IMG/VR virus record: IMGVR_UViG_3300001979_000003
Span: 1 to 44,135 of that record
Direction: 5' to 3' (one strand)
DNA from: a virus
DNA: 44,135 nucleotides
Below the pieces are notes generated by a model. It did not search any database, had not been told where the DNA came from, and was given only the letters and a program-made list of their open reading frames with translations. Positions 1 to 44,135 of the stretch are shown here, piece after piece; the stretch's first letter is position 1; the number at the start of each line of letters is the position of its first letter. The translations under genes and the position numbers were made by a program.

Positions 1-416
1 GTGAACATTTCAGCCAGAGAGGCGACGCCATATCGCTCAATCGCGCGGGTAGCCTCGATGTGCTTCGCTATTGCTGCGATGTTGTCAGCCACTCGGTCGT
101 ATCGGTCGCAGGGCAGGCAGTGAGGCTTGCCCGAGAGCGTGAAATAGAGGGCGACACCTCGGTCGGCCGGCTCTGCCTGTCCCGATCGCGGAAGGCCATC
201 AAGCCTGACCTGCTGATTGGAGGATAGGATATAGTCTCGGGCACCGAGCAAATCGATTTCACGCTGCAGGCGGCGGAGGGCTTCAGCAACCGTGAGCGAT
301 TCCATTTGCGACCAACTTTGGCCCGAGCGCTGCACCTTCTTGCCGAAGGTTGCGCGGGTAGGCGATTTCGTGCGCGGGCGCGAGATCGGCCATTGAAGCG
401 GAAAGGCTTGTGTCAC
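1..416 (-). CDS. J-domain-type phage protein, N-terminal part (cut by window edge)
   Basis: The frame opens with GTG at 416 (GTGA overlap with the upstream gene) and runs off the window after about 138 residues. It begins VTQAFPLQWP and contains REIDLLGARD, a GVALYFTLSG segment and a CDRYDRVADNIAAI segment. This is the N-terminal region I recognise from rhizobial phage proteins annotated as J-domain proteins; the DnaJ domain itself would lie beyond position 1 and is not seen. Its role is unknown, possibly recruitment of host Hsp70 to phage replication or recombination complexes. It is the most distal visible gene of the leftward operon. There is no ATG alternative near the coupled start. The family call is from memory and fairly secure. 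Confidence 0.8.
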   Translation of the reverse strand, partial: MTQAFPLQWPISRPRTKSPTRATFGKKVQRSGQSWSQMESLTVAEALRRLQREIDLLGARDYILSSNQQVRLDGLPRSGQAEPADRGVALYFTLSGKPHCLPCDRYDRVADNIAAIAKHIEATRAIERYGVASLAEMF

Positions 417-577
417 GCGCGCCTCCATATCCAAGACAGCCAGGAAAGACGCTTCCGGCGACGAGCTTCCACTTCAGCCTTGAGGCGCGCCGTGGTCTCG
501 TCTCGCTTTTCGAGGTAGGCAATGGTGCTCGGCCGAGCGCTCGGGAATTTCTGGCGGTGAAGCTGGGCGGAGTTCAT
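413..577 (-). CDS. Small basic hypothetical protein, 54 aa
   Basis: A 54-residue frame starts with ATG at 577, overlapping the upstream stop by 4 nt, and ends in a GTGA overlap with the J-domain-type gene. It begins MNSAQLHRQKFPSARPS and has a Lys/Arg-rich middle (EKRDETTARLKAEVEARRRK) followed by a tryptophan-rich tail (SWLSWIWRRA). I recognise no family. The perfect stop/start coupling on both sides is the main evidence that it is translated. The basic helix with an aromatic tail could bind nucleic acid or membrane, but that is inference. Confidence 0.7.
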   Translation of the reverse strand: MNSAQLHRQKFPSARPSTIAYLEKRDETTARLKAEVEARRRKRLSWLSWIWRRA

Positions 578-873
578 GCCGGCACCACCTGACCCCGAGC
601 AACCAGCTCAGGTATCTGATCAGGCCAAATCCACCAAATCGGGAAAGCGCCTTCCTCTTCTGCGCGCCGGAAATCGGCGCCCATCCGAACGCGACGGCCG
701 AAGCTGTCGAAACACATGGCAGTGAAGTGGTGTCCACGCCATCCCTTGATCTCGCCATGCTCGGTGTTTCGGTATTCTGGATGGCAGGTTAGCCAAGAGG
801 ATGCTTTGTTCACCCACTGCTGATGGCTGGTGAACTGCTGGCCTTCGAATGGCGGGGCAATGCGCTGCGTCAT
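574..873 (-). CDS. Hypothetical early protein, 99 aa
   Basis: The start is ATG at 873, within a TGATG stop/start overlap; a GTG one codon upstream is less likely. The product is about 99 residues and rich in aromatic residues (QWVNKASSWLTCHPEY, GHHFTAMCFDSFGRRVRMG, FPIWWIWPDQIPEL). The FDSFGRRVRMGADFRRAEEE segment looks like a compact beta/alpha fold, but I do not recognise a family. It sits in the recombination operon between the 65-residue and 54-residue genes. Confidence comes from coupling and sensible composition, not from homology. Confidence 0.7.
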   Translation of the reverse strand: MTQRIAPPFEGQQFTSHQQWVNKASSWLTCHPEYRNTEHGEIKGWRGHHFTAMCFDSFGRRVRMGADFRRAEEEGAFPIWWIWPDQIPELVARGQVVPA

Positions 874-1070
874 CACGCACCTCCTGCCAAAAGCTTGGCG
901 GACTTTGCGTAGGACAAGGCAGCTTCCTCGGCGCTGATCTCCACGAGCCGCTCAAGCGAATAACCAGTCTCTTTCGATGCGTGTTGAAGCCACCTGACCG
1001 CATCAGCGCTGATGAGCGCGTGAACCGAAGCCTGACCTTTCAGGGGGCCGTCTTTATAGATCTCGGTCAT
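873..1070 (-). CDS. Hypothetical early protein, 65 aa
   Basis: This short frame is coupled to the NinB-like gene by an ATGA overlap at 1067-1070 and to the next gene by TGATG at 871-875. The product begins MTEIYKDGPLKGQASVHAL and is predicted mostly helical, with an ALISADAVRWLQHASKET segment and an acidic LERLVEISAEEAAL segment. No family is recognised. Its position inside the annealing/exonuclease operon suggests an accessory early role. Confidence 0.7.
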   Translation of the reverse strand: MTEIYKDGPLKGQASVHALISADAVRWLQHASKETGYSLERLVEISAEEAALSYAKSAKLLAGGA

Positions 1071-1522
1071 GCCGCTCTCCGCTTCAAGTCTTCAGGATTG
1101 GTGAGGATGAGGCCCTGCTCGGAAAAATGCCGGTGCACGGCGTCGAGATAGGTTGTCTTCTGGCGCGTCGTCATGATCCGGGTAACCCCGAAGTCGAACG
1201 GCACCATCATCAGTTTCAGCTTGTGCTCGTAGGGCAGCGGCATGATCACGGCGTCATATTCCGCCTTGAACACGTCGTTCTCGTTCCGGAGGATCGGCAC
1301 GCCGAAATGGAGCTTGCAGTATCCGCGAACCTCTTCCGGCGACTGGTCGCCGAGCTGGGCCGAGATTTCCAAGACCCACTGGCGCTGGAGCCGGTTCTGA
1401 TCAGTAGTCCGGTGTTTCCCATCTTTGATTGAGGCCGTGAACGGAAGTGTTTTGCCAGCGATGAACTTCACGAGCATTTCTCTCGCCTGCTCAGTTTCCA
1501 CAATTCGGTTGTTAGTCGCCAT
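1067..1522 (-). CDS. NinB-like recombination protein
   Basis: The product is 151 residues. After an N-terminal segment it carries KHRTTDQNRLQRQWVLEIS at about residues 36-54, which matches the LDQNRKLW-type signature of the NinB/Orf family, phage DNA-binding recombination mediators that can substitute for RecFOR. Family members are about 140-150 residues, consistent with this length. The neighbours (Erf-type annealing protein immediately upstream, exonuclease beyond it) support a recombination role. The start at 1522 overlaps the Erf stop by one base (TGATG). The rest of the chain is divergent from lambda NinB, so the call rests on the motif and the context. Confidence 0.6.
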   Translation of the reverse strand: MATNNRIVETEQAREMLVKFIAGKTLPFTASIKDGKHRTTDQNRLQRQWVLEISAQLGDQSPEEVRGYCKLHFGVPILRNENDVFKAEYDAVIMPLPYEHKLKLMMVPFDFGVTRIMTTRQKTTYLDAVHRHFSEQGLILTNPEDLKRRAA

Positions 1523-2247
1523 CAGAACGCCTCAGCATTATGAAGCTCACGGCCGGCGGCGTTTCGCACGCCAGTGCCAGGCGAGCCGGCGAAACCGTCG
1601 CCATCCTTCTGACGGAGCTCCTTGCCGAGTTTGACGAATTCATCGTGAAGCGTTGCCTGCCAGTCGGTTGGCAGCTTTTTGCGAAGATCAACGCACTCCT
1701 GATCTTTCCACCAGCGCGCCAGATCGTCGGCGGTCCGGCAAAGCCGCATATCCTTTTCGAGAGCAGAATACGCCTGACGGGCATTGTCGTTCTTCGGCGC
1801 GGTGCTTGCCTGCTGTTTGGACGGCTGTCGATTATTGTCTTGCGGCTGAAAATCGACATTATCATTGTCGGGATCGTCGCCTGTTTCCAGGCCAAGGGCC
1901 TTAAGCAACGCATATTTCATGGCATAAGACATCGCCTTGCCAGGGCCTTTGTCCTGCGGATCGATGCCATAGCCGAATGTCGGGACGTCGAAAAAGTCGG
2001 TTGGCTCATCGATGTTGACGAACCTGACGGTCAGCGAGCATTCGGCTCGGTTGCCGTTATGTAGGTGCTCGCAGCGAACCGGATAGTAGACGATGCCGTG
2101 CTTTAGAAGGACAGGGCGCACTTTGGCCGTCACCGCATCATGCGAGACGATGGTATAGTTCATGCCCTTTTTCTGCTCTTTCTGGATATAATCGACTTCG
2201 CCCATCGCTGCGGCAAGGCGCTGATGAACATTGAGAGGCTTTTCCAT
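1522..2247 (-). CDS. erf: ERF-family single-strand annealing protein
   Basis: The product is 241 residues from ATG 2247 (a GTG one codon earlier is possible). The N-terminal region, VHQRLAAAMGEVDYIQKEQK followed by NYTIVSHDAVTAKVRPVLLK, and the central FGYGIDPQDKGPGKAMSYAMKYA segment at about residues 95-117 are characteristic of the ERF superfamily (P22 Erf and relatives), which anneal complementary single strands. The C-terminal half is low-complexity and charged, as is common in the family, and may contact partners. It lies directly downstream of the exonuclease gene with a 1-nt TGATG overlap, the usual exonuclease-annealase pairing for phage recombination and genome circularisation. Confidence 0.88.
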   Translation of the reverse strand: MEKPLNVHQRLAAAMGEVDYIQKEQKKGMNYTIVSHDAVTAKVRPVLLKHGIVYYPVRCEHLHNGNRAECSLTVRFVNIDEPTDFFDVPTFGYGIDPQDKGPGKAMSYAMKYALLKALGLETGDDPDNDNVDFQPQDNNRQPSKQQASTAPKNDNARQAYSALEKDMRLCRTADDLARWWKDQECVDLRKKLPTDWQATLHDEFVKLGKELRQKDGDGFAGSPGTGVRNAAGRELHNAEAF

Positions 2248-3209
2248 CACGCAGCCTCCCGCATATCAGAAATGGCGACTTGAAGCTGTTTCGGTACGTC
2301 GAAGAAGCCGCCGTCAGAAAGCTTCGGATTCATCAGCCAGTTGAGATAGCTATCGGGAAGCTCGGAAATGTGCTTACCGGAATGCTTGCCGAACGTGACA
2401 TAGCCTTGAGCGGCTAGATCTTCGGTGCCGGGACCAACGAGAAGCTTCAGCTTGCCTTCGAGCGCATCCTCATAGGCGACGCGCATTTCGTCATCCCAAT
2501 AGAAGCTCTCGACGTTTAGCGACAGGGAACGGAGCAACTGTTCGCCGTCTTCCGTCTTCGCGAGCGCCTTTTGCAGGCTAAGCGCAGCTCGTCGGAAGAG
2601 GACCAGCGATGAATCGCCCGGCATGATTTCGAACGTCGCCGACTTCTTATCGGTCACATAAACCAGATTGACCGGAACGCCGCGCGCCTTGGCATAGAAG
2701 GCAGCCTGCCACCGATGCGACATTGACACATTCTCGAGCTTCGACGGGCAGCGCGTCGTCGTCTTGAGCTCGATGATCGACTTATCTTCGAAAAGGAAGT
2801 CGATCTTGCCATAGATCGGCACGTCGACATCATCGAGGAAGGCCTCTACGCCGAATTGCGTGCCCATCAGCGGAACTGTCTTATCCGACGCAGCCATAAC
2901 GGCTTGCTCAACCATCGCCGGAACCATGGCGGCGGCCGCTTCGATCTCATCCGATACTTCGCCTTCGGCCCGCTGCCAGAAGGTGTCTACGGCTAGAGCC
3001 TTGGCATTTGCCATGCTGTCTTCGCGGGTCCGGTTATGAAGCCAGAACTGCAGTCCGGCTTCGACAGCATCACCGCGCCACATCTTTTCGTTGGCTTTTC
3101 CCTTGATGCCATAGAGACGGCGAAGGATGAGGGTTGCCGGCGCCGCATCCCACTGTGCAATCATCGTCGGAGACAGGGAACGGATATTGAAACGTTCGAA
3201 AGCGTTCAT
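2247..3209 (-). CDS. PD-(D/E)XK exonuclease (recombination nuclease)
   Basis: The product is 320 residues from ATG 3209, which overlaps the upstream stop by 4 nt; a longer in-frame extension would run into that gene and is not favoured. The catalytic core is visible as PIYGKIDFLFEDKSIIELKT, giving the Asp and the E-x-K of the PD-(D/E)XK fold, followed by a SHRWQAAFYAKARG segment typical of Cas4/YqaJ/RecB-like nucleases (the QAAFYA helix). It most likely resects double-stranded DNA to supply single strands for the Erf protein encoded next. The C-terminal YVTFGKHSGKHISELPDSYL resembles the short DUF3820-like tail of other phage exonucleases; that part is less certain. Confidence 0.82.
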   Translation of the reverse strand: MNAFERFNIRSLSPTMIAQWDAAPATLILRRLYGIKGKANEKMWRGDAVEAGLQFWLHNRTREDSMANAKALAVDTFWQRAEGEVSDEIEAAAAMVPAMVEQAVMAASDKTVPLMGTQFGVEAFLDDVDVPIYGKIDFLFEDKSIIELKTTTRCPSKLENVSMSHRWQAAFYAKARGVPVNLVYVTDKKSATFEIMPGDSSLVLFRRAALSLQKALAKTEDGEQLLRSLSLNVESFYWDDEMRVAYEDALEGKLKLLVGPGTEDLAAQGYVTFGKHSGKHISELPDSYLNWLMNPKLSDGGFFDVPKQLQVAISDMREAA

Positions 3210-3391
3210 TGCATCATCCTCGCGTGGGTTTCGTACCAATCTGCCCGCTCGTCGGCGCACTGGGCGTCAGAGAGCCATTTGTCTCTGAGGGCAGGAGGGG
3301 TTTCGTTCTTCTGCGCGTCGCGGCGATAGTCGGACGCCAGTTGGCGGGCCATTTCTGCGCCGCGCATGAAATTTTCAGCGGCGTGCGACAT
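3206..3391 (-). CDS. Hypothetical early protein, 61 aa
   Basis: A short, highly charged helical protein (begins MSHAAENFMRGAEMARQL, contains RRDAQKNETPPALRDKWL and ends ARMMQ). Its stop overlaps the exonuclease start by 4 nt, and its start lies 17 nt inside the preceding membrane-protein gene. Similar short proteins with two Trp/Tyr-containing helices are frequent in rhizobial phage recombination operons, but I can name no family. Confidence 0.7.
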   Translation of the reverse strand: MSHAAENFMRGAEMARQLASDYRRDAQKNETPPALRDKWLSDAQCADERADWYETHARMMQ

Positions 3392-3626
3392 GGACGGAAG
3401 ACTCCTGTTCGATTTTGAATTGCTTGCCGTAGGCGACGTTGGCGAAATAGAAGCCGCCGAACCAAAGAGCGGAGAAGACGATTGCTAAGAGAAGGGCGCC
3501 AAGCAGCTGCTGGACCGCCGTGAACCGGATTACCGGCGTATCGCGAAGGTCGAGCATAGGGACAACGGCGCATTCGCCGGGGCGGCAGCTGCATTCACGG
3601 CGGGTGCGTAGGTCGCAGCGGGTCAT
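3375..3626 (-). CDS. Small single-span membrane protein, 83 aa
   Basis: The N-terminal third is cysteine-rich (RCDLRTRRECSCRPGECAVV, four Cys), followed by one strongly hydrophobic span at about residues 42-62 (LLGALLLAIVFSALWFGGFYF) and a basic C-terminal tail. This suggests an inner-membrane protein with the cysteines possibly binding metal. The start overlaps the transferase-like gene by 4 nt. No family is recognised; a superinfection or host-takeover role would be speculation. Confidence 0.7.
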   Translation of the reverse strand: MTRCDLRTRRECSCRPGECAVVPMLDLRDTPVIRFTAVQQLLGALLLAIVFSALWFGGFYFANVAYGKQFKIEQESSVHVARR

Positions 3627-4063
3627 GCCGCACCTGCCCGCAAAGCAGCTAGGACCTCATCGGCAGACGTGCAAATGTGATTTGCCATCAGTGCCATAAG
3701 CTCCGGCTCTTCGCCGTCATGCGTCCAGATGATCAGTCGCTTGCCACGACCGGCAAACCAGCCGCCCTCAAGGTGAGCAGATCGACCGCATGGTAGAAGG
3801 AGAACGCAAGTATCTGCCCACTCCATGCCACGGAAATCGTTCATGTATCCGCGTGCGGCAATTGGATGGGTTGTCAGTAGATCGCGATACTGCGATGCTT
3901 TCCACCCAATCCAGTCGGGATCGATATCAGACCAAGCGAAACCCTTGATACCGTTGGGAGGGTTGCGGAAATCATAGACTTCATGGCCGGCAGAGCGAAG
4001 GGTGACAACAGCGTCAGGCTGATACGCATTTCGCCAGCTCGACGCGAGATAAATTCTGCTCAT
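3623..4063 (-). CDS. Nucleoside 2-deoxyribosyltransferase-like protein
   Basis: The product is 146 residues. It begins MSRIYLASSWRNAYQPDAVV and later has GMEWADTCVLLLPCGRSAHLEGGWFAGRGKRLIIW in two adjoining blocks, the hallmark layout of the nucleoside 2-deoxyribosyltransferase/DUF4406 Rossmann-like fold: an N-terminal nucleotide loop, then a Glu-containing segment (the Glu after HL is the likely nucleophile). Enzymes of this fold cleave N-glycosidic bonds of deoxynucleotides, so a role in nucleotide salvage or base modification is plausible, and related folds also occur in defence signalling. Substrate is unknown. Both ends overlap neighbours by 4 nt (ATGA). Confidence 0.72.
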   Translation of the reverse strand: MSRIYLASSWRNAYQPDAVVTLRSAGHEVYDFRNPPNGIKGFAWSDIDPDWIGWKASQYRDLLTTHPIAARGYMNDFRGMEWADTCVLLLPCGRSAHLEGGWFAGRGKRLIIWTHDGEEPELMALMANHICTSADEVLAALRAGAA

Positions 4064-4254
4064 TCCGCAGCCTCCATCGCATAGGAGCGCGTCGGGGAGA
4101 TTTCAGGGATGAGCTGGCTCGGCTGGGCATCGACGAGGGTGTCGATCGCGAAGCACATCTGCTTGAGCTGGCGCTTTTCGGTTTCGTTTGGGCAGGCCCT
4201 GGCCGCAGCGTAAGCGGCTTGGTTCAGAGCGCGAAGGGTTTCACGATAGGTCAT
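4060..4254 (-). CDS. Hypothetical early protein, 64 aa
   Basis: Start chosen at ATG 4254 because a GAGG ribosome-binding site lies about 8 nt upstream; the longer frame would overlap the preceding gene. The product begins MTYRETLRALNQAAYAAARA and looks fully helical. No family is recognised. It is coupled to the transferase-like gene by an ATGA overlap. Confidence 0.65.
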   Translation of the reverse strand: MTYRETLRALNQAAYAAARACPNETEKRQLKQMCFAIDTLVDAQPSQLIPEISPTRSYAMEAAE

Positions 4255-4265
4255 AGTATCGTTCC

Positions 4266-4607
4266 TCAAGCTGCAATCTTGGTGATGACGGGAGTTGCGA
4301 TGGCGAACGGGTATTGAACCCGAGGTGCCTTCCATTCGAGGCGGCGGCGCTCTTCGGCGCTGTAGCCGAGCAACTGGTCGCGAAAGGGGATTGGGGACAT
4401 CGGCTCGACGAGCGGACCAGTCACACCAGCGGCAATCGCATCCTCTGAAAGCTCATAGGCCGATCGAAGATATGCAAGATATCGAGCCGAAGCCTTCGGG
4501 GCATCCTTGCCGGCGTCATGCAGCGACCGGACCTTCGCGATGACGGCATTTAGGTCTTTGATGGTTTCCCGAAGTGCGTCTGCCTTGATCTGGGCTGCGG
4601 TCGCCAT
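4266..4607 (-). CDS. First gene of the leftward early operon, hypothetical, 113 aa
   Basis: The product is 113 residues, starts MATAAQIKADALRETIKDLN and contains a long helical N-terminal half and a Pro-rich C-terminal half (PLVEPMSPIPFRDQLLG). GAGG lies about 8 nt before the ATG. It is the first gene after the repressor-controlled leftward promoter, the position held by anti-host or antitermination factors in lambda-like phages; no sequence evidence assigns such a role. No family is recognised. Confidence 0.7.
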   Translation of the reverse strand: MATAAQIKADALRETIKDLNAVIAKVRSLHDAGKDAPKASARYLAYLRSAYELSEDAIAAGVTGPLVEPMSPIPFRDQLLGYSAEERRRLEWKAPRVQYPFAIATPVITKIAA

Positions 4608-4682
4608 TGCCGTTCCTCATCTTGCGCCCGTTTCTCTGCTTCGCCGGTTGGCGGGGTCATTCGGTGCGCTGTTGATGAGAAG

Positions 4683-4711
4683 AATGTACGCAAATCATAC
4701 ATTCACGTCAA
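4683..4711 (-). promoter_or_regulatory. Leftward early promoter (PL-like)
   Basis: On the minus strand TTGACG (4711-4706) and TACATT (4688-4683) are separated by exactly 17 bp. The spacer and -10 are covered by the operator palindrome at 4684-4702, so repressor binding would block RNA polymerase. The rightward promoter at 6985-7013 has the same geometry and the same -10 sequence. Confidence 0.75.
4684..4702. promoter_or_regulatory. Repressor operator, left pair, site 1
   Basis: ATGTACGCAAATCATACAT is an imperfect 19-bp inverted repeat with half-sites ATGTAYG and CRTACAT around five bases. It overlaps the leftward promoter. Sister sites lie at 4719-4737 and 6994-7012, with a weaker one at 6960-6978. 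Confidence 0.85.
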
Positions 4712-4718
4712 CAAAAAA

Positions 4719-4737
4719 ATGTATGCTAATCGTACAT
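4719..4737. promoter_or_regulatory. Repressor operator, left pair, site 2
   Basis: ATGTATGCTAATCGTACAT, the same palindrome class, starts 35 bp from site 1. It differs from the right-hand site at 6994-7012 by a single central base. It lies upstream of the cargo genes beginning at 4829 and may control them too; no convincing -35 is seen for rightward transcription here. Confidence 0.85.
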
Positions 4738-4790
4738 TTGTGCTTCGACAAAAAGTTAACGCCGAATCGCGAATCAGACTCGACTCTCGG

Positions 4791-4819
4791 CTTTCGTTCT
4801 GGCTTCATAAGAACGAAAG
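4791..4819 (+). promoter_or_regulatory. Hairpin overlapping the ribosome-binding site of the cargo operon
   Basis: CTTTCGTTCT (4791-4800) and AGAACGAAAG (4810-4819) are perfect 10-nt inverted arms around a 9-nt loop. The right arm takes up the first half of the AAAGGAGA ribosome-binding site (4816-4823) of the gene at 4829, so the hairpin could limit its translation. Alternatively it is a DNA-level binding site. Confidence 0.55.
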
Positions 4820-4828
4820 GAGAACAAA

Positions 4829-5065
4829 ATGCACCTAGCGGTTTTGAAATCAGCAGCTTGCTTCACCCTTCAGATCAGGTGCGACAACTGCCTAAGGGAC
4901 AGTGAGAAGCTTGTGGAATTGCCGATCGGCGAAGGTGTCCCAAGGGATGCGGACGAGCTGATCGAAAGCGTCTTCTTGGAGCGAATTCCGTTCAGATGCC
5001 AGCCGTGCGGCGGCGTGATCGGAAGGCTAATCGGTATCGAAGGAGGATATGACTATGGATACTGA
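4829..5065 (+). CDS. Zinc-ribbon-like small protein, 78 aa
   Basis: AAAGGAGA precedes the ATG by 5-6 nt. The product has two cysteine pairs, RCDNC at about residues 18-22 and CQPC at about 57-60, spaced as in a zinc ribbon, with an acidic middle. No named family is recognised. It is the first of three co-directional genes (4829-6234) lying between the left operators and the repressor, overlapping the next gene by 11 nt. Location and isolation suggest cargo expressed in or near the lysogenic state. Confidence 0.75.
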   Translation: MHLAVLKSAACFTLQIRCDNCLRDSEKLVELPIGEGVPRDADELIESVFLERIPFRCQPCGGVIGRLIGIEGGYDYGY

Positions 5066-5366
5066 ACGCGAAGTTTTGGAGTTCGTCATCGTGCCGCCAT
5101 ACAATGATCGACGCGCCATTTTCGAGGCGAGGGAGCGTTTGTCCTGCTTTCTGCAACAGAAGTTCCCTGGCTACACATTTACGATCGTTGCGGTAGCACC
5201 GGTAGATGATGAAGACGAGTTCAATGTCGTCCCAGTGATGAGCTTCGTTGATGACACCGGTAGAATGAGAATGTGCATCTATCCGAAGATAATGTTCATG
5301 GCTGACATAGCCGCTGCTTGCCGAACATTCGATAAAAATCTTCGCGGGAAGTTTGCCGTACATTGA
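5055..5366 (+). CDS. Hypothetical immunity-region protein, 103 aa
   Basis: Two ATGs are possible (5049 and 5055); I prefer 5055 because AGGAGG at 5041-5046 then lies 8 nt upstream. The product begins MDTEREVLEFVIVPPYNDRR and looks like a compact alpha/beta protein ending NLRGKFAVH. No family is recognised. It overlaps the zinc-ribbon-like gene and is followed after 19 nt by the 282-residue gene, so the three are probably one transcript. Confidence 0.72.
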   Translation: MDTEREVLEFVIVPPYNDRRAIFEARERLSCFLQQKFPGYTFTIVAVAPVDDEDEFNVVPVMSFVDDTGRMRMCIYPKIMFMADIAAACRTFDKNLRGKFAVH

Positions 5367-5385
5367 TTTCGTTAGGGTTGCATCA

Positions 5386-6234
5386 ATGAACGCCACCTAT
5401 AATTCTCTTATGATAGAGAGCCCTGTTCATCTGACTTATACCTTAGACGCGAAAGAGCCTGTCGAGCTCGGCAACTTTGTCGCCCAGTTCGTGGCCATTG
5501 GAAATGAATTTGAGCGCTTTGTAAAAGAGCATCACAAAGACCTTGCGGCAGACGCTACTTTCTTTGTCAAGGATGTGCGCAAAGGCTCTACAATCGTCGA
5601 CATGATTCCGGGAATGGCTGTCGCGGCGCCTTTCATCGCGAATGCCGACCAAATCCTGATCGTTGAGGACTTCGTTCGTCGCTGGGGCGGTAGACTGACG
5701 GCATTAATCAACGATAAGCGCGAAGGTGCCCCGAATACAAAGTCCGAGTTGAAAGACTTTTCAAAAGCAGTTGTCGCCGTGGCGCGGGATCCTGATGCCA
5801 CATCGAGACTTGAGGCCGCGACGTTCGAGGACGGCAAACGGAAAATCCGCGCGAGCTTCGTTTTCAATACTCATGATGCAAGAGCAGCCGAAAAAGTCAT
5901 TGAGCATCGGCAGCACGAACTTGAGAAGCCATCTCAGGATCAATATGAGCGTGTACTCATGGTATTCACGCGAAGCGATGTTCACGCAGTGGCAGTCGGG
6001 CGCCCGTCGGGTGAAAAGGTCTTAATCGAGGAGATATCCGACAAGCCCCTAAGTCTGACGTATGGATCAGACTTGGCAGAGCAGAAACTCAAGCATGAAA
6101 TCCGAGAAGCCGACGACAATGTCTACAAGAAGGGCTTCATCGTCGATGTTCAGACCAAAATGAGCAGAGGTAAGGCTGTCGCATACGCAGTGACCCACGT
6201 TCACGATGTAATCGACATTGATCAAGAAGGTTAG
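5386..6234 (+). CDS. Unknown immunity-region cargo protein, 282 aa
   Basis: Start taken at ATG 5386 with AGGG about 8 nt upstream; a TTG extension of 11 codons is possible. The protein begins MNATYNSLMIESPVHLTYTL, carries a hydrophobic stretch near residues 74-90 (TIVDMIPGMAVAAPFI) and a mixed alpha/beta C-terminal half. I recognise no domain. Its TAG overlaps the repressor TAA tail to tail (6231-6234). Codon use and lower GC than the structural genes suggest recent acquisition. The position between the left operators and the repressor corresponds to lambda rexAB, so an exclusion or lysogenic-conversion role is a reasonable hypothesis, not a demonstration. Confidence 0.75.
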   Translation: MNATYNSLMIESPVHLTYTLDAKEPVELGNFVAQFVAIGNEFERFVKEHHKDLAADATFFVKDVRKGSTIVDMIPGMAVAAPFIANADQILIVEDFVRRWGGRLTALINDKREGAPNTKSELKDFSKAVVAVARDPDATSRLEAATFEDGKRKIRASFVFNTHDARAAEKVIEHRQHELEKPSQDQYERVLMVFTRSDVHAVAVGRPSGEKVLIEEISDKPLSLTYGSDLAEQKLKHEIREADDNVYKKGFIVDVQTKMSRGKAVAYAVTHVHDVIDIDQEG

Positions 6235-6926
6235 AATCCTGGCATCTCATTCATGACACGCCGAACCAGCGCAATAACTGCGACCCTCACGCCTTCGTCG
6301 GCCTCATGATCTCGGCGAACGACGATCGGCTTATGCTTCGGGTTCGTCGATCGGGGATGAAATTCTGCGCGGTCTGTAAATAGCTCGAGCTGCTTCACCG
6401 ACCATTCCCGGAAATGGCCGCCGTCGCGCTCTCTCTGTACAACAACGATCATTCCTGACCGCAGTTCGACCAAGTGCTCGACGTCTTCGTAGGCGATGCC
6501 GACGAGCCGGCTGCCTGGAAATATAGGGAGAGGGCGCAGATCATTCATGCTGTCGCCGGCGACATCAAACACGAGTTGCCTGGCGTTCGGAAACAGTTCG
6601 TCGCGCGGCAGGGCAATTTCCACCGGCTCCGACTGATCGAATTCATCGACCTCTCGGAAAGCGCCGGCCTCAACGATACCCGCAACCCGGCCGATCGTCA
6701 TAGCCGGGACAACCTGCTTCACTTCAGAATTTGGAAGCGGCCGGTCAAGGTATTCGGCGATCTTCGGAATCTCATGGACCTTTAGATTTCGACGCCCCTT
6801 CAACAGCTGAGTGATTTGCGGGTGCGCAATGCCCAGATGATGGGCAAGCCCGATCTGCGTCTTCCCAGGCTGCGCAAGCCCTTCGCGGATCCACTCAAGA
6901 TATTGGTTTGTAAACTCGTCAGCCAT
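6231..6926 (-). CDS. CI/LexA-like phage repressor with S24 peptidase domain
   Basis: The product is 231 residues from ATG 6926. Residues 1-60 form an XRE helix-turn-helix (KTQIGLAHHLGIAHPQITQL). The C-terminal half is an S24 domain: Ser126 in GDSM and Lys178 in SVKQL form the likely Ser/Lys dyad, and Ala-Gly pairs at 82-83 and 87-88 are candidate autocleavage sites. It should bind the ATGTAYG-N5-CRTACAT operators and be inactivated by RecA during the SOS response. It is divergent from the Cro-like gene across the 94-bp operator region. No Shine-Dalgarno is visible before the ATG; a TTG eight codons upstream is an alternative start. Confidence 0.9.
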   Translation of the reverse strand: MADEFTNQYLEWIREGLAQPGKTQIGLAHHLGIAHPQITQLLKGRRNLKVHEIPKIAEYLDRPLPNSEVKQVVPAMTIGRVAGIVEAGAFREVDEFDQSEPVEIALPRDELFPNARQLVFDVAGDSMNDLRPLPIFPGSRLVGIAYEDVEHLVELRSGMIVVVQRERDGGHFREWSVKQLELFTDRAEFHPRSTNPKHKPIVVRRDHEADEGVRVAVIALVRRVMNEMPGF

Positions 6927-6959
6927 TGTTTGATTTTCGCACAAGCGCAAAATCGGCGC

Positions 6960-6978
6960 ATTTAGGAAAATCGTACAA
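6960..6978. promoter_or_regulatory. Degenerate repressor operator, right pair, outer site
   Basis: ATTTAGGAAAATCGTACAA matches the operator consensus at about 13 of 19 positions; the right half (TCGTACA) is intact and the left half is decayed. It starts 34 bp from the strong site at 6994-7012, close to the 35-bp spacing of the left pair. It lies upstream of the repressor gene and may tune its own transcription. Confidence 0.55.
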
Positions 6979-6984
6979 ACCCTC

Positions 6985-7013
6985 TTGCCACAAATGTATG
7001 CTTATCGTACATT
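6985..7013 (+). promoter_or_regulatory. Rightward early promoter (PR-like)
   Basis: TTGCCA (6985-6990), a 17-bp spacer and TACATT (7008-7013). The operator 6994-7012 sits between and over these boxes, as at the leftward promoter. The expected transcription start is about 7019-7021, which coincides with the ATG of the Cro-like gene at 7021. Confidence 0.72.
6994..7012. promoter_or_regulatory. Repressor operator, right pair, inner site
   Basis: ATGTATGCTTATCGTACAT, nearly identical to the site at 4719-4737. It fills the spacer and most of the -10 box of the rightward promoter. Confidence 0.85.
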
Positions 7014-7020
7014 CGTGTTC

Positions 7021-7257
7021 ATGAGATGCGAACCGGCAAACACAATCATCACGAAGTTCAAGGGCCTCAAGCCTCTGGCGGAGGTCTGCGACGTCAAAGT
7101 CCATACCGTCATGCGTTGGCGGATGCCGCGAGAAAAGGGCGGAACCGGTGGGGTTGTCCCTCACTGGCATGTTCAGGCCATTCTCAATGCGGCCCGCGAG
7201 CGCGGGATTGATGTCAGAGCTTCGGATTTCGCACCAATTGCGGAGACCGCAGCATGA
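7021..7257 (+). CDS. Cro/YdaS-like DNA-binding protein
   Basis: The product is about 78 residues, with a helix-turn-helix-like segment LKPLAEVCDVKVHTVMRWRM at about residues 16-35 and VPHWHVQAILNAARERGIDV after it, typical of small Cro-type regulators that recognise a toxic-start palindrome. Divergent orientation to the S24 repressor, with shared operators, fits Cro. ATG 7021 is preferred because the predicted transcript begins there; upstream ATG 6994 and TTG 6985 lie within the promoter. No Shine-Dalgarno is present, so translation may be leaderless. The stop overlaps the next gene by 4 nt. Confidence 0.8.
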   Translation: MRCEPANTIITKFKGLKPLAEVCDVKVHTVMRWRMPREKGGTGGVVPHWHVQAILNAARERGIDVRASDFAPIAETAA

Positions 7258-8273
7258 GCGCCGAAGCCCAGACCATTCCCGAAGAGCAAATTCGGTCTGC
7301 CTTCCAGCGCTGGAAGAACCTCGAAGAGGAAAAGGCACGCATTGCCGATGACCTCAAGGAGTTGTTTGCAGAGCAGAAGGCATTCGGTCATGACACCAAG
7401 GCCATGCGCGCCGCTTTCCGCCTCAAGGTGAAGATGGACCAAGCGCGTCCGGAGGATGCCGAGCACGAGGCGCTGGTCGACACTTACCTCGCAGCCCTCA
7501 ATGCTCCATCGATCCCTGCGCGCGATACGCGGATGCGCGCACGAGAAAACATTGAAGAATTTGACCCAATCACGGGCGAGTTCATCACGAAATCCCCGCG
7601 CAAGGCGGCGGAGGCGGTATCCGAGAGGACCGCATTCACGAGCGCAACTATAGCGCCCGTTTTGGTCGAAGCCGATAAGGCAGAGGCTGTGGCTGGGGTA
7701 TTGGGGCAACCTGAGGCGATCCCAGCTCTGACCGTCCAGCATGACGGCGTGAACGTCGGCGGCCCCGAAAGGGCAGGCGTGACGGCGGGAGAGACCGCAA
7801 CTCAGTTCCACGCGAAAGCCAGTGATGATGCATGCGAGGCAGGTCGTAAGGCTTTGGGCCGCGCAGAAGCTTCGGCTGATGCACCCGACGGTGCGGAGCT
7901 GGTGAGTAGGGGTGTCGGCGACCGAGCACCGACTGCAACGTCTGAGGAAATGGACGCGACAGCCGGAGAGACGGCACCAAATTCGTCTGTGCTCTGGAAC
8001 GAGTGGCAGGCAGCCGAGATCGATCCGAGTGAGGATCGAGAAGAAGGCCAAAGCCCTGACGACGGGTTGAGCGTCGTTGGCGCCAACATAGGAGGCGACC
8101 ATGTAAACGCTCCCAACTCCACCGCTGCAACGGCCGGAGCCCTCGTCAACCACGCTCCGGCCATCAAGCATCGGTTCAGACCGAATTGTCAGCATCGAGA
8201 GCACTGCAGATCCGGAACGGTCAATCATTGCCATTCCTGCAAGCAGGCAATGCGAGAAGGCAACGCGGCATGA
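7254..8273 (+). CDS. GapR-like (DUF2312) N-terminal domain fused to a cysteine-cluster tail
   Basis: Residues about 10-80 (EEQIRSAFQRWKNLEEEKAR and the following coiled coil ending HEALVDTYLAAL) match the DUF2312/GapR fold, an alphaproteobacterial protein that clamps overtwisted DNA ahead of replication and transcription. The middle, about residues 110-300, is Ala/Glu-rich and low in complexity. The C-terminus has C-x5-C-x7-C-x2-C (CQHREHC to CHSC), probably a metal site. Host GapR is only about 90 residues, so this is a large extended version. As the second gene of the rightward operon it could manage supercoiling during phage replication or compete with host GapR. Confidence 0.78.
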   Translation: MSAEAQTIPEEQIRSAFQRWKNLEEEKARIADDLKELFAEQKAFGHDTKAMRAAFRLKVKMDQARPEDAEHEALVDTYLAALNAPSIPARDTRMRARENIEEFDPITGEFITKSPRKAAEAVSERTAFTSATIAPVLVEADKAEAVAGVLGQPEAIPALTVQHDGVNVGGPERAGVTAGETATQFHAKASDDACEAGRKALGRAEASADAPDGAELVSRGVGDRAPTATSEEMDATAGETAPNSSVLWNEWQAAEIDPSEDREEGQSPDDGLSVVGANIGGDHVNAPNSTAATAGALVNHAPAIKHRFRPNCQHREHCRSGTVNHCHSCKQAMREGNAA

Positions 8274-8386
8274 ACGTTCTCGTGACCCACGATGGCACCA
8301 TCATCATCACCGATCCAAAAACAGGGAAGTCGGCCTCCGGTCGCACTCGCGAGGAAGCTGAAGCAAATCTTCGGAGGGCGGCATGA
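8270..8386 (+). CDS. Hypothetical early protein, 38 aa
   Basis: A 38-residue frame in ATGA overlap with the gene on each side. It reads MNVLVTHDGTIIITDPKTGK and ends in a charged helix (TREEAEANLRRAA). Too short for the usual gene callers with longer upstream starts; coupling supports the start given. Function unknown. Confidence 0.65.
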   Translation: MNVLVTHDGTIIITDPKTGKSASGRTREEAEANLRRAA

Positions 8387-8538
8387 GCTTAGGTGTGTCT
8401 TGTTTCTTCATCGCTATAGCGGCCGGCGCTTTCTTTGGGGGTGTCCTGGTGCTGATCAAGCGCTTGAGGCCGAGCAACACGGAATTCACGAACACAGGCG
8501 CCCCGGAAGGCGACGATCGTCACTTCCGAAAATACTGA
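8383..8538 (+). CDS. Small single-span membrane protein, 51 aa
   Basis: Starts in an ATGA overlap with the preceding gene. It begins MSLGVSCFFIAIAAGAFFGG, a hydrophobic Gly/Ala-rich span at residues 4-24, followed by a basic stop-transfer stretch (KRLRP) and a polar tail. No family is recognised. Confidence 0.65.
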   Translation: MSLGVSCFFIAIAAGAFFGGVLVLIKRLRPSNTEFTNTGAPEGDDRHFRKY

Positions 8539-8593
8539 ATTCGAATGGGCGCAGCTCTCCTCCTCCCAAGCGCGCGCTCAAAGCTGGTCCCGG

Positions 8594-8884
8594 TCATTTC
8601 TCCTCATCCCGGGTGACTGGGGCCAGCATTCTTAGTCGGATACGCTTGTTCGCCAATCGCATGATCAAGGCTTGAGTAGCGTCTCCAATTTGAATGAAGG
8701 CAGCCGGCTCCCGAGGGCGCGGATCACCGGCTGCAGCAGAGGCCGAAATAGCGGCGGATCGGCTCTGCGGAAATGGAATGATTTGGCTCGCCGGATGCGG
8801 CGGCTGAGACGAGGCGGATAACTCATCCGCCGCATGCGGAAAGCGGTTCGCCTCGTCTCCTTCAGTTTCGATCCTTTGCGACAT
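8594..8884 (-). CDS. Hypothetical protein, 96 aa, antisense to the early operon
   Basis: Start chosen at ATG 8884 with GGGAG 7-8 nt upstream on the minus strand. The first third is acidic and polar, then PHPASQIIPFPQSRSAA and a helical C-terminus (IQIGDATQALIMRLANKRIR). The xxIIPFPxxR motif recalls short rhizobial proteins of unknown function. It diverges from the 124-residue gene at 8932 over 47 bp. A shadow of another frame cannot be excluded, but the plus strand offers no competing gene here. Confidence 0.5.
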   Translation of the reverse strand: MSQRIETEGDEANRFPHAADELSASSQPPHPASQIIPFPQSRSAAISASAAAGDPRPREPAAFIQIGDATQALIMRLANKRIRLRMLAPVTRDEEK

Positions 8885-8931
8885 TTGCAAGCTCCCTGAA
8901 CAAGAGCGTTGTCGCACAGGAGGTTTCGTAA

Positions 8932-9306
8932 ATGTCCGAAAAGGCTTCGGAGAAATCAGAAATGAGTACTGTTGAGTTTTGCCAGAGAGCTTTGAAGGAG
9001 GAAATCGCTCCTCCGTCGGTCGGCAGCATGCAGGCGCGCATCCGCGAGGCAGCTCGCAAACTTGGCTGGTCTTACACCAGGACCAAGGACGCCTGGTACG
9101 CCGATCCCAGAATTTCAATCAAGCCTGAAGAGCTGTTCCGTGTCGAGGCGGTCAGCGGGCTCACCTACGACGCACGAGAGGAGATGCGCACAAATGATCG
9201 AGCAATCGAAAGGGCCACCGCTCTCCTTGGTGGGGAAGATGCGCGTCTCGTTCGCACGCTGGTTGCTGCGGTACGCGAGGCGCTTGGCCTACGCAATCGC
9301 GCCTGA
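8932..9306 (+). CDS. Hypothetical protein with possible helix-turn-helix, 124 aa
   Basis: A canonical AGGAGG lies 8 nt before ATG 8932. The central segment REAARKLGWSYTRTKDAWYA, then DPRISIKPEELFRVEAVSGL, has the pattern of an XRE-like helix-turn-helix with the second helix around SYTRTKDAWY. The C-terminal helix (LVRTLVAAVREALGL) could dimerise. It is immediately upstream of the cytosine methyltransferase gene and may regulate it. No named family is recognised. Confidence 0.75.
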   Translation: MSEKASEKSEMSTVEFCQRALKEEIAPPSVGSMQARIREAARKLGWSYTRTKDAWYADPRISIKPEELFRVEAVSGLTYDAREEMRTNDRAIERATALLGGEDARLVRTLVAAVREALGLRNRA

Positions 9307-9329
9307 GATCCGGGAAGAGGGGAAACAAG

Positions 9330-11471
9330 ATGCAGAACGGCGTACCATTGATCGTTGATAGTTTCGCGGGCGGCGGCGGCGCGTCCACGGGTATCGAGAT
9401 GGCTCTTGGCCGCTCGCCCGATATTGCGATCAACCACAACGCCGACGCGCTGGCGCTGCATGCTGCAAATCATCCGGAGACGCTTCACCTGTCGGAGAAC
9501 ATCTTCAAGGTCGACCCGCTCGATTATGTCGCGGGCAAGCATGTCGGCCTCGCTTGGTTCAGCCCAGATTGTAAGCATTTCTCCAAGGCCAAAGGCGGCA
9601 AGCCTGTTGAGCGCAATATCCGCGATCTGGCTTGGGTGATCGTGCTCTGGGCCGAGCGCGCCAAGCCCGACGTCATCATTATGGAGAACGTCGAGGAGTG
9701 GAAGGAATGGGGTCCGCTCATTGAGACGAATAAGGGTCTGATGCCTTGCCCTGAGAGCAGGGGACAAACGTTCCAGAAGTGGTGCAAGGCGATGAAGCGG
9801 GCAGGGTACAAGCTGCAGCATCGCGAGCTTAGGGCTTGCGACTATGGCGCGCCGACCATCCGCAAACGCCTCTTCGTCATCGCGCGCCGAGACGGTCAGC
9901 CGATTGTCTGGCCTGAGCCGACGCATGGCGCGCCGACGGATCGCGATGTCATCGCAGGTCAGAAGAAGCCTTGGCGGACTGCCGCCGAGATTATCGACTG
10001 GTCACTACCTTGCCCCTCAATTTTCGACACCTCAGGCGAGATCATGCAGAAGCACGGGCTCCGAGCTATCCGCCCGCTGGCTGACGCCACTATGGCCCGC
10101 GTGGCTCGCGGCACGAAACGATATGTGCTGGACGCGGCTCGGCCGTTCCTTGTCCAAACAGGCTATGGGGAGCGAAAAGGCCAGGATCCGCGCTGCCTTG
10201 ACGGCGACGCGCCGCTCGGAACGGTGGTCGCCGGCGGCGTCAAGCATGCGCTCATCTCACCTTCAGTGACCCGGTTCAACACCGGCGCGACCGGCAGCGC
10301 CATGGACGAGCCCGCTCCGACGGTCACGGCGAACAGCTACATCAAGAAGCCGGGTGGCGCTGCGCCGCTAGGGGTGATCGCTCCGAGCCTATCGGCCTTC
10401 TACGGCCCCGGTGCTGGTGGCAAGGATCGGTCTGCCAGCGCAGAGGAGCCGGTTCGCGTCGTCACGACCGAGAACCGTCACGCCGTCGTCGCCCCACACC
10501 TAATGACGATGCGCAATTCTGGGAAGCCGTTCAATGGAGCGGATGAGCCGACACACACGATCACCGCCGGCGGCGCTGGCCTTTCCGTCGTCGCACCAGT
10601 GCTGACTTATGCGCAGCAGGGCGGCGCAAACCGCTCTGCCGAAGATCCGCACCACACCATCACCGCCAGCAAGAAAGACCAGAACGCGGTCATCATCCCG
10701 ACGTTGGTCGGTTGCGGCGGCCGTGCAGGCCAGAGCCGCCCGCGTGGTGGCGACGAACCGCTGGCGACAGTAACGGCAAAGGCTGATGTTTGCACGGCTG
10801 CCGTTTTCGTGGCCCAGCACAACAACGACAGCCGTCGCATCGGCGGTGTAAACCCTGGCCGCGAAGCTTCAGAGCCAATGTCCACCGTGACGGCCACCGG
10901 CGCACAGCAAGGTGTCGTCTCGGCATTTGTCTCCCGGCAGTTTGGCGCAAGCATCGGCCATGGCGCTGACGAGCCGTCGGCAACATTAACCGCTGGCGTC
11001 AATAAGTCGGCACTCGTAGCGCCGCATCTCCATGCTTATTACGGCTCAGATCAGGACACGCCGGAAGATGAGCCGTTCCACACGATCACCACCAAGCCCA
11101 GGTTCAGCCACGTCGAGGCGGCGATTAGCGCGCCGCCATTCACGCATGACCAGTATGACCGCGCCCGCGAGGTTGCCGACTTCCTCCGCTCCTATGGTTT
11201 CTGGGATGATCGCGAGTTCGTCACTCTGATCATCGACGACGCCGAATTTGTCATCGTCGACATCGGCATGCGGATGCTCACGCCGCGCGAACTGTATTCG
11301 GCGCAAGGCTTCCCGGTCGACTACCAGATCGATGCTGATGCCAACGGCCGCCCGTTTCCGAAGAACGTCCAGGTCTCGTGTGTCGGCAACTCCGTTTCAC
11401 CGCCGGTCGCCGCCGCCATCGTCGCGGCCAACTGCCAGCATCTCGTCGAGTATCGCGAGGCTGCCGAATGA
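9330..11471 (+). CDS. DNA (cytosine-5) methyltransferase with repeat-rich target domain
   Basis: The product is 713 residues. Motif I is VDSFAGGGGAS (residues 9-19); the catalytic cysteine is Cys81 in SPDCKHFSKA; ENV is at 119-121; motif VIII is YGAPTIRKRLFVIA near 177-190; motifs IX and X are LTPRELYSAQGFP and GNSVSPPVAAAI at the C-terminus. It transfers methyl from SAM to C5 of cytosine, presumably to protect phage DNA from restriction. Between VIII and IX (residues 272-599) are nine copies of a DEPxxTVTA-type unit, far more than the one or two of ordinary enzymes. AGAGGGG precedes the start. A solitary enzyme: no cognate endonuclease is visible. Confidence 0.93.
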   Translation: MQNGVPLIVDSFAGGGGASTGIEMALGRSPDIAINHNADALALHAANHPETLHLSENIFKVDPLDYVAGKHVGLAWFSPDCKHFSKAKGGKPVERNIRDLAWVIVLWAERAKPDVIIMENVEEWKEWGPLIETNKGLMPCPESRGQTFQKWCKAMKRAGYKLQHRELRACDYGAPTIRKRLFVIARRDGQPIVWPEPTHGAPTDRDVIAGQKKPWRTAAEIIDWSLPCPSIFDTSGEIMQKHGLRAIRPLADATMARVARGTKRYVLDAARPFLVQTGYGERKGQDPRCLDGDAPLGTVVAGGVKHALISPSVTRFNTGATGSAMDEPAPTVTANSYIKKPGGAAPLGVIAPSLSAFYGPGAGGKDRSASAEEPVRVVTTENRHAVVAPHLMTMRNSGKPFNGADEPTHTITAGGAGLSVVAPVLTYAQQGGANRSAEDPHHTITASKKDQNAVIIPTLVGCGGRAGQSRPRGGDEPLATVTAKADVCTAAVFVAQHNNDSRRIGGVNPGREASEPMSTVTATGAQQGVVSAFVSRQFGASIGHGADEPSATLTAGVNKSALVAPHLHAYYGSDQDTPEDEPFHTITTKPRFSHVEAAISAPPFTHDQYDRAREVADFLRSYGFWDDREFVTLIIDDAEFVIVDIGMRMLTPRELYSAQGFPVDYQIDADANGRPFPKNVQVSCVGNSVSPPVAAAIVAANCQHLVEYREAAE
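10143..11126 (+). repeat. Nine degenerate tandem repeats in the methyltransferase target domain
   Basis: Residues 272-599 consist of nine units of about 33-41 residues, each ending [D/E/S][E/A/D]Px[x]T[V/I]T[A/T] followed by 4-13 residues and a hydrophobic VVAPxL-like junction. Examples of the core are DEPAPTVTA, DEPTHTITA, EDPHHTITA, DEPLATVTA, SEPMSTVTA, DEPSATLTA and DEPFHTITT. The units are conserved as protein but clearly diverged as DNA. Confidence 0.85.
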
Positions 11472-11665
11472 CCGATCCCGCCGAAATGATCGCTTGGCTT
11501 GACCGCCGCATCGCCTCCGCCATGACCTGGCTCGACGACCATGGGCGTCAAAGCAAACGTCCGCGTCCGGAAGGCGAGATCGCCATCAAGGAATACGACA
11601 TCGCCCGGTTTGAAGAGATCAAGACCGCTTACCTGAAGGCATTGGCGAAGAGGGATGCGGCATGA
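11468..11665 (+). CDS. Hypothetical early protein, 65 aa
   Basis: Starts in an ATGA overlap with the methyltransferase stop. The chain is helical with aromatic residues: MTDPAEMIAWLDRRIASAMT and a C-terminal YDIARFEEIKTAYLKALAKR. It is a common short gene in rhizobial phage replication regions, but I know no function for it. Confidence 0.75.
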   Translation: MTDPAEMIAWLDRRIASAMTWLDDHGRQSKRPRPEGEIAIKEYDIARFEEIKTAYLKALAKRDAA

Positions 11666-11667
11666 CC

Positions 11668-11922
11668 TCATTCATCGAAAATGTAAATATTGCTCTCTTT
11701 CAGCGCAGCAATGAAAGCCTCTCTGGCATTCTCGGCTTCGATCTTTCCGTCGTAGGCGTCCAGCAGTGCTTTCTTGGCTACTTTAAAAGCGCGGCCTTTC
11801 TCTTCCGCTGGCCATCCTTGCAGCAAGTATTCGGTGGCCCTTTCGACGCTGTTGATGCTCAGGCGCTGGCCGACCTTCTGCGTCTCCACCGTGACGGGCT
11901 TATTCCACCATGTGCGTGTCAT
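11668..11922 (-). CDS. DUF982 protein
   Basis: The product is 84 residues and antisense to its neighbours, with AGGAGG about 10 nt before the ATG. W-x2-PVTVET, RATEYLLQGWP, then a KAALL-type helix and AREAFIAALKESNIYIF give the DUF982 pattern, a small family largely confined to rhizobia and relatives and often found on plasmids and phages. Function unknown. It converges on the 65-residue gene (2-nt gap) and looks like a single-gene insertion in the early operon. Confidence 0.85.
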   Translation of the reverse strand: MTRTWWNKPVTVETQKVGQRLSINSVERATEYLLQGWPAEEKGRAFKVAKKALLDAYDGKIEAENAREAFIAALKESNIYIFDE

Positions 11923-11981
11923 AGCCGTGTTCCTCCTGCCGGAGAACTTGCCGGCTCGGTGATTGTTCCGGGGAGGGCGGC

Positions 11982-12626
11982 ATGAGCCAGAACACGTCCT
12001 CCGCCGTCATGCAGCAGCGCTCCGAGCCGCACGATAGCCTCGACGATTTTCCCACGCAGCCGTGGGCGACACGGGCGCTTTGCGAGAATGTCCTGCACGG
12101 ATGCTATCTCAGGAATAAGACGGCATGGGAACCAGCTTGCAATCGCGGTCACATGTCGGAGCCAATGCTGGAATATTTCGGCGCCGTATGGACCTCAGAT
12201 ATCCACGACTACGGGACGCCCGGATCCTTCCAGCACGATTTCCTATTTCCGGTGATGCCACTGTCGGAGAACCCCGACTGGATCATCTCGAACCCGCCAT
12301 TCCGCCTCGCTGAGCAGTTCATTGCCAGGGCGCGTGAGATTGCGACCGAAGGCGTTGCCATGATTGTCCGCACGTCCTTCTTGGAAGGCGTAGGCCGCTA
12401 CGAAAACCTGTTCAGCAAGAACCCGCCGTCGATCGTCGCTCAGTTCTCCGAGCGCGTGCCAATGGTAAAGGGGCGGCTGACGGCCACTGGATCAACTGCC
12501 ACCTCCTATTGCTGGCTCGTCTGGATCAAAGGCATCGCCACCACGAAGCTGGTATGGATTCCGCCGTGCCGGAAGAAGCTTGAGCGTCTCGAGGACTATG
12601 CAGCCTATCGCGAGGTGGCAGCATGA
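11982..12626 (+). CDS. DNA N6-adenine methyltransferase-like protein
   Basis: The product is 214 residues. A SAM-binding motif I variant WEPACNRGHM is at about residues 49-58 and the catalytic NPPF at 104-107, an order found in class I-type amino-methyltransferases acting on adenine. TQPWATRALCENVL at the N-terminus is typical of phage members. It probably methylates adenine in phage DNA, complementing the cytosine enzyme upstream. GGGGAGG precedes the start. No recognisable separate target-recognition domain follows. Confidence 0.85.
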   Translation: MSQNTSSAVMQQRSEPHDSLDDFPTQPWATRALCENVLHGCYLRNKTAWEPACNRGHMSEPMLEYFGAVWTSDIHDYGTPGSFQHDFLFPVMPLSENPDWIISNPPFRLAEQFIARAREIATEGVAMIVRTSFLEGVGRYENLFSKNPPSIVAQFSERVPMVKGRLTATGSTATSYCWLVWIKGIATTKLVWIPPCRKKLERLEDYAAYREVAA

Positions 12627-12844
12627 CGTTTTCGGACGCCTACGCCTCGGTCGGCCCAGATGTGGAAGCCATAGCAGAGCTGCTTTGTATTCCTGCCGCT
12701 GAAGCCGACAAGCTTGTCAATTCAGAATTGAACAAGGTCTACGCCGAGAAGCTAAGGTCCGCGGCTCGTAAGGAATATCAACGCTCCTGGATGGAACGCA
12801 AGCGCGCATCGGAGCGCTTAGCGAGATCGGGGGCGTCATCATGA
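12623..12844 (+). CDS. Hypothetical early protein, 73 aa
   Basis: Coupled by ATGA overlaps on both sides. It begins MTFSDAYASVGPDVEAIAEL, resembles the first helices of a small DNA-binding domain (VGPDVEAIAELLCIPAAEAD), and ends with a strongly basic helix (RKEYQRSWMERKRASERLAR). No family is recognised. Confidence 0.7.
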   Translation: MTFSDAYASVGPDVEAIAELLCIPAAEADKLVNSELNKVYAEKLRSAARKEYQRSWMERKRASERLARSGASS

Positions 12845-13212
12845 CCGTCACGATGACCCGGCAGGAATATCAGGCCGCGATCGGCAAGCCCAAGCGCGGC
12901 AACAAGTTCAAGGCCCAGCGTACTCTCGTCGACGGCATATGCTTCGATAGCAAAGCCGAAGCGTCCTATTATGCCCACCTGAAGCTCAGAGAGCGCGCTG
13001 GCGAAGTGACTGACGTCGAGCTGCAGCGTCCATATGCCCTGACCGTCAACGGCGTCCTTGTCGCCACCTACAGGGCTGATTTCGTCTTCTGGGACAACCT
13101 CGCGCGCCGTCGGCGCGTCATCGATGTGAAGGGCGTCTCCACGCCCGTACTCCGCCTCAAACAGAAGCTCATGCGCGCTTGCCATGGCATCACGATCGAG
13201 GTGGTCAAATGA
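12841..13212 (+). CDS. DUF1064 PD-(D/E)XK nuclease
   Basis: The product is 123 residues. FDSKAEASYYAHLKLRE (Glu40), YRADFVF (Asp80) and RVIDVKG (D95-x-K97) reproduce the DUF1064 signature, a PD-(D/E)XK family seen in phage replication modules and proposed to act as a Holliday-junction or branched-DNA resolvase. It is coupled to both neighbours. Biochemical role in this phage is inferred. Confidence 0.85.
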   Translation: MTVTMTRQEYQAAIGKPKRGNKFKAQRTLVDGICFDSKAEASYYAHLKLRERAGEVTDVELQRPYALTVNGVLVATYRADFVFWDNLARRRRVIDVKGVSTPVLRLKQKLMRACHGITIEVVK

Positions 13213-14042
13213 CGAAGATGCCGTGGGTGAGGTTTTTCCCGTCTGATTGGCTCGGCGGAACGCGCGGCATGAGCGCGGTCGAGACCGGCGTCTATATCAC
13301 CTTGATCGCCACGATGTATGAACGCGGCGAGCCGATTGTTGAAGACATTCCCCGCCTGGCGAGGCTTTGCGGAGCGTCGAACTCTGCCTTCAAAAAGTCC
13401 CTGGAAACACTTCTGGACGACGGAAAGATCACCCGTACGGATCGTGGCCTTTGGAACGATCGCGTTGAAAAAGAGCAAGTCTACCTATCAGAAAAGTCAG
13501 ATGTAGGTTCGCGAGCAGCAAACGCGCGTTGGAACAAAAAAGGCAATGAAAACAATACTCGCGATTATGCGGACGCATTGCAAGCGCAAAGCGACGGCAA
13601 TGCTAACCAGAAGCCAGATACCAGAGATAATTCCTCTTCACTTCGTTCAGAGGAAACGCGCACGGCGCGAAAGCGCGCTCAAAGAATGCCGGATGACTTC
13701 GAACCGGATATTGACTTCGCCGTTGGCGAGGGCCTGACAGCCTCAGAGGCCAAGGCAGAAGTCTCCAAAATGCGTGACTGGTCGAAGTCTTCTCCGAACG
13801 GAGCCAAGCTCGATTGGCCTGCTACATGGCGCGGTTGGGTCCGTCGTGCCGTTGAGAACCGCCGAGTTCCCGTTGCGCAGGCGCCTCCTCGCCAAACTGC
13901 ATTCCAGGAACGCCACAACGCAGCAATCGCAGCCTTCGACAGGAAATTAGGAAAATCCAGCGATGACGAATTTACCGGCAACACTCTCGACCTTGGATCA
14001 ACAGATTGGCGAGCTAGCGGACCAACTCGAACCGGTCACTGA
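13209..14042 (+). CDS. DUF1376 replication-initiation-like protein
   Basis: The product is 277 residues from ATG 13209 (ATGA overlap). The N-terminus, WVRFFPSDWLGGTRGMSAVE followed by TGVYITLIATMYERGEP and LARLCG, is the DUF1376 winged-helix domain (residues about 1-90). A polar linker with GSRAANARWNKK follows, then a helical C-terminal region containing DWSKSSPNGAKLDWPATWRGWVRRA in adjacent blocks, like the DnaT/O-type replication proteins. It probably recruits host replication proteins at the phage origin. No iteron cluster was noticed within it. Its last 80 bp overlap the next gene in another frame. Confidence 0.82.
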   Translation: MTKMPWVRFFPSDWLGGTRGMSAVETGVYITLIATMYERGEPIVEDIPRLARLCGASNSAFKKSLETLLDDGKITRTDRGLWNDRVEKEQVYLSEKSDVGSRAANARWNKKGNENNTRDYADALQAQSDGNANQKPDTRDNSSSLRSEETRTARKRAQRMPDDFEPDIDFAVGEGLTASEAKAEVSKMRDWSKSSPNGAKLDWPATWRGWVRRAVENRRVPVAQAPPRQTAFQERHNAAIAAFDRKLGKSSDDEFTGNTLDLGSTDWRASGPTRTGH

Positions 14043-14523
14043 CGATCACGTTTCGAAATCGATCCGCTCGCTTCTCGCCGCCGGCCTGGCGCTACCCAGC
14101 GGAATGGATCCGGACAAAGCCCCAGATATCTTCGGGTTTGCCCTCGCTGGCGTGTCGAGCTGCGGTGTCCAAAAGGCAACCACCAGGATTATCCGCGGCG
14201 AATACGAGATCAATCGCGCCTTCGTGCCAACGCCACCAGAATTCGCCGCGCTCGCCCGCAAAGAGGCGCTGGCAATTCGTGCCGATCTTAATCGTCTGCA
14301 ACTGACGAAGGAATCGATGCTGGACGCGAGGCCGCACGAGAAGACGGACGCGGCGCAGATGGCAAAAATCCGTGATCTTGTCAGCCGCTTCAAGCAGCAG
14401 AACCCGGCGGCAGAACGCTGTTATGCGGCACCCGTAAAGGAGCCGATGACGCAGGAGCAGGAAGAATATTGGGCAAAGATCGCTGCGCTCCCGCCGGCAG
14501 GAGGCCAGAATGAAACCGTCTGA
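13963..14523 (+). CDS. Hypothetical replication-associated protein, 186 aa
   Basis: Start at ATG 13963 with AGGAAAA about 10 nt upstream, which places 80 bp inside the DUF1376 gene. The INRAFVPTPPEFAALARKEA segment at about residues 84-103 resembles the C-terminal part of phage helicase-loader-like proteins that often follow an initiator. The C-terminus is polar. By position it could be a helicase loader (lambda P analogue), but no Walker motif is present and none is needed for the P type. Family not recognised with confidence. Confidence 0.7.
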   Translation: MTNLPATLSTLDQQIGELADQLEPVTDDHVSKSIRSLLAAGLALPSGMDPDKAPDIFGFALAGVSSCGVQKATTRIIRGEYEINRAFVPTPPEFAALARKEALAIRADLNRLQLTKESMLDARPHEKTDAAQMAKIRDLVSRFKQQNPAAERCYAAPVKEPMTQEQEEYWAKIAALPPAGGQNETV

Positions 14524-14860
14524 CATTCGCCGCGTGGGCCTCAAGGATGAGGTTATCCGGCTCCACTTCGAAAACCCTGAAGCCACGACGGACGAAATCG
14601 CGGCCGCGCTTGGTGCAGGCCCTGAGTACGTTCGTTGCACATTTCGGCGCAATGGCCTGAAGGCGATAAGGAAAAAGGATCGCGAGGCAAAGCCTATCGA
14701 AGCGAAGCCGCTGCTCTATAGCGCGGCCACGGCGTCCAGACTTCAGCCATTTGCAGAGCGGCGCGGAATTTCCGTCGACCGGCTGATCTACATGCTTCTG
14801 CAAGTCGTCGCGACCGATCGCATGGTTGACGCGATCTTGGATGATGTCGAGGCAGCATGA
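14510..14860 (+). CDS. Helix-turn-helix protein, 116 aa
   Basis: GGAGG lies about 6 nt before ATG 14510. Residues about 10-50 (KDEVIRLHFENPEATTDEIA, then AALGAGPEYVRCTFRRNG) form a trihelical helix-turn-helix like that of small phage transcription factors. The C-terminal half, LQPFAERRGISVDRLIYMLL, is a second helical unit. It could bind the replication origin or regulate the middle and late genes. No named family. Confidence 0.72.
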   Translation: MKPSDIRRVGLKDEVIRLHFENPEATTDEIAAALGAGPEYVRCTFRRNGLKAIRKKDREAKPIEAKPLLYSAATASRLQPFAERRGISVDRLIYMLLQVVATDRMVDAILDDVEAA

Positions 14861-15078
14861 TCGATATCCCGACCGATAATCTGAAAATCGAGGTATGGCC
14901 GATCCCTGGAATTCATCAGCGTGGCGGCCAGCATGTCGGAACCTATCCCGGCGTCCGCATCACGCATCTGCCTAGCGGCATCCATGCGTATGTCGATATC
15001 GGCCGCTCTCAGCACATCAACAAGATCATCGCCATGGACATGATCTTGGCGGCGATCACTCACCCGAAATTCCGATAA
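14857..15078 (+). CDS. Stand-alone peptide chain release factor GGQ-domain protein
   Basis: The product is 73 residues. DNLKIEVWPIPG is followed by RGGQHV (GGQ at residues 23-25), VRITHLPSGI (about 32-41) and RSQHINKIIAMDMI (about 49-62). This matches domain 3 of class I release factors (RF1: DLRIDV, GGQHVN, IRITHLPTGI, RSQHKNKAKAL), the part that enters the peptidyl-transferase centre and hydrolyses peptidyl-tRNA. The codon-recognition domain is missing, and so is the long basic tail by which ArfB senses the empty mRNA channel. It may rescue stalled ribosomes, act on free peptidyl-tRNA, or interfere with host termination. It is coupled by ATGA to the gene before. Confidence 0.85.
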   Translation: MIDIPTDNLKIEVWPIPGIHQRGGQHVGTYPGVRITHLPSGIHAYVDIGRSQHINKIIAMDMILAAITHPKFR

Positions 15079-15111
15079 CCGAGCGGCGGCTCAAACCACG
15101 AGGGCAATGAA

Positions 15112-15774
15112 ATGGTGGACAAGGATTTTCAAGGAATGGATGACAACGAAAAGGCGGCTGAGTTCGAAAGGATGCTCGCAAAAGGGCGGCAGTACCGTGG
15201 AAGCTCGGACTTCAGCATGTGGTTCGCCGTGCGAACAGAGCCTGGCGCGCAGAAGCCGCAGCGTGAATACTCGGTCGAGCCGACGTCGCTTGATAAAGAT
15301 GGCAAGCCGCGCGGCAAGGGCTATCGCATCGTGCCGAGCCTGAACCCAAACCTTTCAGCTATCGAAAGGGCACTGTCGCTCGCTCGTTTTCAATACTGGA
15401 TGCCATCGGAAAAGCGGTTGGTTCGTGATCGGAAGCATACGGACCTATGGAAGGTGCGCCGCTTCGCGCTGATGGTCGGATATGTGTTCGTCCACAATCC
15501 TTATGACTTCGGCGTTCTCGAGCAGGTTCCTGGGGTCGCTGGCGTCGTTAGGAACGCAAATGGCGAGCCTTTGGCTATAGATTTCCTCGATATTATCAAG
15601 GTGCGTGCTGCCGAAGCAGATGCTGAAGTTGAGTTCGATCATCGGTCAAGAATGGCACGCCAAAATCTCCGCAAACGCGCGAAGGAAGATCCACGCCTCA
15701 GGATGTTAGCCGCAAAACTTGACATCGCTGGCACGCTGACAGTTCCATTGGAAAAGTTGGGGACAGCCGCTTGA
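15112..15774 (+). CDS. NusG-like (NGN-domain) transcription factor
   Basis: The product is 220 residues. MWFAVRTEPGAQKPQ (about residues 36-50), ERALSLARFQYWMPSEKR, RRFALMVGYVFVHNPYDFGV and EQVPGVAGVVRNANGEPLAI follow the NGN-domain pattern of NusG/RfaH (W-x-V-R-T-x-PG, the GYVFV strand, the PGV-x-GVV turn). A roughly 30-residue insert with DKDGKPRGKGYRIVPSLNPN separates the first strand from the helix. No C-terminal KOW domain is visible; a basic helical region takes its place. It is the last gene of the rightward early operon, just before a terminator, and is a candidate processive antiterminator for the late genes. GAGGG lies about 9 nt before the ATG. Confidence 0.82.
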   Translation: MVDKDFQGMDDNEKAAEFERMLAKGRQYRGSSDFSMWFAVRTEPGAQKPQREYSVEPTSLDKDGKPRGKGYRIVPSLNPNLSAIERALSLARFQYWMPSEKRLVRDRKHTDLWKVRRFALMVGYVFVHNPYDFGVLEQVPGVAGVVRNANGEPLAIDFLDIIKVRAAEADAEVEFDHRSRMARQNLRKRAKEDPRLRMLAAKLDIAGTLTVPLEKLGTAA

Positions 15775-15894
15775 ATATCGCGGGAAATTCATATAGCTTT
15801 TCTGCAACTGATTTGGCGCGGCGGGGATACGTCCCGGCGCCTCCCTGCCAGCCTCGTTAACTGGCGCATCAGGGAAAACTCGTTCAAAATTCAT

Positions 15895-15971
15895 GTCGGA
15901 GTAGAGCAGCCCGGTAGCTCGCCAGCCTCATAAGCTGGAGGCCGCAGGTTCGAATCCTGCCTCCGCAACCA
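15895..15971 (+). tRNA. tRNA-Met-like (CAT anticodon), 77 nt with encoded CCA
   Basis: D stem GAGC (15904-15907)/GCTC (15917-15920); anticodon stem CCAGC (15922-15926)/GCTGG (15934-15938) around CTCATAA with anticodon CAT at 15929-15931; T arm GCAGG-TTCGAAT-CCTGC (15944-15960); acceptor 3' strand CTCCGCA, discriminator A and CCA at 15961-15971. The D arm and 77-nt length resemble an initiator tRNA, but the three G:C pairs next to the anticodon loop are absent and the top two acceptor pairs (G1-A72, T2-C71) are mismatched. Confidence 0.85.
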
Positions 15972-16015
15972 AATTCGAGGAAATGCAGAAATGCATATTG
16001 CTCACCGATTGGCGA

Positions 16016-16043
16016 GGGGATGGCGAAATACCATCCCCTTTTT
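16016..16043 (+). terminator. Rho-independent terminator after the early operon and tRNA
   Basis: GGGGATGG (16016-16023), a 7-nt loop, CCATCCCC (16031-16038) and TTTTT (16039-16043): a perfect 8-bp stem with a U-tract. It closes the rightward early transcript right after the tRNA. Confidence 0.9.
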
Positions 16044-16047
16044 GCAT

Positions 16048-16146
16048 TTATGTGAGCAGGTGCATTGCCTGGACTACTAATGCCATGAAAGCAGCAGAGA
16101 CAGTAATTCTGATTGTGAGCTTGCTATAATTGATGGTGAGGTTCAT
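16048..16146 (-). CDS. Tiny membrane-type protein, 32 aa
   Basis: ATG 16146 is preceded by AAGGAGAG at a good distance (about 5 nt). The 32-residue product begins MNLTINYSKLTIRITVSAAF and contains one hydrophobic segment (SAAFMALVVQAM). The strong ribosome-binding site is the main evidence. The 127-bp stretch between this gene and the XRE gene upstream of it shows no other clear feature. Function unknown. Confidence 0.5.
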   Translation of the reverse strand: MNLTINYSKLTIRITVSAAFMALVVQAMHLLT

Positions 16147-16273
16147 TGGCTCTCCTTCTGTCGAGAGAAGGGATCGTTGCGAAACCCTTCGTCAATTTTA
16201 TCGGCATAAGGTCAGCGATAGTCCAGGAGACTGAGAAGAAAATTTACCGGCCGCCCTAGGCGTGGCCGCGCCC

Positions 16274-16540
16274 CTACTTCGCGGCTTCCTTGACGATCGG
16301 GATCAGCTCTAACGGAAGGAACCCGGATTTCATCGGGCTCTCCGCCGCCAGATGTATCAGCGCCCATCGTGCGGCAGCGATATGGACTGGGCGAACCGGA
16401 TTTTTCCCGCTTTCAATGTCCTGGTAGCTGCGAAGCGGCATTCCCATTGCTGACGCAAAGGCGGTCTGGGTAAGGCCAGCGCCTTCACGATAATATCGAA
16501 GCAGGTTCTCGCCTGCTGCGGTTGTCGTCGCCCAATTCAT
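16274..16540 (-). CDS. XRE-family helix-turn-helix regulator, 88 aa
   Basis: AGGAGA lies about 7 nt before ATG 16540. Residues about 10-50 (LLRYYREGAGLTQTAFASAM, then GMPLRSYQDIESGKNPVRP) form a canonical XRE helix-turn-helix. The C-terminus (HIAAARWALIHLAAE) probably dimerises. It is transcribed from the promoter at 16725-16753, whose spacer holds a CGTATTACG palindrome, so autoregulation is likely. It may control the accessory block or the late genes. Confidence 0.85.
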   Translation of the reverse strand: MNWATTTAAGENLLRYYREGAGLTQTAFASAMGMPLRSYQDIESGKNPVRPVHIAAARWALIHLAAESPMKSGFLPLELIPIVKEAAK

Positions 16541-16610
16541 TGAAGGGTCTCCTTCGATCTGCTATAAGGCTGGGAACCGGAGAGGTGGCTAGACCCCTCC
16601 GGCCCCCGGT

Positions 16611-16679
16611 TTACCGACCGATGGAGAGTGTCAGTCTCCACTTGCCGATCCGGACTTGGAGTGTGAGCTTAACGCCCAT
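16611..16679 (-). CDS. Tiny protein, 22 aa
   Basis: A perfect AGGAGG ends 5 nt before ATG 16679. The product begins MGVKLTLQVRIGKWRLTLSI, alternating basic and hydrophobic residues compatible with one or two beta strands. Tiny proteins of this style occur in rhizobial phages and chromosomes. It is the first gene after the 16725-16753 promoter. The intergenic 16541-16610 contains a GC-rich inverted repeat (AACCGG to CCGGTT). Confidence 0.5.
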   Translation of the reverse strand: MGVKLTLQVRIGKWRLTLSIGR

Positions 16680-16724
16680 TTGGACCTCCTTGTCCTGCCG
16701 AAGCGGGATTGCTTCGGTGATTTG

Positions 16725-16753
16725 GTTATCGCATAACCACGTATTACGCGCAA
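16725..16753 (-). promoter_or_regulatory. Promoter of the accessory minus-strand genes
   Basis: On the minus strand TTGCGC (16753-16748) and GATAAC (16730-16725) are 17 bp apart. The palindrome CGTATTACG (16740-16748) fills part of the spacer, and GGTTAT-CGC-ATAACC (16724-16738) overlaps the -10, giving two possible control sites. Confidence 0.6.
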
Positions 16754-16774
16754 GCGAAAAGTACGTAATACGTG
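16738..16774. promoter_or_regulatory. Double-palindrome operator
   Basis: CACGTATTACG (16738-16748) and CGTAATACGTG (16764-16774) are perfect 11-bp inverted arms separated by 15 bp; each arm also contains its own 9-bp palindrome CGTAnTACG. The layout fits two repressor dimers, most simply the XRE protein encoded at 16274-16540. Confidence 0.7.
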
Positions 16775-16786
16775 TAAAATATGAAG

Positions 16787-16813
16787 CCGCCCGGTCAGCG
16801 CTGGGCGGTTTTT
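16787..16813 (+). terminator. Possible rho-independent terminator
   Basis: CCGCCC (16787-16792), 10-nt loop, GGGCGG (16803-16808), TTTTT (16809-16813). It would stop plus-strand transcription coming past the accessory block. Its left part overlaps the end of the tiny gene on the other strand. Confidence 0.65.
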
Positions 16814-16899
16814 GCATTTCGGTAAATTGTTGATAAGCAAGCCGCGATCTGCAGGACTTGTACGAGCATCGGTAGGTAGTCAGATAAGCGGTGAACCAT
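16795..16899 (-). CDS. Tiny hydrophobic protein, 34 aa
   Basis: AAAGGAGG lies 7-8 nt before ATG 16899. The product begins MVHRLSDYLPMLVQVLQIAA and continues CLSTIYRNAKTAQR: one short hydrophobic helix and a basic tail, as in a small membrane-associated peptide. Its stop codon lies within the hairpin at 16787-16808. No family is recognised. Confidence 0.5.
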   Translation of the reverse strand: MVHRLSDYLPMLVQVLQIAACLSTIYRNAKTAQR

Positions 16900-16993
16900 T
16901 GGCAACACCTCCTTTCTGGATGTTCATCCATATGGGGAGACGTAACCTGCGAATGGTTGTTTTCACCACCGCGCTGCCAAAAGGCCAGCTCTG

Positions 16994-17209
16994 TCACTTT
17001 CGCGTCGATGTAGTTCGACGACCTGAAAAGGTGCAATTCGGCGACACTGTCATGTGCTTGAAGCGCGGGCCGTCGCTATTCGGTCTGACATAGCGCCCAC
17101 ACTCAGGGCAGACATAGATGGAGCTCATGCGATAGATCGCATCTCTGATGTGGCAATCCTCAAGCTCGCCCATCAGATTCCGTCGCTTTGCCATGACCAT
17201 CTTCGCCAT
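16994..17209 (-). CDS. Cysteine-containing hypothetical protein, 71 aa
   Basis: Start tentatively ATG 17209; a TTG eight codons upstream and an ATG three codons downstream are alternatives, and no strong ribosome-binding site decides. The sequence has EDCHIRDAIYRMSS, YVCPECGRYVRP and SPNC, suggesting a small zinc-binding unit. A real gene is likely because it encodes a coherent zinc-knuckle-like pattern, but coupling evidence is lacking. Confidence 0.5.
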   Translation of the reverse strand: MAKMVMAKRRNLMGELEDCHIRDAIYRMSSIYVCPECGRYVRPNSDGPRFKHMTVSPNCTFSGRRTTSTRK

Positions 17210-17313
17210 CCGCAATATCCCAAGGTTAAGCAATGCCAGTCCTGAAAAATGCCCGGCGTGAGAAATTCGCTCAAGGGTTATAAGTTTCTAGCTTGTCCCA
17301 AGTTTCGCAGATC

Positions 17314-18027
17314 TCAACCAGCTGTCTGCGATAGATTAAGCCTGGTAGTTGCCGACGTTAGTTGAATGATAAAGTTGAATTTTTTCTGGGTTAGTGACAA
17401 TCGCAGGCCCTCATCTTTAACTTGCGAAAGATCGATCGCCTTGAGAAAGAAGCCGGTTGCCAACAAAAGCCACCGCGCTAGGTCAAACGTGAAGGCAACT
17501 ACGATTTTTTCGCTCGCAAATGGGCCGATCATAGTAAGGTTGTCTGGCGAAATAACTTGCATGAACGGATCGATATGCGTCCCGTGTCCGCTGAAGAAGT
17601 CGTATGCTTCTTTGCGCACTTTTTCTTGTCTGCCGTCCAGGTTGTCGAGAGTTTCTCGGATCTTGACCGGTTTAAACTTCTTCTTTCTATCGGCTTCAGA
17701 ACAGGTTCGCCATTCAGCTATCTGTTCTGGCTGTCTCTGGAAAAGGTCTAACAGGAACGACACTTCAACAATGTCCCGGATCATCGCCAATGCCGGCTGA
17801 TAGTAACCAGAATAGGCGCAGCTGGCGGCTGCACCCGCATCATTCAATACCCGGATGCCAAGGCGCAAAATAACCACGTCATCCTCGCGAGAAAAACTTT
17901 CGATCCTCGCAAAATCTGAGATCACATCGATGCAGGAACTGGCCGCATCTAGATTTTCTTGGGCCTGCTTGGACAGTTCCAGAAATCCCGAATTTTGGTC
18001 GTGTATTGCGCTAACGTCTAACAACAT
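17314..18027 (-). CDS. Unknown accessory protein, 237 aa
   Basis: The protein is mostly helical, begins MLLDVSAIHDQNSGFLELSK, and contains YYQPALAMIRDIVEVSFLLD (about residues 79-98), EAYDFFSGHGTHIDPFM (about 140-156) and a hydrophobic ARWLLLATGFFLKAI helix. The middle resembles DUF5677-like proteins of unknown function (arrays of helices with an R-x3-E and a central H), but I am not sure of that. Base composition is visibly more AT-rich than the flanking structural genes, suggesting separate transfer. It lies alone between the early and late regions, a typical site for cargo such as exclusion or defence genes. Confidence 0.75.
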   Translation of the reverse strand: MLLDVSAIHDQNSGFLELSKQAQENLDAASSCIDVISDFARIESFSREDDVVILRLGIRVLNDAGAAASCAYSGYYQPALAMIRDIVEVSFLLDLFQRQPEQIAEWRTCSEADRKKKFKPVKIRETLDNLDGRQEKVRKEAYDFFSGHGTHIDPFMQVISPDNLTMIGPFASEKIVVAFTFDLARWLLLATGFFLKAIDLSQVKDEGLRLSLTQKKFNFIIQLTSATTRLNLSQTAG

Positions 18028-18134
18028 TACGATGCGCCCAGTTCAGGATCACAATCAGTTCTCTCCTTATAAGACAACTATATGTGGTGAGAGGCGGCAA
18101 TCAAAATCTGAATTTAATCACAGCGGAAATCAAC

Positions 18135-18770
18135 ATGCGCGGTGAATTGGCGTTGCCGCAACGGCCGATGCCTACAGAGGACATGCTTGAGGATACCGGT
18201 ATTCGGTTCGAGCCGGCACCTGATCTTCTGGAATGGGCTCGCTCCACGTTCATAGATGAGACGGCCGATCTCGTGAATGAGGATCATGCTCACCTTCGCG
18301 TCGCGACGATCGGCATGCTTTGGACGAACGTCCCAAATGGCAGGAATGGACGCCGCATCATCGGCCAATGTGAAATGGGCTTGCCGCCGGCCGGGAAATG
18401 GTCCCGCGCCAGGGTTGAGCTTCAGCTACAGCAATGGTTCGGCGACGTGCCCGATTTCCTGCTGACCTTCGACGCGCATTACGCATCCATTTGTTCGGAT
18501 GCCGAGTTCTGCTCCTTAGTCGAGCACGAGCTTTACCACGCGGGGCAAGAGCGAGATGCTTTCGGCGCCCCCAAGTTTCGCAAGATGTCTGGCCTTCCGG
18601 CCTTCACCCTACGAGGACACGACGTGGAAGAGTTCGTAGGCGTTGTTCGTCGCTATGGTGCAGATGCCGCCGGCGTACGCGCAATGGTCGACGCGGCAAA
18701 TCAAGAACCCGAGATCGCCAGAGTGCGGATCGCACATGCATGCGGCACCTGTCAGCTTAGGGTCGCGTAA
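18135..18770 (+). CDS. Putative phage metallopeptidase
   Basis: Start taken at ATG 18135; a GTG 17 codons upstream is possible. The product is 211 residues with HELYH at residues 131-135, the HExxH zinc site, followed by AGQERDAFGAPKF, and a C-terminal RIAHACGTCQLRVA. This matches the putative phage metallopeptidase family (PF18894-like) found beside terminase genes. Substrate is unknown; roles in capsid maturation or host takeover are guesses. It is the first gene of the late plus-strand block. Confidence 0.82.
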   Translation: MRGELALPQRPMPTEDMLEDTGIRFEPAPDLLEWARSTFIDETADLVNEDHAHLRVATIGMLWTNVPNGRNGRRIIGQCEMGLPPAGKWSRARVELQLQQWFGDVPDFLLTFDAHYASICSDAEFCSLVEHELYHAGQERDAFGAPKFRKMSGLPAFTLRGHDVEEFVGVVRRYGADAAGVRAMVDAANQEPEIARVRIAHACGTCQLRVA

Positions 18771-18792
18771 CTGACCGGAGCCTGACAATCGC

Positions 18793-19257
18793 ATGGCCAA
18801 GGGTACGCTCAAGGATGAGGTGAAGACGTTCATTGTCCAAAGCCTCGCATGCTTCGATACGCCTTCCGTTGTTGTCGAAGCGGTCAGGAAGGAATTCGGC
18901 GCGACAATCACTCGCCAATCGGTTGAGGGATACGACCCGACGAAGAAGGCCGGCAGCAATCTCGCAGAGAAATGGCGGCTGCTGTTTGAGGAGACCCGCA
19001 AGACGTTCCTCGAAGATACCGCATCGATCGCCATCAGCCATCGCGCCGTTCGTCTCCGCGCATTGCAGCGCATGGCAGAGAAGGCGGAGACCCAAGGCAA
19101 CATGGTCCTGGCGTCGTCGCTCCTGAAGCAGGCGGCCGAAGAAGTCGGCGGTGCATACACGAACCGGCGCGAGATTACCGGCAAGGACGGCAAGGATCTG
19201 CCGACGCCTGTCTCTCCGGTGACCATCTTCCAGTTGCCCGACAATGGCAGGGGATGA
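18793..19257 (+). CDS. terS: DUF2280 protein, probable small terminase subunit
   Basis: The product is 154 residues. It begins MAKGTLKDEVKTFIVQSLAC and has FDTPSVVVEAVRKEFG, TRQSVEGYDPTKKAG and SHRAVRLRALQRMAEKAE: the DUF2280 signature. Its gene lies immediately upstream of the large terminase with a 14-nt overlap, the normal position of the DNA-recognition subunit. The N-terminal helix-turn-helix is expected to bind the packaging site, and the middle to oligomerise. Confidence 0.85.
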   Translation: MAKGTLKDEVKTFIVQSLACFDTPSVVVEAVRKEFGATITRQSVEGYDPTKKAGSNLAEKWRLLFEETRKTFLEDTASIAISHRAVRLRALQRMAEKAETQGNMVLASSLLKQAAEEVGGAYTNRREITGKDGKDLPTPVSPVTIFQLPDNGRG

Positions 19258-20632
19258 GAAGGGCGCGGCAGCCCAAACGATAATCCGGCCGCAGCCAGGG
19301 CCACAGACGACCTTTCTGTCATCGCCAGCCGATATCGCCATCTACGGCGGGGCTGCCGGCGGCGGGAAAACGTGGGCGCTCCTCATGGAGCCGCTTCGTC
19401 ATGTGAGCAATCCGGGCTTCGGCGCTGTCTTCTTCCGGCGAAACCTGACGCAGGTTCGCAATGAAGGCGGTCTCTGGGATGAAAGCGAGAAGCTCTATCC
19501 GCACTTGAGCGCGACACCGCGGTCGGCGCCAGATCTAAGTTGGACTTTTCCGTCAGGTGCAGGCGTCGCCTTTGCTCACCTCGAGCATGAGAAGACAATC
19601 TACAATTGGCAGGGTTCGCAGATCCCGCTCATCTGCTTCGATGAGCTCACGCATTTCTCGGCAAAGCAGTTCTGGTACATGCTTAGCCGAAACCGCTCGA
19701 TGTGCGGGGTTCGGCCATATGTGCGGGCGACCTGCAACCCCGACGCCGATAGCTGGGTCGCCGAGTTCATATCGTGGTGGATCGATCAGGAGACAGGCAT
19801 TGCAATTCCGGAGCGATCCGGCGTCCTTCGCTGGTTCATCCGGATAGGCGATACCATCATATGGGGCGACAGCCCGGAAGAGCTCGCGCACCACGTCAAT
19901 CCGTTGACCGGTGAGCCGATTCCGCCGAAGTCGGTAACGTTCATCCCGGCCAAGCTGAGTGACAATGCTCTGCTGCTGGCAGCGGATCCGGGTTATCTCG
20001 CAAACCTGATGGCCCAGCCGACGGTCGAGCGCGAGCGCTTGCTTGGCGGCAATTGGAAGATCAGACCGGCGGCCGGTCTGCTGTTTCGCCGCGGTTGGTG
20101 CGAGGTTGTCGACGCTATCCCGGCCGGCGCGCGCTGGATGCGCGGTTGGGACTTCGGGGCTACGCCAAAGACCGAGAGCAACGATCCGGATTGGACGGCT
20201 GGCACAAAGATCGGGAAGCTTCCGGATGGTCGCTTCATCGTTGCCAATCACGTCAGAGACCGCTTGTCACCATCTGGTGTCGAGCGCTTGCTGAAGAACA
20301 CGGCGGATGCCGATGGCAAAGATGTCCAAATCTCTTTGCCGCAAGACCCAGGGCAGGCCGGCAAATCGCAGGTCACAAACCTGACGAAGCTGTTGGTCGG
20401 CTTCAATGTCAGGGCAACGCCGGAATCGGGCGACAAGATAACTCGCTTCGCTCCGTTCTCGGCGCAAGCAGAAGCGGGCAACGTTTTGGTGCTCCGCGCG
20501 CCTTGGAACGAAGACTGGTTTTCATCGCTCGAAAGCTTCCCCGAAGCCACGCACGATGACGACGCCGATAGCACGAGCCGCGCCTTCAATGCGCTTTTGA
20601 GCGCAAGCACTTTCACGCTTGCCAATGTTTGA
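19244..20632 (+). CDS. terL: Terminase large subunit
   Basis: The product is 462 residues. Walker A is GGAAGGGKT at 35-43, the arginine-rich block FFRRNLTQVR near 63-72, Walker B LICFDE at 129-134 and a coupling motif RATCNP at about 161-166. The C-terminal nuclease starts at RGWDFGAT (about residue 300), with PQDPGQAGK and the DDDA acidic end as further metal ligands. It translocates DNA into the prohead and cuts it. The gene overlaps terS and is followed after 7 nt by the portal gene. Confidence 0.95.
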   Translation: MAGDEKGAAAQTIIRPQPGPQTTFLSSPADIAIYGGAAGGGKTWALLMEPLRHVSNPGFGAVFFRRNLTQVRNEGGLWDESEKLYPHLSATPRSAPDLSWTFPSGAGVAFAHLEHEKTIYNWQGSQIPLICFDELTHFSAKQFWYMLSRNRSMCGVRPYVRATCNPDADSWVAEFISWWIDQETGIAIPERSGVLRWFIRIGDTIIWGDSPEELAHHVNPLTGEPIPPKSVTFIPAKLSDNALLLAADPGYLANLMAQPTVERERLLGGNWKIRPAAGLLFRRGWCEVVDAIPAGARWMRGWDFGATPKTESNDPDWTAGTKIGKLPDGRFIVANHVRDRLSPSGVERLLKNTADADGKDVQISLPQDPGQAGKSQVTNLTKLLVGFNVRATPESGDKITRFAPFSAQAEAGNVLVLRAPWNEDWFSSLESFPEATHDDDADSTSRAFNALLSASTFTLANV

Positions 20633-20639
20633 GGTCTCT

Positions 20640-22502
20640 ATGGGCAACGTCATCTCGCTTATGCGCGACAGCTTGACGAGCTTGGTTTCCCGCATGGGAA
20701 CCGACCGGGATAAGGCGGCAACGACCTTCTACACTCAGCCGATCCTTTCCGACGAGCAGATCATCGCGGCCTATCGCGGTTCCTGGCTGCCGAGGAAGAT
20801 CGTCGATATCCCGGCCCTCGACAGTTGCCGCAAATGGCGGAATTGGCAGGCCGATGAAAAGCAGATCGAGGCGATCGAGGCGGAGGAAAAGCGCCTGAAC
20901 GTCAAGGGCAAGGTTCTTGAGGCATCCAAGAAGGCTCGGCTATTCGGCGGCGCTGCGCTGCTGATCGGTACCGGCGATGTTGATCCGTCGCTGCCGTTGG
21001 AGCCCGATAAGGTAGGAAAACAGGGCCTGCAATATCTTACGGTCATGACGCGCCGGCATCTTGCCGCTGGAGAGGTTGATCGAGACGTAGCCTCGGAATG
21101 GTACGGCAAGCCGAAGTATTACACAGTCAGCACGGCCGACGGCACGCAGATCCAAGTCCACCCGTCGCGCCTCGTGCTCTTCAACGGCGCCATGGTGCCC
21201 GATGAGGATTTCGGTTTCGCCCTTACCAACGGCTGGGGCGAAAGCGTGCTGGTTGCCGCCCTCGATGCGATCAAGAACTCGGACGCCACGGCGGGCAACA
21301 TCGCGTCGCTGATCTTCGAGGCGAAGGTCGACGTCATCAAGGTCCCGAACTTCTCGGCAAACATCGGCAATCAAGCCTATGAGGATGCTGTGCTGCGTCG
21401 CTACTCGCTGGCGAACACGATCAAGGGCATCAATGGGACGCTTATCCTCGACGCGGAGGAGGAATACGACAGCAAGAGCGCGCAGCTCGGCGGACTGACC
21501 GACATTCTCATGGCGTTCATGCAGATCGTCTCGGGCGCCGCCGATATCCCGGTGACCCGCCTTCTAGGGCAATCTCCGGCGGGTATGAACGCCACGGGCG
21601 AGAGCGACATGAAAAACTATCATGATCGCATCCAGTCCATGCAGGAGTTGGAAATGTCGCCGGCCATGGCGCGGTTGGATGAGTGCATCATCCGATCGGC
21701 CACTGGCGCGCGCGATCCCTCCGTCTACTATGCGTGGGCTCCGCTGGAGCAGATGAGCGAGAAGGACAAGGCTGACATCTTCAAGACCAAGGCCGATGCG
21801 GCTCGCCAGCTTATTGGATCAGCCAGCGGGCAGGAGATCATTCCGCGAGAGGCTCTTTCCGACGCCCTCGTCAACGCCTTCGTCGAGGACGGTTCACTGC
21901 CAGGGCTTGAGGCAGCTATCGAAGAGTTCGGCACCCTTGCCGAAAACGCGCCGACAGAGGAAGAGATCGCCGCCGCAGCCGCTGCGCAGCAAAACCAGCA
22001 GCAGAACGGCCAGCAGCGCCAGCAGGCACAGGACGCTGAGCCCAAGTCGCTCTATGTCAGCCGCAAGGTCATGAACGCCGCCGATCTCATCGCATGGGCC
22101 AAGGGGCAGGGCTTTGCCACCACACTGCCGGCCGACGAGCTGCATGTAACCGTCATGTATTCGCCCACCGCCGTCGACTGGATGGAAGCAGGGCAAGACG
22201 CTTGGAACGATGACGGCACGCTCCTGATACCGCCCGGTGGCCCGCGCGTCGTCTCGCAGTTCGGTCAAGGCGCCATCGTGATCGAGTTCGCCTCTGCCGC
22301 GCTGTCATGGCGCCACGAGGAACTGAAGCGCATCGGTGCCCAGCCGACCTATCCGCAGTACTCGCCGCACATCACGTTCACGTATCAGCCCGGCGATGTC
22401 GATATCGGCAATGTCGAGCCGTACCGCGGCGCAATCGAGTTTGGGCCGGAGATATTCGCAGAGGTCAAACAGGATTGGGCCGAAGGGATCGGCGAGGAGT
22501 AG
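20640..22502 (+). CDS. Portal protein (DUF1073) fused to an Acb1-like 2H phosphodiesterase
   Basis: The product is 620 residues from ATG 20640 (GAGG 5 nt upstream, partly inside the terL stop). Residues about 1-445 are a DUF1073-type portal (SWLPRKIVDIPALDSCRKWR, RLVLFNGAMVPD, PVTRLLGQSPAGMNATGESD), the dodecameric DNA gate of the head. A Gln-rich linker (about 452-466) follows. Residues 469-620 carry two H-x-T motifs, ELHVTVMYS (His502) and SPHITFTY (His577, Thr579), the 2H phosphodiesterase signature of Acb1, which hydrolyses cyclic oligonucleotides made by CBASS defence. Family names already link this N-terminal domain with Acb1. Confidence 0.88.
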   Translation: MGNVISLMRDSLTSLVSRMGTDRDKAATTFYTQPILSDEQIIAAYRGSWLPRKIVDIPALDSCRKWRNWQADEKQIEAIEAEEKRLNVKGKVLEASKKARLFGGAALLIGTGDVDPSLPLEPDKVGKQGLQYLTVMTRRHLAAGEVDRDVASEWYGKPKYYTVSTADGTQIQVHPSRLVLFNGAMVPDEDFGFALTNGWGESVLVAALDAIKNSDATAGNIASLIFEAKVDVIKVPNFSANIGNQAYEDAVLRRYSLANTIKGINGTLILDAEEEYDSKSAQLGGLTDILMAFMQIVSGAADIPVTRLLGQSPAGMNATGESDMKNYHDRIQSMQELEMSPAMARLDECIIRSATGARDPSVYYAWAPLEQMSEKDKADIFKTKADAARQLIGSASGQEIIPREALSDALVNAFVEDGSLPGLEAAIEEFGTLAENAPTEEEIAAAAAAQQNQQQNGQQRQQAQDAEPKSLYVSRKVMNAADLIAWAKGQGFATTLPADELHVTVMYSPTAVDWMEAGQDAWNDDGTLLIPPGGPRVVSQFGQGAIVIEFASAALSWRHEELKRIGAQPTYPQYSPHITFTYQPGDVDIGNVEPYRGAIEFGPEIFAEVKQDWAEGIGEE

Positions 22503-22506
22503 GCGG

Positions 22507-22683
22507 TTACTTCTGCCCCTTCTTTTCGTCCTGCCCTAAGACTGAGCCAGCTAAGCGCGCGGCGTCGGCCTTCGTTGGCTTCTTCCGGCCACTGAGAATG
22601 TCAGATGCGAGCGTCGAAAGCTTGGGGCTTGATTGCTTCTTCGGCGCAGGCTTTGCGGGTGGCTTTGTCGGCTTCTTTACCAT
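22507..22683 (-). CDS. Lys/Pro-rich antisense protein, 58 aa
   Basis: AGGAGGAG lies 4-5 nt before ATG 22683. The N-terminus is Lys/Pro-rich (MVKKPTKPPAKPAPKKQSS) and the rest is a basic helix (LSTLASDILSGRKKPTKADA). Similar proteins occur antisense at this place in rhizobial phages. The basic N-terminus suggests nucleic acid or capsid binding; function unknown. Confidence 0.72.
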   Translation of the reverse strand: MVKKPTKPPAKPAPKKQSSPKLSTLASDILSGRKKPTKADAARLAGSVLGQDEKKGQK

Positions 22684-22759
22684 GAACTCCTCCTTGGGGT
22701 TGCGCAGATATTGACGCATACGATCAACCAAGAGTCGAGTCCGGACTAAGGAAAATGCC

Positions 22760-23890
22760 ATGAATTTCGCAGACGCTGTAACCGTCGCGGGAACGCGCCG
22801 GCGTGATGACGGCTACCTTGTCGCTGACGCCCGGATCGCTCGCACCGGCATCCAGACTTATCTCGGCTCCGAGGTCGGCAAGCCCGATATGGGTATGGTC
22901 CGCGTGTATCGCCCGGGCTCGGAAGTCTTCGCCGATGACACGATGAAGAGCGCGGCTCACCGGCCGGTAACGAATGATCACCCGCCGGAAATGGTCACGT
23001 CCGACAACTGGAAGAAATATGCCATCGGTCAGACTGGCGACGAAATCACTGGCGAAGACATTTATATTCGCGTGCCCCTGATGGTGAGCGATGAAGCCGC
23101 CATCAAGGATATCGAGGCCGGTAAGCAGGAGCTGTCTGCCGGCTATACCTGCGATCTCGATTTCACAGCTGGTACCACGCTGGCGGGCGACGCCTACGAC
23201 GCTGTTCAACGCAATATCCGCATCAACCACGTTGCTGTCGTGCAGCGCGGTCGTGCGGGATCAAACGTCCGCATCGGAGATGGTGCGGCGGCATGGGGCG
23301 CGGCCCCGATCACAACTGACCATCATCCTACGAAGGAGAAGGACATGACCCTGAAGACGGTTACCGTCGACGGCATCCCGGTTGAAGTGACCGACCAGGG
23401 CGCCGCGGTGATTGGCGCGCTGCAGACGCGGCTTGCCGACGCCAATACCAAGTTCGCCGATGCCGCCAAGGAGCACCTGGCGGCCATCGCTGCCAAGGAT
23501 GGCGAACTGGCGAAGAAAGACGCCAAGATTGACGAGCTGCAGGGCAAGATCCTGTCCGACGCCGATCTCGACAAGCGCGTCCAGGCCCGCGCCGACCTGA
23601 TCACCGTCGCCAAGGCGATCGCCAAGGACGTCAAGACCGAAGGCCTGTCGGATGCCGATATCCGCAAGGCTGTCGTCGTCGCCAAGGTCGGTGATGCCGC
23701 CATCGCCGGCAAGACCTCCGCCTATATCGACGCTCGCTTCGATCTCCTCGTCGAGGACGTGAAGAAGACGGACGATCCGCTCGCCAAGGCTCTTGCCGAT
23801 GGCGTTCACTCCACCACCGATGCCGACAAGGCCGTAACCGATGCTTACACGCAGATGGTCGCGGACATGAAGGCAGGTAAGGCCAACTAA
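22760..23890 (+). CDS. DUF2213 prohead protease with C-terminal scaffold
   Basis: The product is 376 residues. Residues about 1-170 match DUF2213 (RRDDGYLVADARIARTGIQT, HRPVTNDHPPEMV, KQELSAGYTCDLDF, INHVAVVQRGRAG), a Ser/His-type prohead protease with His in the NDHPP and INHVAVV blocks and Ser in ELSAGY. Residues about 196-376 are an Ala/Lys/Asp-rich coiled coil typical of scaffolding. A second start at codon 196 could make the scaffold alone. It lies directly upstream of the decoration and capsid genes. Confidence 0.87.
   Translation: MNFADAVTVAGTRRRDDGYLVADARIARTGIQTYLGSEVGKPDMGMVRVYRPGSEVFADDTMKSAAHRPVTNDHPPEMVTSDNWKKYAIGQTGDEITGEDIYIRVPLMVSDEAAIKDIEAGKQELSAGYTCDLDFTAGTTLAGDAYDAVQRNIRINHVAVVQRGRAGSNVRIGDGAAAWGAAPITTDHHPTKEKDMTLKTVTVDGIPVEVTDQGAAVIGALQTRLADANTKFADAAKEHLAAIAAKDGELAKKDAKIDELQGKILSDADLDKRVQARADLITVAKAIAKDVKTEGLSDADIRKAVVVAKVGDAAIAGKTSAYIDARFDLLVEDVKKTDDPLAKALADGVHSTTDADKAVTDAYTQMVADMKAGKAN
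23345..23890 (+). CDS. Nested in-frame scaffold protein (internal start)
   Basis: Within the DUF2213 gene, GAAGGAGAAGGAC precedes an in-frame ATG at 23345, a near-ideal ribosome-binding site inside a coding region. Translation from here gives a 181-residue protein beginning MTLKTVTVDGIPVEVTDQGA that contains only the coiled-coil scaffold. This matches the lambda C/Nu3 arrangement in which excess free scaffold is made from an internal start. Confidence 0.55.
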   Translation: MTLKTVTVDGIPVEVTDQGAAVIGALQTRLADANTKFADAAKEHLAAIAAKDGELAKKDAKIDELQGKILSDADLDKRVQARADLITVAKAIAKDVKTEGLSDADIRKAVVVAKVGDAAIAGKTSAYIDARFDLLVEDVKKTDDPLAKALADGVHSTTDADKAVTDAYTQMVADMKAGKAN

Positions 23891-23903
23891 GGAGACGCCT
23901 ACC

Positions 23904-24383
23904 ATGGCAACCTACCAGACCACCTACACGAATGCTCCTGCCAAGGGTCTGCATGGTCAGATCTCCTCGGAGGAGAAGTGCAACAAGATCAGCCGCACCG
24001 TTGAAGACGCGGCCGGCATCAAATTCGGCGTTCCGGTTCAGCGCGGCACGGGTGACCACGGCGTTGTCGCCATGTCGACTGGCAAGTTTCTCGGCATCAC
24101 GGTCCTCAACCCGGCTGTCCCGCCGAGCGCTGACAATCCGGATGCCTATCCCCAGTACTTCACCGGTGCCTTCATGACGATGGGCGCGATGTACGTCACT
24201 GCCGGCGGCGCTGTCTCGGATGGCGGTGACGTCTACTACAACACCTCGACGGGCCGTTACGTCGGCGCGACGGGAACCAACATCATCGGCCCGCTGCCGG
24301 ACACCTTCTTCGAATCCACCGGCGCGAACGGTGACATCGTGGAAATCTCCGTCGGCCTCCGCCCGGTCACGCCTGCCGCGTAA
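23904..24383 (+). CDS. Head decoration/cement protein (DUF2190-like)
   Basis: AAGGAGA precedes the start by about 10 nt. The product is 159 residues, beta-rich with many Gly/Thr: FGVPVQRGTGDHGVVAMS, FLGITVLNP, DVYYNTSTGRYVG. This pattern and the position between scaffold and capsid fit the structural cement/DUF2190-type family that stabilises the expanded shell. Exact family membership is likely but not certain. Confidence 0.75.
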   Translation: MATYQTTYTNAPAKGLHGQISSEEKCNKISRTVEDAAGIKFGVPVQRGTGDHGVVAMSTGKFLGITVLNPAVPPSADNPDAYPQYFTGAFMTMGAMYVTAGGAVSDGGDVYYNTSTGRYVGATGTNIIGPLPDTFFESTGANGDIVEISVGLRPVTPAA

Positions 24384-24407
24384 CCGAACACGAAAGGACA
24401 CCAGACA

Positions 24408-25382
24408 ATGAACACCATCGTTCGCACGGCCTTTGTCGACGCACAGGCCGCGATGCCCTTCGTGATCGCGCAGGGCCGCAATATCGAGACGCGCATCTAC
24501 CAGCGTCGTTACCCGACCTTCAACTACGGCCTTCATGTGCCCGTGGTGACGGAAGGCAACGAATGGGCGATCGGCACCACGTTCTTCACCGTCGATACGG
24601 CGGGCGACGCGAAGTTCCTCTCCGGCGCCGGTACCGACATGCCCTTCAACCAGGCAACGAAGGACATGGCGAGCCATGACTTCGCGATGATCGGCTCCGG
24701 CTGGGAGTGGAATCTGGAGGAGGTGAACCAGGCTGCGCTCTATAATATCGACCTGAATGGCACCAAGGCTCTCTCGGCCGCGGATAAGGTCGAACGGCTG
24801 CTCAACTCGATCGCCATGATCGGCAGCACCGAAAAGAACTGGACGGGCTTCGTCAACGCTCCCGGCGTATCCCGCGCCGATGTTGCTGCCGACGGTACCG
24901 GTTCCGTCACGTTCTGGTCGGCAAAGACGCCCGATCAGATGCTCCGCGATGTCAACAATCTGCTTTCCAGCGTGCGCGCCAACACGAAGGAAGTTGAGTG
25001 GGCAGACAGTCTGCGCCTGCCGCCGGAAGCTTTCCGCCTGATCGCCACGGCCCGCATGGGCGCCGGCGATGGTACGCTTACCGTGCTGGAGTATCTGCGG
25101 AAGAACAACATCTATACCGCCGAGACGGGCCAGCCGCTCGACATCCAGCCGCTGCGCGAGCTTGCGACGGCCTCCCAGGACGGCGGCGGGCGCATGGTCG
25201 TGTATCGCAAGGATCCGGAAGTCCTGCGCTTCCACCTGCCGATGCCGCGCCGCGTGCTGCAGCCGCGTCAGAAGTCCATCATGGGCTTTGAAACCGGCAT
25301 CATCGCCCGTACCGGCGGGACCGAAGTCCGTCTGCCCGGTGCGATGGCCTACGGCGACGAAATCACCGCTCCGCCGGTCTGA
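24408..25382 (+). CDS. Major capsid protein (DUF2184 type)
   Basis: The product is 324 residues. ARTAFVDAQAAMPFV-like N-terminus, IETRIYQRRYPTFNYGLHVP, a WEWNLEEVNQAALYNIDLNG helix, and C-terminal RFHLPMPRRVLQPRQKS with FETGIIARTGGTEVRLPGAM are characteristic of DUF2184 major capsid proteins with the HK97 fold. AAAGGA lies upstream of the start. It follows the decoration gene by 24 nt. Confidence 0.88.
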   Translation: MNTIVRTAFVDAQAAMPFVIAQGRNIETRIYQRRYPTFNYGLHVPVVTEGNEWAIGTTFFTVDTAGDAKFLSGAGTDMPFNQATKDMASHDFAMIGSGWEWNLEEVNQAALYNIDLNGTKALSAADKVERLLNSIAMIGSTEKNWTGFVNAPGVSRADVAADGTGSVTFWSAKTPDQMLRDVNNLLSSVRANTKEVEWADSLRLPPEAFRLIATARMGAGDGTLTVLEYLRKNNIYTAETGQPLDIQPLRELATASQDGGGRMVVYRKDPEVLRFHLPMPRRVLQPRQKSIMGFETGIIARTGGTEVRLPGAMAYGDEITAPPV

Positions 25383-25397
25383 TAGGAGGATCATCCC

Positions 25398-25871
25398 ATG
25401 AAGGTGACCAACACCAGCAAAGCCGTGCAGGGCGTCCATACCTTGCACGGCGTCGCCTATATCCACCCGGGCGACACTCGCGAACTGGTTTTGAGCGAAA
25501 GCCAAGCCAAGCGCGCAGACCGCCTTCCGTTCATCGAACTCGATGGCGATCCGGTTGAGGATCCGGCTCCATCCTTCTCGGTTTCGACCGATGGAAAGGA
25601 CGGCGTCTATATCCCGGCCGCCGAATTCAACGGCCTTCGAGAAGCTTTCGATAATCTCGGTCAGGAGAACAAGGCTCTCCGCCAGCGCATCGCCGAGCTG
25701 GAAGGCAATGGCGGTCAGCAGGCCAAGACGATCGACGAGGTTCTCGCGCTTGCCGACGATGGTACCCACTTCAAGACCTTCGAGGCGGAAGCCAAGAAGA
25801 TCCTGGGCGATGCCACTCCCGGCACGAAAGACGAGATCATCGCAGCTCTCAAGGCCAAGCAGACTGCATAA
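25398..25871 (+). CDS. Head-associated protein with coiled coil and LEM/HeH-like C-terminus
   Basis: The product is 157 residues. The N-terminal part (NTSKAVQGVHTLHGVAYIHP) looks like a small beta domain common to capsid-adjacent proteins. Residues about 75-115 form a coiled coil (NLGQENKALRQRIAELEGN). The C-terminal FKTFEAEAKKILG then GTKDEIIAALKAKQ resembles a HeH/LEM helix-extended-helix motif found in phage head genes. AGGAGG lies about 8 nt before the start. Role in head-tail joining is inferred from position. Confidence 0.72.
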   Translation: MKVTNTSKAVQGVHTLHGVAYIHPGDTRELVLSESQAKRADRLPFIELDGDPVEDPAPSFSVSTDGKDGVYIPAAEFNGLREAFDNLGQENKALRQRIAELEGNGGQQAKTIDEVLALADDGTHFKTFEAEAKKILGDATPGTKDEIIAALKAKQTA

Positions 25872-25880
25872 CCAATAACT

Positions 25881-25896
25881 CGGCGGGAAACCGCCG
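25881..25896 (+). promoter_or_regulatory. Intercistronic GNRA hairpin after the capsid genes
   Basis: CGGCGG-GAAA-CCGCCG is a perfect 6-bp stem with a GAAA tetraloop in the 51-bp gap between the capsid-adjacent gene and the connector gene. No U-tract follows, so it is more likely an mRNA stability element than a terminator. Confidence 0.5.
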
Positions 25897-25922
25897 GGTC
25901 ATCCTTCCTTCGGAGAGTAGAT

Positions 25923-26420
25923 ATGGCTGGCTATGGATCGAACGAGGCGTTTCGTGCTTACGCGGCCGACGCCGGCTATATCATCCCCGATGGAACGAGC
26001 GATGCCGATATCGCCGCAGCGCGCCAACGCGGCTCTATCGTGATCGATCGGTATGAAATGAAGTTCAGCGGCACCCGCACCGGTGGGTTCCAACAGGAGC
26101 GCGCATGGCCGCGCACCGGGGCGACAACCTATTACGGCGAAGCAATCCCTTCGGATGTCATCCCGGCCGCGATCGTCAACGCAAGCTACGAGGCGGCATT
26201 CCTCGAGGTGACCAACCCTGGAAGTCTCTTGCCGGTGATCACGCCGGGCGCGGCGGTGAAGCGGGAGAAAATCGGTCAGCTTGAGGTGGAGTACCAGCAG
26301 ACGCCATCGAGTGCGACGGTGGATGATCTGGTGAGGTTGGCAACGCCAATCGTCACGATCATCGAGGGGATGCTCTGGCTCTACTTGCGGCCATGCCTGC
26401 CCGGGATATTAGCCGTGTGA
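25923..26420 (+). CDS. Head-tail connector, DnaT-like family
   Basis: The product is 165 residues. It begins MAGYGSNEAFRAYAADAGYI and contains ARQRGSIVIDRYEMKFSGTR, ERAWPRTGATTYYGEAIPSD and a helix IPAAIVNASYEAAFLEV. This matches phage proteins annotated as DnaT-like; structurally they are head-tail adaptor (gp6-like) proteins, which the position supports. Its 3' end is overlapped by an antisense gene. Confidence 0.78.
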   Translation: MAGYGSNEAFRAYAADAGYIIPDGTSDADIAAARQRGSIVIDRYEMKFSGTRTGGFQQERAWPRTGATTYYGEAIPSDVIPAAIVNASYEAAFLEVTNPGSLLPVITPGAAVKREKIGQLEVEYQQTPSSATVDDLVRLATPIVTIIEGMLWLYLRPCLPGILAV

Positions 26421-26608
26421 TGAGTGCGAGCACGCTTAGCAGCGAGCTCGATCACGTAATCCTCCGCTGCATCCGCAAGCGTGAGTGCAATTGCCCCCTC
26501 ACTGAACCCTCGGGAGCGAAGTTGCTCAAACATATTGCTCATTGCGGTCTCGACAAGCTTGCGGCAGTCAGCATTCCGAGCCTCACGGCGAAGTTCTAGT
26601 TCGCTCAT
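26381..26608 (-). CDS. Antisense helical protein, 75 aa
   Basis: GAGGGT lies about 9 nt before ATG 26608 on the minus strand. The product is helical and acidic (MSELELRREARNADCRKLVE, then FSEGAIALTLADAAEDYVIE). It has sensible amphipathic helices and no competing plus-strand gene, but overlaps the connector gene end by 40 bp. A moron-like single gene of unknown function. No feature is seen in 26609-26697 except the ribosome-binding site of the next gene. Confidence 0.65.
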   Translation of the reverse strand: MSELELRREARNADCRKLVETAMSNMFEQLRSRGFSEGAIALTLADAAEDYVIELAAKRARTHHTANIPGRHGRK

Positions 26609-26697
26609 AATCAGGTACCCTCAGTAAAGAAGGTACTTTGCCATCGTTTCAGATCTAGCAAATACGGCAAATGACTGAGGTCATATAGGAGAATGCG

Positions 26698-27060
26698 ATG
26701 GCAAACGCTCTCTACACCCGCCTGCAGGCCACAGCCCAGCGCCTGATTGCGAAATACGGGCAGAGCGGCACGGTAAAGCGCTTCGCTCCTCCCGATCCGG
26801 TCTTGGGCGGCGATGGCACCGTTACGCCGTATCCGGCAAAGCTCGCGCCGATGACTTACGACCAGCGCTACGTCGACGGATCAACGATCCTCGCCAATGA
26901 CCGGCAAGTCTACATCTCATCGGTCGGGCTCGCGATCGTGCCCCAGGTTGGTGACATCGTGACGGCCGGCGGCGTGGACTATCACGTCGTCAATGCCGAT
27001 CCGAATAACTATGACGGCGTGACGAATGTCGTCTTCATCGTCCAGGGGCGATTAGCATGA
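26698..27060 (+). CDS. Head closure / head-tail joining protein, 120 aa
   Basis: AGGAGA lies about 6 nt before ATG 26698. The product is beta-rich with AKYGQSGTVKRFAPPDP, ILANDRQVYISSVGLAIVPQ and GDIVTAGGVDYHVVNADP; the low GxVTxGGxDYxVV pattern is typical of SPP1 gp16-like head closure proteins. It overlaps the next gene by 4 nt. Confidence 0.72.
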   Translation: MANALYTRLQATAQRLIAKYGQSGTVKRFAPPDPVLGGDGTVTPYPAKLAPMTYDQRYVDGSTILANDRQVYISSVGLAIVPQVGDIVTAGGVDYHVVNADPNNYDGVTNVVFIVQGRLA

Positions 27061-28103
27061 ACCTTGACGAACTGCTCGCCAAGTATGAGCCCCGTGTTGC
27101 CCAAGCGTTTCGCGAGGCGATCGAGACCATCAAATCGGCCGTCGTGCTCAAGGCCATCATCGAGCGCCTGGAGCGTGGTGACATCACCGGCGCCGTCGAT
27201 GCTATCCAGGTCGAGCCGGAGGCCTTTGCCAATCTTGAACTGGCGTTGCGCGAGGCGTTCAACGCCGGCGGCGTTAATATGGTGCAAAGCCTTCCATCGC
27301 TCGTGTCGCCAGATGGGACCCGCGTCCTTTTTCAGTTCGGCGTCCGAAATTTGGAAGCCGAGCGGTTGATCCGAGAGCAGTCCTCGACATTGGTGAAGAA
27401 CATCACCGAAGATCAGCGGCAAGCGCTCCGCTCGGCGTTCGAGACCGGGCTTGCTGCAGGTAAGAACCCGACGGCAACAGCGCTGGACGTTGTGGGCCGC
27501 GTGAACCGGGTGACGGGCAGGCGGGAGGGCGGGACGATCGGCCTCAACTCTCGACAGGTCGATTTCATCTATGGTGAGAACGGCGCTCAAGGCAATCTGC
27601 TCTCCGGCGATCCGGAGCGGATGAGGCGCTACCTCGATCTAAAGACGAGGGACAAGCGGTTTGATCGTTCGGTCTTGCTTGCCATCAAGGAGGGGCGGCC
27701 GGTCGATCCGGATATGGTCACGAAGATCATTGGGCGCCTGAATGACAAGAACCTGCAGCTTCGCGGCGAAACGATCGGGCTCGAGGAAACGAGGAAGGCT
27801 CTCTTTTCGGTCCGTGACAACGCCATTCGCCAGCAGATCGATTCCGGCAAGATCGATGCGGATCTCGTCACCAAGACATGGAAGCGTTCGCCGGCCGATC
27901 ATCCACGCTTACAGCACACAATGATCAGCGGCACGTCTGTTCAGCTCGATCAGCCGTTCACGATGCCTGACGGCACGCAACTGATGTATCCGCATGACCC
28001 GGACGCTCCGGCGCGGCATACCCTTGGCTGCCATTGCCGAGTTGAGTATTCCGTAGACTATATCGCTGCTGGGCTTCGCCGGTACCGGGCGAGGGCTGCC
28101 TGA
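27057..28103 (+). CDS. Mu F-like minor head / head morphogenesis protein
   Basis: The product is 348 residues. The long helical N-terminal half (residues 1-150) is followed by LNSRQVDFIYGENGAQGNLL, a TKTWKRSPADHPRLQHTMIS block and a C-terminal HTLGCHCRVEYSVDY (Cys-x-Cys), the signature of Mu F-like minor head proteins. In most phages this gene follows the portal; here it lies after the head closure gene, an unusual position. It probably binds the portal inside the head and may be injected. Confidence 0.8.
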   Translation: MNLDELLAKYEPRVAQAFREAIETIKSAVVLKAIIERLERGDITGAVDAIQVEPEAFANLELALREAFNAGGVNMVQSLPSLVSPDGTRVLFQFGVRNLEAERLIREQSSTLVKNITEDQRQALRSAFETGLAAGKNPTATALDVVGRVNRVTGRREGGTIGLNSRQVDFIYGENGAQGNLLSGDPERMRRYLDLKTRDKRFDRSVLLAIKEGRPVDPDMVTKIIGRLNDKNLQLRGETIGLEETRKALFSVRDNAIRQQIDSGKIDADLVTKTWKRSPADHPRLQHTMISGTSVQLDQPFTMPDGTQLMYPHDPDAPARHTLGCHCRVEYSVDYIAAGLRRYRARAA

Positions 28104-28549
28104 TGGCCACGCTCTCTTTCGCGGCGCAGGTTGCCGGATGGGCTGAAAAGGTGCCCGAGGCAGTTGAGGCAGTTCGCAATCAGAGTGCCGCCGATGTCGT
28201 GAAGGAAATGCAGACGCTTACGACTGAAGGCGGGAGAATGCCCTTTAAGACCGGGTTTCTTTGGGCCTCTTTGATGGCGTCGACGTCGGCAATGCCTTCG
28301 ATCAATCGCAATGCTAAACCGGGCGACGGACAGGCATATAGCTTCGATTTCTCGACTGTAGAGGCCGTGATCGCCGGGGCATCGCTCGATGAAACCCTCT
28401 ATTTCGGCTACACCGCGGCTTATGCCGGTTATCAGGAATACGGCGCCAACGGCAGACCACCGGCAGCATTCGTGCGGTCAGCGGTCCAGAATTGGGATCA
28501 GCACGTCAATCGCAATGCTGAGAAGGTTCGGAAGGCATTTGGCCTGTAG
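28103..28549 (+). CDS. HK97 gp10-like neck/tail-completion protein
   Basis: The product is 148 residues. It contains AVEAVRNQSAADVVKEMQTL, a MPFKTGFLWASLMASTSAMP segment, and the C-terminal YTAAYAGYQEYGANGRPPAA followed by FVRSAVQNW. The YAxYxEyGt...PxxFVR pattern is that of gp10-like neck or minor tail proteins. One-base stop/start overlap with the gene before (TGATG). Confidence 0.78.
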   Translation: MATLSFAAQVAGWAEKVPEAVEAVRNQSAADVVKEMQTLTTEGGRMPFKTGFLWASLMASTSAMPSINRNAKPGDGQAYSFDFSTVEAVIAGASLDETLYFGYTAAYAGYQEYGANGRPPAAFVRSAVQNWDQHVNRNAEKVRKAFGL

Positions 28550-28721
28550 CCGCCTCCATCTTCATCATGAGTGTCATCTGATACGTGAAGAGCGCCAGGC
28601 GAGCCGCCTTTAGCGTGTTGTTGCCGAACTCTGTCGCCCCTTCCTCGCGGGCGAGCATAAGCCATGCGTTGTGCAGAGCTTCATGAACCTCGCGATCCGA
28701 CAGTGGCGGTTTTTCAGACAT
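28506..28721 (-). CDS. Antisense helical protein, 71 aa
   Basis: Start at ATG 28721; upstream GGTG is a weak ribosome-binding site. MSEKPPLSDREVHEALHNAW, then MLAREEGATEFGNNTLKAAR: two amphipathic helices and a polar tail. Its 3' end overlaps the gp10-like gene by 44 bp. Function unknown; another moron-like insertion. Confidence 0.6.
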   Translation of the reverse strand: MSEKPPLSDREVHEALHNAWLMLAREEGATEFGNNTLKAARLALFTYQMTLMMKMEAATGQMPSEPSQHCD

Positions 28722-28736
28722 AGGTAGCACCGATAC

Positions 28737-29162
28737 ATGGCGACCACGACCGACGCAATCATCTTCGATGCCTTGCAGGCGCATTTGCGGACGATGCCTA
28801 ATGTCCTGCCGATCGCCGGGCCGAACATTACTTTCCCGGCTGCAGGACAAACGAAACCCGAGAAGTTTCTCAAGCTCGACTTCCTGCCCAACAGGACGAG
28901 GCAGATCACCCTTGGTGACGATCCACAGCAGAAGATCGGCCTATTGCAGGTGTCCGTCATGTGGCCCGTCGGAAAGGGCATTCTCGACGCCGTGGAGACC
29001 ACTGGCGCGATCATCAACCGCTTCAAGAACCAAGTCCTATTCGCCTCTGGCGTGAAGATCACGATCAGCAGCGAGCCGTGGGCCGCAAGCCCAATTCAAG
29101 ACGAGGACCGGCTCAATATCCCGGTCACCGTTCCTTACATCGCCTTTGAACCGGAGACCTGA
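28737..29162 (+). CDS. Tail terminator protein
   Basis: The product is 141 residues. The FLPNRTRQITLGDDPQQKIG, LLQVSVMWPVGKGI and PVTVPYIAFEP segments follow the phage tail terminator (DUF4128-like) pattern, a hexameric cap that stops tail-tube growth. Position between the neck and tail-tube genes agrees. Confidence 0.8.
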   Translation: MATTTDAIIFDALQAHLRTMPNVLPIAGPNITFPAAGQTKPEKFLKLDFLPNRTRQITLGDDPQQKIGLLQVSVMWPVGKGILDAVETTGAIINRFKNQVLFASGVKITISSEPWAASPIQDEDRLNIPVTVPYIAFEPET

Positions 29163-29165
29163 CCC

Positions 29166-29651
29166 ATGGCGAATAAATCCACCAAAAAGGGCTCGAAAGT
29201 TTACGTCTGCGCGACGGCCCAGAACAGCGATCTCACTGCAACCACCTATGCCGCTCTAACCTGGGTTCAGGTCGGCAAGGTCGGCAATATCGGTGACTTC
29301 GGCTCTGACTCGACCATCAACAGTTACAATACCTTGGATGAGCCTGTTCAACAGAAGCAGAAGGGCGTTGCGAACGCCGGCGATCCTCAGATCGAGGTTG
29401 CATCGGTTGGCGATGATCCCGGTCAGATCATCCTTCGCACCTTCGGCGATCCGCTCAACATCAACAACATGGCGATCAAGATCGAGCGCAATGATGCGCC
29501 TCCAGGCATGACCAATACGATCTTCTATTCGCGCGGCGTCGTATCCGGCCCGCTCTACCCTGGCGGCGGCTCGGATGATTTCGATCTCGAGCGCTTTACG
29601 ATCGGCCTCAATCAGCTGCCGATCCGCGTCGATCCGGTCGACACGCCGTAA
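29166..29651 (+). CDS. Major tail (tube) protein
   Basis: The product is 161 residues. The beta-rich sequence MANKSTKKGSKVYVCATAQN, a TWVQVGKVGNIGDFGSDSTI segment and the C-terminal FDLERFTIGLNQLPIRVDPV fit siphophage tail-tube proteins. A terminator follows directly (29675-29700), and then the tail assembly chaperones, the normal order. Confidence 0.82.
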   Translation: MANKSTKKGSKVYVCATAQNSDLTATTYAALTWVQVGKVGNIGDFGSDSTINSYNTLDEPVQQKQKGVANAGDPQIEVASVGDDPGQIILRTFGDPLNINNMAIKIERNDAPPGMTNTIFYSRGVVSGPLYPGGGSDDFDLERFTIGLNQLPIRVDPVDTP

Positions 29652-29674
29652 GCCTGACCTTTCACCTTCCTCCA

Positions 29675-29700
29675 GCGCGCCTTTCCCGGCGCGCCTTTTT
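29675..29700 (+). terminator. Rho-independent terminator after the tail-tube gene
   Basis: GCGCGCC (29675-29681), loop TTTCCC, GGCGCGC (29688-29694), then CTTTTT. A stable 7-bp all-GC stem with a U-tract in the middle of the late operon; it probably attenuates transcription so that tube protein outnumbers downstream products. Confidence 0.85.
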
Positions 29701-29727
29701 CCCCAACGCAATAAGTAAGGTGCTTCC

Positions 29728-30129
29728 TTGGATATCTCCAAACTCGTCAATTCCGAAGACCTCTTTGAACTTCAGCTGCTGCATCCCGCGACGGATGAGC
29801 CGCTCGGCATTACCTTCATGATCCGCTCGGCGGAGAGCAATGAAGTGAAGAAGGTCGTTCGCCAGCATTCCGACAAGTTCCTCGCCAGCCGCAAGAAGAA
29901 GCTGACGTCGAGCAAGGTCGAAGACGAATATCTTGACCGTGCAGCCGCCTCCATCGCCTCGTGGGATTGGGGCAAGCAACAGTGGAAGGGCGATCAGCCG
30001 GTGCTTTCCTTTGAGAAGGCCCGAGAAGTCGTTGAAGAGGCCGGCTGGATCTATGATCAGGTCTCCGCCGCAAGTGAGGAGCGGGCAAATTTTACGAAGA
30101 ACTCGGAGAAAGGCTCTCCGAAGCCGTAG
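29728..30129 (+). CDS. Tail assembly chaperone G
   Basis: The product is 133 residues, starting at TTG 29728 with TAAGG about 9 nt upstream; no ATG is available. It contains DLFELQLLHPATDEPLGITF, an acidic/basic helical middle and SFEKAREVVEEAGWIYDQVS near the C-terminus. Small acidic-helical proteins between tube and tape measure are the lambda G counterparts, binding tape measure during tail assembly. The slippery site at 30087-30093 allows a fraction of ribosomes to continue into the T frame. Confidence 0.82.
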   Translation: MDISKLVNSEDLFELQLLHPATDEPLGITFMIRSAESNEVKKVVRQHSDKFLASRKKKLTSSKVEDEYLDRAAASIASWDWGKQQWKGDQPVLSFEKAREVVEEAGWIYDQVSAASEERANFTKNSEKGSPKP

Positions 30130-30470
30130 CCATCGTCGCTCGCTACGACACCCTGAGGGATAAGAACGGAGAGACACGGCGCGAGCGCAATGAGGCCTTC
30201 GAGATCGATAGTCCGGATCCCGATGTCCCCGGTTTCTGTACGTCCCTGTGGGATTGGTTTTGGCAATTGCGGTCGGCGCAGGCGCCGGGGTTCAGCGGTG
30301 CCGCGCCGATCTCCAATGTCGAACTCCTGGCTTGGCTCCAGCTTACGGGCAATGTCATGCGCCGGGAGGAGATCGCCATCCTGCGCACCATGGATAGCCG
30401 CTACGTGGCGGAGATCGAGCGGGAGGCGGAAGCAATCAGGGAAAGAGAGGCGGCACGGTCGAGCGCCTAA
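30078..30470 (+). CDS. Tail assembly chaperone T domain (made as GT by -1 frameshift)
   Basis: The open frame runs from after a stop at 30075-30077 to 30470, with no good start of its own. It contains FYEELGERLSEAVAIVARYD, FCTSLWDWFWQLRSAQAPG and ELLAWLQLTGNVMRREEIAI, characteristic of T-type extensions. A -1 shift at AAATTTT (30087-30093) joins 122 codons of G to 125 residues of this frame, a GT protein of about 247 residues. GT and G together load the tape measure for tube assembly. Confidence 0.85.
   Translation, partial: GAGKFYEELGERLSEAVAIVARYDTLRDKNGETRRERNEAFEIDSPDPDVPGFCTSLWDWFWQLRSAQAPGFSGAAPISNVELLAWLQLTGNVMRREEIAILRTMDSRYVAEIEREAEAIREREAARSSA
30087..30121 (+). promoter_or_regulatory. 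Programmed -1 ribosomal frameshift signal
   Basis: Zero-frame reading is GCA AAT TTT ACG, giving the slippery heptamer A AAT TTT at 30087-30093. Nine bases downstream is a perfect 7-bp hairpin: TCGGAGA (30103-30109), loop AAGGC, TCTCCGA (30115-30121). The G stop lies at 30127-30129, after the signal. This is the classic heptamer-spacer-stem arrangement. Confidence 0.88.
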
Positions 30471-30488
30471 CGCGTGCTGGCGTGTCGC

Positions 30489-31004
30489 TTATTCAAGGTT
30501 GTTTTCTTGAATTTCTGAAGCCGTCTTAATCGCAATTGAAAGCCCCATGAGTTGCGTTTCCGTGTCAATGGGCTGATCCTGCGGCCACTTGTACCAGCGA
30601 GCCAGGAAAACTTTGCCGGACTGAATTTGGGGCATGACGGTTCCAGCAGCGACACATCCTTTCTCGTCGGTCGTCACCGGCTCATTCTTATCGATCCGGA
30701 TCATAGCCGTTCGGTTCGGAAAGTTATGAGCGTTGATGCAGACCAATTGGGGGGATTTGTCGAAATCGTACCGCAAGACAGGCGCGCCATAATCTCCGTA
30801 GATGACGCATTTCCGCTTATCGACCATCTTGTCGATTGAGCAATCGACATTCCATCGGCCGTTGGAGACGTCATCCTCCTTCGTAATGATGGCATAGCCT
30901 TCATCCGACTTGGTCACCCAGAAGCCATCCACGAGCTTTTGGCCGGCGTATCCAGCGTGGGTTGCGACCATCAAGAAGCACGCACCCAATAGAATTCTTC
31001 TCAC
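30489..31004 (-). CDS. Secreted protein, antisense moron in the tail operon, 171 aa
   Basis: I prefer GTG 31004, because GGAGGGGG lies just upstream; ATG 31016 adds four codons. The N-terminus MRRILLGACFLMVATHAGYA is a good signal peptide (cleavage near AGYA-GQ). The mature part has four cysteines (NVDCSIDK, RKCVIYGD, LVCINAH, KGCVAAG), suggesting two disulfides in the periplasm. I cannot name a family. It is encoded on the opposite strand between the chaperone and tape measure genes, so it is probably expressed separately, perhaps in the lysogen as a surface or exclusion protein. Confidence 0.78.
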   Translation of the reverse strand: MRRILLGACFLMVATHAGYAGQKLVDGFWVTKSDEGYAIITKEDDVSNGRWNVDCSIDKMVDKRKCVIYGDYGAPVLRYDFDKSPQLVCINAHNFPNRTAMIRIDKNEPVTTDEKGCVAAGTVMPQIQSGKVFLARWYKWPQDQPIDTETQLMGLSIAIKTASEIQENNLE

Positions 31005-31061
31005 TGCCCCCTCCATGCATGGTTGCGGCAACCATAATTCTTTCCATAAAAAGGTAAAGCC

Positions 31062-33191
31062 ATGGCTGATGTCGCACAACTCGGCGTCCAGGTCACGAGC
31101 AACGGTGTCAACGAAACCGCCGCTGGGCTTACAAAGCTGTCCGGCGCCGCAGCTCGTGCGCAAGCCGACACCGAAGGCCTGTCCAACGCGAACCTGGGCG
31201 CGGTAGGTGCGTCTTCTGCGGCCGCCAAGGCGTATGCTGATGTTGGATCGGCTGCTGCCTCGTCTTCCAAGCAAGTCGAGATGATGAACCGAGCGGCAAA
31301 TCAGAACAATGCCGCCCTGAATGCGACCATCGCGCCGTCGAAGAATGTCGCCTATCAAGCCCGCATGATGGCTTTGCAGCTCTCCCAAGTCGCGCAGCAG
31401 ACGCAAGCCGGCGGCGATTTCATACGGGCTCTTGCCATCCAGCTTCCTGATCTGGTGACGGGTTTCGGCGCTGTTGGCATCGCGATTGGTGTTGTGGGCG
31501 GCATTGCCCTGCAATATTTCGGCACCTTGATCGGCAGTGGTGAAGATTCAGCAAAGGTCCTCAAGGAGCAGCAACAGCTTATTGAAGCCACGGCACAGGC
31601 TTGGGGTGAGGCAGTCCCTGCTCTTCAGCAATATGTCGATCAGCTTCAGCGCGCCGCAGATCTCAAGAACCTGGACGATTCTCTGAAGGTGCTCAGCCAA
31701 CAGACGATCGCCAACGTCAAGACCAGTGTCGATGATCTTCGCGGATCGTTCGCCAATCTGACGCAGGATTTGCGTCAGGCGGGCGAAGAAGATCAGGTAA
31801 TCATCAACCTGGAAAAGGCGTTCAATGATTTCGTGAAGGCAGCCCAAGAGGGCAAAGACGTCACAAGCCAGGTCAAGACCGTCAATGATGCGCTCTCGGC
31901 AGCCATTAATAGCACAGGCCTGCCGGCGCTCTCCGAATGGGCGGCCTCATTCAACGGCGTAGCGACAGCGGCGGCGAATGCGGCTGGACAAGTGGAAAAG
32001 CTGTCGAATTCCGCACTCACGGCAAAGCTCTTTGGTAATGACAAGATGAACCCGCTCAGCCCCCTCTCGATCTATGACGGGAAGGTTGTTGCGAATGATC
32101 AGAACCCGGCCGGAACTGTTGTCACAGATGACGGCCGTTATGTTCCGATCCCAACGCCGTCAGACCGGCCTTCGCCATACGGATTCGCAGAGCCGAAGAC
32201 GAATACAGCTGGTCTCAAGCGCAATGCCGACGCGTACCGTGACCTGATCAAGAATGCTCACGATCGCATCGACCAGATGAAGCTCGAGGCGCAGACGGCA
32301 GGCGAGACGGGCATCGCGGCCGAAACGCTGAGCTTTAAGCTCAAGCTCCTGCAGGACGCGACCGACAAGGGCCGCACCATCACGGCCGCCCAGCGGGCCG
32401 AAATCGAAAAGCTTGCCGACGCCTATAAGGAAGCCGCGACCGCTGCTGCGACGGCAAAGCTCCAGGCTGACCTCGCATTTCAGCAGAGGCAGATGGGTCG
32501 CTCGACGCTCGATCAGACTGTGGCATCCACATTGCAGCAATATGGCTTGCCGGACGATCTGAACTCATACGAGGCGGGATTGATCCGCGCCAACGAGCAG
32601 ATGAAGACAGCGCGCGAACTGGCCGGCGACTTCGTTTCCACGCTTTCGGATGGTCTGCGCAATGGGGAGGGGCTGTGGAAGTCCTTCGGCAATGCAGCTT
32701 TGAGCGTTCTGAATAAGATTACGGATACCCTGCTCAATGATGTGCTGAACGCATTGTTCAGGGTCAATTCTGCCGGCTCATCCGGTGGCAGCCTTCTTGG
32801 CGGCCTTGGTAGCCTGTTGGGCCTTGGTGGGTCGTCGGGTGCTTTCCCTCCGGCTCCAAGTCCGAGCATCGGCCTCTTCGCCAATGGCACCTCGTCGGCT
32901 CCAGGCGGCCTTGCATGGGTCGGCGAGCGGGGACCGGAACTGGTTAACCTGCCGCGCGGGGCTCAAGTGGTGCCAAACCACCGGCTTACCGCTGCCAACC
33001 AGAACGACGGCAGCGGCTCCGCTTCTGGCGTCCATGTCACCGTGGGCGTGACGGTTGATCAGAACGGCAATCTGAAGGCCTACGTGAAGAGCGTTGCGCA
33101 GGGCGAGGCAAAGGATGCCGTGGGGCAATATGACAGCCAGGTGCTGCCGTCCCGCGTCAACCAGATCAACAAAGACCCGCGGGCGCGCTGA
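31062..33191 (+). CDS. Tape measure protein
   Basis: The product is 709 residues, Ala/Gln-rich and helical, with an N-terminal MADVAQLGVQVTSNGVNETA, a hydrophobic region around residues 130-150 (VTGFGAVGIAIGVVGGIAL), coiled-coil stretches and a Gly/Ser-rich region (SSGGSLLGGLGSLLGLGGSS) before a C-terminal AWVGERGPELVNLPRGAQVV, common to tape measures. It sets tail length; the length suggests a tail of roughly 100 nm, using the usual rule of about 0.15 nm per residue. AAAGG precedes the start. Confidence 0.92.
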   Translation: MADVAQLGVQVTSNGVNETAAGLTKLSGAAARAQADTEGLSNANLGAVGASSAAAKAYADVGSAAASSSKQVEMMNRAANQNNAALNATIAPSKNVAYQARMMALQLSQVAQQTQAGGDFIRALAIQLPDLVTGFGAVGIAIGVVGGIALQYFGTLIGSGEDSAKVLKEQQQLIEATAQAWGEAVPALQQYVDQLQRAADLKNLDDSLKVLSQQTIANVKTSVDDLRGSFANLTQDLRQAGEEDQVIINLEKAFNDFVKAAQEGKDVTSQVKTVNDALSAAINSTGLPALSEWAASFNGVATAAANAAGQVEKLSNSALTAKLFGNDKMNPLSPLSIYDGKVVANDQNPAGTVVTDDGRYVPIPTPSDRPSPYGFAEPKTNTAGLKRNADAYRDLIKNAHDRIDQMKLEAQTAGETGIAAETLSFKLKLLQDATDKGRTITAAQRAEIEKLADAYKEAATAAATAKLQADLAFQQRQMGRSTLDQTVASTLQQYGLPDDLNSYEAGLIRANEQMKTARELAGDFVSTLSDGLRNGEGLWKSFGNAALSVLNKITDTLLNDVLNALFRVNSAGSSGGSLLGGLGSLLGLGGSSGAFPPAPSPSIGLFANGTSSAPGGLAWVGERGPELVNLPRGAQVVPNHRLTAANQNDGSGSASGVHVTVGVTVDQNGNLKAYVKSVAQGEAKDAVGQYDSQVLPSRVNQINKDPRAR

Positions 33192-33847
33192 TGGCTCTGA
33201 CCTTTCCCCTGTCGCTGGCGAACTTCGCCGACAAGCTGAAAATCGCCTCTGTCAAATGGCAGCTGCAACGCCGTGATGAGGTTTCAGGGCTCGGGAGTGG
33301 CCTTGTCCTCACGGCACAACTCTCACCGCCGCTGTGGACCGGCACTGTGACATTGGCGCCGCTATATCACGGTGAGGCGGATCAGATACAGGCGCTCATT
33401 GAAAGCCTCGACGGCTCGTTGAACGACTTTTATCTCTATTCGCCTCGTCGAGCCTTTCCACAGGCCGACCCAACCGGGTCACTCCTTGGTGCCTCTATCC
33501 CAACGATCGCGGCGCTTGGAACAGACAATAAGTCGATCCAGCTTCAGGGCCTACCGCTGGGGTATAAGCTCACTGCCGGCGATTTCCTGCACTTCGATTA
33601 CGGAAACAATCCTGCTAGGCGTGCATTCCATCGCTTCATGGAAACAGGATCAGCTGGCGCCGGCGGCACAACTCCACTGCTTGAGGTCCGGCCGCATATT
33701 CGGCCAGGTGCCGTCGTCGGGGCCGTCGTGACATTGATCAAACCTGCCGCCCGTTGCTTCATGCCCCCAGACACGTTCGATCCGGGCGAAACGGCGGCCA
33801 TGATTGCCGGCGGCATGTCCTTCCAAGTAATGCAGAGGATTGTCTGA
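33191..33847 (+). CDS. Distal tail / tail tip protein (gene-transfer-agent gp12-like position)
   Basis: The product is 218 residues. MALTFPLSLANFADKLKIAS, then a SGLGSGLVLTAQLSPPLWTG strand and a LIESLDGSLNDFYLYSPRR segment. It follows the tape measure with a 1-nt TGATG overlap, where the distal tail protein belongs, and begins a four-gene set ordered like gp12-gp15 of alphaproteobacterial gene transfer agents. Assignment is by position and general beta-rich character. Confidence 0.72.
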   Translation: MALTFPLSLANFADKLKIASVKWQLQRRDEVSGLGSGLVLTAQLSPPLWTGTVTLAPLYHGEADQIQALIESLDGSLNDFYLYSPRRAFPQADPTGSLLGASIPTIAALGTDNKSIQLQGLPLGYKLTAGDFLHFDYGNNPARRAFHRFMETGSAGAGGTTPLLEVRPHIRPGAVVGAVVTLIKPAARCFMPPDTFDPGETAAMIAGGMSFQVMQRIV

Positions 33848-34476
33848 TGCGCGATAATGTGGACAGCGCCACAGCTGCTTATCTGCAGGCGCGCCGTGGG
33901 ATCATTCGGCGCAATTTCGTTTGGGTCGAAGCCAAGAACCGCAGCAGCGGCGGCGTCGAGACCATGGGACTTTGGGATGGTGACGAAGTCGTGACGGCTA
34001 CCGTCATCAGCGGGCAAACAGGGATGCCGGTGAGCCGGGTCTATGTCGGTGCAGGCTCTCTCCTCAATGTCGACAGCATTCCCTTGACCACGGACCTGAC
34101 GGTTCGGACGGTCAAGGTTTCTCTCTCTCAGATCAATGCGGCGGTTCAGCAGTTGGTCCGCGGCTATGACACGCGTCGTGCTCCCATCGAGATCCATCGC
34201 GGATTTTTCAGCATCGACACAAATGAGCTTATCGCGCCGCCGATCCCGCGCTTCGTCGGGTGGATCAACGGCAATCCCATCAACACGCCTCCGGTCGGCC
34301 AGTCTGGGAATATTGAGGTCTCATGCGTCTCCCATACCCGAGCACTCACATTCCTCAATCCCGCGAAACGGTCGGATGAATACCAGCAGAAGCGAAGCGG
34401 TGATCGCTTCCGCCGCTACACCGATGTCGCTGGCAACTGGCAGATTTATTGGGGTGAGAACCGGGCGAGCACATGA
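33847..34476 (+). CDS. Tail tip / baseplate hub component
   Basis: The product is 209 residues from ATG 33847 (TGATG overlap). VDSATAAYLQARRGIIRRNF, a SGGVETMGLWDGDEVVTATV segment and GYDTRRAPIEIHRGFFSIDT resemble phage tail hub N-terminal proteins (DUF2163-like by position). It precedes the NlpC/P60-like gene in the same order as in gene transfer agents. Family not proven from the sequence. Confidence 0.7.
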   Translation: MRDNVDSATAAYLQARRGIIRRNFVWVEAKNRSSGGVETMGLWDGDEVVTATVISGQTGMPVSRVYVGAGSLLNVDSIPLTTDLTVRTVKVSLSQINAAVQQLVRGYDTRRAPIEIHRGFFSIDTNELIAPPIPRFVGWINGNPINTPPVGQSGNIEVSCVSHTRALTFLNPAKRSDEYQQKRSGDRFRRYTDVAGNWQIYWGENRAST

Positions 34477-34895
34477 CGATCGAAAGAAAGTACACCTGGC
34501 GCTCCGATCTGTCGGTTTATGTCCATTCCGTCGCGAAAGCGCCGTTCGAATGGGGTGGGCATGACTGCGCCCTCTTTTCTGCCGGTGCTGTGGAAGCAAT
34601 GACGGGGGCCTATATCACAGCTGATTACCGCGGTCGATACAGCACACTTGCCGGCGGTCTTCGCCTCCTGAAGAAAAAGGGGTTCGCCAATCACGCCGAC
34701 CTTGCGGCCTCCCTTTTTGAAGAAATCCCGGTTGCCCTGGCATCCGTAGGAGATATCGCCGCGATCAAGGTCAATACCGGCGGCATCTATGCCCTAGGCG
34801 TTGTCCAAGGGCCCCGCATCTATGTCGTTCGGCCCGGTGAGGCCGGAATTGGAACGGTCGATCTCATGGCCGCTGAAAGGGCTTTCCGGGTCTGA
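34473..34895 (+). CDS. DUF6950 protein, possible tail-tip cell-wall peptidase
   Basis: The product is 140 residues. FEWGGHDCALFSAGAVEAMT (His and Cys near residues 32-36), VGDIAAIKV and a late GVVQGPRIYVV segment match DUF6950, which resembles NlpC/P60 amidases in the catalytic Cys environment. It lies where such a peptidase sits in gene transfer agents and could open peptidoglycan during infection. The catalytic His partner is not clear. ATGA overlap with the gene before and TGATG with the gene after. Confidence 0.78.
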   Translation: MTIERKYTWRSDLSVYVHSVAKAPFEWGGHDCALFSAGAVEAMTGAYITADYRGRYSTLAGGLRLLKKKGFANHADLAASLFEEIPVALASVGDIAAIKVNTGGIYALGVVQGPRIYVVRPGEAGIGTVDLMAAERAFRV

Positions 34896-37624
34896 TGCCG
34901 ATCATCCGAATTCTTCTTATCGCCGCATGGTTCCTGCTGGCGACGATCTCGCTCGCCCATGCTGACCCGATCACGGGCGCAATTGCAGCAATTGCGACCA
35001 CAATCGGGCAACTGGGCGTCGCTGCAAAGCTCGTTCTCGGCATCGCGCTAGAAGTTGGCGGGTCGCTCCTGTCGCGCGCCTTGGCGAAAAAGCAGGATAC
35101 GGCTCAATCAGGCATAAAAACCAACGTTGCCTCTGGCGGTGATAACTCACTCGCCTTCATTGTCGGTACCTATGCCACGGCCGGAAGCCATGAGTATGTC
35201 GGGAGTTGGGGCAACGCCGGTAAGACGCCGAACGCTTACCTGACGCAGGTTCGATCTCTCTCTGATTTGCCGATCTCGGGCATCACGAACCGGATCTGGA
35301 TCAACAGCGAAGCTTGCACGATCGACACCAGCGATACGAGCTATGGCGATCAGGGCTTTCCGGTTACCGAGTACAAGACGAACGGCAACAACAATCACCT
35401 GTGGGTCAAGGTGCCGACCGGCAACCAGACCGCGGCGGATTCGTTCCTTCTGGCGAAGTTCGGCGCGGATCCTGATCGGCCGTGGTTGAGCGACATGATT
35501 GGCCGTGGCGTCGCCATGGCGATCTTCACCGCTCAATACGATCGCGAGCTCTTCACAAGCACGCCGTCCCCGATCTTCGAAGTTCAGGGCGTCCCGCTCT
35601 ATGACCCGCGAAAGGATTCGACCGTCGGCGGTTCCGGTTCGCATCGGTGGGGTCAGCCGGGAACCTATGAGTTCTCGGACAATAACGTTGTCATCATCTA
35701 CAACATCATGCGCGGCATCTACTACGACGGCGCATTGATTTATGGTCCTGCCGTACCAGCCGCTCGGTTGCCGCTCTCCAACTGGTTTGCCGCGATGAAC
35801 GAGTGCGATCGCCTCATCAGCCTTGATGGCGGCGGCACCGAGAAGCAGTTCCGGGCAGGCTATGAAATCGAGACCGCCAACAAGCAGCCTGTCGACGTCA
35901 TCGACGACATTCTGTTGGGCTGCAATGGCCGCATGGCGGAGATCGGCGGCGCCTACAAAATCCACGTCGGCGCGCCGGCGCTCCCGGTCTACTTCTTCAC
36001 CGATGACGACATCATCGTGACCGATGGGCAGAGCCTGGACCCGTTCCCGGGCTACGAGAACACTTACAACGGGGCATCTGCCTCATATCCAGAGCCAGAA
36101 ACCGGCTGGCAGATGAAGGACGCGCCGCAATACAGCGATGCAAACTTCCTTGCGGCCGACGGCGGCGAAATTCGTCTTGCCTCATTGGAGTTCAATGCCA
36201 CACCGTTCCCGGTGCAGGTTCAACGCCTTATGCGGTCGGTCACCAACGACAACCGCAACTTCCGGCGTCATCAGATCAATCTGCCGCCCGAAGCCTGGCT
36301 ATACGAGCCGCTCGATACCTTTTCATGGTCGAGCGATCGCAACGGCTACGTGGCGAAGCAATTCCTCAATACCGGAATGGATGATCTCGACAATGCCAAC
36401 CAGTCGGTTGCGTTGCTTGAAACCGATCCGTCCGATTATGATTGGAGCCCGACGTTTCAGCTTCCATGGACCGTCGGCCCGCTTTCGCCAAAGTTTCCCA
36501 TCTCCCAACCGATGACGGGCTGGCAGGTGCAGCCTGCCATAATTTACGATGCGTCCGGGAAAGCGCGACGGCCTTCGATCGAGGTCTTCTATGACGGCGA
36601 TCAGATTGACGTCCGATCTGTTCGAATTCAGGTCCAGCTTGCCCAAAGCGGCGTTATTGTCTTCGACGGCGAGCTTCCCTATGGCGACCCCGCCACAAAT
36701 GCAAACCCATCTTCGGTTATTCTCAATGGCACTTTCCTGCCGAACACCGACTATGTGGTCAGGGGAAAGTTTGTCCCATTTTCTGGTCGTTTGACCGATT
36801 GGAGCGCGTGGCTTGGCGTAACCACTCCGAATGTCCTACTGGGTTCTGATGACGTCTATCTTCCCGGCGTCGTTGAGGACCTGCAAAAGTTCGTTGGCGA
36901 TGCGACGGAGTGGATTCGAGACGGAACGCGTCAGGCCATCCTCGATGCCCAACGGCTCGCCCTTACCACGGCAGACCAGGATTTCGGGAACTTCACTGAT
37001 CGACAGACGATCCGGACTAGCGTCGTTTCGCAGTTGCAGACTGCTGTTGCGCAAGTAACTGCGAGCTACACTCTGGCGATAGATGTAGCGACCGGTCCAA
37101 CATCGGCAATAGCTCAACAACTGACGACGCTCACCGCAAGCCTGACCGACCTGCAAACAGGGCAGTCGGCGAATAGCCAAGCCATAACGCTCTTGTCGGC
37201 AAGTGTCGATACTATCAATGGGCAGCTAACTTCGCAGGCCAGCAGCATTACTTCGCTCACTGCGCAAGTGAACGATGTCAGCGCTTCCGCCAATTTCCGC
37301 ATGTCCGTCTACGCGGCTCCATCGGGCTACAGTGCACGGATTGGCATGGAAGCGCGCGGCGGCTCGACCGGAGCGTATCGTTCGGCCTCAATGTTTCTAG
37401 ATGTCCCGAGCGACGCTGGTCAACCGACGCGCGTTGCTGTTGTTGCCGATCAATTTTCGATCACGAACGGCGGCTTCTCAGGCCAGCCGTTCATTTTTCA
37501 GAGTGGCGTCCTAACGTTGAACGCAGCGAATATCGGTACGGTCACGGCAGGCCTCATAAATGGCGGTCCGGGCGCAAAGATGGTGATCGACATCACCAAC
37601 GGCTCGATCACCGTTTCGGACTAG
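34895..37624 (+). CDS. Central tail tip protein / host-specificity (J-like) protein
   Basis: The product is 909 residues. Residues 1-22 (MPIIRILLIAAWFLLATISL plus AHA) look exactly like a signal peptide. The hub region (about 60-560) includes VTQVRSLSDLPISG-like and VDVIDDILLGCNGRMAEIGG segments; a fibronectin-like region lies at about 560-650; then a long helical coil (about 690-800) and a C-terminal central-fibre domain with FRMSVYAAPSGYSARIGMEA and a DQFSITN strand (DUF1983-like). It plugs the tail end and contacts the host. TGATG coupling to the gene before. Confidence 0.85.
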   Translation: MPIIRILLIAAWFLLATISLAHADPITGAIAAIATTIGQLGVAAKLVLGIALEVGGSLLSRALAKKQDTAQSGIKTNVASGGDNSLAFIVGTYATAGSHEYVGSWGNAGKTPNAYLTQVRSLSDLPISGITNRIWINSEACTIDTSDTSYGDQGFPVTEYKTNGNNNHLWVKVPTGNQTAADSFLLAKFGADPDRPWLSDMIGRGVAMAIFTAQYDRELFTSTPSPIFEVQGVPLYDPRKDSTVGGSGSHRWGQPGTYEFSDNNVVIIYNIMRGIYYDGALIYGPAVPAARLPLSNWFAAMNECDRLISLDGGGTEKQFRAGYEIETANKQPVDVIDDILLGCNGRMAEIGGAYKIHVGAPALPVYFFTDDDIIVTDGQSLDPFPGYENTYNGASASYPEPETGWQMKDAPQYSDANFLAADGGEIRLASLEFNATPFPVQVQRLMRSVTNDNRNFRRHQINLPPEAWLYEPLDTFSWSSDRNGYVAKQFLNTGMDDLDNANQSVALLETDPSDYDWSPTFQLPWTVGPLSPKFPISQPMTGWQVQPAIIYDASGKARRPSIEVFYDGDQIDVRSVRIQVQLAQSGVIVFDGELPYGDPATNANPSSVILNGTFLPNTDYVVRGKFVPFSGRLTDWSAWLGVTTPNVLLGSDDVYLPGVVEDLQKFVGDATEWIRDGTRQAILDAQRLALTTADQDFGNFTDRQTIRTSVVSQLQTAVAQVTASYTLAIDVATGPTSAIAQQLTTLTASLTDLQTGQSANSQAITLLSASVDTINGQLTSQASSITSLTAQVNDVSASANFRMSVYAAPSGYSARIGMEARGGSTGAYRSASMFLDVPSDAGQPTRVAVVADQFSITNGGFSGQPFIFQSGVLTLNAANIGTVTAGLINGGPGAKMVIDITNGSITVSD

Positions 37625-37632
37625 GAGAGATC

Positions 37633-38040
37633 ATGGTCGCTCGCGCCATCATACAGCCTGCCCGGATCATCGTATCGAGGCCGGGAGTTCCGGTCTCGCC
37701 GTCGATGGCTGACACGGACAAAATATTCGACTCCGACTGGAACTGGTCAGGCATCCTGCTTGAGGCCAAAACCGCCACTGATCCTGGCGGTGGCGATTGG
37801 AACGTGATGTTCAACCGCGACTACGGCTACGCGCCGTGCGTGGTCGCCCGCATGCTCGCGGCGAGCAGTGTCGCGACGCCGTGGAGCGGTCCTAGCGTGC
37901 AGTCGCCAATGCAGCAGGTCGGAAACGGGCAGGTCTGTCCGATCATCTACAGCAACCGGATCTGGTTTCCTCGCAATCTCTCGACCGGCGGGACCATGAA
38001 CTACGGAACGATCGAATATGAAGTCTATGGTGTCGATTGA
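37633..38040 (+). CDS. Small virion-associated protein A, 135 aa
   Basis: TAGGAGAGA lies about 4 nt before ATG 37633. The product begins MVARAIIQPARIIVSRPGVP, with NRDYGYAPCVVARMLAA in the middle and a C-terminal TMNYGTIEYEVYGVD: a beta-rich sequence resembling the two following genes in outline (FxDYGYxP then a terminal strand). Probably part of the tail fibre or tip. Family not recognised. Confidence 0.72.
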   Translation: MVARAIIQPARIIVSRPGVPVSPSMADTDKIFDSDWNWSGILLEAKTATDPGGGDWNVMFNRDYGYAPCVVARMLAASSVATPWSGPSVQSPMQQVGNGQVCPIIYSNRIWFPRNLSTGGTMNYGTIEYEVYGVD

Positions 38041-38522
38041 TGGCGAAGCGGATCAGGATCGGCAACAATCCGGCTGTTGGGGACAGCGGGATATTCATCA
38101 GCAAGCCCGGAAGAGATATTGACGACACGACCACGAATTACCTGCTCGATAGCCGATTTCGGACACTGATGCTGCATGCCAACGGCCAGGTTGGCATGAC
38201 GAGCACTGCGGCCGTAACTGGGAAAACGATCTGGTACGCCGAAGTCAACTTCCCTGACCTCGGATACCGTCCAGTGTTCTTCGGCAACATTAAGTACGAC
38301 AGCGCCAACCCGTCTAACATCCCCGTGAATAGCTCCGGGGTGCCGATCTCTCTTTGTGGGACTTACGGTCAAGTCGGATCGGGAGGTCAGATTTTCATCG
38401 AAAGCGGTGTCTGGCTGGTCAACAATACCACCCTCAGAGCGCGGGCTGTCATGAACGTCGGCGGATCGGCCGGCAGCATGACGCTGACTTGGATGGTCTT
38501 CAAGAACAGGTTCGGTGAATGA
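38040..38522 (+). CDS. Small virion-associated protein B, 160 aa
   Basis: Start at ATG 38040 in a TGATG overlap. The N-terminus MAKRIRIGNNPAVGDSGIFI then SKPGRDI matches that of the next gene (MTRRVQIGNNGG and ASQPGVDV), so the two are paralogues. The protein is beta-rich. The three tandem genes at 37633-38899 probably arose by duplication and form part of the receptor-binding tip; binding partner unknown. Confidence 0.75.
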   Translation: MAKRIRIGNNPAVGDSGIFISKPGRDIDDTTTNYLLDSRFRTLMLHANGQVGMTSTAAVTGKTIWYAEVNFPDLGYRPVFFGNIKYDSANPSNIPVNSSGVPISLCGTYGQVGSGGQIFIESGVWLVNNTTLRARAVMNVGGSAGSMTLTWMVFKNRFGE

Positions 38523-38899
38523 CCCGTCGAGTTCAAATTGGAAATAATGGCGGAAGCTTTGTTTTCCGCGCAAGCCAGCCCGGAGTTGATGTTCTGGCGG
38601 GCGATATATCTCGCATGTCGATCTACGAGGGTCAGGTCCCCATGGTGCCGAAGGCCTTCGGCGAGGTCGATGTGCCCTATAACATCTCGCTCACTGCGAC
38701 AGTGACCGTGAACATCCCCTCGAAAGTGTTCACCTATCCTCCGTTCATTCTCATCAAGTCGACAGACGGGATCTTGCCTGGAACCGATACCGTTGGCGGC
38801 TGGTTCGTCGCGGGCGCAACGCCACGATTGCAACTCTACAACCGCGCGAAACCTGCCGTCACCCGGCGGATCCGCTGGTGGGCCTTCGCAGAACTCTAA
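38519..38899 (+). CDS. Small virion-associated protein C, 126 aa
   Basis: Coupled to the preceding gene by an ATGA overlap and sharing its R-x-x-IGNN and S-x-PG-x-DV N-terminal motifs. The C-terminal TRRIRWWAFAEL is basic and aromatic. It is a paralogue of the gene at 38040 with a shorter C-terminal half. The following 101 bp (38900-39000) hold only the ribosome-binding site of the next gene. Confidence 0.75.
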   Translation: MTRRVQIGNNGGSFVFRASQPGVDVLAGDISRMSIYEGQVPMVPKAFGEVDVPYNISLTATVTVNIPSKVFTYPPFILIKSTDGILPGTDTVGGWFVAGATPRLQLYNRAKPAVTRRIRWWAFAEL

Positions 38900-39000
38900 A
38901 CATCCCATCGAGAGCAGATCTCGCGTCGTCGCCGGCTGGAATGATGTCCGGCTCGTGCCATTACCCTTGTCATCGCCATACCCTCCCGAAAGGAAAACCC

Positions 39001-39246
39001 ATGTCAAACGAACAGCGCCAGGAGCAGCAGAAGATCCCGCTTGAGGTGGCGAACGCCGAGCTTGAGGCCAGACTACAATTCACAGAGGGCCGGCTGATTG
39101 CCATGGCGACCGTCGCTTATAATCTTCAACTGAAGTGCGGCGAGCTGGCGGCGGCGCTGGCGGAACGGTCAGAGGAGATCGCGGCCCTGCATGCCACATT
39201 TGGCGATCAAGACAATAGCCAGCGCATCGAGGAAGAGGGCAAGTAG
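39001..39246 (+). CDS. Coiled-coil protein, 81 aa
   Basis: AAAGGA lies about 8 nt before ATG 39001, which is preferred to a longer upstream frame without a ribosome-binding site. The product begins MSNEQRQEQQKIPLEVANAE and is a continuous helix (ALAERSEEIAALHATFGDQD), consistent with a trimeric stalk or chaperone. It sits directly upstream of the tail fibre gene with only 0-1 nt between. Confidence 0.75.
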   Translation: MSNEQRQEQQKIPLEVANAELEARLQFTEGRLIAMATVAYNLQLKCGELAAALAERSEEIAALHATFGDQDNSQRIEEEGK

Positions 39247-40218
39247 ATGGCCGTCACTCTTCCGTCGGTCTATCAGGACGGCACGGCCACGGTGCAAGCC
39301 AATGGCGCTGTCGTTACCGGGCAAAGCACACTCTGGGTGAATTCCGTTCTTCCCGGTGATTTCTTCGGCGTGCATAAGGGCTATGCCATCCGTATTCTGT
39401 CGGTCGACAGCAATACGCAGTTGACCCTTGCGAACCCGTGGCCGGGGGCCGCCCAGACGGCGGCTCATTACGAGATCATGCTGTGTCCGGACACTTCTCG
39501 CATGCAGGAGACGAGTAGGCAGCTTCTGCAGGCACTGAGCAATGGCACGCTTGCGGCCCTGGCAACAGTTGGTGGAGGTGCAGCTGCGGATCAGCTGGCA
39601 TACTTTACCGGTCCCGGCACATTATCCCTGACCGGACTTACCGCGACTGGTCGAGATATCATAGACAGTGCCGATGTGTCGGCGGCGCAAACGGCACTTG
39701 GCGTTTCGACATTCATCAAGACATTGCTTGACGATGCCAATGCGAGTGCCGCGCTCTCAACTCTTGGTGTCTCGGCGTTTGCGAAGACACTGCTCGACGA
39801 CACCGACGCATCGACCGCACTCTCTACGCTTGGTGTGTCTGCTTTTGCCAAAACATTGCTCGACGATACCAGCGCTGGCGCTGCATGGGCGACGCTTGGA
39901 GGATCAATCTCGGGAGGCGGCACTGGCTGGGCGAGAATGCCCGGAGGGCTCCTCGTCCAATGGGGGGATAGAACGGCAATTGTATCCGGTGGTGGCGGAG
40001 GGTTCTCGGTCCCGTTTCCGACTTCCTTCAGCAGCGCCTCATCTTATTCCTTTGTCGGCATTAATGGTGAAGCCGGATCGGGGGAGGTTGTGTTGAACGC
40101 CTATAATGGCGCAGGCGCGATCACAGCCAGCAATTTTTACTTGGTGCTGATGCGCAACGGCGCGATTTTTCCAGACAGTACAGCGGCCCGTATCCGCTGG
40201 CTAGCTATAGGCTCATGA
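39247..40218 (+). CDS. Tail fibre protein
   Basis: The product is 323 residues. The N-terminus (MAVTLPSVYQDGTATVQANG) carries a VTGQSTLWVNSVLPGDFF segment that is common at the base of phage fibres. Three 22-residue tandem repeats follow at about residues 151-216, and the C-terminal domain (WARMPGGLLVQWGDRTAIVS and RIRWLAIG) resembles the gp53-like/putative-tail-fibre receptor-binding head with its MPGGLLVQWG strand. Likely responsible for host attachment together with the tip protein. Confidence 0.85.
   Translation: MAVTLPSVYQDGTATVQANGAVVTGQSTLWVNSVLPGDFFGVHKGYAIRILSVDSNTQLTLANPWPGAAQTAAHYEIMLCPDTSRMQETSRQLLQALSNGTLAALATVGGGAAADQLAYFTGPGTLSLTGLTATGRDIIDSADVSAAQTALGVSTFIKTLLDDANASAALSTLGVSAFAKTLLDDTDASTALSTLGVSAFAKTLLDDTSAGAAWATLGGSISGGGTGWARMPGGLLVQWGDRTAIVSGGGGGFSVPFPTSFSSASSYSFVGINGEAGSGEVVLNAYNGAGAITASNFYLVLMRNGAIFPDSTAARIRWLAIGS
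39697..39894 (+). repeat. Three 66-bp tandem repeats in the fibre gene
   Basis: Three in-frame 66-bp units start at 39697, 39763 and 39829, encoding LGVS-x-F-x-KTLLDD-x-x-AS-x-AL-ST. They form the fibre shaft; copy number may vary between related phages. Confidence 0.85.
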
Positions 40219-40709
40219 ACATGACGGACAACAAATTTTACGTGCAAGCTGGCACTGACGGTACGGTCATGGGTTTTTGGCAAAGCGCCGCCTATGATGA
40301 TCCTCAAGATCGCATCCCGGCTGATGCGATCGAGGTATCGGAGGAGCAGTTTTTCGAACTGTTCGATAACTTCGGCCGACGCAAGCTGATCGATGGTGCC
40401 GTTATCGAATATGAACCGCCGCCCTACGTGCCGAAGCTTGCTGATTACACGGCGGCGATCACCGGTATGCTCGACGCCAAGGCGAAAGAGCGCCGCTATG
40501 ACAACGCGCTCTCGATCGCGACCTATGTCGGCAGCGGCAATGCAGCGTGGGCGGCCGAGGCGCAGGCCTTCGTCACCTGGCGCGATCAGATCTGGGCTTA
40601 TTGCTACGCCGAATTAGACAAGGTGCAGGCCGGCGAGCGCGCGCAGCCGACGATCAGCGATTTCTTAGTCGAGCTGGACACGCAGTTTCCGTTGACCTGG
40701 CCGGAATAG
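40215..40709 (+). CDS. Tail fibre assembly chaperone-like protein
   Basis: ATGA overlap with the fibre gene. The product is 164 residues (M-N-M-TDNKFYVQAGTDGTVMG start; ATG 40215 and 40221 are both possible). The C-terminal part, KAKERRYDNALSIATYVG, WAAEAQAFVTWRDQIWAYCY and PTISDFLVELDTQFPLTWP, is a DUF4376-like helical domain common in fibre chaperones. It probably folds or trimerises the fibre. Confidence 0.82.
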   Translation: MNMTDNKFYVQAGTDGTVMGFWQSAAYDDPQDRIPADAIEVSEEQFFELFDNFGRRKLIDGAVIEYEPPPYVPKLADYTAAITGMLDAKAKERRYDNALSIATYVGSGNAAWAAEAQAFVTWRDQIWAYCYAELDKVQAGERAQPTISDFLVELDTQFPLTWPE

Positions 40710-40729
40710 CCTGCGCTTGGCTAAAAATT

Positions 40730-40756
40730 GGCCCTGCCGGTGGGGCCAGCAGGGCC
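40730..40756. terminator. Hairpin in the gap before the lysis genes
   Basis: GGCCCTGC (40730-40737) and GCAGGGCC (40749-40756) form a perfect 8-bp stem. There is no U-tract on the plus strand; on the minus strand an AATTTTT follows, so it could end minus-strand transcription. The rest of 40757-40912 shows no gene; it has scattered short repeats and may hold a lysis promoter that I cannot define. Confidence 0.5.
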
Positions 40757-40912
40757 AGGCATAGGGAAAACACTCAAGCATGCGAGTGGGGTTAGCCGGG
40801 ATAGGGGCTAGCTCGCAGCCCGGATGCTAGCATTGAATGTATTGCTTGTGAAGCGTTTGCAACCATAGAGGCGCAGCCCTTCACTTCCGACTGAACTTTT
40901 TCAGGATATCTC

Positions 40913-41149
40913 ATGAAACCGAAACTCGTCCCGAATGCGGGCCGGGTGCTTCGCCGTGCGTGGAGCATCCGCCTCATAATCGTGGCCGGCATCCTGTCCG
41001 GCTGCGAAGTCGCTCTCCCGATCATCGATCAATTCGTCTCAATCCCTCGCGGAACGTTCGCGGCCCTCACGGGGCTGGTGACCTGCGGCGCGCTGATCTC
41101 CCGCCTTGTGGCTCAAGAAAATCTGAAAGGACATGAAGATGGCGAGTAA
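40913..41149 (+). CDS. Holin-like membrane protein, 78 aa
   Basis: The product is 78 residues, beginning MKPKLVPNAGRVLRRAWSIR, with two predicted membrane spans: LIIVAGILSGCEVALPIID (about 21-39) and GTFAALTGLVTCGALISRLV (about 47-66), separated by a short turn, and a polar C-terminus. Size, topology and position directly before the endolysin fit a class II holin. Its stop overlaps the endolysin start region by 11 nt. Confidence 0.78.
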   Translation: MKPKLVPNAGRVLRRAWSIRLIIVAGILSGCEVALPIIDQFVSIPRGTFAALTGLVTCGALISRLVAQENLKGHEDGE

Positions 41150-41630
41150 ACGCGCGAAGGCTGGCGTCGCCGCCGGCATCGCAATGGCGGTCACTACCTT
41201 GGCAGCGCCGGCCGAGGGCTATTACGGCTACTTGTATAAAGACCCGATCGGCGTCCTCACCTATTGCTACGGCGAGACCCTGAACGCCAAGGACATGAGG
41301 GGCCGAACCTTCAGCCAGCAGGAATGCTTGGATCTGCTCAAGAAGCGGATGGCGCATTACCAGCAGGGCAATGCGGCCTGCGTCAAGGGCTATGACGACC
41401 TCTCTCCCTATGTCCAGATGGCGTTCAACGACTTCAGCTATAATCTGGGTAATGGGGCTTTCTGCGCATCTTCGGCGGCTGCCTTCCTCCGCGCCGGGAA
41501 TGTCCGTGCCGCGTGCGGCCGGATCACGCTCTACAATAAGGCCCGCAAGAACGGCGTGCTCGTCGAGCTTCCCGGCCTGACGAAGCGACGCGCCCTTGAG
41601 CAGATGTATTGCTTGAAGGGAGCCGCATGA
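41139..41630 (+). CDS. Endolysin, GH24 lysozyme with SAR-type N-terminus
   Basis: Start ATG 41139 preferred (AAAGGA 7 nt upstream); ATG 41133 is also in frame. Residues about 8-25 (AGVAAGIAMAVTTLAAPA) form a weakly hydrophobic Gly/Ala-rich segment typical of signal-anchor-release endolysins. The catalytic triad is Glu26-x8-Asp35-x5-Thr41 (AEGYYGYLYKD then PIGVLT), exactly the T4-type/GH24 spacing. The enzyme cuts the glycan backbone of peptidoglycan. Several cysteines (CYGET, QECL, AACV) may regulate activation by disulfide exchange. Confidence 0.92.
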   Translation: MASKRAKAGVAAGIAMAVTTLAAPAEGYYGYLYKDPIGVLTYCYGETLNAKDMRGRTFSQQECLDLLKKRMAHYQQGNAACVKGYDDLSPYVQMAFNDFSYNLGNGAFCASSAAAFLRAGNVRAACGRITLYNKARKNGVLVELPGLTKRRALEQMYCLKGAA

Positions 41631-41968
41631 TGGCTGCCATTTCCAAGAAGCTAAGAAGCGTTCAAGGCGGCCGCCTTATGTTTTGGTGCCCTGGGTGCGA
41701 CGGCGCGCATATGGTGGGTGTCGGCGAGGGCGATGGTCCGAGATGGGGCTATAACGGCAATCCAGATGCTCCCACGTTCACGCCGTCCGTTCTGGTCAAA
41801 TACAATGGCAGGGACGCAGGTGTTGACGGCGCTCCTCCTGCTGTCTGTCATTCGTTCGTGACCGACGGAAGAATTCAGTTCCTCGGGGACTGCACCCACA
41901 GCCTTGCCGGGCAAACCGTTGAGCTTCCGGATTTCGATCCTGAATACCAGATCATCGGGGAGGCGTGA
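41627..41968 (+). CDS. DUF6527 protein
   Basis: The product is 113 residues. MFWCPGCDGAHMV (CPGC near residues 24-27), NPDAPTFTPSVLV, a VCHSFVTDGRIQFLGDCTHS block and AGQTVELPDF match DUF6527, a small Cys/His protein frequent in lysis cassettes of alphaproteobacterial phages. Metal binding by the CPGC, CH and DC..H residues is likely. ATGA overlap with the endolysin gene. Function unknown. Confidence 0.82.
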   Translation: MMAAISKKLRSVQGGRLMFWCPGCDGAHMVGVGEGDGPRWGYNGNPDAPTFTPSVLVKYNGRDAGVDGAPPAVCHSFVTDGRIQFLGDCTHSLAGQTVELPDFDPEYQIIGEA

Positions 41969-42393
41969 TGTTCGGTCTCCTCGATTACCTCAAGCTGGGG
42001 GCCGGCGTTGCGGTCGGGGTGCTCGCCACGTCGCTTTATTGGACTGGCGTCCCGATCCTCAACGACTATCCGATCCTCAAGAACATCCCGCTCCTCGGTC
42101 ATCTCGCGGTCGGACATGTGCAGACGGTCAAGGATGAAGTGCTGAAGGGATATGTGCTCGAAAGCGAGAAGACGACAGCGGAAGCCAAGGCGGCCGAACT
42201 GGAACGCCAGCGCAATGTCTCCGCACAGGCCTTGGAAGAAGCCCGAAAGCGCCAGGCAGCCGATGATGCCGCTCAGCGCGCCAAAGACGCTCAAACCGAT
42301 ATCGAGATCGCCGACTATGAAAAGAAGCTCGCTGCTGCAAATCGCCAGTGTCTTGCCGATCCTGCTGACGTTCAGTTCCTGCAGTCTCACTGA
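41968..42393 (+). CDS. i-Spanin (Rz-like)
   Basis: The product is 141 residues from ATG 41968 in a TGATG overlap. One N-terminal membrane anchor (residues about 8-28) precedes a long coiled coil (ESEKTTAEAKAAELERQRNV, then QALEEARKRQAADDAAQ). This is the i-spanin layout: an inner-membrane anchor with a periplasmic coil. The o-spanin gene starts 76 nt before its end in another frame. Confidence 0.85.
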   Translation: MFGLLDYLKLGAGVAVGVLATSLYWTGVPILNDYPILKNIPLLGHLAVGHVQTVKDEVLKGYVLESEKTTAEAKAAELERQRNVSAQALEEARKRQAADDAAQRAKDAQTDIEIADYEKKLAAANRQCLADPADVQFLQSH

Positions 42394-42628
42394 TCGGCTG
42401 GAAAAGGCATCGGCGACAAAGGGTGTCATCGCCGCCGGCACCAATCTGCCGCCTCTGCCGGATGACTGCCGGAAAGAAGAGCCTCATGCCGCCGTCAGGG
42501 TAGGCGACGAGTTGCGTTCCGTCCTAGTTCGCGAGCGTGGGGCTCTCGATCGTGCGAACGCGCGTGGCGAGCGCTGCGCTTCGTTCTACGACGATACCAA
42601 GGCACGCTTTGGCGCGGCTTCAAGATGA
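42317..42628 (+). CDS. o-Spanin (Rz1-like lipoprotein)
   Basis: The product is 103 residues from ATG 42317. The N-terminus MKRSSLLQIASVLPILLTFS then SC is a lipoprotein signal with Cys22 as the lipidated residue. The mature part is helical with a Pro-Pro-Leu-Pro block (NLPPLPDDCRK). Overlapping the i-spanin gene in the +1 frame by 77 nt is a common spanin arrangement. It links to the i-spanin to fuse the inner and outer membranes. Confidence 0.87.
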   Translation: MKRSSLLQIASVLPILLTFSSCSLTDRLEKASATKGVIAAGTNLPPLPDDCRKEEPHAAVRVGDELRSVLVRERGALDRANARGERCASFYDDTKARFGAASR

Positions 42629-42711
42629 GGGCCGCCGCGAACCTTCTCGGCTTCCTCACATTCTCTTTCACGCTGGCGGCGCTTTTGCTGGTGGCGTGGC
42701 ATTCAATTTAA
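42625..42711 (+). CDS. Tiny membrane protein, 28 aa
   Basis: ATGA overlap with the o-spanin stop. The product begins MRAAANLLGFLTFSFTLAAL and is almost wholly hydrophobic after a basic N-terminus: a single membrane span. It could be a second holin, antiholin or lysis regulator; nothing in the sequence decides. Confidence 0.6.
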   Translation: MRAAANLLGFLTFSFTLAALLLVAWHSI

Positions 42712-42744
42712 GCATGCCAGGGCACTCGGGGGCATTTCAGGAAA

Positions 42745-43191
42745 ATGAGCGAGGAAATCATGCAGATAGAGATCGAGAAGCCGCGCCTGAATCCGGTTCA
42801 TTTCATCGCCATCATCGGCGCCGGCTTCCTGAATGCTTTCGCAATCGGCGGCGTATGGGTCAGCCTGAACCGCGATATCGCCGATCTGCGCAGCTCGCAG
42901 GATCGGACGCAAAAGGCGCTCGATACGACTGCCCAGCAGGTCTCGCAGATGCCGTCCCTGACGTTTCAGACAACCAGGGCACTTGAAGCGGCTGCTGAAA
43001 ACAAGAAGGCGACCGAGGCGACGAATGAGAGGATCGACCGAGTGATAGATACGTTCGGCCGAAAGCTCGATACGGCGATCGATAGCATCAACAAGGTCGG
43101 GACGCAGGTGCAGGTCTTGAGTTCCAAATTCGAGGATGCGCAGGGTAAGTCGGAGAAGACCTTCTTCAGAACGCCGGTCGTCAGGCCTTAG
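42745..43191 (+). CDS. Membrane-anchored coiled-coil protein, 148 aa
   Basis: ATG 42745 (AGGAAA just upstream) or ATG 42760 (GAGG 6 nt upstream; slightly better spaced). One membrane span at about residues 20-40 (FIAIIGAGFLNAFAIGGVW) is followed by a long coiled coil ending in a basic tail. This arrangement resembles another envelope-linked lysis or exclusion factor. It is the last plus-strand gene of the late block. Confidence 0.75.
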   Translation: MSEEIMQIEIEKPRLNPVHFIAIIGAGFLNAFAIGGVWVSLNRDIADLRSSQDRTQKALDTTAQQVSQMPSLTFQTTRALEAAAENKKATEATNERIDRVIDTFGRKLDTAIDSINKVGTQVQVLSSKFEDAQGKSEKTFFRTPVVRP

Positions 43192-43211
43192 CGGCGATCC
43201 TCTTATCACAG

Positions 43212-43373
43212 CTACCGAAAATCGTGCCACCGATGATCGTGGCAAAATGATTTCATCTCACCCTCCCGATGCCGTAGCCCTAACCGCCCCATGCCTTGTA
43301 GCCGGGATGTTCGCAATAGTGCTCGAAATAGCGGAGCGTCGTTTGCAGATGCTCTGAAGCTGATTGCGGGTAG
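43212..43373 (-). pseudogene. Decayed copy of the cysteine-rich gene at 43700-43900
   Basis: One minus-strand frame gives RYFEHYCEHPGYKAWGG and then a TAG at 43282-43280; the similarity resumes in the same and a shifted frame (GYGIGR, then KSFCHDHRWHDFR). Compared with the intact gene (EHYCEHPGCNLWGLLGYEP, WWCWEHFPDEEW), the second cysteine is Tyr and the frame is broken. There is no start codon. I read it as a duplicated and decayed relative. Confidence 0.55.
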
Positions 43374-43376
43374 CGA

Positions 43377-43559
43377 CTAAGCTGTAATCTCTTGCATAAG
43401 GCGCCAAAGTCGTGTCGTCTCTTTGTCGGCTTTTTGAAAGGCCTCGGATTCTTTTCCGGATTTCGCGAGAACGTGGCTTGCGCGCGCTTTGGCCTTCGAA
43501 TGGCTCGCATGCAACTCATTGAGTTTCTTTCTCGCCTCGGGACTGATGACAGTCTGCAT
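43377..43559 (-). CDS. Small charged helical protein, 60 aa
   Basis: AGGGG lies about 9 nt before ATG 43559. The product begins MQTVISPEARKKLNELHASH and is a Lys/Glu-rich helix to the end (KADKETTRLWRLMQEITA). Function unknown. It is transcribed with the minus-strand accessory genes at the right end. Confidence 0.65.
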   Translation of the reverse strand: MQTVISPEARKKLNELHASHSKAKARASHVLAKSGKESEAFQKADKETTRLWRLMQEITA

Positions 43560-43699
43560 TATGAAACCCCTATGTTGCCACGTCGCTTGCCTTTATATGG
43601 GGAGAGCGGCGCTCGAATGTTAGTGGCTCTACATACGCGAGCGATGCCCATTACCTATGATCACAGATGCAGGGTGGGTGCTGCAACGATAGCTTGGTA

Positions 43700-43900
43700 T
43701 CAATCCCGCACTTCTTTTTCCCTGCATCTCGCGGCCTTCCATTCCTCATCGGGAAAATGCTCCCAACACCACCATCTGTTCTGGCCTTTGACTGGCTCGT
43801 AGCCGAGCAGACCCCAGAGATTACAGCCTGGATGCTCGCAGTAGTGCTCGAAAAGATCGGATGGTATTCGCGGCGGCGCGGCAGCGGTTTCATCGCCCAT
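43700..43900 (-). CDS. Cysteine/tryptophan-rich zinc-binding-like protein, 66 aa
   Basis: The product is 66 residues with EHYCEHPGCNLWG (C-x4-C) and NRWWCWEHFPDEEW (C-x2-H), a C4/C3H-type small zinc site typical of a rhizobial family whose members contain CEHPGCxxWG...FCxEHR. Its start directly follows the stop of the edge gene (TGACATG, 1-nt gap). Function unknown. A broken relative lies at 43212-43373. The 140 bp between 43560 and 43699 hold no clear gene. Confidence 0.72.
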   Translation of the reverse strand: MGDETAAAPPRIPSDLFEHYCEHPGCNLWGLLGYEPVKGQNRWWCWEHFPDEEWKAARCREKEVRD

Positions 43901-43901
43901 G

Positions 43902-44135
43902 TCAGTTCAATTCCTCTTTCGGTGCCTTATTCATGGCACCCAGAAGCGAATCCGAGAAATACTCCAACGTCTTCAGCGCATCAGCGAAGCGTTGCGCGTC
44001 GGGTGTTCCAAGGGCGCGCATTCCATTGTCGCGAAGGTCAAGCCCGACCTGCTGTATCACGGCGTTGGTAAAACCGCGCATATCCGCGGTTGTTGATCCA
44101 AGCCTGCCCAGCAGATGAGCAATGAGAAAATCGTG
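43902..44135 (-). CDS. C-terminal part of an unknown gene (cut by window edge)
   Basis: The minus-strand frame is open from the window edge to TGA at 43904-43902 (77 residues visible; start beyond the edge, or at the internal ATG giving 59 residues). HDFLIAHLLGRLGSTTADMR, GLDLRDNGMRAL and FADALKTLEYFSDSLLGAMN are amphipathic helices. It is followed almost immediately by the zinc-binding-like gene, so the two are probably cotranscribed. No family is recognised. Confidence 0.6.
   Translation of the reverse strand, partial: HDFLIAHLLGRLGSTTADMRGFTNAVIQQVGLDLRDNGMRALGTPDAQRFADALKTLEYFSDSLLGAMNKAPKEELN

Follow-up and report, generated by a model that had tools for sequence, protein, structure and literature searches.

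A phage gene encoding little more than the GGQ domain of a release factor, a candidate codon-independent peptidyl-tRNA hydrolase

A virus record from IMG/VR (44135 bases; the whole stretch that was analysed, hereafter the window) encodes a 73-residue protein that, judged by sequence comparison and structure prediction, is domain 3 of the release factors RF1/RF2 and little else. Comparison with its relatives indicates that this mini release factor (mini-RF) is a real and strongly conserved gene. Its most likely function, which we propose tentatively and rate somewhat short of an even chance, would be that of a codon-independent peptidyl-tRNA hydrolase at the catalytic centre of the large ribosomal subunit.

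The mini-RF is an isolated release-factor domain

The gene and the motifs within it are as follows.

14857..15078, + strand: gene of the mini-RF, whose 73-aa product consists solely of the RF-1 (GGQ) domain (open reading frame with ATG start, profile matches, predicted fold, relatives)
14908..14916, + strand: three-codon insert before GGQ (G18-I19-H20 in the alignment), present in the inner clade only (alignments)
14923..14931, + strand: GGQ motif, unchanged throughout the alignment of 23 family members and also in a clade of 24
14953..14982, + strand: VRITHLPSGI strand, common to RF1/RF2 domain 3 (alignments and predicted structure)
15004..15024, + strand: RSQHINK, start of the domain-3 helix, common to RF1/RF2 (alignments and predicted structure)
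15034..15075, + strand: family-specific C terminus MDMILAAITHPKFR, with conservation close to that of GGQ and no resemblance to RF1/RF2

The protein encoded by 14857-15078 (+) is MIDIPTDNLKIEVWPIPGIHQRGGQHVGTYPGVRITHLPSGIHAYVDIGRSQHINKIIAMDMILAAITHPKFR, and the window holds no second RF-1 match. Pfam PF00472 (RF-1) matches residues 2-68 with an E-value of 8.7e-9 and 35.8 bits, narrowly exceeding the cut-off of 35. Partial matches were obtained with the NCBIfam models prfB/prfA and prfH (E 5e-10 to 1e-8), and phmmer against PDB chains aligned E. coli RF1/RF2 from residue 3-8 to 67 (E ~5e-6). Together with the presence of GGQ, VRITHLPSGI and RSQHINK, these matches bear out the claim of an earlier note, made from the sequence alone, that the product corresponds to RF1/RF2 domain 3 throughout. 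The NCBIfam prfA/prfB scores are ~39 bits against cut-offs of 370-423, which leaves the protein outside the class-I factors defined by codon recognition, and the prfH score of 34.9 bits against a cut-off of 166.65 leaves it outside PrfH. The phage profile phrog_20323 matches weakly (E 6.6e-7, 30.1 bits) and over residues 21-62 only.

The same note held that both the stop-codon-reading domain and an ArfB-type tail are missing, and both statements stand. The 73 residues contain no codon-reading domain, profile searches of the upstream open reading frame (14510-14860) returned no RF match, and five residues follow the modelled helix (H52-68), leaving no C-terminal tail. Because the other RF domains are missing, the mini-RF should not read stop codons.

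An AlphaFold2 model built from 24 sequences has three strands and one helix, with a mean pLDDT of 79, a pTM of 0.65, and a pLDDT of ~60 in the GGQ loop. In a fold search of the PDB, the best matches were all RF1/RF2 (query TM ~0.7), with C12orf65 (2rsm) and PrfH ranked lower, and the best matches in a viral structure library include short phage RF-1 proteins. The structure prediction proposed as a check thus came out as the fold of RF domain 3.

The family is under purifying selection

Scans of viral contigs and genomes recovered family members of about the same protein size on 22 viral contigs and at seven genome loci, three of which come from one genome. Two other genome matches (L048 and L049) were rejected, being a full RF and an apparently unrelated open reading frame, and further relatives are L053, L054, and L069-L071. 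Many tblastn matches in a phage collection lay in unannotated records or were labelled like host prfA/prfB; these were excluded as phage genes. Within host-family genomes the gene is rare (2/395, both previously found), which marks it as an accessory phage gene. Most genome contigs with relatives belong to Rhizobiales, which makes a rhizobial host probable.

Measured against the window sequence, dN/dS ranges from 0.06 to 0.19, and the median over 66 pairs is 0.15. G23, G24, and Q25 are the same throughout an alignment of 23 coding sequences, although synonymous substitutions occur in the codons of both glycines, so that the conservation of GGQ in close homologues expected by the earlier note is found both here and in the clade of 24 described below. 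The other invariant residues are G28, T36, H37, A44, R50, Q52, I58, A59, M62, I63, T68, and P70. Among them are the RF core residues R50, Q52, T36, and H37; N55 and K/R56 are mostly kept. One copy (L034, ~5001-5223 of contig 2825280708_000002; same site in L017 and G009) carries a frameshift early in the gene, and intact copies are present in other phages.

A short gene that lacks the other RF domains might be read as a functionless, decayed fragment of a full RF gene. The selection signal contradicts this: the product has the same size in many phages, the median dN/dS is low, GGQ is invariant, and no RF remnant lies upstream. We therefore consider decay scarcely credible.

Altered GGQ loops and a family-specific C terminus

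The earlier note had described an insert of about three residues before GGQ. The loop is indeed three residues longer than in both RF1 and RF2; however, in outer members (L035-L039 and L069-L071) the insert is missing entirely or for the most part, which makes it a feature of the inner clade only. A second change, which the note did not mention, lies after the motif, where the loop is one residue shorter than in RF1/RF2 and Gly stands in place of the N-K or N-T found in GGQHVN(K/T). The last stretch of invariant residues has no counterpart in RF1/RF2, and this family-specific C terminus may be a docking surface.

Related phage proteins with and without GGQ

Annotated phage RF-1-domain proteins range from 64 to ~190 aa. 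As proteins of this kind are already annotated, the idea is less new than the earlier note assumed; among open-licence full texts, we found no functional study of phage GGQ-domain proteins. The Otagovirus RF-1 proteins (L085, L087, L089, and L073) have GGM in place of GGQ and, behind the RF-1 domain, a C-terminal domain of ribosomal protein L12 (PF00542, above its cut-off in three of the four), a fusion that, from sequence, ties this branch to the ribosome. GGQ is also absent from the RF-1 proteins of Pseudomonas phages 73 and LPPA15, Acinetobacter phages 133, Berthold, and Ac42, Vibrio phages K412 and 249E41-1, and Rhizobium phage IC12, and is replaced by GGM in L053 and GGL in L054. Phages thus retain the fold without the catalytic motif. 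A GGQ-containing RF-1 protein was also noted in the Mycobacterium prophage prophiT49-2 (L078), where it lies in a tRNA cluster near an RtcB-like ligase gene.

A scan for RSQHxNK, in which GGQ was not used as bait, gave 64 stretches, a biased sample because CGN and TCN codons were required. Most were tail-less proteins like the mini-RF, proteins extending ~65-75 residues beyond the motif, PrfH-sized proteins of ~200 aa, Otagovirus types, or full RFs; a few were chance matches. The tail-less proteins all carry GGQ except L099, which has GGM.

In a tree of 67 columns and 61 rows, with many deep forks unresolved, the window falls in a supported clade of 24 rows that all carry GGQ (96/90). A separate supported group (98/88) comprises the Otagovirus GGM proteins, L099, and the Boevelstad protein, which has GGQ. 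On the starred branches, the GGQ state must have changed three times or more.

Loss of GGQ in several related proteins makes a non-catalytic role possible for the wider group. The mini-RF could accordingly be a non-hydrolytic plug that sits in the A site or peptidyl transferase centre of the large subunit, using GGQ for packing rather than turnover. It would then either delay or prevent termination or elongation in the host, or protect the centre. The repeated changes on the tree fit such a plug, as does the retention of a GGQ-less domain in the Otagovirus, septimatrevirus, Acinetobacter, Vibrio, and Rhizobium phage IC12 proteins and in L053 and L054; moreover, the Gln side chain of GGQ contributes to packing within the peptidyl transferase centre (PMC5799190). 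However, a plug would not obviously require the GGQ that is invariant in the window's own clade, and weak affinity would be expected of it without an anchor. We regard the plug as an unlikely but serious alternative.

Gene neighbourhood

Three features flank the mini-RF gene.

14510..14860, + strand: upstream gene, 116 aa, no confident family, with a 4-nt overlap (ATGA) with the mini-RF start (open reading frame list, profile searches)
15112..15774, + strand: downstream gene, NusG-type transcription antiterminator (phrog_25909, PF02357; profile searches)
15895..15971, + strand: tRNA-Met(CAT) with an initiator-type unpaired 1:72 position (tRNA search)

The ATGA overlap was rejected as a special coupling, since 4-nt overlaps also occur in other gene pairs of the window. 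A NusG-type gene lies next downstream only in the window, L019, L020 (near-copy L021), L031, L032, and L033 (near-copy L043); in the other phages the downstream neighbours are other putative regulators, and the upstream genes vary. The putative late regulators beside the mini-RF belong to unrelated families (NusG type, phrog_21451, DUF6362, and phrog_15385), among which a function is stated for the NusG type alone; for the other three, the assignment as late regulators is a reading of position. A late regulator as a fixed partner was rejected, as a 'NusG' cluster spanning 10/15 phages had chained unrelated genes via out-of-frame open reading frames overlapping the mini-RF. The location of the mini-RF beside putative late regulators is a matter of position, not timing.

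The position directly upstream of putative late regulators from several unrelated families might suggest that the mini-RF no longer works on the ribosome but binds a different RNA, perhaps in a regulatory role connected with the late-gene switch. We find this very improbable: the invariance of GGQ is hard to explain outside the peptidyl transferase centre, and the neighbours are non-homologous and differ in the outer members.

Across the 15 phages compared, the mini-RF is the sole family common to all (14 by clustering; the copy in the 15th is frameshifted). This bears on a further possibility, that the mini-RF is a catalytic subunit whose anchor is supplied by a partner, as in RF2/ArfA and mtRF-R/MTRES1. 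The dependence of ArfB binding on its tail (PMC3950681), the conservation of the C-terminal ITHPKF beyond the needs of RF domain 3, and the fused L12 domain of the Otagovirus relatives, possibly a built-in recruiter, all point in this direction. However, no candidate partner was found among the compared phages, which have no second gene in common, so a partner would have to be encoded by the host, and a host protein is indeed the likeliest form it would take. On balance, we consider a partner-dependent subunit rather improbable.

Initiator-type tRNA-Met(CAT) genes also lie 3' of the mini-RF in L020 (6858-6934), L028 (5890-5966), and L033 (6188-6264), and likewise in L021; the unpaired 1:72 position is G-A or C-A. 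Both tRNA-Met and tRNA-fMet genes have been reported in phiLM21-like prophages of Sinorhizobium (PMC12429752). In L032, a tRNA gene with a CTA anticodon (6078-6151) is found near the mini-RF. Stop-codon recoding in that phage was rejected, as TAG serves there as an ordinary stop (15/49 long open reading frames). Elsewhere in the window, an HTH and S24 repressor-like protein (6231-6950, - strand) and an ERF recombinase (1522-2250, - strand) are consistent with a temperate phage, and a 713-aa open reading frame (9330-11471) begins with a stretch resembling a DNA cytosine methyltransferase and appears to contain repeated ADEP-type segments.

Proposed function

For the mini-RF as a hydrolase, we infer its ribosome binding, hydrolysis, substrate, timing, and benefit as follows. 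The stand-alone domain 3 would enter the A site of the large subunit, with its conserved core and the family-specific C terminus as docking surfaces, and would place GGQ in the peptidyl transferase centre, where peptidyl-tRNA would be hydrolysed with no codon being read. Lacking a decoding domain and an mRNA-channel tail, it should act where a 30S anchor is unneeded, namely on split large subunits that still hold peptidyl-tRNA or on stalled ribosomes with an open A site. The phage could benefit from the freeing of stalled ribosomes or from the clearing of host translation at about the time when late genes are turned on.

Hydrolysis is favoured by the strict selection on GGQ in the mini-RF clade. 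We also count in its favour the RF-1 match, the RF1/RF2-like model, the low dN/dS, the kept RF core residues, and the finding that the mini-RF alone is common to all 15 phages. The retention of GGQ in tail-less relatives (except L099), the Otagovirus L12 domain, and the precedent of mtRF-R/MTRES1 are further points for it. Against it, the GGQ domain of ArfB without its C-terminal extension shows no detectable ribosome binding or hydrolysis (PMC3950681). This weakens the idea of simple ArfB-like rescue, and by the same analogy the tail-less mini-RF should be weak unless it docks otherwise. The Gly after GGQ, the changed loop lengths on both sides, and the related phage proteins that carry the same domain with GGM, GGL, or no GGQ also count against hydrolysis. 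The stronger proposal, that the 73-aa GGQ domain is self-sufficient and constitutes a minimal release factor by which phages remove nascent chains from ribosomes that are stalled or split, we regard as doubtful.

If the mini-RF alone hydrolyses peptidyl-tRNA, it would be a very small phage tool for clearing ribosomes, and the need of a GGQ domain for a 30S anchor, as drawn from ArfB, would require revision. If it only plugs the A site, it would represent a small phage protein that inhibits or regulates host translation. In both cases, the GGQ-keeping clade and the relatives with GGM and L12 pose a question of RF evolution that is directly testable with small proteins.

Comparison with known systems

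The whole mini-RF aligns with domain 3 of RF1/RF2 (prfA/prfB), including GGQ, VRITHxPxGI, and RSQHxNK, and the predicted fold agrees; it differs in lacking the other RF domains, in its altered GGQ-flanking loops, and in having its own C terminus. With ArfB/YaeJ and mitochondrial ICT1 it shares a GGQ domain without a codon-reading domain, but the basic C-terminal extension that ArfB uses for the mRNA channel is missing. PrfH (RF-H) is likewise a GGQ protein that does not read stop codons, and it gave a partial NCBIfam match and a fold match; however, its model spans 200 positions compared with 73 aa, and the genes inspected around the mini-RF included no RtcB. The mitochondrial factor mtRF-R (C12orf65) is also a small GGQ protein with a matching fold (2rsm), and acts with MTRES1 on large subunits that carry peptidyl-tRNA (PMC8012679). 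It differs in being longer (a solved chain of 115 residues) and in having an S4-domain partner, neither of which was seen for the mini-RF.

The annotated phage RF-1-domain proteins (phrog_20323 and phrog_35727) resemble the mini-RF in being phage-encoded RF-1 domains without a decoding domain. Examples are the proteins of Acinetobacter phage Ac42, Agrobacterium phage OLIVR6, Otagovirus, and Pseudomonas phage 73. Those that were read mostly lack GGQ or have extra parts, whereas members of the mini-RF clade have no tail and an intact GGQ. Among annotated phage proteins, the one closest to the mini-RF in build is that of Boevelstad, with 75 aa and GGQ.
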